Below, in pieces: positions 1 through 64,000 of a stretch of 64,000 nt of DNA (position 1 is the first letter of the stretch; every line of letters begins with the position of its first letter). The notes below the pieces were generated by a model. That model did not search any database. It worked only from the letters and a program-made list of their open reading frames with translations, and was not told the origin of the DNA. The translations under genes and the position numbers were made by a program. The stretch comes from Aliiroseovarius subalbicans (GTDB lineage Bacteria; Pseudomonadota; Alphaproteobacteria; Rhodobacterales; Rhodobacteraceae). The stretch covers positions 372,001-436,000 of the forward strand of contig NZ_JALBYQ010000004.1 in the NCBI RefSeq assembly GCF_022678625.1, given 5' to 3'.

Positions 1-444
1 GAGTTCTTCGGCAAGATGCGGGCAGTTCTGGCGGACCGCGAGGGCGTGCGCATCGTCGGCGACCGCTTCGTGTTTTCCTCCGAAGTTCTATTTGAACCGG
101 GGCAGGCCACGCTCGCCCCGGAAGGTCGCGCGCAAATCGCCAAGGTCGCCACGCTTTTGTCCGAGGTCGCCGATCAGATTCCGCCGGAGGTCGACTGGAT
201 CATCCGCGTGGATGGCCACACTGACAACCTGCCGCTGTCGGGCACTGGAGAATTTCGCAACAATTGGGAATTGTCGCAGGGACGGGCCCTGTCGGTGGTG
301 GAATACATGACCAGCGCGTTGGGCTTTCCACCGACGCGCCTGGCCGCGACCGGGTTCGGGGAATACCAGCCGGTCAACGCGGCCGACACCCCCGCCGCGC
401 GGGCGCAGAACCGGCGGATCGAGTTGAAACTGACCGAACGCTAA
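1..444 (+). CDS. OmpA-like peptidoglycan-binding protein, 3' part only
   Basis: The reading frame is open from the first base, so the gene starts outside the window. What is visible is an OmpA/MotB C-terminal domain, which binds the peptidoglycan peptide stem (diaminopimelate) in the periplasm. Seen: the opening strand with FEPGQATLAP, the VDGHTDNLPL motif that carries the conserved Asp, NWELSQGRA in the binding helix and a final RRIELKL strand. Proteins of this type in the group usually have an N-terminal membrane helix and coiled coil before this domain, making them MotB-like or general wall anchors; that part is not in view. Its stop overlaps by 4 bp the stop of the convergent M23 peptidase gene, also a wall protein, but on the other strand. 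Confidence 0.85.
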   Translation, partial: EFFGKMRAVLADREGVRIVGDRFVFSSEVLFEPGQATLAPEGRAQIAKVATLLSEVADQIPPEVDWIIRVDGHTDNLPLSGTGEFRNNWELSQGRALSVVEYMTSALGFPPTRLAATGFGEYQPVNAADTPAARAQNRRIELKLTER

Positions 445-1418
445 GGCGCGGCTATCAGCGTTGTGGTGACGGTGATCCGGTCAAGCAAAGCGCCCGCCCG
501 GAAAAGTTCAACATGTCCGGTGTAGTCCCCGGCCATGCGGTTGTCGACATGCAGTTTGCGACCCGTTGCACGCATTGCCTGCGCCTGCGCCTTGTCCAGC
601 GTGATCCTTTTGTCCGAAAAGGTGCCGGCGGGTCCCTCGATCGTCATGTGCAGGACGTCACCTGCGCGACCGCCAAAGAGGTGCCCCCACAGAACCAGGC
701 CCGGGGCATCGGCGGGCAATCGGGGGGCATGCGCCTTGCCGAATTTCACCAGATCATAACCCGGAACGCCGAAGCTGAACCCGGCCTGGATCAACCCACC
801 GGGCACATAGTTGGGCGGGGTTTGCCACAGCTGGTCATCACCCACTTCACCACAAGTGGTAATCGCATCGGTGTTGAACGGGTCGACAACCTGACCCTCG
901 TGACGCACGGACAGGTGCAGGTGCGGAAACTGCGTATTGCCGGACATGCCGGTCAGGCCCAGCTCGGCCCCCATGCCGACGCGCTGGCCTTGCCGGACCG
1001 TGACGCTGCCGTTTTTCAGGTGGCAATATTGGGTTTCCCACCCGCCGCCATGGTCGATGACGACACCATTGCCGCAGTCTTGCCCGTCGGGGAAGTCGGC
1101 AGTTGTGGAAAACCAGCTGTCCGACACACCGTCGCGCGTGCCTTTCACGACACCGGGGGCGGCGGCCAGCACCGCCACGCCGTCCAACGCGTCCATGTGC
1201 GAGGGAAGGGCAAAATCCGTGCCTTTGTGACCGTCATAGGACATCAGGCCGCAGGTGAAATCCGCGGCCCCCGGCCCACCGTCGGCATCGACGAAGTTTT
1301 GGATGAAACAAGTGTCACCAAGGGTGCAATCGATCGGCAGCCCCAGCAAAGGGTCGCGCGCCGCCGCGGGGGACGCGGCGGCGGCAAGGATCACAACGGC
1401 CCAGAGGGCGCGCATCAA
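441..1418 (-). CDS. M23 family (LytM-like) metallopeptidase, exported
   Basis: Predicted periplasmic murein endopeptidase or LytM-type factor of 325 aa. Residues 1-20 form a signal peptide ending in SPAAA. The first zinc motif HxxxD is seen as GHKGTDFA (His64, Asp68), and the HxH motif follows later in FPHLHLSV, so the domain looks catalytically intact. The substrate is probably peptidoglycan cross-links, but this is inferred from the family. The start codon overlaps the stop of clpA by 4 bp (ATGA), so the two genes are translationally coupled. This joins a cytoplasmic unfoldase and an envelope peptidase in one transcript; I know of no shared pathway. Confidence 0.87.
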   Translation of the reverse strand: MMRALWAVVILAAAASPAAARDPLLGLPIDCTLGDTCFIQNFVDADGGPGAADFTCGLMSYDGHKGTDFALPSHMDALDGVAVLAAAPGVVKGTRDGVSDSWFSTTADFPDGQDCGNGVVIDHGGGWETQYCHLKNGSVTVRQGQRVGMGAELGLTGMSGNTQFPHLHLSVRHEGQVVDPFNTDAITTCGEVGDDQLWQTPPNYVPGGLIQAGFSFGVPGYDLVKFGKAHAPRLPADAPGLVLWGHLFGGRAGDVLHMTIEGPAGTFSDKRITLDKAQAQAMRATGRKLHVDNRMAGDYTGHVELFRAGALLDRITVTTTLIAAP

Positions 1419-3736
1419 TCGGCTGTCAGAAGCGGCGGTTTTTTCTTCGATGCGATCCGGGTCTTTTCGGGCTCTTCAATGCGCAGGTCCAGCTCGCCAG
1501 CCTTCACGCCGACCTTGACCACGCCGCCCTTGGCGAGTTTGCCAAACAGCAGCTCCTCGGCCAGCGGTTTCTTGATATGCTCCTGGATCACGCGGCCCAG
1601 CGGGCGGGCGCCCATCTTGCTGTCATACCCTCTGTCGGCGATCCATTCCGCCGCCGCGCGGGTCAGTTCGATATGCACGCCACGGTCCAACAACTGGGCC
1701 TCAAGCTGCAGCACGAATTTCTCGACGACCTGCAAGATCACCTCTTTGCCAAGCGGTGCAAAGCTGATCACCGCATCCAGACGGTTGCGGAATTCCGGCG
1801 TGAAGGTCCGTTCGATCGCGGCCGTGTCTTCGCCCTCGCGCCGATCGCGGCCAAAGCCGATCGCCTCTTTCGCCTGCTCGGCAGCACCTGCGTTCGAGGT
1901 CATGATCAGAACCACGTTGCGGAAGCTGACGGTGCGCCCGTTGTGGTCGGTCAACTCGCCGTGGTCCATCACCTGCAACAGGATGTTGAACACATCCGGG
2001 TGCGCCTTTTCGATCTCGTCCAGCAGCAGCACGCAATGCGGGTGCTGGTCGACGCCATCGGTCAGCAAACCGCCCTGGTCAAAGCCGACATAGCCGGGGG
2101 GCGCGCCGATCAGGCGCGAGACAGCGTGTTTCTCCATGTATTCCGACATGTCAAAGCGCAGAAGCTCGACGCCCAGATTGTCCGACAGCTGCTTGGCGAC
2201 TTCGGTCTTGCCAACGCCGGTGGGGCCAGCAAACAGGTAGTTGCCGATCGGCTTTTCCGGTTCGCGCAGGCCCGCACGGGCCAGTTTGATGGCCGAGGAC
2301 AGCGCCTCGATCGCCTTGTCCTGACCGAAGACGACGCGTTTGAGCGCCTTTTCAAGGTCACGCAAGGTTTCGGCATCATCCTTCGACACGGATTTCGGCG
2401 GGATGCGGGCGATCTTGGCCACGACAGCCTCGATTTCCTTCTGGCCGATGCTTTTGCGCCGTTTCGACGCGACCACCAGGTGCTGTGCGGCGCCCGCTTC
2501 GTCGATCACGTCGATCGCCTTATCGGGCAGCTTGCGGTCGTTGATGTACCGGTCCGACAGCTCCACCGCCGACTTGATCGCGTCGCCGGTGTATTTCACG
2601 CCGTGGTGTTCTTCGAAATAGGGTTTCAGCCCCTTCAGGATCTTCACCGCATCATCGACCGAAGGTTCGTTCACGTCGATCTTCTGGAATCGGCGCGACA
2701 GGGCGCGGTCCTTTTCGAAATGCTGGCGGAATTCCTTGTAGGTGGTGGAGCCCATGCAGCGCAGCTTGCCGCCCTGAAGCGCAGGCTTCAAAAGGTTGGA
2801 AGCATCCATTGCCCCGCCGGACGTGGCGCCGGCGCCGATCACGGTGTGGATTTCGTCGATGAACAGCACCGCGTCGGGGTGTTCTTCAAGCTCGGTCATC
2901 ACCGCCTTCAGCCGCTCTTCGAAATCGCCGCGATATCGGGTTCCGGCCAGAAGCGCGCCCATGTCGAGCGAATAGATCGTGGTTTCCGACAGGATCTCGG
3001 GCGTTTCGCCGCGCACGATCCGGTCAGCCAGGCCTTCGGCAATCGCCGTCTTGCCGACACCGGGGTCGCCGACCAGAAGCGGGTTGTTCTTGCGGCGGCG
3101 GCACAGGACCTGGATGCAGCGCTCAACCTCACTGTCGCGACCGATCAGGGGGTCGATATCGCCCTCACGTGCTTTGACGTTCAGGTCAACGCAGTATTTC
3201 GCCAACGCGGTTTCTTTCGCCTCTTCCTCGACATCGTCGATGCCGTCGTCGAACTCGGGCGTGCCCGACACCGGGCGTGCATCGCCAAAGGACGGGTCCT
3301 TGGCCACGCCGTGGGCGATGTAGTTTACCGCGTCATAGCGGGTCATGTCCTGTTCTTGCAGGAAGAAGGCCGCGTTCGATTCGCGTTCTGCAAAAATGGC
3401 GACCAGCACGTTGGCGCCGGTCACTTCGGTGCGGCCTGAGCTTTGCACATGGATCGCAGCGCGTTGGATCACGCGCTGGAACGCGGCGGTCGGCACGCTT
3501 TCCGATCCGTCGATGTCGGTGATCAGCGTCGTCAATTCTTCGTCGACGAATTCGACCAAGGTGGCGCGCAAGGCGTCAAGGTCGACCGAGCACGCTTGCA
3601 TCACGCGGGCGGCGTCGGGTTCGTCGATCAGGGCAAGCAGCAGGTGTTCCAGTGTCGCAAGTTCATGCTTGCGTTCATTGGCCAGCGCGAGCGCCTGGTG
3701 GATGGCTGTTTCCAGCGTTGTCGAAAAGGATGGCAC
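1415..3736 (-). CDS. clpA: ATP-dependent Clp protease ATP-binding subunit ClpA
   Basis: Hexameric AAA+ unfoldase that feeds proteins to ClpP in the cytoplasm; 773 aa, the usual ClpA length. Order of domains: Clp_N double repeat (about 1-140), AAA-1 with Walker A GDPGVGKT near residue 220 and the sensor segment FIDEIHT, then AAA-2 with GPTGVGKT near 503 and [12 protein letters not shown]. The ClpP-binding loop is seen as AIGFGRD. The spacer between the AAA modules lacks the long ClpB coiled coil, which separates it from ClpB and ClpC. No clpS is visible upstream within the window. The 136 bp in front contain TTGAAG and AT-rich TTAAAC segments that may be a promoter, but this is not clear. Confidence 0.96.
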
Positions 3737-3872
3737 TTTTCTCGCTCCTCGTTCATGGGTCGCGCAGGGTGGGTCTGCTGCAACCGTGGCCTCATATGTT
3801 TAAGGTTCGGTTTTCCGGGCGGTTCTTCAAGCCCTTTTTGGTCAATTTTCACTCACGTTGCCCGGAGCGGGA

Positions 3873-4640
3873 CTAAAACCGGTCCTTTCTGGCGCGAATT
3901 TCGGCAAAGACGGCGGTGTCTGTCGCGTCTGACATGCCCAGGCTTGCCTTCATCTTTGGCAAATGGGCGCGCAGAAACGGGTTGGTGGCCTTTTCCAGCG
4001 ACAAAAGCGACGGCACCGTGGCCTTGGAGGCGGCGCGGGCCACCTCGATATCGCGTGCGCGCTGTATCAGGGCTGGGTTGTCAGGGTCTACACTCAGGGC
4101 AAATCGCGCATTCGCCGCGGTGTATTCGTGTCCGGAACAGACTTGGGTATCGTCGGGCAGGGATGCAAGGGCTGACAGTGAATGCCGCATCTGCGTCGGG
4201 GTGCCTTCGAACAGGCGGCCACATCCCAGTGCCATCAGGCTGTCGCCGGTAAACACTGCACGGGCGTCGGGGATGTGAAAGGCGATGTGGCCCACGGTGT
4301 GCCCCGACACGTCCAGCACATCCACCTGGTGTCCGGCGAAGTCGAAGCTGTCGCCATCGCCCAGTTCCAGGTCCAGCGGTGGCAGGCGATGCGCGTCCGC
4401 GGCGGCCCCGATCACCTTGGCGCCGGTTTCTTTGCGCAGTTCTTCAACCCCATCGATGTGGTCGTCGTGATGGTGGGTGATCAGGATATGCGACAACCGC
4501 CAGCCGCGCTCTTCCAGTTCGGCCTGAATCGGCCAGCTTTCGGGGACGTCTGCAACAGCGGTTTCACCGGTGTCGCTGTCATGCAGCAGGAAGGCGTAAT
4601 TGTCGGCCAGGCAGGGGATGGTGACGAGGGTCAGGGTCAT
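3873..4640 (-). CDS. gloB: Hydroxyacylglutathione hydrolase (glyoxalase II)
   Basis: Splits S-lactoylglutathione into D-lactate and glutathione, the second step of methylglyoxal detoxification. The 255-aa protein has the metallo-beta-lactamase fold signature THHHDDHIDG near residue 56, which binds the two metal ions, plus HTVGH and CSGHEYT for the remaining ligands, and the C-terminal helical domain that binds the glutathione part. Length fits the bacterial enzyme. It is divergent from a DUF938 methyltransferase gene with only 62 bp between the starts, so both promoters must lie in or next to that gap. Confidence 0.95.
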   Translation of the reverse strand: MTLTLVTIPCLADNYAFLLHDSDTGETAVADVPESWPIQAELEERGWRLSHILITHHHDDHIDGVEELRKETGAKVIGAAADAHRLPPLDLELGDGDSFDFAGHQVDVLDVSGHTVGHIAFHIPDARAVFTGDSLMALGCGRLFEGTPTQMRHSLSALASLPDDTQVCSGHEYTAANARFALSVDPDNPALIQRARDIEVARAASKATVPSLLSLEKATNPFLRAHLPKMKASLGMSDATDTAVFAEIRARKDRF

Positions 4641-4702
4641 GGGGGCTCCGTTTCTTTCACCCCACTGTTGCCCATTGGCGCGCGAGCCTCAATAGTGGGG
4701 CC

Positions 4703-5353
4703 ATGAACAAAGCCGGGGAACAACCGCATTCCAATGCGCAGGCAGGGCAGGACGGGCGCATGTTTGCGCCGTCGGCTGCGCGCAATGTCGCGCCGATCAT
4801 TGAAGCGATGACGCCTTTCCTGCCCGATACGGGCTATGCCTTGGAACTGGCCAGCGGCACAGGCGAACATGTGATCGCCTTTGCGGACGCTTTTCCCGAG
4901 ATTGTCTGGCAGCCGACCGATATTCAGGTCGACCGCCTGATCAGCATCGACGCCTGGCGCGCTGTGGCAGGCGCACAGAACATGCGCATGGCGCAGATGC
5001 TCAATGCCGCGCGCGACGACTGGCAGGCGGGGGCGTTTGACGTGGTGGTGACGGTGAACCTGCTGCACCTGATCGCAAAGACCGAGGCACAGAACGTGAT
5101 CCGGGGCGTGGCGCGGGCCTTGCAACCCGGTGGGCGGTGGCTGGTTTACGGCCCGTTTCGCAGTGACGGCGGGTTCCGTAGCGATGGCGACATGGCGTTT
5201 GACGCCAGCCTGCGCGGGCATGACAGCGCGATCGGCTATAAGGACATTGAATGGGTTCAGTCTGAACTGGAGGCGGCTGGTCTTGCGCGCGTGGCTCTGG
5301 TTGAGATGCCGGCCAACAACCTGATTCTGGTGGCCCAGGCCCCCGTGACATGA
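4703..5353 (+). CDS. DUF938 family SAM-dependent methyltransferase-like protein
   Basis: A 216-aa protein with the DUF938 signature: an N-terminal RMFAPSAARN segment, then the class I methyltransferase motif I as LELASGTGEH (about residues 47-56) and motif IV as VTVNLLHLI. The methyl acceptor is unknown for this family. It lies between gloB and a second methyltransferase gene, which starts 70 bp downstream on the same strand. The start ATG is the first in the frame and follows the gloB promoter gap. Confidence 0.85.
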   Translation: MNKAGEQPHSNAQAGQDGRMFAPSAARNVAPIIEAMTPFLPDTGYALELASGTGEHVIAFADAFPEIVWQPTDIQVDRLISIDAWRAVAGAQNMRMAQMLNAARDDWQAGAFDVVVTVNLLHLIAKTEAQNVIRGVARALQPGGRWLVYGPFRSDGGFRSDGDMAFDASLRGHDSAIGYKDIEWVQSELEAAGLARVALVEMPANNLILVAQAPVT

Positions 5354-5423
5354 TGTGACGTGACGGGTGATGGACCTTTTGCCCGGATGCAGTAGTCTTT
5401 CCTGAAAAGGGACCCGGAACCAC

Positions 5424-6176
5424 ATGCATCTGGACGTGCAGGATCTTCGTAACTTCTATTACCGCAGCACGCTGGGTCGTGCGGCGCAGAAAGCGGTGCG
5501 CGATCAGGTGAAACAATTCTGGCCCGAGGCGAAGGGGCAGACCGTCGCCGGTTTCGGGTTTGCCGTGCCGCTGCTGCGCCCCTATCTGGGGCAGGCGCGG
5601 CGGGTGATCGGCCTGATGCCGGCACCGCAGGGGGTGATGCCCTGGCCGCCGGGGCGGCCGAATGTTTCGGCCCTGGTCGAAGATACGCTGTGGCCGCTGG
5701 ATACCGGGATCGTCGACAAGCTGGTGCTGATGCACGGGCTTGAGACGTCCGAGACCCCTTCGATCCTTCTGGACGAATGTTACCGCGTGCTGGGGCCGGG
5801 GGGGCGGGCGCTTTTCATCGTGCCGAACCGGGCCGGGCTGTGGTCGCGATCAGATGCGACGCCGTTTGGATACGGGCGGCCCTACAGCTCGGGGCAGTTG
5901 GAGCAGCAGCTGAAAGAACATGGTTTCATCACGGAACGTCAGGTCTCGGCGCTGTATCAGCCGCCGTCGTCAAAGCGATTCTGGCTGAAAACCGGCCCAA
6001 TGTGGGAACGCATCGGCACCCGCACCCCGATCGTGATGGCAGGCGGTGTGATTCTGATTGAGGCGACGAAACAGATTCCCGCCCCGCGCCGCCCCGGTCT
6101 GGCGCAGGCGGTGAAACGGCCGCTCAGGGTGTTGGACGGTCTGGGCCAACCGGTGCCAAAACCGGTCGGCGGGTAG
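5424..6176 (+). CDS. Class I SAM-dependent methyltransferase
   Basis: A 250-aa methyltransferase-domain protein. The core looks like a Methyltransf_11 fold: [13 protein letters not shown] stands where the SAM-binding glycine loop is expected, VLMHGLETS fits motif IV and [17 protein letters not shown] the post-core strand. The N-terminus ([19 protein letters not shown]) is typical of a protein found beside gloB in many alphaproteobacteria. The substrate is unknown. The C-terminal 30 residues are basic and proline-rich. The last gene before the F1-ATPase leader; I see no strong terminator after it. Confidence 0.85.
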
Positions 6177-6210
6177 GTTCGGCTGGGAGAATGGGTAAAT
6201 CGGTATGCGA

Positions 6211-6239
6211 TTGCATGCAAAAAGAATCAAAGCGATTCT
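6211..6239. repeat. Two adjacent palindromes in the atp leader
   Basis: TTGCATGCAA is a perfect 10-bp palindrome. Two bases later comes a perfect 6-bp inverted repeat AGAATC / GATTCT with a 5-base spacer. They may be operator half-sites for a dimeric regulator or the end of the preceding transcript; there is no T-run, so a terminator is unlikely. Confidence 0.5.
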
Positions 6240-6321
6240 GTGCCTGGAAAGGGCATTATTTCCCACGGGGAAAGGGGCATACGGTCGCGCCAGCTCAAAG
6301 CGCCTGAAAATAAGGGTCCTA

Positions 6322-6335
6322 TGTTGGCGTTAAAC
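6322..6335. promoter_or_regulatory. LacI-type operator-like sequence upstream of atpH
   Basis: TGTTGGCGTTAAAC is an imperfect palindrome with the central CG typical of LacI-family operators. Its centre (between 6328 and 6329) fits the pattern xTxGC|GyTAw found also upstream of mdh, sdhC and sucC. In Rhodobacter sphaeroides the LacI regulator CceR activates ATP-synthase and TCA genes, so a CceR-type site is plausible. It is the weakest of the four sites. Confidence 0.35.
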
Positions 6336-6479
6336 CTTGGCTAGCCCGTTGCCACATTAAGAATGCTCTGCTACACCCCACGCGATTTTGATGAAACGCG
6401 AACATGCGCGGCATCTATAGGCCGCCCCGATCTGTCGATGGCAGATCACGAAGGGGCTAAAGACATCGGAAGGGTGGAC

Positions 6480-7039
6480 GTGTCCGAACCAGTCTCGATC
6501 TCAACGGGTATTGCCCAGCGATATGCCTCGGCCATTTTTGAATTGGCCAAAGAGGGTAAGAAATTGAAAGCGGTCGAGGCGGACGTTGACGCCCTGGACG
6601 CCGCTCTCGCCGAGAGCAGCGACTTTGCTGCCCTGATCTCTTCGCCGGTTGTGACCCGCGAAGAGCAGGGGGCCGCGGTCGCCGCGATTGCCAAGAAAAT
6701 GAAGCTGTCGCCGATGGTGACGAATGCTCTGGCGCTGATGGCCCAGAAGCGTCGCCTGTTCGTGCTTCCGCAACTGACCGCCGCCTTGCGCGACGCGATT
6801 GCCGAAGACAAAGGCGAAGTGACCGCTGACGTGACCGCCGCCAAGGCGATGACGAAGGCGCAACAGGACAAACTGGCCAAGGCGCTGAAGGCGTCCATTG
6901 GCAAGGATGTGAAGATCAAACTGGCCGTTGATGAAAGCCTCATCGGCGGTCTTGTCGTTAAAGTGGGTTCGAAGATGATCGATAGCTCGATCCGCTCGAA
7001 ACTCGACTCCCTGCAGAATTCCATGAAAGAGGTCGGATA

Positions 7040-7040
<1 letters not shown>
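6480..7040 (+). CDS. atpH: F1F0 ATP synthase subunit delta
   Basis: Stalk subunit that joins the F1 head to the b subunits of F0. I choose the GTG at 6480 because it is preceded at the right distance by GGAAGGG and gives 186 aa, the normal length; the product then starts [20 protein letters not shown], which matches the start of OSCP/delta proteins. The C-terminal signature [20 protein letters not shown] is present. First gene of the F1 operon; its stop TAA overlaps the ATG of atpA by one base. Confidence 0.95.
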
Positions 7041-8578
<1,538 letters not shown>

Positions 8579-8592
8579 GGGGGACATAGGCA

Positions 8593-9471
8593 ATGCCTTC
8601 TCTCAAGGACCTTAAAAACAGGATCGAAAGTGTCAAATCGACACGGAAGATCACCAAGGCCATGCAGATGGTGGCCGCCGCAAAACTGCGGCGGGCACAG
8701 GAAGCTGCCGAGGCATCGCGGCCCTATACCGCACGGTTCAATGCCGTGATGGCGGGGCTGGCGGCGTCGGCCGGGGGCGGTGATGCGCCCAAGCTTCTGG
8801 CGGGCACGGGCTCCGATCAGGTTCACCTTCTGGTGGTCATGACGGCGGAACGTGGTCTCTGCGGTGGTTTCAACTCGTCGATCGCCAAGATGGCGCGCGC
8901 CAAAGCCCAGGAGCTTCAGGCTCAGGGCAAGACGGTTAAGATCCTGACCGTCGGCAAGAAAGGCCGCGAGCAGCTGAAGCGCGATTTAGAAGATCTGATG
9001 ATCGACCACGTCGATTTGTCCGAGGTGAAGCGTCTGGGCTACAACCACGCCCAGGGCATCGCCGCGGACCTGATCAACCGCTTCAACGCGGGTGAATTCG
9101 ATGTGGCGACAATGTTCTTCAGCCGCTTTGAAAGCGTGATCAGCCAAGTGCCGACAGCCACGCAGATCATCCCGGCCTCGTATGAAGCCAGCGATGAAGA
9201 CGCCGCAGACAGCGCGACGGTCTATGACTATGAGCCCAGCGAAGAAGGCATTCTGGCAACCCTGCTCCCCAGCGGCGTGGCCACCCAGCTCTTCTCGGCA
9301 CTGCTTGAAAACGGTGCGTCCGAACAGGGTGCGCGGATGTCCGCAATGGACAACGCGACGCGCAACGCGGGCGATATGATCGACAAACTGACCATCGAAT
9401 TCAACCGTTCGCGTCAGGCGGTCATCACCAACGAACTTATCGAAATCATTTCGGGCGCCGAGGCGCTCTAA
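8593..9471 (+). CDS. atpG: F1F0 ATP synthase subunit gamma
   Basis: Central rotor shaft of F1, 292 aa. The N-terminal helix [20 protein letters not shown] and the C-terminal helix with [12 protein letters not shown] and [15 protein letters not shown] form the coiled coil that turns inside the alpha-beta ring. RGLCGGFNS marks the conserved central segment. A GGGGGACA-like ribosome binding site sits in the 14-bp gap after atpA. Confidence 0.97.
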
Positions 9472-10914
<1,443 letters not shown>

Positions 10915-10925
10915 AGGAGGCCCTC

Positions 10926-11336
10926 ATGGCTGACACGATGCAATTCGACCTGGTCTCGCCCGAGCGGAGCCTTGCTTCGCTTCAGGCGAGCGCAGTGCAG
11001 CTGCCCGGGGCCGAAGGCGACATGACGGCAATGCCGGATCACGCGCCGACCATCACCACACTGCGGCCGGGCGTTGTGCGCGTCCAGTCGTCGGAAGGGG
11101 ATGCGGAATTCGTGGTCACCGGTGGCTTTGCCGAAATCACCGCAACCGGTACTTCGGTTCTGGCCGAGCGTGCGGTTCCGGTGGCTGAGTTTACGCAAGA
11201 TATGCTGAACGACTTCATGTCCGACGCCATCGATGCGCGTGACAACGCGACCCCCGAGATGCTGGACGACCTGGCAAAACGGGCGACCGAGCTGGCCAGC
11301 GTGGCTGCGGATCTGGGACTTTCGGCTAACGCCTGA
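10926..11336 (+). CDS. atpC: F1F0 ATP synthase subunit epsilon
   Basis: Rotor and inhibitory subunit, 136 aa. The N-terminal beta-sandwich domain (about 1-85) is clear: FDLVSPERSL, GAEGDMTAMPDHAPTI and FVVTGGFAEI. The C-terminal helix hairpin follows but is alanine-rich and short. Preceded by AAAGGAGG 6 bases before the ATG. Last gene of the operon; a rho-independent terminator follows. The F0 genes (atpIBEF) are not here, as usual in Rhodobacterales, where F1 and F0 are separate operons. Confidence 0.95.
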   Translation: MADTMQFDLVSPERSLASLQASAVQLPGAEGDMTAMPDHAPTITTLRPGVVRVQSSEGDAEFVVTGGFAEITATGTSVLAERAVPVAEFTQDMLNDFMSDAIDARDNATPEMLDDLAKRATELASVAADLGLSANA

Positions 11337-11360
11337 GCCTGACCGCGCAAGACAATTGAG

Positions 11361-11389
11361 AAAGCCTCGCCCAAACGGCGGGGCTTTTT
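11361..11389 (+). terminator. Rho-independent terminator of the atpHAGDC operon
   Basis: The stem AAAGCCTCGCC / GGCGGGGCTTT closes a short CAAAC-type loop and runs into TTTTTC. It lies 24 bases after atpC and ends the F1 operon. Confidence 0.85.
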
Positions 11390-11447
11390 CGTTTGCAGCG
11401 GTCGCGCGTTCGGGCCACTTAGGGCACGTAACGACGTGGAACGCGAC

Positions 11448-12647
11448 ATGGAAAACCGATCAGCTTTGTGGTTCATCCTGGCGACCATCCTTCTGGATGC
11501 GATCGGCGTGGGCATCGTGTTTCCCATCATGCCGGACTTGATGGAACGGGTCGGGGCAAGCTCGACCGCCAACGGGGCGGTCTGGGGGGGTGTCCTGATG
11601 GCGTCTTATGCCGCCATGCAGTTCCTGTTCTCTCCGATTATTGGTGGTATCTCGGACGCGGTCGGGCGTCGGCCAGTGCTGTTGCTTGCGCTTGTGACCC
11701 TGACCGTGGACTACGTGATCATGGCGCTAGCCACGACGTTTTGGATGCTTCTGGTCGGACGGTTGCTGGCGGGGGTCGCAGGCGCGACCTATATCACCGC
11801 GACGGCCTATCTCGCAGACATCTCGACGCCTGAGAAACGCGCGGCGAATTTCGGGCTGATCGGGGCGACCTTCGGGATCGGGTTCGTCATGGGGCCGGTG
11901 ATTGGAGGGGTCGCAGCGGGCTGGCATATCACCGCTCCGTTCTGGTTGGCCGCTGTGTTGGCCGGGCTGAACGTGGTCTTTGGCTTGTTTGTCCTGCCCG
12001 AAAGCCTGCCATCGGCCAAACGCCGGCCATTCCGCCGCCGCGATCTGAACCCGTTTTCCTCGATATCAGACGCGTTCCGGCTGCCTGGCTTGGCGCTGCC
12101 GCTGACCCTGTTGTTTCTGTTCGAGTTTGCCAACATGGTCTATCCTACGCTGTGGGCGTTCTGGACCCGCGAAGTGTTTGGCTGGAGCGCGGCGATGATC
12201 GGCCTGACCCTTGCGGCCTATGGCATTGCGATCACCTTCACCCAAGGCGTGGTTCTGCAACGCATGCTGCCGCGGCTGGGGGAATGGCGCACGTTGATCT
12301 TCGCCATGTTGTGTTCGGTGGTCGCCCTGATTGCCTTCGGCTTTCTCGCCTCGGTTCTGGCGATGGTCGTGTTCATCTTCGTGGCAGCCCTGGCCGACAT
12401 GGCGCCGCCGACGATGACTGCGATGATGTCGAACCAGGTTCCTGAGGATCGTCAGGGTCTATTGCAAGGTGTGATTGCCTCACTTGGGTCGATTGCAGCA
12501 GTGATTGCGCCAATGATCCTGACCTTTACGTTCAACCTATTTGCCGCGCCAGAGGCATCGCTATACCTGCCCGGTGCACCGTTCCTGTTGAGTGGCTTGA
12601 TGATCGCCATCACCCTGCCGCTTTACTGGCGCCTGAAACCCACCTGA
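11448..12647 (+). CDS. MFS transporter of the TCR/Tet type
   Basis: Twelve-helix major facilitator of 399 aa, of the drug:H+ antiporter family that includes TetA. Seen: helix 1 beginning ALWFILATILLDAIGVGIVF with the conserved Asp, the loop 2-3 signature GGISDAVGRRPVLL and, after helix 4, VAGATYITATAYLADI, close to the DHA1 motif C region. A GTG 12 bases upstream is an alternative start; I prefer the ATG at 11448. The substrate cannot be told from sequence, so tetracycline resistance should not be assumed. Stands alone between the atp terminator and an H-type lectin gene. Confidence 0.85.
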   Translation: MENRSALWFILATILLDAIGVGIVFPIMPDLMERVGASSTANGAVWGGVLMASYAAMQFLFSPIIGGISDAVGRRPVLLLALVTLTVDYVIMALATTFWMLLVGRLLAGVAGATYITATAYLADISTPEKRAANFGLIGATFGIGFVMGPVIGGVAAGWHITAPFWLAAVLAGLNVVFGLFVLPESLPSAKRRPFRRRDLNPFSSISDAFRLPGLALPLTLLFLFEFANMVYPTLWAFWTREVFGWSAAMIGLTLAAYGIAITFTQGVVLQRMLPRLGEWRTLIFAMLCSVVALIAFGFLASVLAMVVFIFVAALADMAPPTMTAMMSNQVPEDRQGLLQGVIASLGSIAAVIAPMILTFTFNLFAAPEASLYLPGAPFLLSGLMIAITLPLYWRLKPT

Positions 12648-12713
12648 ACGCTTGCACGCTTTGCGGGATTCAGGCCATTCTGAAACCGGGATGGAAAACA
12701 AGGAACCTTCGGA

Positions 12714-13067
12714 ATGCGACGGTTGAGAACGCATAGGCTTGGGGTCGATCAGGGCAGTCAGGTGCTGTTTTCGGACTTCGAACATGATGGTGAGATGTGG
12801 ACCGGTGAAGGCCCACGCGAATTTCGCCATGCGGTGATGTTCGCCGACGGGGGCTTTGCTGACACACCGTTGGTGCAGGTTGGCATGTCAATGTGGGACA
12901 TCGATCAAAAAACCAACCAGCGCGTTGATATTTCAGCGGAAAACGTATCTCGGCTTGGGTTTGAAATCGTGTTCCGCACCTGGGGGGATACCCGGGTTGC
13001 ACGTGTCCGCGCGGACTGGATCGCGATGGGCGAGGTCGAGGATGAGGACGACTGGGCGCTTTACTAA
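12714..13067 (+). CDS. H-type lectin domain protein
   Basis: A small 117-aa protein of which residues 37-103 match the H-type lectin fold (family first known from Helix pomatia agglutinin and Dictyostelium discoidins): HAVMFADGGFADTPLVQVG, then a central strand with RVDISAENVSRLGFEIVF and the closing ADWIAMGE. The family binds sugars such as N-acetylgalactosamine. There is no signal peptide or membrane segment, so how it leaves the cell, if it does, is unclear. The acidic C-terminus ends EVEDEDDWALY. It lies 66 bp after the MFS gene and is convergent with prs. The biological role is unknown. Confidence 0.75.
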   Translation: MRRLRTHRLGVDQGSQVLFSDFEHDGEMWTGEGPREFRHAVMFADGGFADTPLVQVGMSMWDIDQKTNQRVDISAENVSRLGFEIVFRTWGDTRVARVRADWIAMGEVEDEDDWALY

Positions 13068-13091
13068 ACGCCCGATTCCACGCCTGTCAGC

Positions 13092-14105
13092 TCAGGAATA
13101 CATGCCTTCGTAGAGCGGCTCCAACGTGCCGTGATCGAAGAGCGAGGACACGCTTGTGCCACCCCAGATGTTCAGGATCGCCTGGGCGAACATTGGCGCG
13201 GTGGGCACGATGCGGATGTTCGGCGCAGCCTTGACCTCGTCCGTCGGCTGGATCGAATCCGTGATGACCAGGCTTTTCATGACCGAGTTCTTGACCCGCT
13301 CGACTGCCGGACCGGACATGACACCGTGGGTGATATAGGAATGCACTTCGGTGGCGCCGTGTTCCATCAGGACTTCGGCGGCTTTGCACAGGGTGCCAGC
13401 GGTGTCGCAGATGTCGTCGACGATGATGCAGCGTTTGCCGGTCACGTCGCCGATCACGATCATCTCCGCAATTTCGCCGGGCTTCTCACGGCGCTTGTCG
13501 ACGATCGCCAGGGGCGCGTTGATGCGCTTGGCCAGCTCGCGCGCCCGCGCCACGCCGCCCACGTCGGGCGAGATGACCATCACGTCATCCATATTGTCCT
13601 TGAAATGGTGTTTGATATCCAGCGCGAAGATCGGGCTGGCATAAAGGTTGTCGACCGGGATGTCGAAGAACCCCTGAATCTGGGCTGCATGGAGGTCCAT
13701 CGTTAGCACGCGTTCGATGCCCGACTTACCGATCATGTTGGCGACCAGCTTGGCGGAAATCGGTGTGCGGGCCTTGGTGCGCCGATCCTGACGGGCATAG
13801 CCGAAATAGGGGATCACGGCGGTCATGCGTGCGGCGGACGACCGGCGCAGCGTGTCCGAGATGATCAGAAGCTCCATCAAGTTGTCGTTGGCCGGGTTTG
13901 AGGTCGGCTGGATGATGAACATGTCCTCGCCGCGCACGTTCTCATAGACTTCGACGAAGATCTCGCCGTCGTTGAAACGTTCAACCCGCGCATCGACCAG
14001 ACCCATGGCGGTTCCGCGGTGCATCGACATGCGTTTGGCGACCCCTTCCGCAAGCGGGCGGTTGGCATTGCCGGAAATCAGTTTCGGTTCGGTGATGGAA
14101 GGCAT
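13092..14105 (-). CDS. prs: Ribose-phosphate pyrophosphokinase
   Basis: Makes PRPP from ribose-5-phosphate and ATP for purine, pyrimidine, His and Trp synthesis. With the start at [20 protein letters not shown] the product is 337 aa, the usual alphaproteobacterial length. Seen: the flexible loop [16 protein letters not shown] (near 100), [20 protein letters not shown], and the PRPP-binding motif DDICDTAGT near 235. A frame extending 30 codons upstream exists but has no homologous character. Convergent with the lectin gene, divergent from the isomerase gene. Confidence 0.96.
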
Positions 14106-14212
14106 GGCAGCAGGTCCCCGGGGCAGTTCTGAGTGACAGAATCGTGACGTTGACACCCAATACCACCCAGATAGATTCCTTGAAACAGCCCGCACGCAAA
14201 CGGAGACCGAAT

Positions 14213-14812
14213 ATGGCCCATATTGACTACTTTTTCACCACGTTGTCCCCCTGGGCCTTTCTCGCCGGTCAAGAGCTTGAGGAAATCGCCGCGCGACACG
14301 GTGCGACGATCACCTACAAGCCACTGGATATTGCCGGGCTGTTTGCCCGGACCGGGGGCACGATGCCGGCAGACCGGCACCCTTCGCGGTTGGACTACCG
14401 CCTTCAGGAATTGCGGCGGCAGGCAAAGAAACGCGGGGTCGACTTGAACCCTAAACCACCTTTTTGGCCCACCAACGCGGCGCCTTCATCCTATGCCATA
14501 ATTGCGGCGCAGGCGGCGGGCGGGGGCGATTTGGGCGCGCTGGTGCATGGCATCATGCGGGCCTGCTGGATTGAGGGGCGAGATATTGCCCAAGACGACG
14601 TAATCCGCGACTGCTTGACGGCAGCGGGGTTCGACCCGGCACTTGCCGACAGCGGGCTTCTTGCCGGGGCCGAAACCTACGGCCGCAACCTGGAAGAGGC
14701 GGTGGCGGCTGGCGTGTTCGGCGCACCGTTCTATATCACCGATGGGGATGAACGGTTCTGGGGACAGGACCGCTTGGGCGATCTGGATGCGCATCTGTCC
14801 GGCGCGCTCTGA
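14213..14812 (+). CDS. 2-hydroxychromene-2-carboxylate isomerase family protein (DsbA-like fold)
   Basis: A 199-aa kappa-class GST / HCCA isomerase. [13 protein letters not shown] carries the Ser in the position where DsbA has its first Cys, so it is not an oxidoreductase; the conserved [10 protein letters not shown] follows near 163. Members act in aromatic breakdown or as glutathione-dependent isomerases, and the natural substrate here is unknown. The start follows CGGAGACCG. Its stop overlaps the start of the hydrolase gene by one base, which suggests a two-gene unit. Confidence 0.85.
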
Positions 14813-15609
14813 TGCCGCTTGAAACCGTGGCCGGTGCGACCACCTTTGTGTCGCGCAGCGGTTCGGGTGTGCGTCGTACCTTGTTCGTTCATTGCTCGCT
14901 GGCCCATTCCGGTGCTTGGCGCGGAGTAGAACGCCTGCTGACCCGCCAACTGGCCATGACCGCGCTTGATCTGCCCGGACACGGGCGCAGCGCAGATTGG
15001 GACGGGCAGGGCGATTACCAGGGGCAAGCCGCGCGCATCGTCGAGGCGTTGATCGACAGGCCGCTGGACCTTGTGGGCCACAGCTATGGTGCCACTATTG
15101 CGCTGCGGATCGCGCAACGCCACCCGGGCAAGGTGCGAAGCTTAACCCTGATCGAACCAGTGCTGTTCCACGCAGCCCGCGCGGCGCCGGAATACGCGGC
15201 ATACATGGATGGGATGAAGGATTTTGAGGCAGCCATTGAGGTTGGGGACCGCCCATTGGCCGCGCGTCTGTTCAACCGGGTCTGGGGTACCGGTCAGCCC
15301 TGGGATGCGATCCCCGAGCTGCAGCGTCAGGCGATGATCGACCGCATCCACCTGATCCCCGCCGGGGCGCCGGTGACAAACCACGATGTGAATGGACAGG
15401 CCGCTCCCGGCGCGCTTGAGGCTGTCGCCCTGCCGGTGCTGTTGATCGAAGGGTCGAAATCTCCGCCGATCATTTCCGCCGTGCACCGCGTGCTTGATGC
15501 GCGTCTGCCCGACACCCGTCGCGTCGTGGTTGCCGGGGCCGGGCACATGGTGCCAATCACGCATCCGAAGGCGGTTGCGGGAGAGCTGAAAGCGTTCCTG
15601 AAGCTGTGA
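14812..15609 (+). CDS. Alpha/beta hydrolase
   Basis: A 265-aa alpha/beta-hydrolase. Seen: nucleophile elbow GHSYGA with Ser91, DLPGHGRS after strand 4 and catalytic His245 in GAGHMVPITHP; the acid is probably the Asp/Glu in LLIEGSKS. No signal peptide, so cytoplasmic. It is coupled to the HCCA-isomerase gene (TGATG overlap), which hints at a joint role in breaking down a ring compound, but that is inference only. Convergent with the threonine aldolase gene, 10 bp apart. Confidence 0.85.
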   Translation: MPLETVAGATTFVSRSGSGVRRTLFVHCSLAHSGAWRGVERLLTRQLAMTALDLPGHGRSADWDGQGDYQGQAARIVEALIDRPLDLVGHSYGATIALRIAQRHPGKVRSLTLIEPVLFHAARAAPEYAAYMDGMKDFEAAIEVGDRPLAARLFNRVWGTGQPWDAIPELQRQAMIDRIHLIPAGAPVTNHDVNGQAAPGALEAVALPVLLIEGSKSPPIISAVHRVLDARLPDTRRVVVAGAGHMVPITHPKAVAGELKAFLKL

Positions 15610-15619
15610 GTTTTGCGGA

Positions 15620-16669
15620 TCAGCCGCGCGCAAGTTCCAGAAAACGATCAACATTCTCATTTGTGGTGGACCAGTCACAGACCATGCGCGCGGTCAGCAC
15701 TTCATTGGGGTCGTCGCCCTCAAGCGACCCCTCCCAGACATAGTATTTCGCGCCGGCCTCGTGCAGTTTTTTGTGCCCGGCCCGCGACCAACCGGCAAAG
15801 CCCATGTTGGCCTGCGGGTCATACAGATAGGCCGCGCCGTCGATCAGATTCAGGCCAGCGACCAGCCGGGCGTTGGCGGCGTTGGCCCTGCGGGCAAGGT
15901 CCATCCACAGCCCGTCATTGAGATAGCCCAGCATCTGCGCAGACAGGAACCGGTGTTTTGAGAACAGATGCGCCCCCCGTTTGCGGCGCAATTCAAATTC
16001 CCAGGCGCGTTTCGGATCGAACATCACGACCGCCTCGACCCCCATGCAGCCGTTCTTGGTGCCGCCCAGGCTGACCACGTCGACACCGGCCTGCCAGGTC
16101 ATCTCGGCGGGGCTGGCGTTGGTGGCGACCAGGGCGTTGGCGAACCGTGCGCCGTCCATATAAACCGGCAGGTCATAGTCTTTCGCAACCCGGGTCAGGG
16201 CTTGGATTTCAGCGACCGAATAGACCGTGCCGCGTTCGGTCACATTGGTCAGCGACACCGGTCCACGCTGCGGGCCATGCACACCGCGGCTTTCCTCGGC
16301 CTGGATAGATTTGCGCAGGGCGTCGGGGGACATCTTAGCATTGTCGGCCGGGACCAGGGTCAACTTGGCGCCGCCCATGTAGAATTCGGGCGCATTGCAT
16401 TCATCTTCGTGGATATGCGCCTCGGGGGTGCAGAACACCGTTTCCCAAGGGTTGGTCAGACTGGCCAGCGACAAGACATTGGCCGCGGTGCCGGTGGCGA
16501 CCAGGTAGACGGCCGCTTCTGGCGCCTCGAACACATCGCGCACCTGGTCGCGCACCTGCGTCATCAGGTCGTCGTCGCCATAGGGCGTCGCGTATCCGGT
16601 GTTGGCATCGGCAACCGCCTGCATGATCTGCGGGTGCACCGGGCCGGTATTGTCAGAGGCGAAAAACAT
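15620..16669 (-). CDS. ltaE: Low-specificity L-threonine aldolase
   Basis: PLP enzyme that splits L-threonine or allo-threonine to glycine and acetaldehyde. The 349-aa product starts MFFASDNTGPVHPQI, the normal N-terminus of the family. The PLP lysine is Lys205 in SLGGTKNGCMG, and MDGARFANAL (about 171-180) carries the Asp that contacts the pyridine nitrogen. EAHIHEDE near 83 has the stacking His. An upstream in-frame start adds 11 residues without family character. The start overlaps the stop of the upstream YcgN gene by one base. Confidence 0.9.
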   Translation of the reverse strand: MFFASDNTGPVHPQIMQAVADANTGYATPYGDDDLMTQVRDQVRDVFEAPEAAVYLVATGTAANVLSLASLTNPWETVFCTPEAHIHEDECNAPEFYMGGAKLTLVPADNAKMSPDALRKSIQAEESRGVHGPQRGPVSLTNVTERGTVYSVAEIQALTRVAKDYDLPVYMDGARFANALVATNASPAEMTWQAGVDVVSLGGTKNGCMGVEAVVMFDPKRAWEFELRRKRGAHLFSKHRFLSAQMLGYLNDGLWMDLARRANAANARLVAGLNLIDGAAYLYDPQANMGFAGWSRAGHKKLHEAGAKYYVWEGSLEGDDPNEVLTARMVCDWSTTNENVDRFLELARG

Positions 16670-17121
16670 CAGTGTGGCTCCTCGATCAGGTGATCTTCCC
16701 ATTCGTCTTCGGGGATTTCGAATTCGGGTATGGTCCAGCCCTGCACGCTGTGCCCACCCGCATGCATGCGGTCCGGGGATCCGGTCAGAAGCGGATGCCA
16801 GTCGGGCAGCGGCTTGCCCTCATGGCGCAAGCGATAGGCACAGGAGGCGGGCATGAAATAGGACGACGTTTCGATGTTCTCCGGTGTGAACACGATGCAT
16901 TCGGGCACGATGTTCAGGCGGATATCATACTGGGAACATTGGCAGGTTTCGTCATCCAGCAATTTGCAGGCAATGCGGGTGAAGACCACGCGACCGGTGT
17001 CCTCGTCCTCAAGCTTGTTCAGACAACACTTGCCGCAGCCATCGCAAAGCGCCTCCCATTCCGGGCGGGTCAATTTGGCAAGCGGCAGCTGCCAGAACTT
17101 GGGGCGAAGGGTGTTGGTCAT
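16669..17121 (-). CDS. YcgN/UPF0260 family cysteine-cluster protein
   Basis: A 150-aa member of the UPF0260 (YcgN) family of zinc- or iron-binding cysteine-cluster proteins. The signature CDGCGKCCLNKLED near residue 24 and later Cys residues (ACKLLDDETCQCSQY) form the cluster; the C-terminal part PDWHPLLTGSPDRMHAGGH is also typical. The function is not known. It is the first gene of a unit with ltaE (one-base overlap). Confidence 0.88.
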   Translation of the reverse strand: MTNTLRPKFWQLPLAKLTRPEWEALCDGCGKCCLNKLEDEDTGRVVFTRIACKLLDDETCQCSQYDIRLNIVPECIVFTPENIETSSYFMPASCAYRLRHEGKPLPDWHPLLTGSPDRMHAGGHSVQGWTIPEFEIPEDEWEDHLIEEPH

Positions 17122-17158
17122 CGACGCACTTTACGCAAGGATGACGGAAAGGGAAGGG

Positions 17159-18097
17159 TCACAATGCAGCAAGGATGTCGCGTGCGCGGGTGCAATCTGC
17201 GTCCATCTGGGCGATCAGGGCGTCCAGGCTGTCGAACACGGCTTCCGGGCGCAGGTAGTCCACCAAGGCGACCGAGATATGCTCCCCATAAATGTCGCCT
17301 TTGAAATCGAAGATGAAGCTTTCCAGGTTGGGCAGGTTTTCCCCAAACATCGGGCGCGTGCCCATGCTGGCCGCCCCGCCGTATTCACCTGCGTGGGGTC
17401 CGGTCAGAACTTCGACTTTCACCACGTAGACGCCGAACTTTGGCGGGTGCAGCCCTGCGATGGACAGGTTCGCGGTTGGATACCCCAGGTCGCGGCCCCG
17501 TTGGTCGCCGCGAATGACCTCTCCGTCGATCCGGTGCCAGTGGCCCAGCATGCGAGCCGCATCCCGCGGCAGGCCTTCCGTCAAGGCTGTGCGGATCGCG
17601 GTTGAGCTGACCTCGCCCACTTCGTCGGACATTAACGGCGCGATGGTGACGCCAAAGCCCAGGTTCCGACCCAATGCTTTGAGCCCATCGGGCGTGCCGG
17701 CGCGGTCCTTGCCAAAATGGAAATCCTCGCCTACGACCACGTGGGTCAGCCCCAGCCCCTCGGCGATCACGTCCTGCGCGAACTGGCGCGGGGTCAAGGC
17801 CGACAGGGTGTCGTTGAAGCTGAGCTCATAAAGGCGCGCAACCCCCAGTTTCTCCAACCGGTGTGCCCGTGTTTCGGCGTTCATCAGGCGAAAGGCGGGG
17901 GATGTCGGCGCGAAGTATTGGCGCGGATGCGGCTCAAACGTCATGACACCCAGCGGGGCACCGCTGTCGCGCGCCACCTTGCGCGCGATGTCGATCACAT
18001 ACTGGTGGCCCAGGTGGACGCCATCGAAATTGCCGATTGCGGCCGAGGCGCCGCGATCATCGGCCGTGGTGAATTGGTGGTCCCGGATGATGCGCAT
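17159..18097 (-). CDS. ribF: Bifunctional riboflavin kinase / FAD synthetase
   Basis: Makes FMN and then FAD from riboflavin. The N-terminal nucleotidyltransferase domain has GNFDGVHLGHQ (about 22-32) and MTFEPHPRQYF; the C-terminal kinase domain has the GYPTANL motif near residue 205 and a later ESFIFDF segment. 312 aa is normal. Upstream lie two tandem 22-bp palindromes that separate it from the MaoC hydratase gene on the same strand. Confidence 0.95.
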   Translation of the reverse strand: MRIIRDHQFTTADDRGASAAIGNFDGVHLGHQYVIDIARKVARDSGAPLGVMTFEPHPRQYFAPTSPAFRLMNAETRAHRLEKLGVARLYELSFNDTLSALTPRQFAQDVIAEGLGLTHVVVGEDFHFGKDRAGTPDGLKALGRNLGFGVTIAPLMSDEVGEVSSTAIRTALTEGLPRDAARMLGHWHRIDGEVIRGDQRGRDLGYPTANLSIAGLHPPKFGVYVVKVEVLTGPHAGEYGGAASMGTRPMFGENLPNLESFIFDFKGDIYGEHISVALVDYLRPEAVFDSLDALIAQMDADCTRARDILAAL

Positions 18098-18133
18098 GGG
18101 ATCGCCTTAGCCTTCTGTGAAAGACGGTGCAAA

Positions 18134-18155
18134 CAAACTTTTCTAGAAAAGTTTG
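18134..18155. repeat. Perfect 22-bp palindrome, copy 1
   Basis: CAAACTTTTCT is followed at once by its exact reverse complement, giving a 22-bp perfect palindrome in the gap between the maoC-like gene and ribF. Together with copy 2 it forms a tandem pair with the shared core TTTTCTnGAAAA. Transcribed, each copy would fold into a strong hairpin. Confidence 0.9.
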
Positions 18156-18161
18156 GCGGTG

Positions 18162-18183
18162 CTGAATTTTCTTGAAAATTCAG
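18162..18183. repeat. 22-bp palindrome, copy 2
   Basis: CTGAATTTTC-TT-GAAAATTCAG has 10-bp perfect arms. It starts 28 bp after copy 1, with the same length and the same TTTTCTnGAAAA core, but the outer bases differ in both arms in a matched way. It also lies 8 bases after the stop of the maoC-like gene (on the minus strand), so it may act as its terminator. Confidence 0.88.
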
Positions 18184-18190
18184 AGGGGAA

Positions 18191-18634
18191 TCAGTCAAAT
18201 TTGCGCGAAGGTGCCAAAACTTTCGCTTCACCCTTCAGAACCGGTTTGCCCTTGATTTTGCATTCGGTCTTCAGCGTCACGCGGCGTTTGGAATGGTCAA
18301 TGTCCATGACCGTGACCTCGGCCGTCACCACGTCACCAGGGCGCACCGGTGCCAGGAAAGTCAGGCTTTGGCCCATGTATACGGTGCCGTGGCCTGGCAG
18401 TTGTTCGCCGATCACCGCCGAGATCAGACCAGCGGTCAGCATGCCGTGGGCGATGCGGCCCTCAAAGATCGTTTCCTGGGCATAGTCTTCGTCCAGGTGA
18501 ACCGGATTCCGGTCGGTCGAGACCTCGGCAAACAGCTCAATGTCGCGGTCTGTGACCTCTTTGGTCAGATACCGCATCATGCCGATTTCCAAGTCTTCGA
18601 TGCAGATTGTGCCACGTGGCAGATTATCCAACAT
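18191..18634 (-). CDS. MaoC family (R)-specific enoyl-CoA hydratase
   Basis: A 147-aa single hot-dog-fold hydratase, similar to PhaJ. The catalytic segment TDRNPVHLD (near residue 40-48) has the Asp and His of the hydratase motif, and GRIAHGMLTAGLIS follows. It would hydrate trans-2-enoyl-CoA to (R)-3-hydroxyacyl-CoA, a link between fatty-acid oxidation and polyhydroxyalkanoate or branched-chain pathways. Between a HAD phosphatase gene and ribF on the same strand. A weak AGGA stands before the ATG. Confidence 0.9.
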   Translation of the reverse strand: MLDNLPRGTICIEDLEIGMMRYLTKEVTDRDIELFAEVSTDRNPVHLDEDYAQETIFEGRIAHGMLTAGLISAVIGEQLPGHGTVYMGQSLTFLAPVRPGDVVTAEVTVMDIDHSKRRVTLKTECKIKGKPVLKGEAKVLAPSRKFD

Positions 18635-18723
18635 CCGATCCTCCGGGTAATTAAAAGACGCCCATGCGCCCGATTAGGAAAGAATATTACTTTGCAGGCG
18701 CAGAAAATCAAGCCCCTTTTTCG

Positions 18724-19596
18724 TCATCTCAGAAAGCCGATAGAGAAGGTCGGGTTGACCATTTCCTTTTCTATAAAGTCACTTAGCGCCTCTGCGTCGG
18801 GCTGTCGCAGGGTTTTTGTTTCATCCGCGGCCAGACCGCCGGTTATAAACAGAGAATCGATGTCCTCGCCCTGCGCTCCGGCGATGTCGGTTTGGATGCC
18901 ATCTCCTACGGCCAAGATTCGGCTTGCTTCGACATCCTTGCCCAAAGCCGCAAGTCTGCGCCGCGACAAGTCGTAGATCGGCGGATGCGGTTTGCCGAAA
19001 TACAGGCTCACGCCACCCATTTCCGTGTAAAGCCGCGCAACACTCCCGGCGCACCATTCGCGGGACTCGCCTCGGTCCACCACGATGTCGGGATTGGCGC
19101 AGAGCAGTTTCAAGCCCTTTTGCTTGGCATACAGGAGCTGCGAACGCAGGTCGGACGGGTCGGCATGGGGATCAAACGGGCCGCAGCAGACGATGCCCTC
19201 GGCGTCCTCCAGCGCGACCTCCTGAATGCCCGCGGGGGTGTCGACCAGAGACAAAGGGTCGAAAAAGCTGCGGTCGTGTTGTTCCCCCATGAACCAGACC
19301 TTTTCACCCACAGCACCGGTGAACATTGCGACACGTGCCGAATCGCCCGAGGTCGCAATCGTGTCCCAGCAATCTTCGGGCAGGCCCATCTTTTCCAGCT
19401 GTCTTTGCACGCTGGCTCGGTGACGCGGCGCGTTTGTGACCAGTACAACGGTGCCGCCCTTGGCGCGAAATGCACGCAGTGCCTCGACCGCGTCGGGCAG
19501 GGGGCGCACACCGTCATGCACACAGCCCCAGAGGTCGCAAAACAGGGCGTCATAGGGGGCAGAGATCTCGGCAAGCGATTGGACGATCTTGGTCAT
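18724..19596 (-). CDS. TIGR01459-type HAD superfamily hydrolase (NagD-like)
   Basis: A 290-aa HAD phosphatase of the alphaproteobacterial NagD-like subgroup. Motif I is seen as ALFCDLWGCVHDG with the nucleophile Asp, motif II as VLVTNAPR and motif III/IV as LAVGDGIQTDIAGA. The first Asp+2 position is Trp rather than the usual Asp, as in this subgroup. I start at MTKIVQSLAEISAPYDALF; the longer frame adds 32 residues that look untranslated. Substrate unknown, possibly a sugar or nucleotide phosphate. Confidence 0.87.
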   Translation of the reverse strand: MTKIVQSLAEISAPYDALFCDLWGCVHDGVRPLPDAVEALRAFRAKGGTVVLVTNAPRHRASVQRQLEKMGLPEDCWDTIATSGDSARVAMFTGAVGEKVWFMGEQHDRSFFDPLSLVDTPAGIQEVALEDAEGIVCCGPFDPHADPSDLRSQLLYAKQKGLKLLCANPDIVVDRGESREWCAGSVARLYTEMGGVSLYFGKPHPPIYDLSRRRLAALGKDVEASRILAVGDGIQTDIAGAQGEDIDSLFITGGLAADETKTLRQPDAEALSDFIEKEMVNPTFSIGFLR

Positions 19597-19736
19597 GGGG
19601 GCCTCGTGAACACGGGAATACACTGCCGCCTTTATCGCAGCATGACCCCGGCTGCGACAACAAAGACAATCGCCGGGGCGTGAAAACCGCATTACCGATT
19701 GCAGCGATACAGTCCGAATACAAGCCGGAGGTCGCC

Positions 19737-20165
19737 ATGCAAGGTCTGACGAAACGCGAATTATTATTGATGGGGGGCGCGGCTACGCTTGGCCTTGCGG
19801 GTCTGCGCCCGGCGTTGGCCGAGGGTCAGGCCGGGCCGCGCTATGCCCATGCTTTCGTAACGGTAGAGCAGATGAAAGCTGCGAATGCACTGATCGTCGA
19901 CATTCGTCGACCAGAGGAATGGCAACAGACCGGCGTAATTGACGGCGCGCGCCTGGTTACCTTCAAGGACCCCGCAAGCTTCCTGTCTGAGGTGGGACCA
20001 GAGCTGACAGACGGTCGTCCGCTGGTTCTGATCTGTCGGACCGGCAACCGCACCCAAGCCGCCGCAAGCGCGCTTCTGGGTCGGATCCCCAACGCGATCG
20101 TGTCCGCCGAGGGCGGCATGTTCAAGTTGATGGCGCTGGGATACCAGACCGTGCGCCCGGGCTGA
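19737..20165 (+). CDS. Exported rhodanese-like protein
   Basis: A 142-aa protein with a signal peptide (1-28, TKRELLLMGGAATLGLAG, then ALAEG) and one rhodanese domain. The active-site loop LICRTGNRT contains Cys100, so sulfur transfer is possible. The peptide has KR before the hydrophobic stretch rather than the RR of a clear Tat signal. Such small periplasmic rhodaneses may handle thiosulfate or act in redox control; the partner is unknown. Convergent with the pyrophosphatase gene, with a shared bidirectional terminator between them. Confidence 0.85.
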   Translation: MQGLTKRELLLMGGAATLGLAGLRPALAEGQAGPRYAHAFVTVEQMKAANALIVDIRRPEEWQQTGVIDGARLVTFKDPASFLSEVGPELTDGRPLVLICRTGNRTQAAASALLGRIPNAIVSAEGGMFKLMALGYQTVRPG

Positions 20166-20194
20166 TTGGCCGCAATCGCAACCACAAAAAAATC

Positions 20195-20230
20195 AAAAGG
20201 CCCCGCCGGATCGCTCTGGCGGGGCCTTCT
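20195..20230. terminator. Bidirectional terminator between rhodanese and ppaC genes
   Basis: Stem AAGGCCCCGCC / GGCGGGGCCTT with a 10-base loop. A-rich sequence on the left and TTCTTT on the right let it work on both strands. Confidence 0.88.
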
Positions 20231-20247
20231 TTATTAGTCGAACCGGA

Positions 20248-21168
20248 TTACAGTTTCAGGTTCGGGATGATTTGTTTTTTGCGGCTGACAACGCCCGGCA
20301 AAACGACGGTGTCACCGGTTGCCTCGGCGGCGAAGGACGTCTTGGCCAAGCCCTTCACCAGGTCGTTCGGCACCAGAAGGGTGGCTTCTTCGTTCAGGAT
20401 GTCGACCACGAACAGGATCACCTGATCCACGCCGTCCTCTTCCGCCACCTTGGGCATGGTGTCCATCAGGCTGGCCTTGCGGTCCAGAACCGTCGCGGGT
20501 GCGGTGGTTTCAAGCACCGACACGCGGAACTTGGTGCCTTCGACTTCGTATTCCTTCGAGTCCATACGCAGAAGCTCGGCGTCCGAGAAGGACGACACGT
20601 CGGATTTCGCCGCGAACATCTCACCGGCGTAATCCGGGATCGAGATGCCCAGCTCGATCGCCAGGAGGGTGGCAACTTCGCGGTCACGCTCGGTCGTGGT
20701 GGGCGAGCGGAATTCCAACGTGTCCGACAGGATGCACGTCAGCATCGCGCATTTGATGTTGTCGGGCATCTTGGCCGCATCATCGCCCATCATGTCGAAC
20801 ATGATAGTTGCTGTGCAAGCGACCGGGCGGATGGTGATGTCGATCGGGCCTTTGGTCTCCAACCCGCCGACCAGCTTGTGGTGGTCGATGATCTGCTGCA
20901 CGTCGGCGCCATTGATGTTGGCGGGCAGTTCGGCGGGGTTGTTGGTGTCAACCACGACGCAGGCCTGGTCGTCGGCCACGTCTTCGATGATGTCGAGCAT
21001 GTCGAAGCCCCAGCGGTTCAGCATGAACATGGCTTCGGTGTTGGGCTGGCCCAGCAGAACGGGTTTGGCGTCGTCGCCTTTCACTTCGTTCAGGTACCAG
21101 GCCCAGATCAGGGGCGAACCGGTGGAGTCGGTGTCGGGGGATTTGTGGCCGAAAACAAGCGTGGTCAT
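20248..21168 (-). CDS. ppaC: Manganese-dependent inorganic pyrophosphatase (family II)
   Basis: DHH-family pyrophosphatase of 306 aa that hydrolyses PPi in the cytoplasm. Metal ligands are visible in FGHKSPDTDS (His8, Asp12, Asp14), DTNNPAEL (Asp74) and the signature IIDHHKLVGG (His96, His97). Near the C-terminus VVLPGVVSRKKQIIP carries the SRKKQ phosphate-binding motif. The longer reading frame upstream reads through the gap and is antisense to the next gene, so I start at MTTLVFGH. No CBS or DRTGG regulatory insert is present. Confidence 0.95.
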   Translation of the reverse strand: MTTLVFGHKSPDTDSTGSPLIWAWYLNEVKGDDAKPVLLGQPNTEAMFMLNRWGFDMLDIIEDVADDQACVVVDTNNPAELPANINGADVQQIIDHHKLVGGLETKGPIDITIRPVACTATIMFDMMGDDAAKMPDNIKCAMLTCILSDTLEFRSPTTTERDREVATLLAIELGISIPDYAGEMFAAKSDVSSFSDAELLRMDSKEYEVEGTKFRVSVLETTAPATVLDRKASLMDTMPKVAEEDGVDQVILFVVDILNEEATLLVPNDLVKGLAKTSFAAEATGDTVVLPGVVSRKKQIIPNLKL

Positions 21169-21270
21169 GATGTGCGTCCGTCTGTGTGTGTATTTCGCGC
21201 GACTTATAGGCCCGTGTGGGCGTCTTGTCACGGGGGTGTTCGCAGGTGCGGCATTCGGGTAACAAGGGGC

Positions 21271-21909
21271 ATGGCAGGCGTACAGGAAACCGATCTTTAT
21301 CCCCCCGTGAAAGCGTGGCTTGAGGCGCTGGGCTATGACGTGAAGTCCGAGGTCGGACCGGCGGACGTCGTGGGGCTGCGTGACGGCGCCGCACCTGTGG
21401 TGGTGGAGCTCAAACTGGGCTTTTCCCTGACCCTGTTGCAACAGGCCGTGGCGCGTCAGGCGATCAGCGATAGCGTTTACGTCGCCGTGCCGCGTTGGAA
21501 GGGCAAGCCGGGATGGCGGGCCTTCAAAGGCAACGTGGGTCTGTGCAAGCGTCTGGGGCTGGGCGTGTTGTCGGTGCAGCTTGAGGATGGGTTCGTGCAA
21601 GTGCATGCCGATCCGGTGCCCTTCGTGCCGCGCAAGTCAAACATCAAAAAATCCCGCCTGCTGGGCGAGTTTTCCAAGCGCTCGGGCGATCCAAACCTGG
21701 GCGGCACGCGCGGCAAGGTGGTGACCGCCTATCGGCAGGAGGCTGAGCGCTGCCTGGCCTTCTTGCGCGAACACGGGGCGTCGAAGGGCGCTGTGGTGGC
21801 CAAAGGGGCTGATGCGCCGCGTGCGACCACGATCATGCGTGACAATCATTATGGATGGTTCGAAAAGGTGGCGCTGGGTGTCTACGCGGCGGTGGAGGAT
21901 GAGACATGA
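21271..21909 (+). CDS. DUF2161 family PD-(D/E)xK nuclease-like protein
   Basis: A 212-aa protein of the DUF2161 family, predicted to have a PD-(D/E)xK fold. The candidate active site is visible: Asp32 in GPADVVGL and ExK in VVVELKLG (Glu46, Lys48). Later RATTIMRDNHYGWFEKVA resembles a helix-turn-helix-like C-terminal segment. No function has been established for the family, to my knowledge. The 4-bp overlap with the dihaem peroxidase gene suggests co-translation, though no functional link is obvious. Confidence 0.8.
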   Translation: MAGVQETDLYPPVKAWLEALGYDVKSEVGPADVVGLRDGAAPVVVELKLGFSLTLLQQAVARQAISDSVYVAVPRWKGKPGWRAFKGNVGLCKRLGLGVLSVQLEDGFVQVHADPVPFVPRKSNIKKSRLLGEFSKRSGDPNLGGTRGKVVTAYRQEAERCLAFLREHGASKGAVVAKGADAPRATTIMRDNHYGWFEKVALGVYAAVEDET

Positions 21910-22985
21910 GAGCGGTTTTGTTTTGGTTTGCCCTGGTCAGCCCGGCGGCAGCTTTTGATACGTTGGAGGAGTTGGGCGGCGGGTTGTTCTTTGACACCAA
22001 CCTGTCGCTGAACCGTACCCAGAATTGCGCCAGTTGCCATGACCCGGCGAACGGGTTTGTGGACAGCTCCGGTCCGGTTTCCGTCGGCGATGATGGCGTG
22101 TCATTGGGCACGCGCAACGCTCCGACGATCACCTATGCCGCCGAAGCCCCGCCGTTTGAGCAACTGGACGAGCATGTCTGGCGCGGCGGGCAATTCTGGG
22201 ACGGGCGCGCCGCCGATCTGGCCGCTCAGGCGGGCGGGCCGCCCTTGAACCCGGTGGAGATGGCCATGCCGGACAAGGCCAGCGTGGTGGCGCGGTTGCG
22301 CGAAAACCTCGATTATGTCGACGCGTTCGACCTGTTGTTCGCCCCGGGTGTGCTGGACGATCCCGAGGCAGGTTTTGCCGCCATGACCCAGGCGATTGCC
22401 GCCTTTGAAAGTACGCCCGAGTTTGCCCCTTACGACAGCAAATACGACCTGTTTCTGCGGGGTGAGGCCGAGTTGAGCGAGCTTGAGGAGATCGGCCGCC
22501 AGATCTTTCTGTCACCCGAACGCTCGAATTGTGCGCTGTGCCACATGCGGCACATGAACCCGATGGCGCCGGGCGAAACCTTCACGAATTATGAATACCA
22601 CAACATTGGCGTGCCGCGGGTGGGCGACGGCGCGCCGGACTGGGGGCTTTTGTCGCGTGATGACTTGAAAGACCCGGCGCTGGGCGGGCAGTTCAAGGTG
22701 CCGACCTTACGCAACGTGGCGGTGACGGGGCCGTATATGCACAACGGCGTTTTCACCGATCTGCGCAGTGTTGTTCAGTTTTACAACCGCTACCAATGTC
22801 CCGGCCCGCCCTGTCAGATCAATCCCGAAACGGGTCGGTACTGGGGCGATCCGCCGATCCCGATGACTCTGTCGGTCAGTGAGCTGACCGAAGGGCGCAT
22901 GCTGGGTCGGTTCGAGGTCGACGCACTGGTGGCATTTCTGAAGACGCTGACCGACGCGCGCTACGAGCATTTGCTGGTGGACTAG
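21906..22985 (+). CDS. Dihaem cytochrome c peroxidase (CcpA/MauG family)
   Basis: Periplasmic protein of 359 aa. Signal peptide 1-16 (LVSPAAAF), first haem site CASCH at 41-45 and second CALCH at 209-213, both in the two-domain peroxidase fold; HNIGVPR and GPYMHNG, with VPTLRNVA nearby, are the usual C-terminal signatures. The family reduces H2O2 with electrons from cytochrome c, while MauG-type members modify tryptophan; this protein could be either. Length and the methionine-rich HMRHMNPM after haem 2 fit the peroxidase branch better. Confidence 0.87.
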   Translation: MRAVLFWFALVSPAAAFDTLEELGGGLFFDTNLSLNRTQNCASCHDPANGFVDSSGPVSVGDDGVSLGTRNAPTITYAAEAPPFEQLDEHVWRGGQFWDGRAADLAAQAGGPPLNPVEMAMPDKASVVARLRENLDYVDAFDLLFAPGVLDDPEAGFAAMTQAIAAFESTPEFAPYDSKYDLFLRGEAELSELEEIGRQIFLSPERSNCALCHMRHMNPMAPGETFTNYEYHNIGVPRVGDGAPDWGLLSRDDLKDPALGGQFKVPTLRNVAVTGPYMHNGVFTDLRSVVQFYNRYQCPGPPCQINPETGRYWGDPPIPMTLSVSELTEGRMLGRFEVDALVAFLKTLTDARYEHLLVD

Positions 22986-23039
22986 GTCGCGCTGCTTGCC
23001 GATGCTGCACTGCGGCGGAAAAAGTCCTTGGTCCGCCCG

Positions 23040-23069
23040 TTGACTCCCTCAAAAACGAACCCTAACTAT
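23040..23069 (+). promoter_or_regulatory. Probable groESL promoter
   Basis: TTGACT is a good -35 box; 17 to 18 bases later TAACTAT is a poor but possible -10. It stands immediately before the CIRCE element, the usual layout for HrcA-controlled groESL promoters. The -10 call is uncertain. Confidence 0.5.
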
Positions 23070-23075
23070 GCGCCG

Positions 23076-23102
23076 TTAGCACTCGCCCATGGTGAGTGCC
23101 AA
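23076..23102 (+). promoter_or_regulatory. CIRCE operator (HrcA binding site)
   Basis: TTAGCACTC, 9 bases, GAGTGCCAA. This matches the consensus TTAGCACTC-N9-GAGTGCTAA with a single mismatch in the right arm. HrcA would repress groESL from here. It lies 33 bases before the groES start. Confidence 0.95.
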
Positions 23103-23135
23103 GTGAAGCAAAACTAGAGCTAGGGAGCCTTAAAA

Positions 23136-23423
23136 ATGGCATTTACTCCGCTGCATGACCGCGTGCTGGTCCGCCGTGTTGAAAGCGACGAGAAAACCGC
23201 GGGTGGGCTTTACATCCCCGAGAGCGCGAAAGAAAAACCGGCTGAAGGCCTGGTTGTGGCCGTTGGCGCTGGCGCCAAGGACGACGATGGCGATCGCATC
23301 GCGATGGACGTCAAGGAAGGCGACAAGATCCTGTTCGGCAAATGGTCCGGCACCGAGATCACGATCGAAGGCGAAGAGCTGCTGATCATGAAAGAGAGCG
23401 ACATCATGGGCATCATTGCCTGA
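23136..23423 (+). CDS. groES: Co-chaperonin GroES
   Basis: 10-kDa lid of the GroEL chamber, 95 aa. The N-terminal [14 protein letters not shown] and the mobile loop [13 protein letters not shown] are clear, and the C-terminal [12 protein letters not shown] strand closes the heptamer interface. First gene of the groESL operon under CIRCE control; groEL follows after 58 bp. Confidence 0.98.
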
Positions 23424-23451
23424 TCGTTTCTCTGATCTGACTTTTCCCTGA

Positions 23452-25125
<1,674 letters not shown>

Positions 25126-25176
25126 TCACGCCTCCCACTGGGATGTGTGAGCAACAGGCTGTTGTTTGAGAAATGG

Positions 25177-25205
25177 AAAGGGCCTCCCGCGATGGGGGCC
25201 CTTTT
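25177..25205 (+). terminator. Rho-independent terminator of groESL
   Basis: AAAGGGCCTCC / GGGGGCCCTTTT stem-loop with a short loop and T-run, about 50 bases after groEL. Confidence 0.85.
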
Positions 25206-25303
25206 CGGTTCAGTCGGAAATCTATTTGCGCCGACGTCTTCCATTTGACATGCTGAACGCCAATGTTAAGTGTGTGAACATTTCGCACATAGGGGGACTT
25301 CCT

Positions 25304-26434
25304 GTGCTCAGATCCGTATTCCTTGTCATTCTCATGCTGATCGCCGCACCTGCGTCGGCGGTGCAAAGCTCGGGTTTCGCGTTCGGCGATGACCGGTTTG
25401 CGGCGGGCAACAATGTCAGCCACCGCGAAGAGGGCATCGATGATGTCTTCCTGGCGGGCAATTCCGTGACTCTGCGGGCGCCAGTCGCGGGCTCGGCCCA
25501 TGTGGCCGGGCGGTTCGTGACCGTTTCGGCGCCGGTGGCAGATGCGCTTTATATTGCAGGTGTTGACTTGGACATCGCCGCGCCGATTGGTGGCGACGTC
25601 CTGGCGATGGGCGACAAGATCGACATCAGCGCCGCAATCACCGGCGATCTGCGTGCGATGGGCAGCCGCGTCGCGATCAATGCCGCCGTTGCCGAGGCCG
25701 CCCTTCTGGCCGGCGAAACCGTTCTGATCGACGCGGCACTTGCCGGGGATGTCAGCATCAGCGCGGCGAATATCGAGTTTGGCAACGCTGCCACGATCGC
25801 CGGAGTTTTGCACTTGTATCACAGTGATCCAGACAGCATCGAGGTGCCTGCAAGCGTGATCAGCGCTGACCGCATCGAGTTTCACCCGATCGAAGACTGG
25901 GACGGTGTGACCGCCGGTCGCAATGCGGCTGGCTGGTCCTTCATGACCTGGCTGCGTGGCATTCTAGGTGGGATCCTTGTGGTAACACTGCTGGCCACTG
26001 CCTTGGCGGCGTTGGCGCCCGATGCTCTGGCACGAATGCGCGAACGTGGGCTCGAATCGCCCCTGCGGACCTTGTGGATGGGGTTCCTGGCCCTGTCTGC
26101 CGCCGCCGGGTCGCTGTTTTTGTTCGCCGCCACTGGCATTGGGGTCTTGCTCGTTCCGGTCTCGATCCTTGCTGCGCTGCTTCTGGGCTTTGCAGGCTAT
26201 GTGATCGGGGTCTACGTGCTGGGCGTTGGTGTGATGGGCGCGGCCGGTCGGCCGAACCCGGAAACGCTTCTGGAACGGGCCACTGCGGCATTGGCCGGTG
26301 CGTTTCTTATCACCGTCCTGTCCTTCGTCCCCTTCGTGGGTTGGATCGTGGTGCTGGGCATTGCCGTGATGGGCGCGGGTGCGCTTATCATCCGCCTGTT
26401 CGCACCGGGCTTCCACACCGAAGTGCGCGGCTGA
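25304..26434 (+). CDS. Exported bactofilin-like repeat domain fused to membrane helices
   Basis: A 376-aa protein with three parts. Residues 1-19 are a signal peptide. Residues about 25-195 are a run of short hydrophobic repeats (AGNSVTLRAPVAGSAHVAG, GGDVLAMGDKIDISAAIT and so on) with the spacing of a right-handed beta-helix, as in bactofilin-type polymer-forming proteins. Residues about 217-365 hold four or more membrane segments with small-residue packing. I use the GTG at 25304 because AGGGGG precedes it by 7 bases and a signal peptide starts there; an ATG 54 bases upstream is the alternative. The beta-helix would lie on the periplasmic side, unlike cytoplasmic bactofilins. Function unknown. 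Confidence 0.75.
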   Translation: MLRSVFLVILMLIAAPASAVQSSGFAFGDDRFAAGNNVSHREEGIDDVFLAGNSVTLRAPVAGSAHVAGRFVTVSAPVADALYIAGVDLDIAAPIGGDVLAMGDKIDISAAITGDLRAMGSRVAINAAVAEAALLAGETVLIDAALAGDVSISAANIEFGNAATIAGVLHLYHSDPDSIEVPASVISADRIEFHPIEDWDGVTAGRNAAGWSFMTWLRGILGGILVVTLLATALAALAPDALARMRERGLESPLRTLWMGFLALSAAAGSLFLFAATGIGVLLVPVSILAALLLGFAGYVIGVYVLGVGVMGAAGRPNPETLLERATAALAGAFLITVLSFVPFVGWIVVLGIAVMGAGALIIRLFAPGFHTEVRG

Positions 26435-26452
26435 TCCATTTCAAGACCTGAT

Positions 26453-26484
26453 AAGGGGCGTGGCGGGACACTGCCGCGCCCTTT
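26453..26484 (+). terminator. Rho-independent terminator
   Basis: AAGGGGCGtGGC / GCCgCGCCCTTTT stem-loop 18 bases after the bactofilin-like gene. The following 140 bases up to the lipase gene show no other clear signal. Confidence 0.8.
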
Positions 26485-26622
26485 TGCATGCGCTACCTCC
26501 ACCGATGGACCAAGGGCTTGAGCTGCAATGCCAATGGCGAAGCCGGCAAAACCCTGCCCGTTCCCCTTCCCTGTGACAAGCCGCCCCTCGCACAGCACCG
26601 CCCGGCACCCTATCTTGGACGC

Positions 26623-27360
26623 ATGAGACTTTTGTTGGCCTTTCTGCTGTTGTTCGTTCCGCTCACCGCGCGCGCCGATTGCGTCGTGCTTTTGCACGGC
26701 CTGGCCCGGTCGCCTTCGTCCCTTCTGGTAATGGAGGAGGCGCTGAACCAGAGCGGTTATGACGTGGTGAATCAGGGTTATCCCTCGACCGAAGCAACGG
26801 TGGATGAACTGGTTGAGGCCGCTCTGCCCGAGGCGGTGGCCAAATGCGGCCCGCAGAATGTGCATTTCGTCACCCATTCGATGGGTGGCATCCTTGCCCG
26901 CGTCTGGCTTGAGAACCATCGTCCAGATCAGATGGGGCGCGTCGTGATGATGGCCCCACCGAATCACGGCAGTGAACTGGTCGACGTATTTGGTGATCTG
27001 GATCCCTTCGCCTGGGTGAACGGCCCCGCCGGGCTGCAATTGGGGACGGGCGAAGGCTCAGTTCCGAACAGTGCGGGTTTGCCTGCGTTCGAACTGGGTA
27101 TCATCGCCGGCAACCGATCGTTGAACCCGATCTTTTCGGCTGTGATCGAGGGTGAGGATGACGGCAAGGTCAGCGTCGACAGTACGCGTATCGCCGGGAT
27201 GACCGATCACATCGTTTTGCCGGTCACACATACGTTCATGATGGTGAATCCGCTGGTCATCGCTCAGGTGATCGGGTTCCTGGAAAACGGAGCGTTCGAG
27301 CCGGATCTGACCATCGCCATGGTGCTGGACCGCATCGCGCGCGAAGCTGGGTATCGCTAG
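26623..27360 (+). CDS. Exported lipase-like alpha/beta hydrolase
   Basis: A 245-aa secreted hydrolase. Residues 1-18 are a signal peptide ([11 protein letters not shown]). [10 protein letters not shown] forms the oxyanion region, and THSMGG contains the nucleophile Ser86, matching the class of triacylglycerol lipases/PGAP1-like hydrolases that start with DCVVLLHGL. The segment [13 protein letters not shown] is typical of this group. Substrate unknown. It has a longer upstream reading frame, but the signal peptide fixes the start here. Convergent with the rRNA methyltransferase gene, 3 bp apart. Confidence 0.87.
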
Positions 27361-27363
27361 CGC

Positions 27364-28479
27364 TCAGCGCAGCGGACCGGTCTTGTAAAGCCGCACACTC
27401 AGTCCACCATGCGGCACCGACGCACCTAGCGGCAAGAAGGGCAGTTTGGTCGCCTTGGCCAGTCCCGCGTCGCTGGTGACAATGCCCACGCGCCAGCCGG
27501 AAAACCGCTCCTGCAACACCTTGCCCAGCGTGCCATAGAGCGCGAACAGAAGGTTTCGGTTGCCGATCCGCGCGCCATAGGGCGGGTTTACCATGACCAG
27601 ACCGGGCGGGCCGTCCGGCGGAGCGATGTCTGCGACGGCGCTGTGGTGGAAGGTGCAAAATTCGCCCACCCCCGCTCGCGCAGCGTTTTTCGTTGCCATG
27701 TCGATGGCTCCGGTGTTGCGGTCCGAGCCGTAAAACCGGTTCTCTGGCGTTTGGGTCGGTGGAGCTTGCCGCAGAGCTTCCCAGGCGTCGGCATCGAAAT
27801 TCGCCAACTGCTGGAAGGCAAAGCCGCGCGACCGGCCCGGTAACAGCCCAGCAGCGATCTCGGCGGCTTCGATCACGAAGGTGCCCGATCCGCACATCGG
27901 GTCCAGCACCGGCTCGTCCCCGGTGAAACCGCAATCGCGCAGGAACAGCGAAGCCAGCGTTTCGCGCATCGGAGCCTTGCCCACGGCCTCTTTGTGGCCC
28001 CGCTTGTGCAGGCTTTCACCGGATGTATCGAGCGAGAAGGTGCACAGGTTGTCGTCGATCCGGCACTTCACCGTGATCGCGGCAGCCTTGTCGATCTGGA
28101 TACCATGCGCCTCACGCAGCGCCGTCTCAATACGCTGGGTGGCGGCCCCGGCGTGGTAGATTTTGGACTTGCGGTTGGTGGTGACCTCAACCCGGACAGG
28201 TAGATCAGGGCGCAGGGTGTCGCCCCAGGGAAACTTGCGCGCGCGCTTGTCCAATTGGGCCAGGTGGAAGGCGCGAAACTCACCGATCCGGGCCAGAACA
28301 CGGGTCGCACCGCGCAGGGTCAGGTTGGCGCGCCAGACATCGGGCCAGCTGCCGCGAAAGGTGACACCACCGGGGCAGGGGGTTGCGCCCTGAAACCCCG
28401 CGGCGCGGGCCTCGTCAACCAGCACCCGTTCAAGCCCCGGCGTGGCGACCAGAAAAATCTCGAAATCAATGTGTTCCAT
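27364..28479 (-). CDS. THUMP-domain class I RNA methyltransferase (RlmL-N-like)
   Basis: A 371-aa protein of the YpsC/RlmL family that methylates guanine N2 in rRNA. The THUMP domain covers about 45-155, and the methyltransferase domain has motif I LDPMCGSGTFVIEAA near 185 and catalytic NPPYG near 299. A longer frame upstream lacks family character, so I start at MEHIDFEIFLVATPG. Length matches the single-domain family, without the C-terminal second methyltransferase of E. coli RlmL. Which base it modifies is inferred from the family. Confidence 0.9.
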   Translation of the reverse strand: MEHIDFEIFLVATPGLERVLVDEARAAGFQGATPCPGGVTFRGSWPDVWRANLTLRGATRVLARIGEFRAFHLAQLDKRARKFPWGDTLRPDLPVRVEVTTNRKSKIYHAGAATQRIETALREAHGIQIDKAAAITVKCRIDDNLCTFSLDTSGESLHKRGHKEAVGKAPMRETLASLFLRDCGFTGDEPVLDPMCGSGTFVIEAAEIAAGLLPGRSRGFAFQQLANFDADAWEALRQAPPTQTPENRFYGSDRNTGAIDMATKNAARAGVGEFCTFHHSAVADIAPPDGPPGLVMVNPPYGARIGNRNLLFALYGTLGKVLQERFSGWRVGIVTSDAGLAKATKLPFLPLGASVPHGGLSVRLYKTGPLR

Positions 28480-28592
28480 GCAGGTTGCATAGTGCGAAAC
28501 GCGCAAGGGCGCGACCGGTTTCTGATCCGGCGGCGGCCTTTCAGCTTTCCGGGTATTTCTGCGCCAATTGCATGAAAACAATGCGCAGCGGG

Positions 28593-29948
28593 CTACACGG
28601 CCTGACTGTGCCCACTCTCGCTCATGTCATAGGCGTCGAAGTAGCGCGCGATGATGCGGGCCAGGGGCTTGGCGTCGTCCAGGATGGTCAACACGCCGTC
28701 CTCCAGCGTTACCGTCTCCGGCAGCGCCTCCTGCAAACCGTCGCACATGGCCACAAGATCGGCCAGCGGGGTGTCCAGTTCCTGCGCCACCTGGTTCAGG
28801 TCCGCCCTGTAGTCACACAGCAGCATCTCGATGATACGCCCGCGGGTGAAATCATCGCCGCCGAAGGCATGACCGCGCGCGGCGGGCAACTCGCCATTCA
28901 GAACCCGGGTCTGATACTTTCCCGTGGCCGGTTCATTCTGCGCAAAACCTTGTGGATACCGCGAGATCGAGCTTGCGCCGACACCGATCAGAACCTCGGA
29001 TTTGTCCTCGGTATAGCCCTGGAAGTTCCGCTTCATCGTGCCGTTCTGGTGCGCGATTTCCAGCCCGTCCGTGGGCAGAGCGAAATGATCGATGCCGATC
29101 TCGGCAAAGCCGTCGGCCACAAACAGATCGCGGGCGGTGTTGAACAGTTCCAACCGTTCTTCTGGCGACGGCAGCGCGTCGGTCGGGATCAGGGTCTGAC
29201 GCCGGGCCATCCACGGGACATGCGCATAGCCAAACAAAGCGATTCGATCCGGGCCCAGTGACAGCAGCTTTTGCACCGAATCGGACATACGTGCTGTGGT
29301 CTGGTGCGGCAGGCCGTACAGGATGTCGGCATTCAGAGATGTGATGCCCCGTTCGCGCAGGCCCTCAACGGCGTCGCGGGTGACTTCATAGCTTTGTGGG
29401 CGGCCGATGACCTCTTGGATCATCGGGTCGAAATCCTGGACGCCAATCGAGGCGCGGTTCATCCCGGCCGCGGCCAGTGCGTCCAGCCGCGGGCCGTCGA
29501 TCTCATTGGGGTCGATCTCGACCGAAAACTGCGCGCCGTCGGCCAGCGGGGCCATGTCGAACACGGCACCGGAGAGGTCTGCGATCATCTCAGGTTCCAG
29601 CAGGGTGGGCGTGCCGCCGCCCCAGTGCAGGTGTTCGATGGTCACGCCGGGCGCCAGGCGCTGGGCGATCATCGACAATTCGACCTTTACCGTGTCCAGA
29701 TAGGCCGCCACCGGTTCGGCCGTGGACGTGCCCTGGGTGCGACAGGCGCAGAACCAGCACAATCGGCGGCAGAACGGCACATGGACGTAGAACGAAATTG
29801 ACGCCCCTTCGGGAATCGCGGAAATCCAGTCGCCCACCGTTTCGGCGCCGATTCCCGGCTTGAAATGGGTTGCGGGCGGGTAGGAGGTGTAACGCGGCAC
29901 ACGGGCGTCAAAAAGCCCCAGCCGCCTGAGTTGCGTCAGAGTTTGCAT
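28593..29948 (-). CDS. hemN: Oxygen-independent coproporphyrinogen III oxidase
   Basis: Radical-SAM enzyme of anaerobic haem synthesis, 451 aa, converting coproporphyrinogen III to protoporphyrinogen IX. The 4Fe-4S cluster motif CRRLCWFC is at residues 60-67 (Cys60, Cys64, Cys67) after YVHVPF, followed by WGGGTPTLL and the SAM-binding segment. The N-terminal trip-wire region (MQTLTQLRRLGLFDARVPRYTSYP) is complete. The FNR box shared with fnrL lies 36 bp upstream of its start. In Rhodobacter the same order hemZ/hemN-fnrL is known. Confidence 0.96.
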   Translation of the reverse strand: MQTLTQLRRLGLFDARVPRYTSYPPATHFKPGIGAETVGDWISAIPEGASISFYVHVPFCRRLCWFCACRTQGTSTAEPVAAYLDTVKVELSMIAQRLAPGVTIEHLHWGGGTPTLLEPEMIADLSGAVFDMAPLADGAQFSVEIDPNEIDGPRLDALAAAGMNRASIGVQDFDPMIQEVIGRPQSYEVTRDAVEGLRERGITSLNADILYGLPHQTTARMSDSVQKLLSLGPDRIALFGYAHVPWMARRQTLIPTDALPSPEERLELFNTARDLFVADGFAEIGIDHFALPTDGLEIAHQNGTMKRNFQGYTEDKSEVLIGVGASSISRYPQGFAQNEPATGKYQTRVLNGELPAARGHAFGGDDFTRGRIIEMLLCDYRADLNQVAQELDTPLADLVAMCDGLQEALPETVTLEDGVLTILDDAKPLARIIARYFDAYDMSESGHSQAV

Positions 29949-29983
29949 TCGGATACGGTCAACACAGAACGGCGCGCACGACT

Positions 29984-29997
29984 TTGATCAGGATCAA
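29984..29997. promoter_or_regulatory. FNR box between hemN and fnrL
   Basis: TTGATcaggATCAA is a perfect FNR/FnrL box (TTGAT-N4-ATCAA). It stands 36 bp from hemN and 19 bp from the fnrL start, so one symmetrical site could activate hemN and repress or adjust fnrL itself. Confidence 0.92.
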
Positions 29998-30015
29998 ACC
30001 GGGAATTCTTTCCGC

Positions 30016-30756
30016 ATGAACGAAATTGCATTCGATTCCAGGGAATGTGGCTCCTGCCCCATTCGGCACCGCGCTGTTTGCGCTCGGTGCGAGCCTGACG
30101 AGCTCGATATTCTTAATAATGTGAAGTACTACCGGAACTATGAGGCCGGGCAGCCGGTGTTGTGGGCTGGCGACCAGATGGAGTTTGTGGCCAGCGTGGT
30201 CAAGGGAATCGCCTCGCTCAGCCAGACGATGGAAGACGGGCGCACCCAGATGGTCGGGTTGCTGTTGCCGTCCGATTTCATTGGCCGTCCGGGGCGCGAC
30301 AATGCGCCGTTCGACGTGGTTGCGGTCAGTGACTTGACGATCTGCTGCTTTCGCAAGCGCCCGTTCGAAGAGCTTTTGACAACCACACCGCATATCGGAT
30401 CGCGCTTGTTGGAAATGACCTTGGATGAACTGGATTCGGCGCGGGAATGGATGCTTGTTCTGGGCCGCAAAACCGCGCGTGAGAAAATCGCAAGCTTGTT
30501 GGCGATTCTGGCTCGGCGCGACGCATCGCTGAAAAAACGCCCCGCCGTCAATGGGATGGCGTTTGAACTGCCGCTTACGCGGGAGGCGATGGCGGATTAC
30601 CTGGGCTTGACCCTGGAAACGGTCAGCCGCCAGATCTCGGCGCTGAAGAAGGCGGGCATCATTTCGCTGGAGGGCAAGCGCCGTGTGGTTATCCCGGAGC
30701 TTGAAATCCTGCTTGCCGAGACCGGGGATGACGTCGATGGCGGCCTGATTCCCTGA
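30016..30756 (+). CDS. fnrL: Crp/Fnr-family oxygen regulator FnrL
   Basis: Oxygen-sensing regulator, 246 aa. N-terminal cysteines Cys11, Cys14, Cys22 and Cys25 plus Cys110/Cys111 in LTICCFRK would supply the four ligands of the 4Fe-4S cluster. A cyclic-nucleotide-binding fold follows, and then the helix-turn-helix LGLTLETVSRQISALKK, whose E-x-x-S-R pattern (ETVSR) is exactly the one that recognises TTGAT half-sites. All four FNR-like boxes listed in this window fit its target. Its own promoter carries one. Confidence 0.96.
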   Translation: MNEIAFDSRECGSCPIRHRAVCARCEPDELDILNNVKYYRNYEAGQPVLWAGDQMEFVASVVKGIASLSQTMEDGRTQMVGLLLPSDFIGRPGRDNAPFDVVAVSDLTICCFRKRPFEELLTTTPHIGSRLLEMTLDELDSAREWMLVLGRKTAREKIASLLAILARRDASLKKRPAVNGMAFELPLTREAMADYLGLTLETVSRQISALKKAGIISLEGKRRVVIPELEILLAETGDDVDGGLIP

Positions 30757-30852
30757 ATTCCCTGCGGATTTACCCGCGCGAGACGATCCCAACACCCAGA
30801 TACTGACGCCTGCGCCCTCATCGTGCCAGCCAGCGCAGGTCGTGCAGTGGTC

Positions 30853-30878
30853 GAAACCGGGCAGCTCAGCCCGGTTTC
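30853..30878. terminator. Bidirectional terminator between fnrL and usp
   Basis: A perfect 10-bp stem GAAACCGGGC / GCCCGGTTTC with a 6-base loop sits between the two convergent gene ends, 3 bases before the usp stop. Confidence 0.8.
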
Positions 30879-30881
30879 AAT

Positions 30882-31721
30882 TCAGTGCGCCATCAGAATC
30901 GGCACTTCCGAGACTTCCAGCATGTGCCGGGTGGCTCCACCCAGAATTGATTCGCGGAACCGTGAGTGACCATAAGCCCCCATGACCAGCAAATCGGCGT
31001 TCTGATCCCGCACGTGGCGGTTCAGGATGTCCGACACACGCGGCATCGTGCGTGCCAATACCGATACCTCGGCCCGCACTCCGTGGCGCGACAGCATCTG
31101 GCTGAGCGCCCCGCCGGGATCCGAGCGTTCTGGCCCGTGCTGCGGCGGATCGATGATGGCGATCGAGACATTCTCTGCCGCTTGCAGGAACGGCAGGGCC
31201 GAGCGAATCGCGCGCAATGCCTCGGTGCTTTCATTCCAGGCGATCACGATGTTGGTGAAACTGCCTGACACTTCGGCATCATCCGGGGTGATCAGGACCG
31301 GCACCGCGCCGTTGAACAGCGCCGCCTCGACGATGGCTTCACTGTCATGGCCACGCCCTTCGCCATAGGGGCGTGGCAACACGACCAGGTCGGAAAACCT
31401 TGTTCTGTGAGCGATGACGCCGTTCAGGGCCACCATTTGGGCCGAAAGACCGGTGGTTGACCAGTTGATCGCACCGCCTTCCAGCGTCTTGCGGGCCTGA
31501 TCCTCAAGCGCAAGCGCGTCTTCGCGCGCCTGGGCAAGGTTGTCCTGCACCACCATCGCGGAGGCGCCGGCGTAATAAAAACCGGGTTGCGCGCGATCAA
31601 GACCCAGGCAAAGCACATCCAAATGGGCCCCGGCATGTTCTGAAAGGGAGATCGCCGCAGGGAACGAACTTGCGTTCAAAACGGCGTCGGTGAGGATTGT
31701 CGTGATGGTTTTATAGGCCAT
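30882..31721 (-). CDS. Tandem universal stress protein
   Basis: A 279-aa UspA-type protein with two USP domains in one chain (about 1-145 and 150-279). Domain 2 has the ATP-loop signature VMGAYGHSRFRESILGGAT, whose G-x-x-G-x9-G-[ST] pattern predicts nucleotide binding; domain 1 is degraded at this point. Start at MAYKTITTILTD. The position next to ccoN and the FNR-like boxes upstream point to induction under low oxygen. Its exact function is unknown. Confidence 0.9.
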   Translation of the reverse strand: MAYKTITTILTDAVLNASSFPAAISLSEHAGAHLDVLCLGLDRAQPGFYYAGASAMVVQDNLAQAREDALALEDQARKTLEGGAINWSTTGLSAQMVALNGVIAHRTRFSDLVVLPRPYGEGRGHDSEAIVEAALFNGAVPVLITPDDAEVSGSFTNIVIAWNESTEALRAIRSALPFLQAAENVSIAIIDPPQHGPERSDPGGALSQMLSRHGVRAEVSVLARTMPRVSDILNRHVRDQNADLLVMGAYGHSRFRESILGGATRHMLEVSEVPILMAH

Positions 31722-31785
31722 TTCACACCTTCCGAAGACTTCGATAATTCTGGACTGACTTTGCCTTTCAAGGGCCTGCGGCGCT

Positions 31786-31799
31786 TTGACATGGGTCAA
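31786..31799. promoter_or_regulatory. FNR-like box, usp-proximal
   Basis: TTGACatggGTCAA is an inverted repeat with a C for T change in each half-site compared with the consensus. The centre lies 46 bp from that of the second box. It stands 65 bp upstream of usp, so it may serve that gene mainly. Confidence 0.75.
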
Positions 31800-31831
31800 G
31801 CCCTTGGAAAGGGGCACGATACATGCGCATT

Positions 31832-31845
31832 TTGACATGGATCAA
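31832..31845. promoter_or_regulatory. FNR-like box, ccoN-proximal
   Basis: TTGACatggATCAA has a single mismatch to the FNR consensus. It is about 100 bp upstream of ccoN, which fits activation of ccoNOQP by FnrL under microaerobic conditions, as established in Rhodobacter. Confidence 0.88.
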
Positions 31846-31946
31846 AGCGGGATGGACGGTGCGCGTCCAAACCGTGCACAGTCGCAAAGTGCCCCCTTTG
31901 ACCGACATGGGTGGGGTGCAACAAGACAAAGACGAAGGGACGCAAA

Positions 31947-33548
31947 ATGTGGGATTACCTAAAATTGGTGATTTTCGGCCTGATCGCAGTATTGGCCGCT
32001 ATCGCTGCAAGCTATGCCCGCGACCTGGCATATCAAGTACACGCTGTGCTTGTTATGTTGATCGCAGCTGGCATGTTTATCTATTCAATTCGGCGCGTTG
32101 GGGCGCCGAAAGTTGCTACAACCGGATATATGGATGACCCCGTTCGCATTGGTGTCATCCTGACCGCCTTCTGGGGCGCTGTCGGGTTCCTGGTCGGGAC
32201 CTGGATCGCGTTCTTGCTGGCATTTCCGGATCTCAACTTCGCCTGGGCCGAGGGTTACATGAACTTCGGGCGTCTGCGCCCGCTGCACACCTCGGCGGTG
32301 ATCTTCGCATTCGGCGGCACGGCGCTTATCACGTCGAGCTTCTATGTCGTGCAGCGCACCTCGGGCGCGCGCCTTTGGGGCGGCAACCTGGCCTGGTTCG
32401 TGTTCTGGGGATACCAGATCGTGATCCTGCTGGCCGCGACCGGTTACCTGCTGGGTGCTACCCAGTCCAAGGAATACGCCGAGCCGGAATGGTACGTTGA
32501 CCTGTGGCTGACCATTGTCTGGGTCGCCTACCTGCTGGTGTTCATGGGCACGCTGATGAAGCGCAAAGAGCCGCACATCTATGTGGCCAACTGGTTCTAC
32601 CTGTCGTTCATCATCACCATCGCCATGCTGCACGTCGTCAACAACCTGGCAATCCCGGTCTCGATCTTCGGGTCGAAGTCGGTGCAGTTGTTCGCCGGTG
32701 TGCAAGACGCGATGACGCAGTGGTGGTATGGCCATAACGCCGTGGGCTTCTTCCTGACCGCAGGCTTCCTGGGCATGATGTACTACTTCGTGCCGAAGCA
32801 GGCCGAGCGTCCCGTGTTCAGCTACAAGCTGTCGATCATCCACTTTTGGGCTCTGATCTTCCTGTACATCTGGGCCGGTCCGCACCACCTGCACTACACC
32901 GCGCTGCCGGATTGGGCTTCGACCCTCGGCATGGTGTTCTCGATCGTGCTGTGGATGCCCAGCTGGGGCGGCATGATCAACGGCCTGATGACGCTGTCTG
33001 GTGCCTGGGACAAGCTGCGCACCGATCCGGTCATCCGGATGATGGTTGTGTCGATCGGCTTTTACGGCATGTCGACCTTCGAAGGTCCGATGATGTCGAT
33101 CCGCGCCGTGAACTCGCTGTCGCACTATACGGACTGGACTATTGGTCACGTGCACTCGGGTGCTTTGGGTTGGAACGGCATGATCACCTTTGGCGTGCTC
33201 TACTTCCTGGTTCCCAAGCTGTGGAACCGCGCCGGGCTGTACAGCCTCAAGCTGGTCAGCTGGCACTTCTGGCTCGCCACCATCGGTATCGTGCTTTACG
33301 CCGCGTCGATGTGGGTAACCGGGATCATGGAAGGCCTGATGTGGCGTGAAGTCGACGCCCAGGGTTTCCTGGTCAACTCGTTCGCTGACACCGTGGGTGC
33401 CAAGTTCCCGATGTACGTCGTTCGCGGCATGGGCGGGGTTCTGTTCCTGACCGGTGCTTTGATCATGTGCTATAACCTCTGGATGACCGTCAAACGGGCG
33501 CCGGCTGCTGAAGCTGCCGATGCTCCCGTTGCGGCTCCGGCTGAATAA
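31947..33548 (+). CDS. ccoN: cbb3-type cytochrome c oxidase subunit I
   Basis: Catalytic haem b/b3-CuB subunit of the high-affinity terminal oxidase, 533 aa from the ATG chosen here; AAGGGA lies 6 bases before it and the product begins [11 protein letters not shown], as in other Rhodobacterales. An upstream ATG at 31911 would add 12 polar residues. Twelve membrane helices are visible. [14 protein letters not shown] and the [16 protein letters not shown] segment carry the CuB/haem ligands, and [14 protein letters not shown] completes the active site. Under FNR-like control. Confidence 0.97.
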
Positions 33549-33562
33549 GGAGGGCCGGACAG

Positions 33563-34288
33563 ATGGGAATTCTCGACAAACACGCGGTTCTGGAAAAGAA
33601 CGCAACCCTGCTTCTGGTCGGCTCTTTGCTGGTCGTCACCGTCGGTGGCATCGTGGAGATCGCACCTCTCTTCTATCTCGAAAATACCATCGAGAAAGTT
33701 GAAGGTGTGCGTCCCTACTCGCCGCTGGAGCTGGAAGGTCGCAACATCTACATCCGCGAAGGCTGCTATGTCTGCCACTCGCAGATGATCCGCCCGATGC
33801 GCGATGAGGTCGAACGTTACGGCCACTACTCGCTGGCAGCGGAATCGATGTACGACCACCCGTTCCAATGGGGCTCCAAGCGGACCGGGCCTGACCTGGC
33901 CCGCGTCGGCGGCCGCTATTCGGACGAATGGCACGTGGATCACATGAGCGACCCGCAATCGGTCGTTCCGGAATCGGTGATGCCGAAATACGCCTTCCTG
34001 TCGGATCGCCAGCTGTCGCCGATGTATATCGGTGACATGCTTGAGACCCACAAGATGGTCGGTGTGCCGTATACGGACGAGATGATCGAGAACGCAGAAG
34101 CTGACTGGGCGGCTCAGGCCGATCCCGACAGCGACTATGACGACATGCTGGAACGCTATCCAGGGGCGCAGGTGCGCAACTTTGATGGTCAACCCGGTGT
34201 GTCCGAAATGGATGCGTTGATCGCCTATATGCAGATGTTGGGGACGTTGGTCGATTTCGAGACCTTCACACCCGACGCAAGCCGGTAA
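33563..34288 (+). CDS. ccoO: cbb3-type cytochrome c oxidase subunit II
   Basis: Membrane-anchored monohaem cytochrome c, 241 aa. One N-terminal helix (about 14-36) and one haem site CYVCH at residues 68-72, in the sequence [14 protein letters not shown]; the axial Met is expected in the later KYAFL/MPKY region. Transfers electrons from CcoP to CcoN. It follows ccoN by 14 bp. Confidence 0.97.
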
Positions 34289-34299
34289 GGGGGCGGGTT

Positions 34300-34509
34300 A
34301 TGGACACCTATTCTCTGTTGCGTGAAATAGCAGACAGCTGGGTGCTCTTGGCCATGTTCGTGTTTTTTGCCCTTGTGGTTCTCTGGGCGTTTCGCCCGGG
34401 GAGCCGGAAGGTCCATCAGGACACGGCCAACATCCCGTTTCGCCATGAAGACAAACCTGCCGGTGACGGGGACCACCCCGGCGCTCATCTCAAGGAGGCG
34501 CGGCAATGA
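34300..34509 (+). CDS. ccoQ: cbb3-type cytochrome c oxidase subunit CcoQ
   Basis: A 69-aa single-helix protein (helix about 12-33, LLAMFVFFALVVLWAFRPGS) that stabilises the oxidase core against oxygen. Its C-terminal part is polar and variable. Its stop overlaps the start of ccoP by 4 bp. Confidence 0.93.
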   Translation: MDTYSLLREIADSWVLLAMFVFFALVVLWAFRPGSRKVHQDTANIPFRHEDKPAGDGDHPGAHLKEARQ

Positions 34510-35366
34510 GTAAGAAACCTGTTGAAAAGAAAGATCCCGAAACGACGGGCCACGAATGGGATGGCATTCAGGAGTTCAACAACCCGTTGCCCCGCTGGTG
34601 GGTTTGGGTGTTCTACCTGACCATCGTCTGGGGTGTCTGGTACACGATCGCCTATCCTGCCTGGCCGCTGCTGAAAGGCGCGACCGAGGGTTACCTGGGC
34701 TTCTCGACCCGGGCGCAAGTTGCCGAGGACATTCAGAAGTTCACGGACATGAACGCCGGTCTGGAAAGCGAACTGGCCGGGGCTGACCTGGCAACGGTCG
34801 AGCGCGGCTCGGACCTGCACAATTATGCGATCCAATCGGGCAGCGCGACGTTCGCGACCTGGTGTTCGCAGTGCCACGGGTCCGGTGCGGCCGGTGCGGT
34901 CGGCTATCCCAACTTGCTGGACAACGACTGGCTGTGGGGCGGCGATCTGGAAGCGATCCAGACCACCATCACGCACGGGATTCGTGACGAAAGCAATGAC
35001 GACACGCGTTTCAACGACATGCCCGCTCACGGCGAGCTGTTGGAAGCCGAAGAAATCACCGCAGTGGTCGATTATGTCGTGTCGCTGTCCGGTGGCGAGG
35101 CTGACGCGGCGCTGGTGGAAACCGGTGCGGTCGTGTTCGAGGACAATTGTTCGTCCTGCCACGCCGAAGGTGGCGTGGGTGACCGCGACATGGGCGGCCC
35201 GAACCTGAGCGACGCGATCTGGCTGTTTGGCGGCGACAAGGACACCGTTCTTGAAAGCGTCAGGGACGGTCGCGCTGGCATGATGCCCGCTTGGAACACG
35301 CGTCTGAGCGAAGCACAGATCAAAGCTGTTGCGCTGTATGTGCACACGCGGGGCGGCGGCGAATAA
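34506..35366 (+). CDS. ccoP: cbb3-type cytochrome c oxidase subunit III (dihaem)
   Basis: Dihaem cytochrome c, 286 aa, entry point for electrons. N-terminal segment with HEWDGIQEFNNPLPRWW, one membrane helix at about 31-55, then haem sites CSQCH at 120-124 and CSSCH at 215-219. The second domain ends with MMPAWNTRLS, which should contain the axial Met. Starts within ccoQ (ATGA overlap). Last gene of ccoNOQP; a terminator follows about 100 bp downstream. Confidence 0.97.
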   Translation: MSKKPVEKKDPETTGHEWDGIQEFNNPLPRWWVWVFYLTIVWGVWYTIAYPAWPLLKGATEGYLGFSTRAQVAEDIQKFTDMNAGLESELAGADLATVERGSDLHNYAIQSGSATFATWCSQCHGSGAAGAVGYPNLLDNDWLWGGDLEAIQTTITHGIRDESNDDTRFNDMPAHGELLEAEEITAVVDYVVSLSGGEADAALVETGAVVFEDNCSSCHAEGGVGDRDMGGPNLSDAIWLFGGDKDTVLESVRDGRAGMMPAWNTRLSEAQIKAVALYVHTRGGGE

Positions 35367-35406
35367 GCCGGCCCGTAACAAGTTCCGGGGCCTCACTCCC
35401 CGGTTA

Positions 35407-35453
35407 GGCACCGATCCCTGATCCTGTTCGCGCGTTTCTCCGGGGTCGGTGCC
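35407..35453. repeat. Long inverted repeat after ccoP
   Basis: GGCACCGATCCC and, 23 bases later, GGGGTCGGTGCC are inverted with one mismatch (12-base arms). There is no T-run after it. The real terminator follows 14 bases on, so it may be an mRNA-stabilising 3' structure or an extra terminator. Confidence 0.7.
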
Positions 35454-35466
35454 GACAAACACAGAG

Positions 35467-35496
35467 GGTCCGGACAAGCACAGTCCGGACCTTTTT
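35467..35496 (+). terminator. Terminator of ccoNOQP
   Basis: Perfect stem GGTCCGGAC / GTCCGGACC with a 7-base loop followed directly by TTTTT. Confidence 0.92.
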
Positions 35497-35591
35497 GCAT
35501 ACAGGTAAAAATGCGGGTATCGCAGGTCTGAGGACGCTGATGCGGCATGCCAAAATGACGCGGTGCAGAACGTGTATCCTGGATGTATCTA

Positions 35592-35605
35592 TTGATCCAA
35601 GTCAA
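35592..35605 (+). promoter_or_regulatory. FNR box upstream of ccoG
   Basis: TTGATccaaGTCAA, one mismatch to consensus, about 64 bp before ccoG. It gives the assembly operon its own low-oxygen control. Confidence 0.87.
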
Positions 35606-35668
35606 AGCCGTTTTCCCCTTCGGTTCCTAGAAGGGAGAACATGTTAAATTCAGGATAGGATTCCGTTC

Positions 35669-37090
35669 ATGTCCGACGCCCCCGAACAACTCTATGCCGC
35701 CCGCGAACCCGTCTTTCCCAAAAAGGTGAAAGGGGCGTTCCGTTCATTCAAATGGTGGATCATGGGGGTGCTTTTGGGCATCTACTACCTGTCCCCCTGG
35801 ATCCGCTGGGACCGCGGACCGAACCTGCCTGATCAGGCGATTCTGGTCGATATGGCGCATCGCCGGTTCTATTTCTTCTGGATCGAGATCTGGCCGCATG
35901 AATTCTATTTCATCGCGGGCCTGCTGATCATGGCCGGGCTGGGGCTGTTCCTGTTCACCTCGGCGCTGGGCCGGGTCTGGTGCGGATATGCCTGTCCGCA
36001 GACTGTGTGGACAGACCTGTTCATCATGGTCGAACGCTGGATTGAGGGCGACCGAAACGCCCAGCTGCGTCTGCACAAGTCAAAGTGGAACGCAAAAAAG
36101 CTGCGCTTTCGGCTGACAAAGTGGATCGCGTGGCTGCTGATTTCGGTCGCGACCGGCGGGGCCTGGGTGTTCTTCTTCACGGATGCGCCGACGCTGGCGA
36201 TGGACCTGATCACCATGAACGCGCATCCCATCGCCTATACGACGATCGGCGTGCTGACCGCGACGACCTTCTTCTTCGGCGGAATCGCGCGTGAACAAAT
36301 TTGCATCTATGCCTGCCCCTGGCCGCGTATTCAGGCTGCGATGATGGACGAAGACACGATCGTTGTCGCCTATCGCGAGTGGCGTGGTGAGCCGCGCGGC
36401 AAGCACCGCAAGGGCGATACATCGAGCGAGTTCGGCGATTGCATCGACTGCATGGCCTGCGTGAACGTCTGCCCCATGGGGATCGACATTCGCGACGGTC
36501 AACAATTGGAATGCATCACCTGTGCGCTGTGTATCGACGCGTGCGACGATATGATGAAGAAGATCGGCAAGCCGCGTGGCCTGATCGATTACATCGCGCT
36601 GAAAGATGAAACCCGGGAACGTGCGGGCGGCCACAAGATCCCGGTCATCAAGCACATTCTGCGTCCGCGCACGATCATGTATACGGTTCTGTGGGCTGGA
36701 GTGGGCGTCGCATTGACCGTGGCGCTGTTCGTGCGTCCGGCTGTTGAGGTCACGGTGCGCCCGGTGCGCAACCCGACCTATGTCACCTTGTCTGACGGCG
36801 CGATCCGCAACACCTATGATGTGGGCGTGCGTAACCGTCATGGCGAAGACTGGCCCTATTACTTTGCCCTGCCTTTGGACAGCGATCTGGTATTGGAACT
36901 GGAAGGCAGTGATAAACGTGTGCTAGTTGCTCCGCCTGACACGGAAGCGAAACAGCGGGTTTATGTGACCGCGCCGGCCGGCACCGATGCCGCCCGCGCC
37001 GACCGTACCGAGCTTCGCTTCTGGGTCGTGGATGGTGTGACGGGTGACCGGGCTTCCTCGGACACCGTGTTCAACGGGAAAGGGCAATGA
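35669..37090 (+). CDS. ccoG: CcoG, ferredoxin-like cupric reductase for cbb3 assembly
   Basis: Membrane iron-sulfur protein of 473 aa (also called RdxA/FixG). Membrane helices at about 27-46 and several others; conserved CGYACPQTVW and CIYACPWPRIQ, then the 4Fe-4S region with CIDCMACVNVCP and CITCALCIDAC (near 258-295). The C-terminal about 100 residues form an Ig-like FixG domain. Family data show it reduces Cu2+ to Cu+ for the CuB site. Begins the ccoGHIS operon and overlaps ccoH by 4 bp. Confidence 0.96.
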   Translation: MSDAPEQLYAAREPVFPKKVKGAFRSFKWWIMGVLLGIYYLSPWIRWDRGPNLPDQAILVDMAHRRFYFFWIEIWPHEFYFIAGLLIMAGLGLFLFTSALGRVWCGYACPQTVWTDLFIMVERWIEGDRNAQLRLHKSKWNAKKLRFRLTKWIAWLLISVATGGAWVFFFTDAPTLAMDLITMNAHPIAYTTIGVLTATTFFFGGIAREQICIYACPWPRIQAAMMDEDTIVVAYREWRGEPRGKHRKGDTSSEFGDCIDCMACVNVCPMGIDIRDGQQLECITCALCIDACDDMMKKIGKPRGLIDYIALKDETRERAGGHKIPVIKHILRPRTIMYTVLWAGVGVALTVALFVRPAVEVTVRPVRNPTYVTLSDGAIRNTYDVGVRNRHGEDWPYYFALPLDSDLVLELEGSDKRVLVAPPDTEAKQRVYVTAPAGTDAARADRTELRFWVVDGVTGDRASSDTVFNGKGQ

Positions 37091-37578
37091 GCATGGCCAA
37101 TGAACCTGACAAAGAGGGGCGTGAACTGACGGGCAAGCATGTCCTGATCATCGTGGTCAGCGCCTTCGCCATCATCATCGGGGTGAACCTGTTCATGGCG
37201 TTTTCCGCCGTGGGCACGTTCCCGGGGCTTGAGGTGAAAAACTCCTATGTGGCCAGTCAGGAATTCGACCAATTACGCGATGCGCAAGAGGCGCTGGGTT
37301 GGGACGTGTCCGCTGAAATCGAAGGCGACGTTCTGACCTTGAGTATCCTGGATCCAGAGGGCGACCCGGTAGAGGTTCTGAACCTCGACGGCACCTTGGG
37401 GCGCGCCACCCACGTGAACGACGATCAGACGCCGGACTTCAGCCAAAGCTCCACCGGTAGCTATGTCGCCAATGTGGGGCAATTGGACGGAGGCAACTGG
37501 AACCTGCGCATGACCGCAACCGCGCCGAATGGCACGCCATTCCAGCAGCGCATCGTGATTTATATCGCAGGCCGTTAA
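37087..37578 (+). CDS. ccoH: CcoH/FixH, cbb3 oxidase assembly protein
   Basis: A 163-aa single-helix membrane protein (helix about 18-40, VLIIVVSAFAIIIGVN) with a periplasmic beta-rich domain. Required for cbb3 assembly and known to contact CcoN in Rhodobacter capsulatus; the exact role is unclear. Overlaps ccoG by 4 bp and lies 3 bp before ccoI. Confidence 0.92.
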   Translation: MSMANEPDKEGRELTGKHVLIIVVSAFAIIIGVNLFMAFSAVGTFPGLEVKNSYVASQEFDQLRDAQEALGWDVSAEIEGDVLTLSILDPEGDPVEVLNLDGTLGRATHVNDDQTPDFSQSSTGSYVANVGQLDGGNWNLRMTATAPNGTPFQQRIVIYIAGR

Positions 37579-37581
37579 GCT

Positions 37582-39774
37582 ATGGCTGTGCCGATCTCTG
37601 CCTGTCCGGCCTGTGACGCCGCCCCGCTTGCCGAAGCGCAGGCGGGTGCCGGGTATCGTGGCAACGGGCAGGAAGCCAAGCGTCTGATCCTGTCGCTTCC
37701 GGCGATCTATTGCGCCGCCTGTATCGTTGGTGTCGAACGCGGGCTTAGCCAGCAGCCCGGCGTGCGCTCGGCCCGGGTGAACCTCACGCTGAAACGCGCC
37801 ACGGTTGAGGCCGATCCTGACATCGAGGCACAGGATCTGGCGGATTACTTGTCCGGCATCGGCTTTGAGGCCTATGAGCTGGACAGCGGCATGTTGTCGT
37901 CGACCGAGACAGACAAGCGCGGCCGGGATCTACTGATGCGGCTGGGCGTTGCGTTCTTCGCAATGATGAACGTGATGCTTCTGTCCGTCGCGGTCTGGTC
38001 CGGCGCCACGGATGCGACGCGCGACCTGTTCCACTGGATCAGCGCGGGCATCGCCATTCCCACCATCGCCTTTTCGGCGCAGGTCTTTTTCAAATCCGCC
38101 TGGGGTGCGTTGCGTGTTGGTCGCCTGAACATGGATGTACCGATCTCGCTGGCCATTCTTCTGGCTGTTGCAATGTCGATCTATGAGACGATGCAGCACG
38201 GTCATCACGCCTATTTCGACGCGGCGCTGTCCCTGACCTTCTTTCTTCTAGGTGGCCGGTATCTGGACTACCGCACCCGCTCTGTTGCCCGCTCGGCGGC
38301 CGAGGAGTTGTCGGCGCTGGAAGTTCCGCGCGCGCATCGTCTGACCGATGAGGGCGAAGAGGTCGTGCCGGTCAACGAGCTGTCCATCGGGGACATCGTG
38401 CGGGTCGTGCCCGGCGCGCGGGTGCCGGTGGATGGTGTGGTCACCGCAGGGGAAAGCGAGATCGACCGCTCGCTTCTGACCGGCGAAAGCCTTCCGGTCG
38501 TGGCGGGGCTTGATACCGTGGTGATGACCGGCGAGGTGAACCTGACCGGCCCCTTGTCCGTGCGCGTGACCGCGGCAGGGCGTGACAGCACGCTGCATCG
38601 CATGGCCGATCTGGTCGCTATCGCGGAAACCGCGCGCAATAAATACACGTCGCTGGCCGACAAGGCGGCGGCAGTCTATGCGCCTGTGGTGCACCTTCTG
38701 GCCCTGGGCGCCTTCCTCGTTTGGCTGTGGCTGACCGGCGGCGACTGGCGCCTGGCGATGAATATTGCCGTGGCGACCCTGATCATCACCTGCCCCTGCG
38801 CGTTGGGCCTGGCGGTTCCGGCCGTGACCACGGCGGCATCGGGGCGTTTGTTCAAGCAGGGCATGTTGCTGAAATCCGCCACGGCGATGGAGCGGTTGGC
38901 CGAGGTCGACCATGTGGTTTTTGATAAGACCGGCACCCTGACCGAAGGCAAACCCGAGGTGGACGATCTGGAGCGACACAGCGCGCGCGACCTGTCTATC
39001 GCCCTGGCTCTGGCCGAAGGCTCGTCGCATCCGCTGGCCCAGGCGCTGGCTCAGGCGGCCCGTGGCGCGGGTGTTTCGGCCGCCGAGGTCAGCCAGGCCC
39101 GTGAAATGCCGGGCAAAGGCATTCAGGCCGATTGGCAGGGCAAGATCGTGCGCCTTGGTCGCGCCGAATGGCTGGGCGCCACGGCTGTCGACCAAACCGC
39201 GACCTACCTGCGGGTGGGCGACGGATCGGTTCTGCCCTTCACCTTCACAGACGCGTTGCGCGACGGTGCCGCCGAGGCGGTTCAGGCGCTGCAGGCCCAG
39301 GGGATGCAGGTCACGCTGATTTCCGGCGATGTGCCCGCCGCGGTGGCGGATATCGCCGGCCGCGTGGGCATTACCGATTGGCAGGCCGATACCTTGCCCG
39401 AGGACAAGGCAAGCTTTGTCGCCGGGCTGGGCCGGGCGGGCCACAAGGTTCTGATGGTCGGCGATGGGCTGAACGATACGGCCGCTCTGGCCGCCGCGCA
39501 TGTCTCGATCTCACCCGCGTCAGCGTTGGAGGCGACCCGCGTCGTGTCCGACATCGTGCTCTTGGGCCGCACGCTGGCGCCGCTGGGCGGTTCGGTCGCG
39601 CTGGCCAAGTCCGCCACCCGACGGATCAAGGAAAACTTTGCCATTGCGGCGGGCTACAACGCGATTGCGATCCCGATCGCCCTGGTGGGTCTGGCGACGC
39701 CGCTGGCCGCTGCGCTTGCCATGTCGGCAAGTTCCGTGACAGTGTCCCTGAACGCGCTGCGGCTGAGGAAGTGA
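37582..39774 (+). CDS. ccoI: Copper-exporting P1B-type ATPase CcoI/FixI
   Basis: P-type ATPase of 730 aa that delivers copper to the cbb3 oxidase across the inner membrane. N-terminal heavy-metal domain with CAAC (Cys44-Cys47) and an extra CPAC pair at 8-11; transmembrane CPC motif at 404-406; phosphorylation site DKTGT at Asp448; GDGLNDTAALA in the hinge region. Eight membrane helices expected. It is of the CopA2 (low-turnover) kind. Sits in ccoGHIS; ccoS follows 7 bp on. Confidence 0.96.
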   Translation: MAVPISACPACDAAPLAEAQAGAGYRGNGQEAKRLILSLPAIYCAACIVGVERGLSQQPGVRSARVNLTLKRATVEADPDIEAQDLADYLSGIGFEAYELDSGMLSSTETDKRGRDLLMRLGVAFFAMMNVMLLSVAVWSGATDATRDLFHWISAGIAIPTIAFSAQVFFKSAWGALRVGRLNMDVPISLAILLAVAMSIYETMQHGHHAYFDAALSLTFFLLGGRYLDYRTRSVARSAAEELSALEVPRAHRLTDEGEEVVPVNELSIGDIVRVVPGARVPVDGVVTAGESEIDRSLLTGESLPVVAGLDTVVMTGEVNLTGPLSVRVTAAGRDSTLHRMADLVAIAETARNKYTSLADKAAAVYAPVVHLLALGAFLVWLWLTGGDWRLAMNIAVATLIITCPCALGLAVPAVTTAASGRLFKQGMLLKSATAMERLAEVDHVVFDKTGTLTEGKPEVDDLERHSARDLSIALALAEGSSHPLAQALAQAARGAGVSAAEVSQAREMPGKGIQADWQGKIVRLGRAEWLGATAVDQTATYLRVGDGSVLPFTFTDALRDGAAEAVQALQAQGMQVTLISGDVPAAVADIAGRVGITDWQADTLPEDKASFVAGLGRAGHKVLMVGDGLNDTAALAAAHVSISPASALEATRVVSDIVLLGRTLAPLGGSVALAKSATRRIKENFAIAAGYNAIAIPIALVGLATPLAAALAMSASSVTVSLNALRLRK

Positions 39775-39781
39775 CCCCAAC

Positions 39782-39943
39782 ATGAATGTTCTGGTGTATC
39801 TGATCCCGATTTCCCTGCTGCTGGGCGGGCTGGGGTTGGGCGCGTTCTTCTGGACCCTGCGATCCAGCCAATATGACGACCCCGATGGCGACAGCCACCG
39901 CATCCTGGACGACCGCTGGGACGACGCACCGCCCGAAGATTGA
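39782..39943 (+). CDS. ccoS: cbb3 oxidase assembly protein CcoS
   Basis: A 53-aa protein starting MNVLVYLIPISLLLGG, with one N-terminal helix (about 3-25) and the typical LRSSQYDDPDGDSHRIL that follows it. CcoS is needed for loading cofactors (haem b and CuB) into CcoN. The acidic C-terminus is usual. Ends the operon. The gene is very small; the location after ccoI and the conserved pattern make it secure. Confidence 0.93.
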   Translation: MNVLVYLIPISLLLGGLGLGAFFWTLRSSQYDDPDGDSHRILDDRWDDAPPED

Positions 39944-39953
39944 CGAAAACGGA

Positions 39954-40079
39954 TTAGATCAGGTTCAGATCCCGCGCGATCATCGCCGCCTGGGTCCGGG
40001 TGCACGTCTTCAGTGCGCTAATAATTGCACGCACACGTATTTTCACGGTCACTTCCCGAACCGCGAAAGCAGGGGCCAT
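39954..40079 (-). pseudogene. Remnant of a LuxR-type helix-turn-helix regulator
   Basis: The reverse strand from 40079 to the TAA at 39954 encodes VREVTVKIRVRAIISALK and then TRTQAAMIARDLNLI, which is clearly the last two helices of a LuxR/NarL DNA-binding domain. No receiver or full HTH upstream exists: in the same frame there is a TGA 24 bases before the in-frame ATG, and the other frames show nothing similar. It is therefore probably a decayed response regulator; a 41-aa small protein with its own start (AAGGAA precedes the ATG) is the alternative. The stretch between here and the arylesterase gene (40080-40236) shows no other gene. Confidence 0.6.
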
Positions 40080-40236
40080 TTCCTTTTTCTGCGACCTTCA
40101 TGCCTTGATCCAGACCCTGATCCGCAGTGCCTAGCACCATGTCTTTGGTGGCTGCGTGACTTGTCGCTGCGCGTACTCGCTTCGTGGAATTGCGAACCCG
40201 TGAATCCCCAAGAAACAGGGCCAAATCCGCAGTTGT

Positions 40237-40878
40237 TCAGGGCCGGGAGGGGATCAATTCAAGCACCGCCGGGCCCATCGCGGCAACAATCAAACCGACG
40301 CCCTGCGCATTCGGGTGCAGGCCGTCCGGCTGCAAGAATTCGCGCACAACGCGGGTCTGGTCGCCGATGTCCTGTAATCCTTGCAGGAAGCTGGGAAACA
40401 GGTCCACGCCGTAGGTCTGGGCAAGATCAGGATAAACCGCATCGAAAGCGGATCGGTAATGTGGCCCATAGTTGCCTGTGGCCGGGGTGCCCACCAAAAG
40501 GGCGGGCAGGTCGCGGCCGGTGATCTCGTCCAGGATGGCGGAAAGGTTTGTGTGCAGAACGGTGGGGTCGATCCCGCGCAGCATGTCATTGCCACCAAGG
40601 GCGACGATCACCGCATCCACGTTGTCGGTCAGGGACCAGGCCACGCGGCCCGCGCCACCGGCGCTCGTGTCTCCGGATACGCCAGCGTTCAGGACCACGA
40701 CCTCGGCTCCCTGAGCCTGCAACCAGCCTTCAAGCTGTGGAACGAACCCGTCCTGGGGATCCGCCAGCCCATAGCCAGCGGTCAGACTGTCGCCCAAAGC
40801 CAGGATCGTGACAGGTTCGGCTTGCGCCCCGCTGGCAATACAAACCATTGTCACGAATGCCTTGAGAAGCTGTTTCAT
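40237..40878 (-). CDS. Exported SGNH arylesterase (TesA-like)
   Basis: A 213-aa SGNH hydrolase, TesA/arylesterase type. Signal peptide 1-20 ending SGAQA, block I ALGDSLTAGYG with catalytic Ser, block III GGNDMLRG, block V DGLHPN with the Asp-His pair. Acts on thioesters, lysophospholipids or aryl esters in the periplasm. Divergent from an ABC-exporter pair (42 bp between starts); the same trio is common in proteobacteria (tesA, ybbA, ybbP) and may deal with lipid esters together. Confidence 0.93.
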   Translation of the reverse strand: MKQLLKAFVTMVCIASGAQAEPVTILALGDSLTAGYGLADPQDGFVPQLEGWLQAQGAEVVVLNAGVSGDTSAGGAGRVAWSLTDNVDAVIVALGGNDMLRGIDPTVLHTNLSAILDEITGRDLPALLVGTPATGNYGPHYRSAFDAVYPDLAQTYGVDLFPSFLQGLQDIGDQTRVVREFLQPDGLHPNAQGVGLIVAAMGPAVLELIPSRP

Positions 40879-40920
40879 GTCCCCATATCCCTTTGACCTG
40901 CCTTTTTGAAAGCTGCCCCG

Positions 40921-41601
40921 ATGCCTGCTCTGAACGCTCCCCCCGTAATATTGCTTGAAGACGCCCAATTGTCCCTGATGGGCAATGCCGGAAAGGTGGA
41001 TATCTTGAATGGGATCAGCCTGTCGGTGACGCGGGGCGAAACGCTGGGGCTGACGGGGCCGTCGGGGTCGGGCAAGTCGTCTCTCCTCATGCTCATGGGC
41101 GGGCTGGAGCGCGCCACCGGGGGAAGCGTCACGGCACTGGGCCATGATCTGGGCGGGATGGGCGAAGATTCGCTGGCGCGCTTTCGCAGGGATCATATGG
41201 GGGTGGTGTTCCAATCTTTCCACCTGATCCCCACCATGACGGCACTGGAAAATGTTGCAACCCCGTTGGAACTGGCCGGCGCCACGGATGCGTTTGCCCG
41301 AGCGCAGGAAGAACTGGAGGCCGTGGGTCTTGGCGATCGGGTCGATCACTTTCCGGCGCAAATGTCCGGCGGGGAGCAGCAACGTGTGGCTCTGGCCCGC
41401 GCGGCCGCGCCCCGGCCCGCGATCCTGCTGGCGGATGAGCCCACCGGAAACCTGGACGGGGCGACCGGACAGGCGATTATGGATCTTCTGTTCGGATTGC
41501 GCGACCGGCATGGGGCGACGCTGGTCCTTGTCACCCACGCGCCTGAACTTGCCACACGGTGTGATCGCATTCTGCACCTGACCGACGGGGTTCTGGCATG
41601 A
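40921..41601 (+). CDS. ABC transporter ATP-binding protein (YbbA-like)
   Basis: ATPase of 226 aa of the LolD/MacB subtype, probably partner of the FtsX-like permease next to it. Walker A is GPSGSGKSS, the signature MSGGEQQRVALARA and Walker B AILLADEPTGNL. An in-frame TTG 15 bases upstream is possible, but the ATG gives the normal length. The divergent arylesterase gene and the same pairing in E. coli (tesA-ybbA-ybbP) suggest a link. Overlaps the permease by 4 bp (ATGA). Confidence 0.92.
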   Translation: MPALNAPPVILLEDAQLSLMGNAGKVDILNGISLSVTRGETLGLTGPSGSGKSSLLMLMGGLERATGGSVTALGHDLGGMGEDSLARFRRDHMGVVFQSFHLIPTMTALENVATPLELAGATDAFARAQEELEAVGLGDRVDHFPAQMSGGEQQRVALARAAAPRPAILLADEPTGNLDGATGQAIMDLLFGLRDRHGATLVLVTHAPELATRCDRILHLTDGVLA

Positions 41602-44120
41602 GCCTGCGCCTGGCCGCCCGCATCGCCCAGCGCGAGCTGCGCGGCGGGGTGAAAGGATTTCGTGTCTTCCTGATCTGCCTGGCGCTGGGCGTGGCGGCCA
41701 TCGCTGCCGTGGGCTCAGTGCGCGAAAGCATTCAGGCAGGGTTGGCCGCAGAAGGCGCCTCGCTTTTGGGCGGGGATGCATCGGTGTCGCTAACCTATCG
41801 CTTCGCCGATGAGGGCGAGCGCGCGTATCTCGCCGACATCGCACAGGCCGTGTCGGAGGTGGTTGATTTCCGCTCGATGGCCGTGCGCGGCGATGAGCGT
41901 GGGTTGACGCAGGTGAAGGCCGTGGACGCGGCCTATCCGCTGTATGGCGCAGCAGAACTGGACCCGCCAATGGCGCTTTCGCAAGCGTTTGCCGGGGGCG
42001 GGGGGCTCCCCGGTGCGGTGATGGCGCCGCTGCTGATCGATCGGCTGGGGTTGGCGATTGGTGATGAATTCACTCTGGGTGAACAACGGTTTACGCTGAT
42101 GGCTGCACTGCTGCGCGAACCAGACAACGCCACCGGTGGGTTCGGGCTTGGCCCGCGCACCATGGTGCGCACGTCCGATCTGGCAGCGTCCGGGTTGTTG
42201 GCGCCGGGCACGCTGTTTGACACGGAGTATCGCCTGCGCCTGGGAGAAGGTGCTGACCTGGCCGCACTTGAGGCTGACACCTTGACCGCGTTGCAAGGGT
42301 CCGCCCCGCGCTGGCGCGATGCGCGCGACGGGGCGCCGGGCGTTCGGGTGTTCATTGATCGGTTGGGCTCTTTCCTCGTGCTGGTCGGGCTGGCCGGGTT
42401 GGCGGTGGGCGGGGTTGGCGTGTCCGCTGCCGTGCGCGCCTATCTGGATGAAAAAACCGAGACGATTGCGGTTTTGAAAACCCTTGGGGCAGACCGGCGC
42501 ACGATCTTCCAGGTCTACCTGATCCAGATCGGCGCGCTGACGCTGGTCGGCCTTTTTCTGGGCTTGGCGCTGGGCGCGGCGCTGCCGATCCTGTTCGCGC
42601 CGGTGATCACCGCGTCCCTGCCGCTGCCTGCGGATGTCACGCTTCACCTGCGCCCCTTGGCCGAGGCTGCGTTTTACGGCGTTCTGGCGGCCCTTCTTTT
42701 TACCCTGTGGCCGTTAGCCCAGGCGGAAGAAGTGCGCGCGGCGGCGCTGTTTCGCGATGCGGCGATGGGTCGGAGACGCTGGCCGCGCTGGCCCTATATT
42801 GCTCTGACCGGGGTGCTGTTGGCGGTCCTGATCGGTGCGGCTGCCTGGTTTACCGGCGTGGCGAAACTGGCGCTTTGGTCTGCCTTCGGCATTTTCGCGG
42901 CCTTCTTGGCCCTGCTTTTGGCCGGACACCTGGTGCGCGGGTTGGCACGGGGGCTTTCGCGCTGGCGGATGCTGCGCGGGCGGCCCATCTTGCGGGGGGC
43001 GCTGGCCGCCGTGGGAGGACCAGGGGGGGAGGCCGGATCGGTCGTGCTGTCGCTGGGGCTGGGTCTGACAGTTCTGGCCGCGGTTGGGCAGATCGACAAC
43101 AACCTGCGCGGCGCGATTTCGCGCGAGCTTCCAGACGTGGCGCCCAGCTTCTTCGTTGTCGACATACAGCCCGATCAAATCGACGGCGTGCGCGCCCGGT
43201 TGGACGGGGATCCGGGCGTCGAAAAGGTCGATCAGGCGCCGATGCTGCGCGGCGTGATCACCCGGATCAACAACCGCCCGGCACAGGAAGTCGCGGGCGA
43301 CCATTGGGTTCTACGCGGCGACCGTGGCCTGACCTATGCCGCCACGAAGCCTGCGCGCACCACCCTAACTGACGGCGCCTGGTGGCCCAAGGATTACACC
43401 GGCCCGCCGCAGATCTCCTTCGCTGCCGAGGAAGCTGCCGAGATGGGGCTGGTGCTGGGCGATCGGTTGACGATGAACATCCTGGGGCGCGACATCACCG
43501 GTGAAATCAGCTCGTTCCGCGACGTGGATTTTTCCTCGGCGGGCATGGGCTTTGTGCTGTCGATGAATCCGGCGGCGCTGTCGGGCGCCCCGCACAGCTT
43601 CATCGTCACGATCTATGCGGATCAGGCCAGCGAAGCTGCAATCCTGCGTGATCTGTCCAATACCTGGCCGAATATCACGGTGATTTCCGTGCGTGAGGCG
43701 ATTGGGCGCGTGACCGGTCTGATGGGCTCGATCGCGGCGGCCATCACCTATGGCGCATTGGCGACCGTGGTCACGGGGTTCTTCGTGTTGATCGGCGCGG
43801 CGGCGGCGGGTGAACGGTCACGAACTTATGAGGCGGCAGTGCTGAAAACGCTGGGCGCGTCCCGCGCGGCGATCCTGGCGAACTTCGCCCTGCGCAGCGC
43901 CATTCTAGGTGCGGCGGCCGGATTGGTGGCGGTGTTCGCTGGCGGCATGGCAGGTTGGGCGGTGACGACCTTCGTGATGGAAAACAGTTTTGCCTTCGAA
44001 CCGGTCAGCGCGCTGGCGATTGTTTGCGGCGGAATCCTGGTCACGGTGCTGGCCGGGCTGGGCTTCGCATGGCGCCCTCTGGCAGCGCGCCCTGCGCAGG
44101 TGCTTCGGGCGCGGGAATAA
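41598..44120 (+). CDS. FtsX-family ABC permease (YbbP-like)
   Basis: A large 840-aa permease with two FtsX/MacB core regions. One membrane helix near the N-terminus (about 22-45), an extracytoplasmic domain, three helices around 255-375, a second block of about 395-440 and 475-500, another periplasmic domain, and three final helices from 700 on ending in VLAGLGFAWRPL. That layout, ten helices and two FtsX domains, is the YbbP type, not LolC/E or MacB. Substrate unknown: perhaps a lipid or lipid ester. Confidence 0.9.
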   Translation: MSLRLAARIAQRELRGGVKGFRVFLICLALGVAAIAAVGSVRESIQAGLAAEGASLLGGDASVSLTYRFADEGERAYLADIAQAVSEVVDFRSMAVRGDERGLTQVKAVDAAYPLYGAAELDPPMALSQAFAGGGGLPGAVMAPLLIDRLGLAIGDEFTLGEQRFTLMAALLREPDNATGGFGLGPRTMVRTSDLAASGLLAPGTLFDTEYRLRLGEGADLAALEADTLTALQGSAPRWRDARDGAPGVRVFIDRLGSFLVLVGLAGLAVGGVGVSAAVRAYLDEKTETIAVLKTLGADRRTIFQVYLIQIGALTLVGLFLGLALGAALPILFAPVITASLPLPADVTLHLRPLAEAAFYGVLAALLFTLWPLAQAEEVRAAALFRDAAMGRRRWPRWPYIALTGVLLAVLIGAAAWFTGVAKLALWSAFGIFAAFLALLLAGHLVRGLARGLSRWRMLRGRPILRGALAAVGGPGGEAGSVVLSLGLGLTVLAAVGQIDNNLRGAISRELPDVAPSFFVVDIQPDQIDGVRARLDGDPGVEKVDQAPMLRGVITRINNRPAQEVAGDHWVLRGDRGLTYAATKPARTTLTDGAWWPKDYTGPPQISFAAEEAAEMGLVLGDRLTMNILGRDITGEISSFRDVDFSSAGMGFVLSMNPAALSGAPHSFIVTIYADQASEAAILRDLSNTWPNITVISVREAIGRVTGLMGSIAAAITYGALATVVTGFFVLIGAAAAGERSRTYEAAVLKTLGASRAAILANFALRSAILGAAAGLVAVFAGGMAGWAVTTFVMENSFAFEPVSALAIVCGGILVTVLAGLGFAWRPLAARPAQVLRARE

Positions 44121-44208
44121 ACGCCCGCCTCCGTGTCGCAGGCTACTGGACCGAGCCGAGACAAACATGCGCGCCGAAGGCGCACCTCTCAACCAAACCC
44201 GGCAACAA

Positions 44209-44237
44209 AAAAGCCCCGCCGATCCAGGCGGGGCCTT
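44209..44237. terminator. Bidirectional terminator between the ABC permease and sdhB
   Basis: Stem AAGCCCCGCC / GGCGGGGCCTT with a 6-base loop, A-rich on its left side and TTCATT on its right. Serves sdhCDAB (which ends 21 bases away on the minus strand) and perhaps the permease operon. Confidence 0.85.
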
Positions 44238-44257
44238 CATTGCGGATCGAAGGTCGC

Positions 44258-45037
44258 TTACAGCGTGCGCTCAACCATCATCTTCTTGATCTCACCAATC
44301 GCTTTCGCCGGGTTCAGACCCTTCGGGCAGGTCTTGGCGCAGTTCATGATCGTATGGCAGCGATAAAGCTTGAAGGGGTCTTCCAGCTCATCCAGACGCT
44401 CGCCGGTCGCCTCATCACGCGAGTCGATGATCCAGCGGTAGGCGTGCAGCAGGGCCGCTGGGCCGAGGTAACGGTCGGAGTTCCACCAATAGCTCGGGCA
44501 GGAGGTCGAGCAGCTGGCGCACATGACGCATTCATACAGGCCATCGAGCTTCTTGCGATCTTCGATCGACTGCTTCCACTCTTTTGCGGGCTTGTTCGTC
44601 TTGGTTTCCAGCCAGGGCATGATCGAGGCGTGCTGCGCATAGAAATGCGTGAGATCCGGGATCAGGTCCTTCACCACTTCCATGTGGGGCAGGGGATAGA
44701 TCTTCACGTCGCCCTTGATCTCATCCATACCGAAGATGCAGGCCAGCGTGTTTTGACCGTCGATATTCATCGCGCAAGACCCGCAGATGCCTTCGCGGCA
44801 GGAGCGGCGGAAGGTCAGCGTCGGGTCGATGTCGGTCTTGATCTTGATCAACGCGTCCAGAACCATCGGTCCGCAGCTGTCCATGTCGACGAAATAGGTG
44901 TCCACACGGGGATTTTCGCCGTCATCGGGGTTCCAGCGATAGATCTGGAACTTGCGCAGGTTTGTCGCCCCTTCGGGCTTGGGCCAGGTTTTACCGGTGC
45001 GAATGGTCGAGTTCTTCGGGAGCTTGAATTGTGCCAT
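44258..45037 (-). CDS. sdhB: Succinate dehydrogenase iron-sulfur subunit
   Basis: Fe-S subunit of complex II, 259 aa. The [2Fe-2S] motif [12 protein letters not shown] lies near residue 80, the [4Fe-4S] motif CASCSTSCP near 175 and the [3Fe-4S] motif [17 protein letters not shown] near 230. The N-terminal segment [15 protein letters not shown] is normal for alphaproteobacteria. Last gene of sdhCDAB, 12 bp after sdhA. Confidence 0.97.
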
Positions 45038-45049
45038 TTTCGTTTCTCC

Positions 45050-46855
45050 TTAGAACGTCCGCGCTTTGGGCGCGATTTTCTTGAGCTCGATTCCGCCTTC
45101 GGCCGGGGTGGTCAACGGGTCAACGACGACCGGACGATAGGACAGGTCGACCTTGTTGCCTTCGACGCGGCTGATCGTGTGTACACGCCACTTCTTGTCG
45201 TCGCGCTCCGGGAAGTCCTCGTGCGCATGAGCACCGCGGCTTTCCTGGCGCGCTTCGGCGCCGTGGATCGTGGCCAGAGCGTTGGGCATCAGGTTGGTCA
45301 GCTCCAGCGTCTCCATCAGGTCCGAGTTCCAGATCAGCGAGCGGTCGGTGACGGCCAGGTCGCCCAGCTTCGCGGCAATGCCGGTCATCTTCTCGACGCC
45401 TTCGGTCAAGGTCTCCGAGGTGCGGAACACGGCAGCGTCAGCCTGCATCGTCTTCTGCATCTCCAACCGCAGCTCGGCGGTGGGCACGTTGCCCTTGGCG
45501 TGACGCAGGCCGTCGAACCGGTCGAAGGCCGCGTCGACGGAAGCCTGGTTCAGCGCCGGGTTCGGGGCATCTGCGTCCACCACGTCGCCCGCGCGGATCG
45601 CAGCGGCGCGGCCAAACACCACAAGGTCGATCAGCGAGTTCGAGCCCAGGCGGTTCGCACCGTGCACCGAGGCACAGCCCGCTTCGCCCACGGCCATCAG
45701 GCCGGGCACGACCGCGTTCGGGTCCTTGGCGGTGGGGTTCAGAACTTCCCCCCAATAGTTCGTGGGCACGCCGCCCATGTTGTAGTGCACCGTAGGCAGA
45801 ACCGGGATCGGCTCCTTGGTCACGTCTACGCCGGCAAAGATTGCCGCACTTTCCGAAATACCAGGCAGGCGCTCGGCAAGGGCTTCGGCGGGAAGATGGT
45901 TGAGGTTGAGGAAGATGTGATCCCCATCCGCGCCCACGCCGCGTCCTTCGCGGATTTCCATCGTCATCGAGCGGCTGACATAGTCGCGTGGCGCCAAGTC
46001 CTTATATTGGGGCGCATAGCGCTCCATGAACCGTTCGCCTTCCGAGTTGGTCAGATACCCGCCTTCGCCGCGGGCACCTTCGGTGATCAGGCAGCCCGAG
46101 CCGTAGATGCCGGTCGGGTGGAATTGCACGAATTCCATGTCCTGCAGCGCCAGGCCAGCCCGCGCCACCATGCCGCCACCGTCACCGGTGCAGGTATGGG
46201 CTGAGGTGGCGCTGAAGTAGGCCCGGCCATAACCGCCGGTGGCCAGCACCACGGTCTTGGCGTTGAACACGTGCATCGTGCCGTCATCAAGTTTCCAGCA
46301 GACCACACCCTGACACACGCCGTCTTCGGACATGATCAGGTCGATCGCGAAATACTCGATGTAAAACTCGGCGTTGTTCTTCAGCGACTGGCCATACAGC
46401 GTGTGCAGGATGGCGTGGCCGGTGCGGTCCGCGGCGGCGCAGGTGCGCTGCACGGCCGGACCTTCGCCGAACTCGGTGGTGTGGCCACCGAAGGGACGCT
46501 GATAAATTTTGCCCTCTTCGGTGCGCGAAAACGGAACACCGTAGTGTTCCAGTTCGTACACTGCCTTGGGCGCCTCGCGGGCCAGGTATTCCATCGCGTC
46601 AGTGTCGCCCAGCCAGTCCGAGCCCTTGACGGTGTCATACATGTGCCACTGCCAGTTGTCCGGGCCCATGTTCGACAGCGAGGCTGCGATGCCGCCCTGG
46701 GCGGCAACGGTGTGCGACCGGGTCGGGAAGACCTTGGTCACGCAGGCGGTGCGCAGGCCCTGTTCGGCCATGCCCAGCGTGGCGCGCAGACCCGCGCCAC
46801 CGGCGCCGACCACGACCACGTCATAATCATGTGTTTCGTATTCGTAAGCAGTCAT
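45050..46855 (-). CDS. sdhA: Succinate dehydrogenase flavoprotein subunit
   Basis: FAD-containing catalytic subunit, 601 aa. [12 protein letters not shown] binds FAD at the N-terminus; SHTVAAQGG contains the His that covalently binds FAD (near 47); HPTG and [18 protein letters not shown] are substrate- and FAD-contact regions. Coupled to sdhD (12 bp) and sdhB. All residues expected for a working enzyme appear intact. Confidence 0.98.
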
Positions 46856-46867
46856 GTTCCGGTCCCC

Positions 46868-47245
46868 TTACGCGGTAAACGCGATTTTCAGGATGGCGAA
46901 GACGCCCGTCAGGGCGAAAAGTGAGCACATCAGCCGTGTGGCGATGAGAAGGAAAAGCTCCCAGCGGCCCCCGGCATAATCCTCGATCACCACCTGAAGC
47001 CCCTGATACAGGTGCAGCATGGCGGTGACGATGAAGGCAATGGCAACGATTGCGTTGAGCGGGTGGGCGTAAGCTTCGCGCACCTCGTCAAAGCTGCCGC
47101 CAAGGTTATAGGCCAGCGGGAAGACGAAAAGCGGGGTCAGGATGACCAGCGCGATGGCGCTGATGCGCTGTTCCCAGAAATGCGCGGTGCCGGTCTTGGC
47201 CGAGCCCAGGCCATGAACGCGCGAGCGGTCGGTTTGGTAACGCAT
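46868..47245 (-). CDS. sdhD: Succinate dehydrogenase membrane anchor subunit D
   Basis: Hydrophobic anchor of 125 aa with three helices (about 28-48, 65-88 and 98-120). The haem-ligand His is expected in AMLHLYQGLQVVIEDY. Start at MRYQTDRSRVHGLGSA; an upstream in-frame extension is not needed. Contributes to the quinone pocket. Between sdhC and sdhA. Confidence 0.93.
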   Translation of the reverse strand: MRYQTDRSRVHGLGSAKTGTAHFWEQRISAIALVILTPLFVFPLAYNLGGSFDEVREAYAHPLNAIVAIAFIVTAMLHLYQGLQVVIEDYAGGRWELFLLIATRLMCSLFALTGVFAILKIAFTA

Positions 47246-47256
47246 GATCGTTCCCC

Positions 47257-47640
47257 TTACGCGATGATGATTGTGATAAGCGACAGGGCGGCGGCGCAGA
47301 TCAGGGCGGCAATGCCCGAGCGCTTCACCCGACGCTGACCCAGACCCGACCCGGTGTCCCACACCAGGTGGCGGATGCCCGAACAGAAGTGATACCAGAT
47401 ACCCAGCATCGAGAAGAACATGATGATGTCGCCCAGCCATGAGGTCATGAACCCGTTCGCAGTGGCGAAGTATTCTTCCGACGTTGCGGCGGACAGGAAC
47501 CACCAGGTGATCAGCATTGCCGAGACCGCCATGCCCACGCCGGTGGCCCGGTGCGTGATCGACATGACGGCATTCAGCGGCATGCGATAAACCTGGAGGT
47601 GGGGTGACAACGGGCGGTTGCCCTGGTTCACGTTGGCCAT
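47257..47640 (-). CDS. sdhC: Succinate dehydrogenase cytochrome b556 subunit
   Basis: Anchor of 127 aa. PLSPHLQVYR and SITHRATGVGM form the conserved N-terminal quinone/haem region, and HFCSGIRHLVWDTGSGLG includes the haem-ligand His near residue 84. Three helices. First gene of sdhCDAB; about 125 bp upstream are the twin GTGATCAC operators. Confidence 0.96.
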   Translation of the reverse strand: MANVNQGNRPLSPHLQVYRMPLNAVMSITHRATGVGMAVSAMLITWWFLSAATSEEYFATANGFMTSWLGDIIMFFSMLGIWYHFCSGIRHLVWDTGSGLGQRRVKRSGIAALICAAALSLITIIIA

Positions 47641-47732
47641 AAAAAGCCCCCTTCGTGTCTGTTTCGACTTTGTGATAGCAATAAAGGAAATTTCCGTAGA
47701 GTCACGCCAGTTCAGCCCTTGAGGCTGCGGAA

Positions 47733-47744
47733 ATTGCGCTAACG
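47733..47744. promoter_or_regulatory. LacI-type palindrome in the sdh promoter
   Basis: On the plus strand ATTGCGCTAACG; arms ATTGC and TTAGC meet at a central CG. Its centre (47737.5) is exactly 31 bp from the centre of the nearer GTGATCAC site. The same motif with the same distance is seen upstream of sucC. Candidate CceR-type site. Confidence 0.5.
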
Positions 47745-47764
47745 TAGAATGTTTTTCAAATTAT

Positions 47765-47793
47765 GTGATCACGGGTATTCGAGATGTGATCAC
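47765..47793. promoter_or_regulatory. Twin GTGATCAC palindromes upstream of sdhC
   Basis: Two identical GTGATCAC cores, each inside ATGTGATCACG, lie at 47765-47772 and 47786-47793, 21 bp apart centre to centre (two helical turns). The nearer one is followed, on the strand of sdhC, by ATAAT and then TTGAAA, a possible -35 box, which would suit an activator. The farther one ends 9 bp before the stop of the DUF4344 gene. The shape is that of a GntR/FadR-type operator. Confidence 0.75.
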
Positions 47794-47801
47794 GAAATAG
47801 C

Positions 47802-48605
47802 TCAACGCGCCATTTCAGCCAGATGTTCACCGAATTCGGTGCAGATTATGATCTCGGCCTTGCCGGGGTCATAAAAGGCGTTGATCTCGCCGCAAGGAAT
47901 TACGCTGACCAGCAGGGGGCTGGGCAGGGTCAGCAGCTGGTTGAGTCGGTCAACTTCAGCGCGCACGAACCGGGTCAGGTGGGCGTTTTCGTCCAACACC
48001 CAGTCCATTGAAAGGCTGTCACCCGGCGCGGCTTCGCCAAGTTGGTCCAGCACCGCACCCCAGCTGCGCGCGGCCTGGGCGTATTCCTCGCCGCAGGTCT
48101 CGGCGCGGTCGTCGGGAAGGCCCAGTTCCTCGGCCAGGAATTCCCGACCATCAGGGTCGGCGCCATAGAACAGGCAGGCCAGGTTGTAATACCGCTGCCG
48201 ATCCGGACCGTGCACATCCCACAAGGCGATGTTTTCCGGGTCGATCCGCTTTGCATCATGGTCATAGGCTGCCGCGACATCATAGGCGAGCCGGATCGCG
48301 GTCTCTTCGTCAAAAACGCGGTTCATCAGCACAATGGAAAACAGGTCGGCGGCAAACTCCTCGGGGCCGAACACCGGCAGATCCATCATCTCGATCAACC
48401 CATGGGCCAGCTCGTGGTACATCGTTTCGATGATGTTGGATTCCACAAAGCGTTCGACCGGGTCGACCGCGTCCGCTGCAGACGGCAGCGCGGTCGACAC
48501 CGCACCGCCGGATTGCTTCAGGATACTGTCGTCACCTTTCTGTTGCGCATGGACCGGGAAGGACAAGGCAGCAGACAGGACAAGGATGACAGACAGGCGC
48601 AGCAT
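47802..48605 (-). CDS. DUF4344 family putative zinc metallopeptidase
   Basis: An exported 267-aa protein. Signal peptide 1-20 (LSAALSFPVHA), then HELAH (residues 64-68) as HExxH zinc motif and, after about 15 residues, PEEFAAD with the likely third ligand, a gluzincin-like pattern. A pair of Cys residues (CGEEYA and near IPCGEIN) may form disulfides. Substrate unknown. The gene stands upstream of sdhCDAB on the same strand, but the sdh promoter region with operators lies in between, so they are probably separate units. Confidence 0.8.
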   Translation of the reverse strand: MLRLSVILVLSAALSFPVHAQQKGDDSILKQSGGAVSTALPSAADAVDPVERFVESNIIETMYHELAHGLIEMMDLPVFGPEEFAADLFSIVLMNRVFDEETAIRLAYDVAAAYDHDAKRIDPENIALWDVHGPDRQRYYNLACLFYGADPDGREFLAEELGLPDDRAETCGEEYAQAARSWGAVLDQLGEAAPGDSLSMDWVLDENAHLTRFVRAEVDRLNQLLTLPSPLLVSVIPCGEINAFYDPGKAEIIICTEFGEHLAEMAR

Positions 48606-48612
48606 GGAGCAA

Positions 48613-49647
48613 TCAGACCGGAATCAGCGCCCAATAGTCAAGGTCCAGCATGACCTCGGGGCGGTATTTGCCGTCGTCGCCTTTCAGGGCAAACTCGGGC
48701 GCACCGTGTTTCACGGCGACCAGACGCAGGCGGATCGCTCCGACGCCGGGGGCGTGGGTGTCCGCCTTGTCCAGAACCTCGCTCCAGGCGCGGATCGTGT
48801 CGCCGGCAAAGCACGGGTTCGCATGCGCGCCCGCGTTCAGGCCGACGATCATCTGCGCGTTGGCCAGCCCGTTGAACGACAGCGCGCGCGCCATCGAAAT
48901 CACGTGACCGCCATAGATCAGGCGCTTGCCGTCCGGGCGGTTGGTGGCGTCGAAATGCACTTTGGCGGTGTTCTGCCACAGACGCGTGGCGATCATGTGC
49001 TCGGCTTCCTCGACGGTGACACCGTCGACATGGTCGATCTTTTCGCCTACCTCATAGTCGCCCCAGCGGTGTCGTTCGCCCGCAAGAGTGAAGTCATAGC
49101 GGCCAAAATCCAGCCCTTCGGGAATCACAAGATCCGAAGCGGCCAGCGCCGATTTCAGCTCAGGGATCAGCGTGTCGGGCGCATCCGCGTCCAGATCGCG
49201 TTTGCGCACCATGACCCAGCGGACATAGTCCAACACCTCTTCGTCGTGCTGGTTCAGACCCTTGGTGCGCACCCAGACCACGCCGGATTTGCCGTTGGAA
49301 TTCTGCTTCAGCCCGATCACCTGGCTGGTCGAGCGCAGCGTGTCGCCCGGATAGACCGGCTTCAGCCAGCGCCCCTCGGCGTAGCCCAGATTGGCGACGG
49401 CGTTCAGCGACACGTCCGGCACGGTCTTACCGAACACCACGTGGAAGGCGGCCAGATCATCAATGGGCGAACCGTCCAGCCCGCAGTCTCGTGCGAATTC
49501 GTCCGAGGAATACAGCGCGTGGCGCGCCGGGTAGAGAGCGTGATACATCGCGCGCTCCCCGCCCGACACCGTGCGTGGCACCGCGTGGCGGATGGTTTCC
49601 CCGATGCGGTAGTCTTCGAAAAAGCGGCCCGAATTTGTCTTGGCCAT
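48613..49647 (-). CDS. mch: Mesaconyl-CoA hydratase (MaoC-type)
   Basis: A 344-aa double hot-dog MaoC protein. Length, the N-terminus TNSGRFFEDYRIGETIRHA and the central catalytic segments match mesaconyl-CoA hydratase, which hydrates mesaconyl-C1-CoA to beta-methylmalyl-CoA in the ethylmalonyl-CoA pathway. The nearby mcl2-like gene for the following (malyl-CoA) chemistry supports this. Overlaps the DUF1737 gene by one base. The CO2-fixing part (ccr, ecm, mcd) is not in the window. Confidence 0.88.
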   Translation of the reverse strand: MAKTNSGRFFEDYRIGETIRHAVPRTVSGGERAMYHALYPARHALYSSDEFARDCGLDGSPIDDLAAFHVVFGKTVPDVSLNAVANLGYAEGRWLKPVYPGDTLRSTSQVIGLKQNSNGKSGVVWVRTKGLNQHDEEVLDYVRWVMVRKRDLDADAPDTLIPELKSALAASDLVIPEGLDFGRYDFTLAGERHRWGDYEVGEKIDHVDGVTVEEAEHMIATRLWQNTAKVHFDATNRPDGKRLIYGGHVISMARALSFNGLANAQMIVGLNAGAHANPCFAGDTIRAWSEVLDKADTHAPGVGAIRLRLVAVKHGAPEFALKGDDGKYRPEVMLDLDYWALIPV

Positions 49648-49850
49648 CACTGCGCTCCTAGTTTGGTGTCGGGTGTATATGTGCCGGGGGCGTCCTTCAC
49701 GACCGCCTGCGCACAGCGCATGACGCCGTTCGCCTGGTCGAAGGCATAGGTGGGCGACCCATGAAGGTCCCACCCCTTGTTCAGGGCATCGGTCACCTTG
49801 TGGCAAAAGGCGGCGGTGTCGTCCCCGGTCAACAGGCGATAAAGCTTCAT
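49647..49850 (-). CDS. DUF1737 small protein
   Basis: A 67-aa protein of the DUF1737 family: MKLYRLLTGDDTAAFCHKV, ALNKGWDLHGSPTYAF and VKDAPGTYT. Such small proteins occur near many metabolic genes and no function is known. It overlaps nnrU by 4 bp and mch by one base, so it is translated in one run with both. Confidence 0.75.
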   Translation of the reverse strand: MKLYRLLTGDDTAAFCHKVTDALNKGWDLHGSPTYAFDQANGVMRCAQAVVKDAPGTYTPDTKLGAQ

Positions 49851-50404
49851 CCGTAGGTCCCCAGGAAGGGATTGTAGCCCAGCCACCAGTGAATGCCGGT
49901 GATGATTGCATAGATGACCAGCGTGATGACCAGAAGCTTCAGGTCTTTCGACGCCGGTCGGCGTTCGGGCGGTGTCCACGGCCCTTCCGCACGGTTGATC
50001 ACGATGATTTCCAACAGGGACCACAGCGCCATTGATCCGAACAGCACGATCGCCGCGCTGTCGCCATTCACCAGAAGGTGGCTGAGCGACCAGATAAGCA
50101 TCCCGGTTAGCATTGGGTGGCGGACCCGCGTGCGCGTCACGCCGGATGCGTCACCGGCGCCGAACAGGAAGATCGACGCGATCATCGTCAGGTTCACCAG
50201 GTGCCCCATGCCGGGCAGCGGCGCATAGACATAGTCGAAATCGCCGGTGCGATAGCCGATCACCATCAGCACGACGCTGGCAAGGATGATGAGCGCCATC
50301 AGGCCTTTGCCCTTGTCGCCCATGCGTGCGCGGGCCGCAGGAGCGATACGTTTGAAGAAGTGTGCGCCGTACCAGAGTACGATACCGATAATCAGCCAGG
50401 TCAT
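49847..50404 (-). CDS. NnrU family membrane protein
   Basis: A 185-aa integral membrane protein with five to six helices, starting MTWLIIGIVLWYGAHFFKR; the NnrU signature RHPMLTGMLIWSLSHLLVNGD is clear. NnrU is linked with nitric oxide/nitrite metabolism in some Rhodobacterales and belongs to the isoprenylcysteine-methyltransferase-like family. Here it stands in the mcl2-mch unit (1 bp after mcl2), where a role in the ethylmalonyl-CoA pathway is not evident. Confidence 0.85.
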   Translation of the reverse strand: MTWLIIGIVLWYGAHFFKRIAPAARARMGDKGKGLMALIILASVVLMVIGYRTGDFDYVYAPLPGMGHLVNLTMIASIFLFGAGDASGVTRTRVRHPMLTGMLIWSLSHLLVNGDSAAIVLFGSMALWSLLEIIVINRAEGPWTPPERRPASKDLKLLVITLVIYAIITGIHWWLGYNPFLGTYG

Positions 50405-50405
50405 G

Positions 50406-51260
50406 TCAGCCCTCCAAGGCTTGGATTGCCTCCGCTTTCGATAGCAGAGCCTTGGCGGTCACGATATGCAGGTTTTCGACGATTTTACCATCCACCACGG
50501 CGACGCCCTGGCCTTCGGCCTCGGCAGCCTCAAACGCTTCGATCTGACGGCGGGCCAGATCAATCTCGGCCTCGGACGGGGCGAAGGCGGCATTGGCAAT
50601 CGCCAGCTGCGCGGGGTGGATCAGAGTCTTGCCGTCCATGCCCATGTCACGGCCTTGGTCGCATTCGGCCTTCAGCCCCTCGTCGTCCTTGAAGGCGTTA
50701 TAAACGCCGTCGACGATGGTGACGCCATGCGCCTTGGCGGCCAGAAGACACAAGTGCAGCCCGCCCATCATCGGCAGGCGATCGGCCCGGAAGCGGGTGT
50801 TGAGCTCTTTCGCCAGGTCGTTGGTGCCCATGACAAAGCCCTTGAGGCGCGGGTGGGCGGCGATCTCGGCGGCATTCAGCATGCCCAGCGGCGTTTCCAT
50901 CATGGCCCAGAGGTCCACGTCGGGGATCAGCGCGGCCAGCTCGTCCAACTGCGCGGCATTGTCCACTTTCGGCATCAGGATCGCGTCGATGTCGGCGCCA
51001 ACGAAGGCCGCCACATCATCCTTGCCCCATGTGGTGTCGAACCCGTTGATGCGCACGATCTTGGCGCGGGTGCCGTATCCGCCCTTGTCCAGTTCGGCCT
51101 TCAGGATCGCGCGGGCCTCGACCTTGGCCTCGGGGGCCACGGCGTCCTCCAGATCGAAAATGATCGCGTCGGCGGGCAGGCCGCGGGCCTTGTCCAAAGC
51201 GCGGTCTTTCGAACCGGGGATGTACAGGACTGAGCGATAGGGGCGCAGGGTCTGGGTCAT
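50406..51260 (-). CDS. mcl2: CoA ester lyase, probable (3S)-malyl-CoA thioesterase
   Basis: CitE/malyl-CoA lyase family protein of 284 aa. YRSVLYIPGSKDRALDKA and AIIFDLEDAVAP (Glu/Asp metal ligands) are at the N-terminus, with the substrate segment RINGFDTTW and MMETPLGMLNA further on. Length and position beside mch fit Mcl2, the (3S)-malyl-CoA thioesterase of Rhodobacter, which makes malate in the last step of glyoxylate + acetyl-CoA assembly. Mcl1 (about 318 aa) is longer. The start lies just downstream of a 17-bp inverted repeat. Confidence 0.78.
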   Translation of the reverse strand: MTQTLRPYRSVLYIPGSKDRALDKARGLPADAIIFDLEDAVAPEAKVEARAILKAELDKGGYGTRAKIVRINGFDTTWGKDDVAAFVGADIDAILMPKVDNAAQLDELAALIPDVDLWAMMETPLGMLNAAEIAAHPRLKGFVMGTNDLAKELNTRFRADRLPMMGGLHLCLLAAKAHGVTIVDGVYNAFKDDEGLKAECDQGRDMGMDGKTLIHPAQLAIANAAFAPSEAEIDLARRQIEAFEAAEAEGQGVAVVDGKIVENLHIVTAKALLSKAEAIQALEG

Positions 51261-51272
51261 GATTCTGTTTCT

Positions 51273-51289
51273 CCGCAATATTGTTGCGG
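51273..51289. promoter_or_regulatory. Inverted repeat over the mcl2 ribosome binding region
   Basis: CCGCAA-TATTG-TTGCGG is a perfect 6-bp inverted repeat, 12 bases before the mcl2 ATG. On the mcl2 strand the GGAG that would bind the ribosome overlaps its arm. A protein operator (ScfR/RamB-type regulators use TTGC-containing half-sites) or an RNA hairpin are both possible. Confidence 0.55.
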
Positions 51290-51395
51290 AAATGACCACA
51301 TCTGCGCACCTTTTCGCAAGGCTTCTTTCGCCGCATCGCAGAAAAAAGTGCCCGTGCCTTGCGTGAGTGCGGAGCATTAACCAATCTTTCGGGAC

Positions 51396-51555
51396 TGCCC
51401 CGGCACTCTTGCCCCACACGTCGAGCGACGGGAGGGCCCGCGGATGGCCGCCGTTTGAGAAACGGGATCAGGCTCGGCACCTTGAAAGGACGGGGCAGGA
51501 CGTCGCCGGGAAACCGGATGGCCCGGCAGATGCCCCCGAGCATACGGGATGACCC
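51396..51555 (+). ncRNA. Possible structured leader RNA
   Basis: The stretch before the small exported protein holds several hairpins: GCGG-ATGG-CCGC (51440-51451), CCGTTT-GAG-AAACGG (51451-51465) and GCCGGG-N11-CCCGGC (51505-51527). One CGGGGCA (51491-51497) could pair with TGCCCC at 51396, 51410 or 51531, so the RNA may have alternative folds. I do not recognise a known riboswitch. The rest of the 51261-51395 gap holds only the inverted repeat. Confidence 0.3.
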
Positions 51556-51876
51556 ATGAAACAGCAGATACTTGCCCTTGGGCTTGGTGTTGGCGCGATC
51601 CTTCTGACGGCCGGGCATTTGCAGGCGCAGAACCAAAATTGCGCGGACCGCGCGCGGGTGATCGACCGCCTTGCCAACAGCTATGGCGAAACGCGCCAAT
51701 CCATCGGGCTGGCCGCCAACAACCAGATGGTTGAGGTCTTTGCCAGTACTGAAACCGGCAGTTGGACGATCACCGTGACATTGCCCTCGGGCCTGACCTG
51801 CGTGGTCGCGGCGGGCCAAGCGTTCGAAGTGCTGGCCGAGGATCTGACGCCGGCGATGCTGGGCGACCCGGCCTAG
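51556..51876 (+). CDS. Small exported hypothetical protein
   Basis: A 106-aa protein of unknown function. Signal peptide 1-24 ends with LQAQ; the mature part has two Cys residues (NCADRAR and GLTCVVAAG), likely a disulfide, and the pattern RLANSYGETRQSIGLA, which recurs in related short exported proteins of this group. Its stop overlaps the stop of the convergent TauE gene by 4 bp. The leader in front looks structured. Confidence 0.7.
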   Translation: MKQQILALGLGVGAILLTAGHLQAQNQNCADRARVIDRLANSYGETRQSIGLAANNQMVEVFASTETGSWTITVTLPSGLTCVVAAGQAFEVLAEDLTPAMLGDPA

Positions 51877-52631
51877 GTCAGCGCGTCCCAGATCAGTTTG
51901 CTGCCGGTCACGGTCAACAGCGCATAGGTCAGGGCGAAATAGGCGCGGTCCGAGAACATGCGATGGGCCCAGACGCCCAGCCAGACACCCAGAACGGCGA
52001 AGGGGATCAGGAACAGATCCGCCTTCGCCGTTTGCCATGTGAAGATGCCCAGAAACGCATAGGGCACGAATTTCAGGATGTTGATGGCCCAGAAGGTGAT
52101 GACGGTCGTCGCCTGATAAGTCGTCTTGTCCAACCCGCGTGACAGCAGAAACACCGCCGCAGGTGGTCCGCCCGCGTGGCTGATGAAACTGGTCAGACCA
52201 GCGACAAGCCCGGCAACCCGCCCGCCCGCCAGCGACATATGTCGCGCGGCCGGGTCATAAAGCCCCAGTTTGCGCGCGGCCTGAAACCCAACGAAGCCCA
52301 GGGCGATTACCCCGATCAACAGACGGAATACGTCAGGATCGGTGACACGATAGAGCGCAGCGCCCAGAGCGATCCCCGGCACAGCGCCCAGGATCAACGC
52401 CCAGGCGGCGGGCCCATCCCAACGCTTCCAATAGGGTTTCAGCGCGGTCACATCCATCAGCATAAGCAGGGGCAGCATCAGCCCGATCGCAGCGCCAGGC
52501 TCCAGAATCAGGGCCAGAAGCGGCGTTGCGGCGAAGGCTGCGCCCGAGCCGAACCCGCCCTTCGACACCCCCGCAAAGATCACTGCGGGGATTGCCAGGG
52601 CAAAGAATGTCAGGTCCAGAACTTCTGGCAT
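51873..52631 (-). CDS. TauE/SafE family membrane permease
   Basis: A 252-aa permease with eight membrane helices. The signature SHAGGPPAAVFLL (near 150) and an N-terminal AGVSKGGFGSG are typical of TauE/SafE proteins that export sulfite, sulfoacetate or other organic acids. The start at MPEVLDLTFFALAI follows an AGGAGGG site. The substrate is unknown and no sulfur genes are nearby. Confidence 0.88.
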   Translation of the reverse strand: MPEVLDLTFFALAIPAVIFAGVSKGGFGSGAAFAATPLLALILEPGAAIGLMLPLLMLMDVTALKPYWKRWDGPAAWALILGAVPGIALGAALYRVTDPDVFRLLIGVIALGFVGFQAARKLGLYDPAARHMSLAGGRVAGLVAGLTSFISHAGGPPAAVFLLSRGLDKTTYQATTVITFWAINILKFVPYAFLGIFTWQTAKADLFLIPFAVLGVWLGVWAHRMFSDRAYFALTYALLTVTGSKLIWDALT

Positions 52632-52661
52632 GCGCCCTCCTAAGTGCTGCAATTGCTGCGC

Positions 52662-52673
52662 TTTAGCGCTATC
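52662..52673. promoter_or_regulatory. LacI-type palindrome upstream of mdh
   Basis: TTTAGCGCTATC: arms TTAGC and ATAGC meet at a central CG. The octamer GCGCTATC is identical with the one upstream of sucC. It stands about 114 bp before mdh. Candidate CceR-type site. Confidence 0.5.
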
Positions 52674-52771
52674 GCCCCCAGTCGGCGGGCGCAAGGGGCG
52701 GGTCGTGCCGCAGCGCAGCGGACTTGCCACAAAGGCCCAATAGGACTAGGCATCCCTGCGAAACCAACTGA

Positions 52772-53749
<978 letters not shown>

Positions 53750-53770
53750 GCCTGCACAAAAGTTTGATGA

Positions 53771-53798
53771 AAAGGCCGGGGTTTTCCCGGCCTTTTTT
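53771..53798 (+). terminator. Terminator of mdh
   Basis: Perfect stem AAAGGCCGGG / CCCGGCCTTT with a short GTTTT loop and six Ts after it. Confidence 0.92.
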
Positions 53799-53850
53799 GT
53801 TGCCGGGATGCCGTGGCGGAATGTCGCGAATCAACCAAGATCCCTCATAT

Positions 53851-53879
53851 GTGATCACACTTTTAAATGGTGTGATCAC
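53851..53879. promoter_or_regulatory. Twin GTGATCAC palindromes upstream of sucC
   Basis: GTGATCAC occurs at 53851-53858 and at 53872-53879, 21 bp apart centre to centre, in AT-rich flanks (ATATGTGATCACAC and TGTGATCACAAAA). It is the same spacing as upstream of sdhC. The pair lies about 107 bp before the sucC start. A GntR/FadR-type regulator is the probable ligand. Confidence 0.78.
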
Positions 53880-53901
53880 AAAATGACGGAAATTGCCCGA
53901 T

Positions 53902-53913
53902 ATTGCGCTATCA
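53902..53913. promoter_or_regulatory. LacI-type palindrome in the suc promoter
   Basis: ATTGCGCTATCA; centre 53906.5, exactly 31 bp from the nearer GTGATCAC centre, as in the sdh promoter. Nine bases (ATTGCGCTA) are identical with the sdh copy. The stretch may also overlap the -10 region. Confidence 0.5.
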
Positions 53914-53985
53914 ACTGAAAAAACCGTTTCTTTAGACAATCCTGTTGTGCATGTTCGGTGAAACCCAACTGGACAGGATGATCTC

Positions 53986-55179
53986 GTGAATATCCATGAA
54001 TACCAGGCGAAGGCCCTTCTGAAATCCTACGGCGCCCCCGTTTCCGACGGACGTGCCGTGCTGAAAGCCGAAGACGCCAAGACCGCCGCAGGAGAAATGG
54101 ACGGGCCGTTGTGGGTCGTCAAAGCGCAAATCCACGCAGGTGGCCGCGGCAAAGGCAAATTCAAAGAAGCCGACGCTGGCGACAAAGGCGGCGTGCGCCT
54201 GACCAAATCGGTGGAAGAAGCCGCCGAGGAAGCCAAGAAGATGCTGGGTCGCACCCTGGTCACGCACCAGACCGGCCCCGCTGGCAAGCAGGTCAACCGC
54301 ATCTACATCGAAGATGGCTCGGGCATCGAGCGTGAGCTGTATCTCGCGCTGCTGGTCGATCGCCAGACCTCGCGCATCTCGTTCGTTTGCTCGACCGAAG
54401 GCGGCATGGACATCGAGGAAGTTGCAGCCGCAACGCCTGAGAAGATCCTGTCGTTCAGTGTTGATCCCGCCACCGGGTATCAGGGCTTCCACGGTCGTCG
54501 CATCGCGTTCTCGCTGGGCCTGGAAGGTCAGCAGGTCAAGCAATGCGTGAAACTGATGGGTCAGCTGTACCAAGCCTTCACCGAGAAGGACATGGAGATG
54601 CTGGAGATCAACCCGTTGATCATCACCGACGAAGGCAACATCAAGGTGCTGGACGCGAAGGTGAGCTTCGACGGCAACGCGATCTATCGCCACCCGGACA
54701 TCGCCGAGCTGCGCGACACCACCGAAGAAGATCCCAAAGAGCTTGAGGCGTCGAAATACGACCTGAACTACATCGCTCTGGACGGTGAAATCGGCTGCAT
54801 GGTGAATGGCGCGGGTCTGGCCATGGCGACGATGGACATCATCAAGCTTTATGGCGCCGAGCCAGCGAACTTCCTGGACGTTGGCGGCGGTGCCACCAAA
54901 GAAAAGGTCACCGAGGCGTTCAAGATCATCACCTCTGACCCGAACGTCAAAGGCATCCTGGTGAACATCTTCGGCGGCATCATGCGCTGTGACGTCATCG
55001 CCGAGGGCGTGGTTGCGGCCGTGAAAGAAGTGGGCCTTCAGGTTCCGCTGGTCGTCCGTCTGGAAGGCACCAACGTGGAAGCCGGCAAGGACATCATCAA
55101 CAATTCCGACGTTGATGTGATCGCCGCGGACAACCTGTCCGACGGCGCCGAGAAAATCGTCAAGGCTGTGAAAGGGTAA
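53986..55179 (+). CDS. sucC: Succinyl-CoA synthetase beta subunit
   Basis: ATP-grasp subunit of succinyl-CoA synthetase, 397 aa. Starts with GTG; AGGA stands before it and the product begins [29 protein letters not shown] is the nucleotide-binding segment, and [13 protein letters not shown] with [10 protein letters not shown] near 320 form the active-site region with sucD. Promoter upstream with paired operators. A lipoprotein gene, not sucD, comes next. Confidence 0.97.
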
Positions 55180-55184
55180 GCCAG

Positions 55185-55643
55185 ATGAGCCGGAGGCTTC
55201 TCGCTATTCTGTGCGCTGTTGGACTGGCCGCATGCCAAACGCCTCTCGATGAGAGTGGCAAGGCAACGTCCGGGCCGCTCGGTCAAGAGCTGCTCATGAC
55301 CGATGCTGTTCAGGTAGCCTACAAAGAAGCCGTGGCGGCCTGCATTGACGTCGCTGATACGTCCGTTGTCCCATCTGTTCCAGGAAGCAGCGGGTTTGTC
55401 GCGGACAGCACCGGCTTTTCGGCACGGATCGAGAACCCGCGTGTTCTTGGGCGCACGTCGGTCAATGCCGCGCGAACGAAAGCGGGGTGCGTTGTCTATG
55501 TATCCCCGATTTATCCGGTTGAAGTGAATACCATTCGTAGCCTTACCCACTCTGTCCTTGCCGCCAAGGGCGTGTCCCCGGAGGTCGTATACCGAAGCGG
55601 GACCAATTCCGGCGCAGGCTACGCTCAGACCATTGTGAAGTGA
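55185..55643 (+). CDS. Small lipoprotein of unknown function
   Basis: A 152-aa protein inserted between sucC and sucD. Signal sequence with lipobox LAAC (Cys17). The mature part shows no recognised domain; it has two further Cys residues (AACIDVA and AGCVVYVSP) that could form a disulfide. It starts 5 bp after the sucC stop, so it is co-translated with the TCA genes. Its base composition is a little less GC-rich and its codon use is less biased than that of sucC and sucD, which suggests a later insertion. No function is inferred. Confidence 0.75.
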
Positions 55644-55711
55644 AACGTCGCAGGCGTTCGCGCCTGCCCCGAAAATCAGCGGCACGCCGCACAAAAACAG
55701 GAGACAGCCAC

Positions 55712-56593
55712 ATGGCAATCCTCGTAGACGAAAATACCAAGGTGATCTGTCAGGGCTTCACCGGCTCGCAAGGCACCTTCCATTCCGAGCAAGCGATTGC
55801 TTATGGCACCAAGATGGTCGGCGGTGTGACGCCGGGCAAAGGTGGCCAGTCGCATCTGGACCTGCCGGTGTTCAACTCGGTGCATGAGGCGAAAGCCAAG
55901 ACCGAAGCCAACGCCAGCGTGATCTATGTGCCGCCGCCCTTCGCGGCCGACTCGATCCTGGAAGCGATCGACGCCGAGATGGAGCTGATTGTCTGCATCA
56001 CCGAAGGCATCCCGGTGCTGGACATGATGCGGGTGCAGCGCGCGCTGGAAGGCTCGGCCTCGCGGCTCGTGGGTCCGAACTGCCCCGGCGTGATCACCCC
56101 CGGCGCCTGCAAGATCGGCATCATGCCGGGTCACATCCACCAGCGCGGCAGCGTCGGTGTTGTGTCGCGCTCGGGCACGCTGACCTATGAAGCGGTCAAG
56201 CAGACCTCGGACATCGGCCTGGGCCAATCGACCGCAGTCGGCATCGGTGGCGACCCGATCAAGGGCACCGAGCATATCGACGTGCTGGACATGTTCCTGG
56301 ACGATGATGAGACCCAGTCGATCATCATGATCGGTGAGATCGGGGGCTCGGCAGAAGAAGAAGCCGCCGAGTTCCTGGCCGAACAGCGCAAGAAAGGCCG
56401 TTGGAAGCCGACCGCCGGTTTCATCGCCGGCCGCACGGCGCCTCCGGGCCGCCGCATGGGCCACGCGGGCGCGATTGTCGCCGGTGGCAAGGGCGGTGCC
56501 GAGGACAAGATCGAAGCGATGAAGTCCGCCGGTATCGTTGTCGCCGACAGCCCTGCCGGTCTGGGCGAAGCGGTGCTGAAAGCCATCGGTTAA
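55712..56593 (+). CDS. sucD: Succinyl-CoA synthetase alpha subunit
   Basis: CoA-binding subunit, 293 aa, carrying the phosphohistidine (His251 in [11 protein letters not shown]). [15 protein letters not shown] binds CoA and GPNCPGVI is the second conserved loop. Its own start at ATG 55712 follows CAGGAGA; a longer upstream frame is basic and not similar. Starts 69 bp after the lipoprotein gene. A terminator hairpin follows. Confidence 0.97.
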
Positions 56594-56603
56594 AACACTC
56601 TCT

Positions 56604-56636
56604 CGCGCGCCCCGCTTCCTGCCGGGCGCGCGTTTT
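56604..56636 (+). terminator. Hairpin between sucD and sucA
   Basis: CGCGCGCCC / GGGCGCGCG stem with an 11-base loop, followed by TTTT. It resembles a terminator within the suc operon, and sucA starts only 22 bp after it. It may reduce sucAB-lpd transcription relative to sucCD, or sucA has its own promoter within this short gap. Confidence 0.7.
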
Positions 56637-56657
56637 CCAACCTTTTCAGGTGACGCC

Positions 56658-59633
56658 ATGAACGACCAAAGCCCGAACGACGTGTTCCACGCCTCCAGCT
56701 TCATGCAAGGCCACAATGCCGAGTATCTGGAACAGCTGTATGCGCAATATGCGAATGACCCGAATGCGGTCGATGAGGCCTGGCAGGCCTTTTTTGCCGA
56801 ATTGGGCGACGACGATCTGGATGTGAAGGCCGAGGCGGCCGGGCCGTCCTGGGCGCGCAGCGACTGGCCGCAGATGCCCACGGGTGACCGGGTGCACACG
56901 CTGGACGGGGCCTGGCCCGAAGCGCCCGCCGAGGCAGAGGTCAAATCGGCCGGCAAGAAGATTGCCGCCAAGGCCGAAGAAAAAGGCGTCAAGGTTTCTG
57001 ACGACCAGATCAAGCGCGCTGTGCTGGACAGCATCCGGGCGCTGATGATCATCCGCGCTTACCGTATTCGTGGCCACTTGGTTGCTGATCTGGACCCGCT
57101 GGGCATGCGTGATGAAACGCTGCATCCCGAGCTGGACCCGGCGTCCTATGGCTTCACCGAAGCCGACATGGATCGCCCGATTTTCATCGACAACGTGCTG
57201 GGGCTGCAACTGGCCTCGATGCGGCAGATCGTGGACATCGTGAAGCGCACCTATTGCGGCACCTTCGCGCTGCAATACATGCACATTTCGAACCCGGAAG
57301 AAGCCGGGTGGCTGAAAGAACGGATCGAGGGCTTCGGCAAGGAGATCCAGTTCACCCGTGAGGGCCGCAAGGCGATCCTGAACAAGCTGGTCGAGGCCGA
57401 GGGCTTCGAAAAGTTCCTGCATGTGAAATACATGGGCACCAAGCGGTTCGGGCTGGATGGTGGCGAAAGCCTGATCCCGGCGATGGAGCAGGTGATCAAA
57501 CGTGGCGGCGCGCTGGGCCTGAAGGAAATCGTTATCGGCATGCCACACCGGGGCCGTCTGAGTGTGTTGGCCAACGTGATGGCAAAACCGTATCGCGCCA
57601 TTTTCAACGAATTCCAGGGTGGCAGCTTCAAGCCTGAGGACGTGGATGGCTCGGGCGATGTGAAATACCACCTGGGTGCTTCGTCTGACCGTGAGTTCGA
57701 TCAGAACAAAGTGCACCTGTCGCTGACCGCGAACCCGTCGCACCTTGAGGCCGTGAACCCCGTGGTTCTGGGCAAAGTGCGCGCCAAGCAGGAACAGCTG
57801 GGCGATACGGATCGTGACCAGGTTCTGCCGATCCTGCTGCACGGGGACGCGGCCTTTGCGGGTCAGGGTGTCGTGGCCGAGGGCTTCGGCCTGTCTGGCC
57901 TGATCGGTCACAAGACCGGCGGCACAATGCATATCATCGTGAACAACCAGATCGGGTTTACCACCGCGCCGCACTTCTCGCGCTCCAGCCCGTATCCTAC
58001 GGATATTGCGCTGATGGTCGAAGCGCCGATCTTCCACGTGAACGGCGACGATCCCGAGGCCGTTGTGCACGCCGCGCGTGTGGCGACCGAGTTCCGTCAG
58101 AAGTTCCACAAGGACGTGGTCATCGACATCTTCTGCTACCGCCGTTTTGGGCACAACGAGGGCGATGAGCCCATGTTCACCAACCCGGTCATGTACAAGA
58201 AAATCAAGACCCACAAGACGACGCTTCAGCTTTATACCGAGCGTTTGGTCAAGGATGGTCTGATCCCTGAGGGCGAGATCGACGACATGAAGACCGCGTT
58301 CCAGGCGCATCTGAATGAGGAATTCGAGGCCGGCAAGGATTACAAACCCAACAAGGCCGATTGGCTGGACGGGCGCTGGTCGCATCTGGATCGTCAGGGC
58401 GAAGATTACCAGCGCGGCGAAACCGCCATTCCGACCGAGACATTCGCCCAAATTGGCAATGCCCTGGCGCGCGCGCCCGAAGGTTTTCCGCTACACAAGA
58501 CCGTTGGACGTTTGCTGGACGCCAAGAGGGCGATGTTCGACAGCGGCGAAGGCTTTGACTGGGCCACCGGCGAAGCGCTGGCCTTTGGGTCGTTGTTGAC
58601 CGAAGGATTTCCGGTTCGCCTGTCGGGTCAGGACGCCACGCGCGGCACGTTCAGCCAGCGTCATTCCGGGTTCATCAACCAGGAAACAGAAGAGCGTTAC
58701 TATCCGCTGAACAACATCCGCGAGGGTCAGGCGCATTATGACGTCATCGACTCGATGCTGTCGGAATACGCGGTTCTGGGCTTCGAATACGGCTACTCGC
58801 TGGCCGAACCCAACGCGCTGACCTTGTGGGAGGCGCAGTTTGGCGACTTTGCCAACGGCGCGCAGATCATGTTTGATCAGTTCATCTCGTCGGGTGAAAG
58901 CAAGTGGCTGCGCATGTCCGGCCTGACCGTTCTTCTGCCGCATGGCTTCGAAGGGCAGGGGCCTGAGCACAGCTCGGCCCGTCTGGAGCGGTTCTTGCAG
59001 ATGTGTGGTGGTGACAACTGGATCGTGGCCAATTGCACCACGCCGGCGAACTATTTCCACATCCTGCGCCGACAGCTGCACCGAAGCTACCGCAAGCCGC
59101 TGATCCTGATGACGCCGAAATCGCTTTTGCGCCACAAGATGGCCGTGTCGAAGGCCGAAGAATTCACCACCGGCTCCAGCTTCCACCGGGTCCTGTGGGA
59201 TGACGCGCAATACGGCAATTCCGACACGAAACTGGCGGATGACAAGAAGATCAAACGCGTGGTGATGTGTTCGGGCAAGGTCTATTACGACCTGCTGGAA
59301 GAACGTGATGCGCGCGGGGTCGACGACGTCTATCTGATGCGGGTCGAACAATTCTATCCCTTCCCGGCGCTGAGCCTGGTGAAGGAATTGGAACGCTTCC
59401 CGAATGCCGACATCGTCTGGTGTCAGGAAGAGCCCAAGAACCAGGGCGCCTGGTTCTTTATGGAACCGAATATCGAATGGGTGCTGTCGCGGATCGACGC
59501 GAAAGCCTCCCGTCCCATTTATGCCGGTCGTCCGGCCTCGGCCTCTCCGGCCACGGGTCTGGCGAAAGCGCACAAAGCACAACAAGAGGCGCTGGTGAAC
59601 GACGCGCTGAACATCGAAGGAAAAGACGCATGA
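56658..59633 (+). CDS. sucA: 2-oxoglutarate dehydrogenase E1 component
   Basis: Thiamine-diphosphate-dependent decarboxylase, 991 aa. N-terminal [17 protein letters not shown]-like segment (here [11 protein letters not shown]), [14 protein letters not shown] with the substrate His, and the ThDP motif around [32 protein letters not shown] and [14 protein letters not shown] near 715-770 are typical of the E1o family. Overlaps sucB by 4 bp (ATGA). Works with sucB and lpd in the complex. Confidence 0.97.
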
Positions 59634-61114
59634 GCATCGAAGTACGGGTCCCGACGCTGGGCGAAAGCGTAACGGAAGCGACCGTGGCCACCTGGTTCAA
59701 GAAACCGGGTGACTCAGTGGCAGTAGATGAAATGCTGTGCGAACTGGAAACCGACAAGGTGACGGTCGAAGTGCCGTCCCCGGCCGCTGGCGTGCTGGGT
59801 GAAATCGTTGCCGCCGAAGGCGAAACGGTGGGTGTTGATGCCCTGCTGGCCACCCTTGGCGAAGGCGCGGGCGCGGCCCCAGCGCCTGCGGCGGCTGATC
59901 CCGCCCCCGCAGCCCAATCCGGCGCGTCCGTCGACGTGATGGTGCCCGCCCTGGGCGAAAGTGTGAGCGAGGCGACCGTGTCGACCTGGTTCAAACAGGT
60001 GGGCGAAGCCGTGGCGCAGGACGAAATGCTGTGTGAGCTGGAAACCGACAAAGTCTCGGTCGAAGTGCCCGCCCCTGCGGCCGGTGTGCTGACCGAAATC
60101 GTGGCCCCGGAAGGCACCACGGTGGACGCCACGGCCAAGCTGGCGGTTCTGTCGTCCGGGGGTGCCGCTGTTGCCGCGCCTGCGCCGGCCGCCGCCGCGC
60201 CTGCTGCTGCCGCAACCGCAGGCAAGGACGTCGAAGACGCCCCGTCCGCCAAGAAGGCAATGGCCGAGGCTGGGTTGAACCCCGCTGACGTGCAAGGCTC
60301 GGGCCGTGATGGCCGTGTGATGAAACACGATGTCGCCGCCGCCCTGGCAGCACCCAAGCCCGCTGCTGCAGCACCTGCCGCCGCACCGCGTGCACCGGTC
60401 AGCGCCGACGACGCGTCCCGCGAGGAGCGGGTCAAGATGACCCGTCTGCGCCAGACCATCGCGCGCCGCCTGAAGGACAGCCAGAACACCGCCGCGATGC
60501 TGACCACCTATAACGAGGTCGACATGACCGAGGTCATGGCCCTGCGCAACCAGTACAAGGATCAGTTCGAGAAGAAGCACGGCGTGCGCCTGGGTTTCAT
60601 GTCCTTCTTCACCAAGGCCTGCTGTCATGCGCTGAAAGAGGTTCCCGAGGTCAACGCAGAAATCGACGGCACCGACATTGTGTACAAGAACTTCGTGCAC
60701 ATGGGGGTCGCCGCGGGCACGCCCACGGGCCTGGTCGTTCCGGTCATTCGCGATGCCGACAGCATGTCCTTTGCCGGTATCGAAAAGGCGATCGCCGAAA
60801 AGGGCCGCCGCGCCCGTGACGGCAAACTGTCGATGGACGAAATGCAGGGTGGCACCTTCACCATCTCGAACGGCGGTGTCTACGGCTCGCTAATGTCTTC
60901 GCCGATCCTGAACCCGCCGCAATCCGGTATCCTGGGCATGCACAAGATCCAGGACCGCCCGATGGCAATCAACGGCCAGGTTGTGATCCGCCCGATGATG
61001 TATCTGGCGCTGTCCTATGACCACCGGATCGTGGATGGCAAAGGCGCCGTGACCTTCCTGGTGCGGGTGAAAGAAGCGCTGGAGGATCCGCGCCGCCTGC
61101 TGATGGACCTGTAA
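59630..61114 (+). CDS. sucB: 2-oxoglutarate dehydrogenase E2 with two lipoyl domains
   Basis: Dihydrolipoamide succinyltransferase, 494 aa. Two lipoyl domains are visible, each with the ELETDKV motif: Lys43 (domain 1, about 1-77) and Lys141 (domain 2, about 100-177). Ala/Pro linkers lie between and after them. Then comes the E1/E3-binding segment (about 215-250) and the catalytic domain with SYDHRIVDG (His465, Asp469). E. coli SucB has one lipoyl domain and about 405 aa, so this is the longer type. Overlaps sucA by 4 bp. Confidence 0.95.
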
Positions 61115-61125
61115 GCCAGATGTTT

Positions 61126-61149
61126 CGGGGTCCGCCAAGGCGGACCCCG
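61126..61149 (+). terminator. Hairpin between sucB and lpd
   Basis: CGGGGTCCGCC / GGCGGACCCCG perfect stem of 11 bp with a two-base loop and a weak CTTTCG tail. It lacks a T-run, so it may attenuate transcription or serve as an mRNA end rather than as a full terminator. Confidence 0.55.
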
Positions 61150-61220
61150 CTTTCGAATAGACAGGCGCGCGCGTCGCGCCACCCCGGACGTGCGATCGGG
61201 GCTGAGAGGAGTGAGAAAAA

Positions 61221-62606
61221 ATGGCAGATTATGACGTAATCATCATTGGCGGCGGCCCCGGGGGCTATGTCTGCGCCATCCGCTGCGCCCAGCTGGGCCT
61301 GAAAACCGCCTGTGTCGAAGGGCGTGACACCCTGGGCGGCACCTGCCTGAACGTGGGCTGCATCCCGTCGAAGGCGCTCTTGCATGCCTCGCATTCGCTG
61401 CACGAAGCACAGCACAATTTCGCCAAGATGGGCCTGAAGGGCAAAACCCAATCGGTCGATTGGAAGCAGATGATCGCCTATAAGGACGAGGTCATCGAAG
61501 GCAACACCAAGGGCATCGAGTTCCTGTTCAAGAAAAACAAGGTCGACTGGCTGAAAGGCTGGGGATCGATCCCCGCGGCGGGTCAGGTCAAGGTCGGTGA
61601 CGAGGTGCACAACGCAAAGCACATCGTGGTCGCCTCCGGGTCCGAGGCCTCCAGCCTGCCGGGCGTCGAGGTGGACGAAAAGATCGTCGTGACCTCGACC
61701 GGCGCGCTGAGCTTGCCGAAAATCCCGAAAAAGATGGTGGTGATCGGCGCCGGTGTGATCGGGCTGGAAATGGGCTCGGTCTATGCCCGTCTGGGCACCG
61801 AGGTCACCGTGGTCGAATTCCTTGATGTCGTGACGCCGGGCATGGATGGCGAGATCCAGAAAGTGTTCCAGCGCACCCTGAAAAAACAAGGCATGAACTT
61901 CATCATGGGGGCCGCGGTCCAGAAGGTCGACAAGACCAAGACCAAGGCCAAAGTCATCTACAAGCTGCGCAAGGACGACAGCGAGGCGACGATTGACGCC
62001 GACGTGGTGCTGGTCGCCACCGGTCGCCGTCCCTTCGTTGATGGCCTGGGGCTGGACGCAGTTGGCGTGAAAATGACCGACCGCGGGCAGATCGCGACGG
62101 ATCACTGGAAAACCTCGGTGCCGGGCATCTGGGCGATCGGCGACGTGGTCGAAGGCCCGATGCTGGCCCACAAGGCCGAAGACGAAGGCATGGCTGTGGC
62201 GGAAAGCATCGCCGGTCAGGCCGGTCACGTGAACTATGACGTGATCCCCGGCGTGATCTACACTTCGCCCGAGGTTGCTTCGGTCGGCAAGACCGAAGAA
62301 GAGCTGAAGGCGGCCGGCGTCGCCTACAAGGTTGGCAAGTTCAGCTTCATGGGCAATGGCCGCGCCAAGGCCGTGTTCATGGGCGACGGGTTCGTCAAGA
62401 TTCTGGCCGACAAGGCCACCGACCGCGTGTTGGGCGTTCACCTGATGGGCCCAGCGGCCGGTGAGTTGATCCACGAAGCCTGCGTTCTGATGGAGTTTGG
62501 CGGCTCGGCCGAAGATCTGGCCCGCACCTGCCACGCCCACCCGACCTTCTCGGAAGCGGTGCGTGAGGCGGCCCTTGCCTGTGGCGACGGCCCGATCCAC
62601 TCCTAG
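61221..62606 (+). CDS. lpd: Dihydrolipoyl dehydrogenase (E3)
   Basis: FAD-disulfide oxidoreductase, 461 aa, that re-oxidises the lipoyl groups of E2. FAD loop [12 protein letters not shown], redox-active disulfide CLNVGC (Cys42, Cys47), NAD loop [13 protein letters not shown] near 175 and the C-terminal HAHPTFSEA with the catalytic His440. It stands 106 bp after sucB, preceded by a GAGAGGAG ribosome binding site. A terminator follows. Confidence 0.97.
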
Positions 62607-62629
62607 TAGGACGATTCGAACAAAAATAA

Positions 62630-62662
62630 GGGGCGTCGGGCATAAACACCCGGCGCCCTTTT
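62630..62662 (+). terminator. Terminator after lpd
   Basis: Stem GGGCGtCGGG / CCCGgCGCCC with an 8-base loop, followed by TTTTCACTTTT. Ends the suc-lpd transcript, which meets the convergent GntR gene. Confidence 0.85.
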
Positions 62663-62725
62663 CACTTTTCCGAAAGTATCCTCGTCGAAGGCACAAAACG
62701 CCGCGCAGTGGCAGCCCGACTCGGA

Positions 62726-63379
62726 TCAGGCGACCAGCATTTTCAACCCCTGCGTCACATCCGTGCGCACGGCCAGTCGGAGCGCTGGTTCATCCCCGGC
62801 TGCCAAGGCCGCCAGGATCATCCGGTGATGTTTTTGTAGGTCGGTCCGATTGCGACCTTCGTAAAGTGACCGCATCGTCGGACCCAGTTGCAACCAGACG
62901 GTTTCAGCCATCGCCAGCATCGCCGGGGCCTGCGCGCGCAGATACAGCGTGCGGTGAAACTCAAGGTTCGTGCGCAGATACCCGACCGCGTCTTGTTTCG
63001 CCACGAACTCGGAAACGCGCGCGTTGATCGAACGAAGGCGATCAATCAGGGCGATATGGGCACGGGGCAGGGCACGCGCGGCCAGTTCCGGCTCTAACAA
63101 GGCGCGCACAGCGGCAAGTTCCTCAATCCGATCCGCGGCCAGGTCGGGGGCCGTGACCCGGCCAGACGACGACAAGGTCAGCGCGCCCTCGGCGGCTAGG
63201 CGCCGCACCGCTTCGCGGGCGGGGGTCATCGACACGCCAAATTCCTTGCCAATGCCCCTTAGAGTCAGCGCCTGACCGGGGTCAATGTCCCCATGCATGA
63301 TCCGTGCACGCAAGGCACGATAGACCTGTTCATGGGCGGAACCGGTGGCGTCTGCGGGCTGTTTTGCGTGTGTTTGCAT
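62726..63379 (-). CDS. GntR-family (FadR/FCD type) regulator, AkgR-like candidate
   Basis: A 217-aa transcription factor. The winged helix-turn-helix is at about 15-80 (VYRALRARIMHGDIDPG, GVSMTPAREAVRRLAAEG), and the FCD ligand-binding domain follows (RALLEPELAARAL, NLEFHRTLYL and HHRMILAAL with metal-site His residues). I use the ATG at 63379; a TTG at 63415 would also open the frame. It stands next to the suc-lpd operon, and GTGATCAC, the palindrome repeated at sdh and suc, lies 10 bp upstream of this start. By family and context it may be AkgR, an activator of TCA genes in Rhodobacter sphaeroides. This identity is inferred. Confidence 0.8.
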   Translation of the reverse strand: MQTHAKQPADATGSAHEQVYRALRARIMHGDIDPGQALTLRGIGKEFGVSMTPAREAVRRLAAEGALTLSSSGRVTAPDLAADRIEELAAVRALLEPELAARALPRAHIALIDRLRSINARVSEFVAKQDAVGYLRTNLEFHRTLYLRAQAPAMLAMAETVWLQLGPTMRSLYEGRNRTDLQKHHRMILAALAAGDEPALRLAVRTDVTQGLKMLVA

Positions 63380-63389
63380 AAACTGCAAT

Positions 63390-63397
63390 GTGATCAC
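63390..63397. promoter_or_regulatory. Single GTGATCAC palindrome before the GntR gene
   Basis: TGTGATCACA in AT-rich flanks, 10 bp upstream of the GntR start and 14 bp after the stop of the upstream metallopeptidase gene. So close to the start codon, binding would block translation initiation or a short promoter, which suggests autorepression. Confidence 0.65.
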
Positions 63398-63411
63398 AAA
63401 ATCCCACGCCG

Positions 63412-64000
63412 TCAATCACGGAACCGATAACGATGTAGCCTGGCCCCATTGTCTTTCAACCAGCGGCGCGGTGCTTCATATTGTGGGCAGATATCGGCCA
63501 CAACGGCCCAGTAGGCGGCGGAATGGTTCATCTCGACCAGATGCGCCACCTCGTGCGCGGCGACATAGTCCAGCACCTCGGGCGGCGCCATGACCAGGCG
63601 CCAAGAATACATCAGCCCGCCCCGCGACGAACACGACCCCCATCGCGACCGCGTGTCGCGCAGGGTCAGGCGGGTGAAGTCGCGTCCGACGGCTTTCGCG
63701 TATCGCTCGGACGCCGCCTGAAGCCGCTGGCGCGCTTCGTGTTTGAACAAGGCGGTCAGACGCGCCCCGGTCTTGTCAGGCGCGGTGACGGGCAGGTGGA
63801 TGACGCCTTCGCCCAGACGCGCGGATCTGACGGGCCCGGGAACCAACGCATGATCACGCCCCTCGAACAGAACGCTGCCGCCGGGAAGGGGACGAATGGC
63901 ATCGAGCCGCCCAGCTAGGTGGCTGCGAATCCAGTCCGCCTTGTCCTGCGCGAAGACCATCGCCTCGCGTCGCGACGCCCCGCGTGGCAGGGTCAGCGTG
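63412..64000 (-). CDS. YgjP-like (DUF45) metallopeptidase, 5' end cut
   Basis: The frame stays open to the edge of the window: residues TLTLPRGASRREA stand in front of the first internal ATG and match the family N-terminal part, so the gene starts beyond 64000. The zinc motif is AAHEVAHLVEMNHS (HExxH plus the later His) of SprT/M48-type YgjP proteins, and SRWGSCSS is another family signature. Function unknown, perhaps in DNA damage or protein quality control. Ends 32 bp before the GntR gene on the same strand. Confidence 0.9.
   Translation of the reverse strand, partial: TLTLPRGASRREAMVFAQDKADWIRSHLAGRLDAIRPLPGGSVLFEGRDHALVPGPVRSARLGEGVIHLPVTAPDKTGARLTALFKHEARQRLQAASERYAKAVGRDFTRLTLRDTRSRWGSCSSRGGLMYSWRLVMAPPEVLDYVAAHEVAHLVEMNHSAAYWAVVADICPQYEAPRRWLKDNGARLHRYRFRD

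Follow-up and report, generated by a model that had tools for sequence, protein, structure and literature searches.

The window analyzed here, a 64,000-nucleotide stretch of the Aliiroseovarius subalbicans genome, carries the promoters of the sdh and suc operons and a gene for a GntR/FCD regulator. On the minus strand, sdhC (47257–47640), called as the first gene of the sdh operon, is preceded by two exact copies of the palindrome GTGATCAC, a distal one at 47786–47793 and a proximal one at 47765–47772, and by a third, CceR-like element, TTAGCGCAAT (47733–47742, centre 47737.5), which matches 7/8 fixed positions of TTnGCGCnAA. A G precedes it, giving GTTAGCGC, which has one half in common with GTTAGCGCTAAC. 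On the same strand, the family pattern points to a GTGACT at an offset of 59 past the proximal site (47700–47705) as the putative −35 and, 16 bp from it, to a TATTGC (47678–47683) as the putative −10, where the family consensus at the same spacing is TAWWAA.

On the plus strand, sucC (53986–55179), coding for the succinyl-CoA ligase beta subunit, is the first gene 3′ of the suc promoter. This promoter carries an exact, family-conserved distal GTGATCAC (53851–53858), a proximal copy 21 bp from it (53872–53879), and a third element, ATTGCGCTAT (53902–53911, centre 53906.5), whose weak CceR-like match of 6/8 is probably not significant. The stretch from 53880 to 53930 corresponds to the region in which the suc promoters of the family have A/T tracts about every helix turn; at its end, as read from the window, a GTTTC (53926–53930) occupies the position of a conserved GTTTA/CTTTA-type element of the relatives, tentatively a possible −35. 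The regulator gene gntR lies on the minus strand at 62726–63379 (Pfam PF00392 and PF07729), and a single GTGATCAC (63390–63397, no strand assigned) ends 10 bp 5′ of its ATG, where it is probably an autoregulatory operator. The letters confirm the geometry read by the first-pass annotation, with pairs spaced by 21 bp and third elements 31 bp past the proximal site in both promoters.

Only the sdh and suc promoters carry the exact pair GTGATCAC-N13-GTGATCAC within the 3.53-Mb genome (two occurrences), and its reversed pattern, used as a control, has no match; eight further places match the pair with at most two mismatches. Among 292 genomes of the order Rhodobacterales, all of one family in the collection searched, 282 contain the exact 21-bp pair, typically twice, and none contains the reversed pattern. 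Five of the other ten carry an exact 20-bp pair; G110, G227, G141, G231, and G232 have no exact pair at 19–22 bp. A class-wide sample of 385 genomes gave six matches (4/5 genomes of the same family and 2/380 others) and one match of the reversed control (G364), the pair being nearly absent elsewhere in the class.

Promoters were chosen by gene position, to avoid selecting for the motif, from 13.3 kb around the sucC start in the 149 genomes where SucC was located (78 discovery genomes from 72 genera, 70 hold-out genomes, and the window); in 16 of these, sdhC was not found within the 13 kb retrieved, leaving 133 sdh promoters. Counted without deduplication, the pair stands upstream of sucC in 147/149 genomes and of sdhC in 127/133, is missing from two and six promoters, respectively, and is spaced by 20 or 21 bp only. 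In the discovery set with the window, it was found at 77/79 sucC promoters (72 exact at 21 bp, 3 exact at 20 bp, and 2 at 21 bp with one mismatch) and 67/71 sdhC promoters (55 exact at 21 bp, 9 exact at 20 bp, and 3 at 21 bp with one mismatch), and in the hold-out set at 70/70 (all 21 bp) and 60/62 (51 at 21 bp and 9 at 20 bp). A named set (L040–L070 and the window), which may overlap these genomes in species, gave 31/32 for sucC and 20/22 for sdhC with one mismatch per site allowed. A sucC match without an upstream pair was seen in Roseovarius sp. 217 (L056), and Roseovarius mucosus (L058) has the pair. At 49 other SucC loci (L071–L119), mostly of other orders but including L114, labelled Jannaschia, and L117, labelled Rhodobacteraceae, no 21-bp-spaced match upstream of sucC came closer than four mismatches.

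When all exact GTGATCAC copies lying at most 300 bp apart in 78 loci were considered, 126 distances were 21 bp, 12 were 20 bp, and one was 42 bp, with no remaining distance occurring more than twice. The 13-base spacers are variable, with a bias for A at −21 and T at −17 in suc, and the pair is flanked by TTT outside the distal site and AAA outside the proximal one. Triple GTGATCAC copies at 21-bp steps were found in the suc promoters of five genomes from two genera (G046, loci L235 and L316, and G253, L327; G155, L329, G171, L320, and G175, L318). Ten genomes have three pairs, and in five the third exact pair is elsewhere in the genome (G183:C2:97850, G097:C27:302191, G252:C6:130097 (L321), G032:C4:412756 (L322), and G086:C7:1186717 (L323)). 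In two genomes without either pair, the upstream regions share an 11-bp word (L261) and a 9-bp word (L272), respectively; in the former, G110 of genus g57, the word GAATGCGACGG is common to the sdh and suc upstream regions.

The GntR protein of the window, AkgR-like, is the likely binder of GTGATCAC, since this palindrome is reported for AkgR and precedes the same gene in relatives, and since most genomes without the pair have no GntR or a diverged one. The consulted part of PMC6365646 gives GTGATCAC among the AkgR binding sites of Rhodobacter sphaeroides, and that of PMC4344238 gives RSP_0981 as the predicted regulator of sucCD, sdh, and the 2-oxoglutarate dehydrogenase genes. A GntR match at E ≤ 1e-30 was obtained in 148/149 genomes, including G110 (52% identity) and G141 (35%). 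GntR is absent or diverged (≤52% identity) in four of the five pairless genomes (51–52% identity in G110 and G227, 35% in G141, and no GntR in G232), the exception being G231, which retains GntR at 72% identity without an exact pair. Another exception, G023, has both pairs without a good GntR match in a near-complete genome. What would be expected of an AkgR regulon, that is, GTGATCAC operators upstream of both sdh and suc and a co-occurring GntR gene, was found, these two genomes being the exceptions, and across the family the pair goes together with a GntR gene and with the sdh and suc operons.

Some further observations concern the regulator genes themselves. The congener G020 does have a good GntR match, and its absence from G023 could reflect an assembly gap or a replacement. 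In genus g57, the GntR proteins (L290 of G110 and L291 of G227) have a similar recognition helix despite their 51–52% identity, and there is no GTGATCAC pair. A second GntR, ~40% identical to that of the window, occurs in several genomes of the family (L294 and L295).

Exact GTGATCAC copies also lie near the gntR start, between 120 bp upstream and 45 bp inside, in 23 of the best-scoring 30 gntR loci of the 149 genomes, a sample biased to near relatives; 20 of the 23 begin 10–21 bp before the extrapolated start codon. The other seven loci have no exact upstream copy, and two of these have a one-mismatch site. In the named set, leaving the window aside, 5/12 matched gntR loci had an exact copy; several of these 12 matches were partial. 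A single GTGATCAC placed 10–21 bp before the start fits the expectation for autorepression, and the window GntR probably represses its own gene from the copy at its start codon.

AkgR reportedly activates TCA genes (sdh, suc, and 2-oxoglutarate dehydrogenase), and the window GntR is probably an orthologue of this protein, RSP_0981. From the R. sphaeroides locus numbers, the RSP_0981 gene would presumably lie beyond sdh, unlike the window gntR, which adjoins lpd. In G073, gntR lies past sdhB, separated from it by ~6 kb that hold several ORFs, an arrangement that neither proves nor excludes orthology.

GTGAC was found in the expected stretch of 122 of the 127 pair-bearing sdh promoters, with a TAWWAA-like consensus 16 bp on, and we infer these to be the −35 and −10; where a promoter had several GTGAC, the one with the best −10 match was taken. 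The offset of this −35 from the proximal site was 56–60 in 95 promoters, 47–50 in 7, 69–71 in 12, and 79–81 in 8 (n = 122), with no selected −35 between these classes. Counting every GTGAC at offsets 20–130 added 12 scattered places, none used more than twice (22, 23 twice, 37, 43, 54, 86 twice, 90, 103, and 116 twice). The five promoters without an exact GTGAC were left out of the count; allowing one mismatch, G139 has it at 60, G048 and G054 at 47, and G090 at best at 38, and G037 has no candidate.

Taken by genus, the data reduce to 64 lineage values, of which 15 fall outside the default class (56–60), and each of these 15 differs from it by one or two 10.5-bp turns to within ~2 bp; the best-fitting period of the offsets is 10.75–11. 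Parsimony gave at least 13 changes of spacing class for sdh and at least 11 for suc, counts that rest on one FastTree of two proteins (Mdh and SdhA) and that tree error can inflate. No phasing is seen in the distance that separates the sdh −35 from the start codon (R 0.25 vs 0.86 for pair to −35). In suc, the proximal site ends 96–102 bp before the start codon in 37 promoters and 105–117 bp before it in 110, and the conserved [CG]TTT-like element is at 34–36 in the short promoters and 44–46 in the long ones, one whole-turn step apart. The distance from the operator to the inferred core promoter in sdh (122/127), and to the putative promoter element in suc, thus varies by whole turns only, as class I activation would have it, and such whole-turn shifts suggest an activator that has to occupy the helix face used by RNA polymerase.

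Among the default-class sdh promoters, the 10 with 20-bp pairs, which come from five genera, were compared with the 85 with 21-bp pairs. The −35 is 59.6 vs 58.5 bp from the proximal site (p = 0.0003 before correction for relatedness) and 79.6 vs 79.5 bp from the distal site. With 20-bp pairs, the gap between proximal site and −35 is thus ~1 bp longer and that between distal site and −35 unchanged; this is suggestive only of the 1-bp difference being made up for in sdh.

Downstream of the proximal site, A/T tracts peak near positions 11–12, 22, 32, and 42–43 in sdh and suc alike, with an A/T fraction of up to 0.99 at the peaks and down to 0.14 in the troughs. The amplitude of this phasing exceeds that of all 1000 rolled controls, and the phasing recurs in a replicate set (25 sdh and 30 suc) and a hold-out set (42 sdh and 37 suc), both deduplicated by 40-bp similarity. 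The best period is 10.25–10.5 bp for sdh, and the best single period for suc is 9.5 bp because its last tract (48–50) comes early. Phasing is much weaker upstream of the pair but still above controls. No clear 10-bp correlation was seen upstream of four neighbouring genes (n = 44–77), not all of which need contain promoters; a fifth neighbouring-gene set had n = 2 only. That the A/T phasing is a by-product of CceR sites was rejected, since promoters lacking a ≥7/8 site show it to the same degree.

As for the CceR-like sites, the genome of A. subalbicans, which has four LacI-family genes, contains exact GTTAGCGCTAAC at two places, immediately 5′ of edd (L185) and of zwf (L186), in agreement with the motif and the targets given for CceR/GapR in the consulted parts of PMC4344238 and PMC4052901; this consensus is hence in use at known targets here. 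On contig C10 (L193), a phosphofructokinase-family gene preceded at ~28 bp by GTTCGCGCTAAC is a further candidate CceR target. Two genome-wide search patterns were discarded, as WTTNGCGCNAAW gave 27 matches vs 23 in the reversed control and GTTNGCGCNAAC with one mismatch 187 vs 233. By reading, neither third element of the window has the inverted repeat [AGT]GTT N6-8 AAC[ACT] of CceR/GapR (PMC4344238, in part): that of sdh has the GTT half and ATT where AAC is expected, and that of suc has neither half at N6.

In the family, sites with ≥7/8 matches at most 80 bp downstream of the pair were found in 24/67 sdh promoters (shuffle mean 6.3, maximum 14; 5 upstream) and 15/77 suc promoters (shuffle mean 6.7, maximum 13; 7 upstream), all 200 shuffles being below the observed values. 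Half-exact sites (CGCTAAC/GTTAGCG) were found downstream in 12/67 sdh promoters vs 5 upstream (column-permuted mean 0.55) and in 5/77 suc promoters vs 5 upstream (column-permuted mean 0.71). Some CceR-like sites are therefore real, the case being clearer for sdh than for suc; they concern a minority of promoters, and their distance from the pair is variable (11–13, 19–23, 29–32, 39–41, and beyond, mostly near 11, 21, 31, 41, and 52 bp). The literature on sdh as a CceR target differs between sources, each consulted in part: PMC11323563 places sdh and 2-oxoglutarate dehydrogenase in the CceR regulon of R. sphaeroides and sdh outside that of Paracoccus denitrificans, PMC4344238 predicts sdh as an RSP_1663 target, and the GapR targets of PMC4052901 include mdh, not sdh or suc. 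Our best reading is that a CceR-type LacI site would be an optional second input in some lineages, including the window sdh promoter. A GntR and a LacI protein may sit side by side in that promoter, but sdh and suc promoters do not conserve such an arrangement.

Taken together, we consider it probable that sdh and suc are controlled from a tandem site for an AkgR-like GntR/FCD activator that is phase-locked to RNA polymerase, CceR being optional. The two GTGATCAC palindromes, two helix turns apart, would form the tandem operator of the activator encoded nearby, and two GntR dimers would bind it adjacently on one face of the DNA. From about −80 to −120, these dimers might assist RNA polymerase by same-face contacts, the helically spaced A/T tracts in the stretch between operator and promoter serving either as DNA bends or as docking sites for the alpha-subunit C-terminal domains. 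A CceR-type site placed within the phased stretch would add the second input in some lineages, and the same GntR would repress gntR through the single GTGATCAC by its start codon.

A more far-reaching version is doubtful, though worth stating: the whole region from the pair to the −35 would be one phase-locked nucleoprotein scaffold, with an AkgR tetramer (a hexamer at the triples), A/T tracts each turn, and CceR between the tracts in some lineages, all elements shifting, coming, and going by whole turns only. Somewhat less likely still is that the CceR sites are themselves selected for their face, their distance from the AkgR pair being held at whole turns (one, two, three, or more) by a contact with AkgR or the polymerase. 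Half-exact sites speak for it in the discovery set, where 16/17 deviate from a multiple of 10.4 bp by at most 2.0 bp and 17/17 by at most 2.2 bp, and in the replicate, where 7/7 deviate by at most 2.0 bp. However, at the 2.2-bp tolerance, set on the discovery data and fixed before the hold-out, only 4/5 hold-out sites were in phase, the miss being at 24; composition alone predicts an in-phase share of 0.72 for sdh and ~0.5 for suc; and common descent probably accounts for several of the sites (g12 relatives). Moreover, a null made by column permutation, in which the A/T phasing is retained, has the same concentration of CceR-site phase (fraction with R ≥ observed 0.70), so that the CceR phase may be secondary to the A/T phasing. 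We accordingly set aside CceR phase-locking as a separate effect, inseparable as it is from the A/T phasing and with one miss in five.

FCD GntR proteins are often repressors. The pair could then be a repressor or loop operator, or be bound by a regulator other than the window GntR, and G023, with pairs and no good GntR, and G231, with GntR and no exact pair, would sit well with this. We find it improbable, as a pair upstream of the inferred core promoter at whole-turn spacing is the signature of upstream activation, pair loss goes with GntR loss or divergence in G110, G227, G141, and G232, and GTGATCAC is reported, in the part of the source consulted, for AkgR, reportedly an activator of TCA genes. 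Equally improbable in our view is that the whole-turn spacing reflects intrinsic curvature or UP-element phasing only, with no contact between activator and polymerase. The A/T tracts found at about every turn from the pair to the promoter, replicated and seen with or without CceR-like sites, favour it, but curvature alone would leave the phase between pair and −35 unfixed, and the A/T phasing is much weaker upstream of the pair, though above controls.

The module proposed by the first-pass annotation, with fixed distances of 21 bp within the GntR pair and 31 bp from there to a LacI (CceR) site at sdh and suc alike, is true of the window itself and draws on the enrichment of CceR-like sites downstream of the pair, the exact GTTAGCGCTAAC at edd and zwf, and the R. 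sphaeroides regulon of PMC11323563 (in part), but is very improbable as a conserved element, given that the third site is present in a minority of promoters at variable distance, that half-exact suc sites are as frequent upstream as downstream, and that PMC11323563 (in part) leaves sdh out of the P. denitrificans regulon. In genus g12 (L216 and L278), whose SucC is most similar to that of the window, the third site is 30 bp from the pair in sdh and 21 bp in suc. None of the five genomes with a ≥7/8 site in both promoters has it at equal distances, and at ≥6/8 equal distances occur in 3 of the 67 genomes with both promoters anchored, the window included among the three, vs 2.4 expected from re-pairing of promoters. 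Equal distances being no commoner than chance, the 21/31 geometry of the window is not a conserved module. The annotation had also held that the equal spacing of the palindromes is unlikely by chance and points to a composite element on nearly the same face. These views hold for the pair, which is an operator common to sdh and suc across genera, probably for GntR, with a same-face geometry, and which survives the comparison of homologous promoters; they fail for the shared third element, a 6/8 match in suc, and for a LacI site fixed 31 bp on.

The family thus offers a natural experiment on helical phasing, in which spacer bases turn over and the face is kept through ~13 spacing changes, as counted by parsimony on a single tree. 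It also gives a rule for finding AkgR targets (a pair at 20–21 bp with a whole-turn offset to GTGACW-N16-TAWWAA at sdh), makes an activator-polymerase contact at Rhodobacterales TCA promoters directly testable by spacer insertions, and suggests that AkgR and CceR could act jointly without a fixed joint site.

Compared with known systems, AkgR (RSP_0981) of R. sphaeroides is alike in being a GntR regulator with the GTGATCAC motif and sdh and suc as targets; the tandem pair at 20–21 bp, the triples, and the whole-turn locking to the promoter are unmentioned in the consulted parts of PMC4344238 and PMC6365646, and Imam 2015 may have the tandem arrangement. CceR/GapR (RSP_1663), of the LacI family, shares the GTTAGCGCTAAC-type palindrome, present here as exact copies at edd and zwf (PMC4052901 and PMC4344238, in part), whereas the sdh/suc site is degenerate, limited to a minority of lineages, and variable in distance. 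A full-text search for GTGATCAC returned no Rhodobacter title among the matches listed, and a literature search that did not cover the primary AkgR/CceR paper gave no description of the tandem pair-promoter architecture or of the way it evolves. The parts are hence of known kinds (AkgR, CceR, and class I activation), and the architecture and its evolutionary behaviour are apparently new, as far as this search goes. The closest mechanistic likeness is to CRP-type class I activation in E. coli, in which upstream sites also act only on the RNA polymerase face and can be moved by whole turns; here the protein family is another, the sites are paired and 8 bp long, and the rule emerges from natural variation within a family rather than from engineered spacers.
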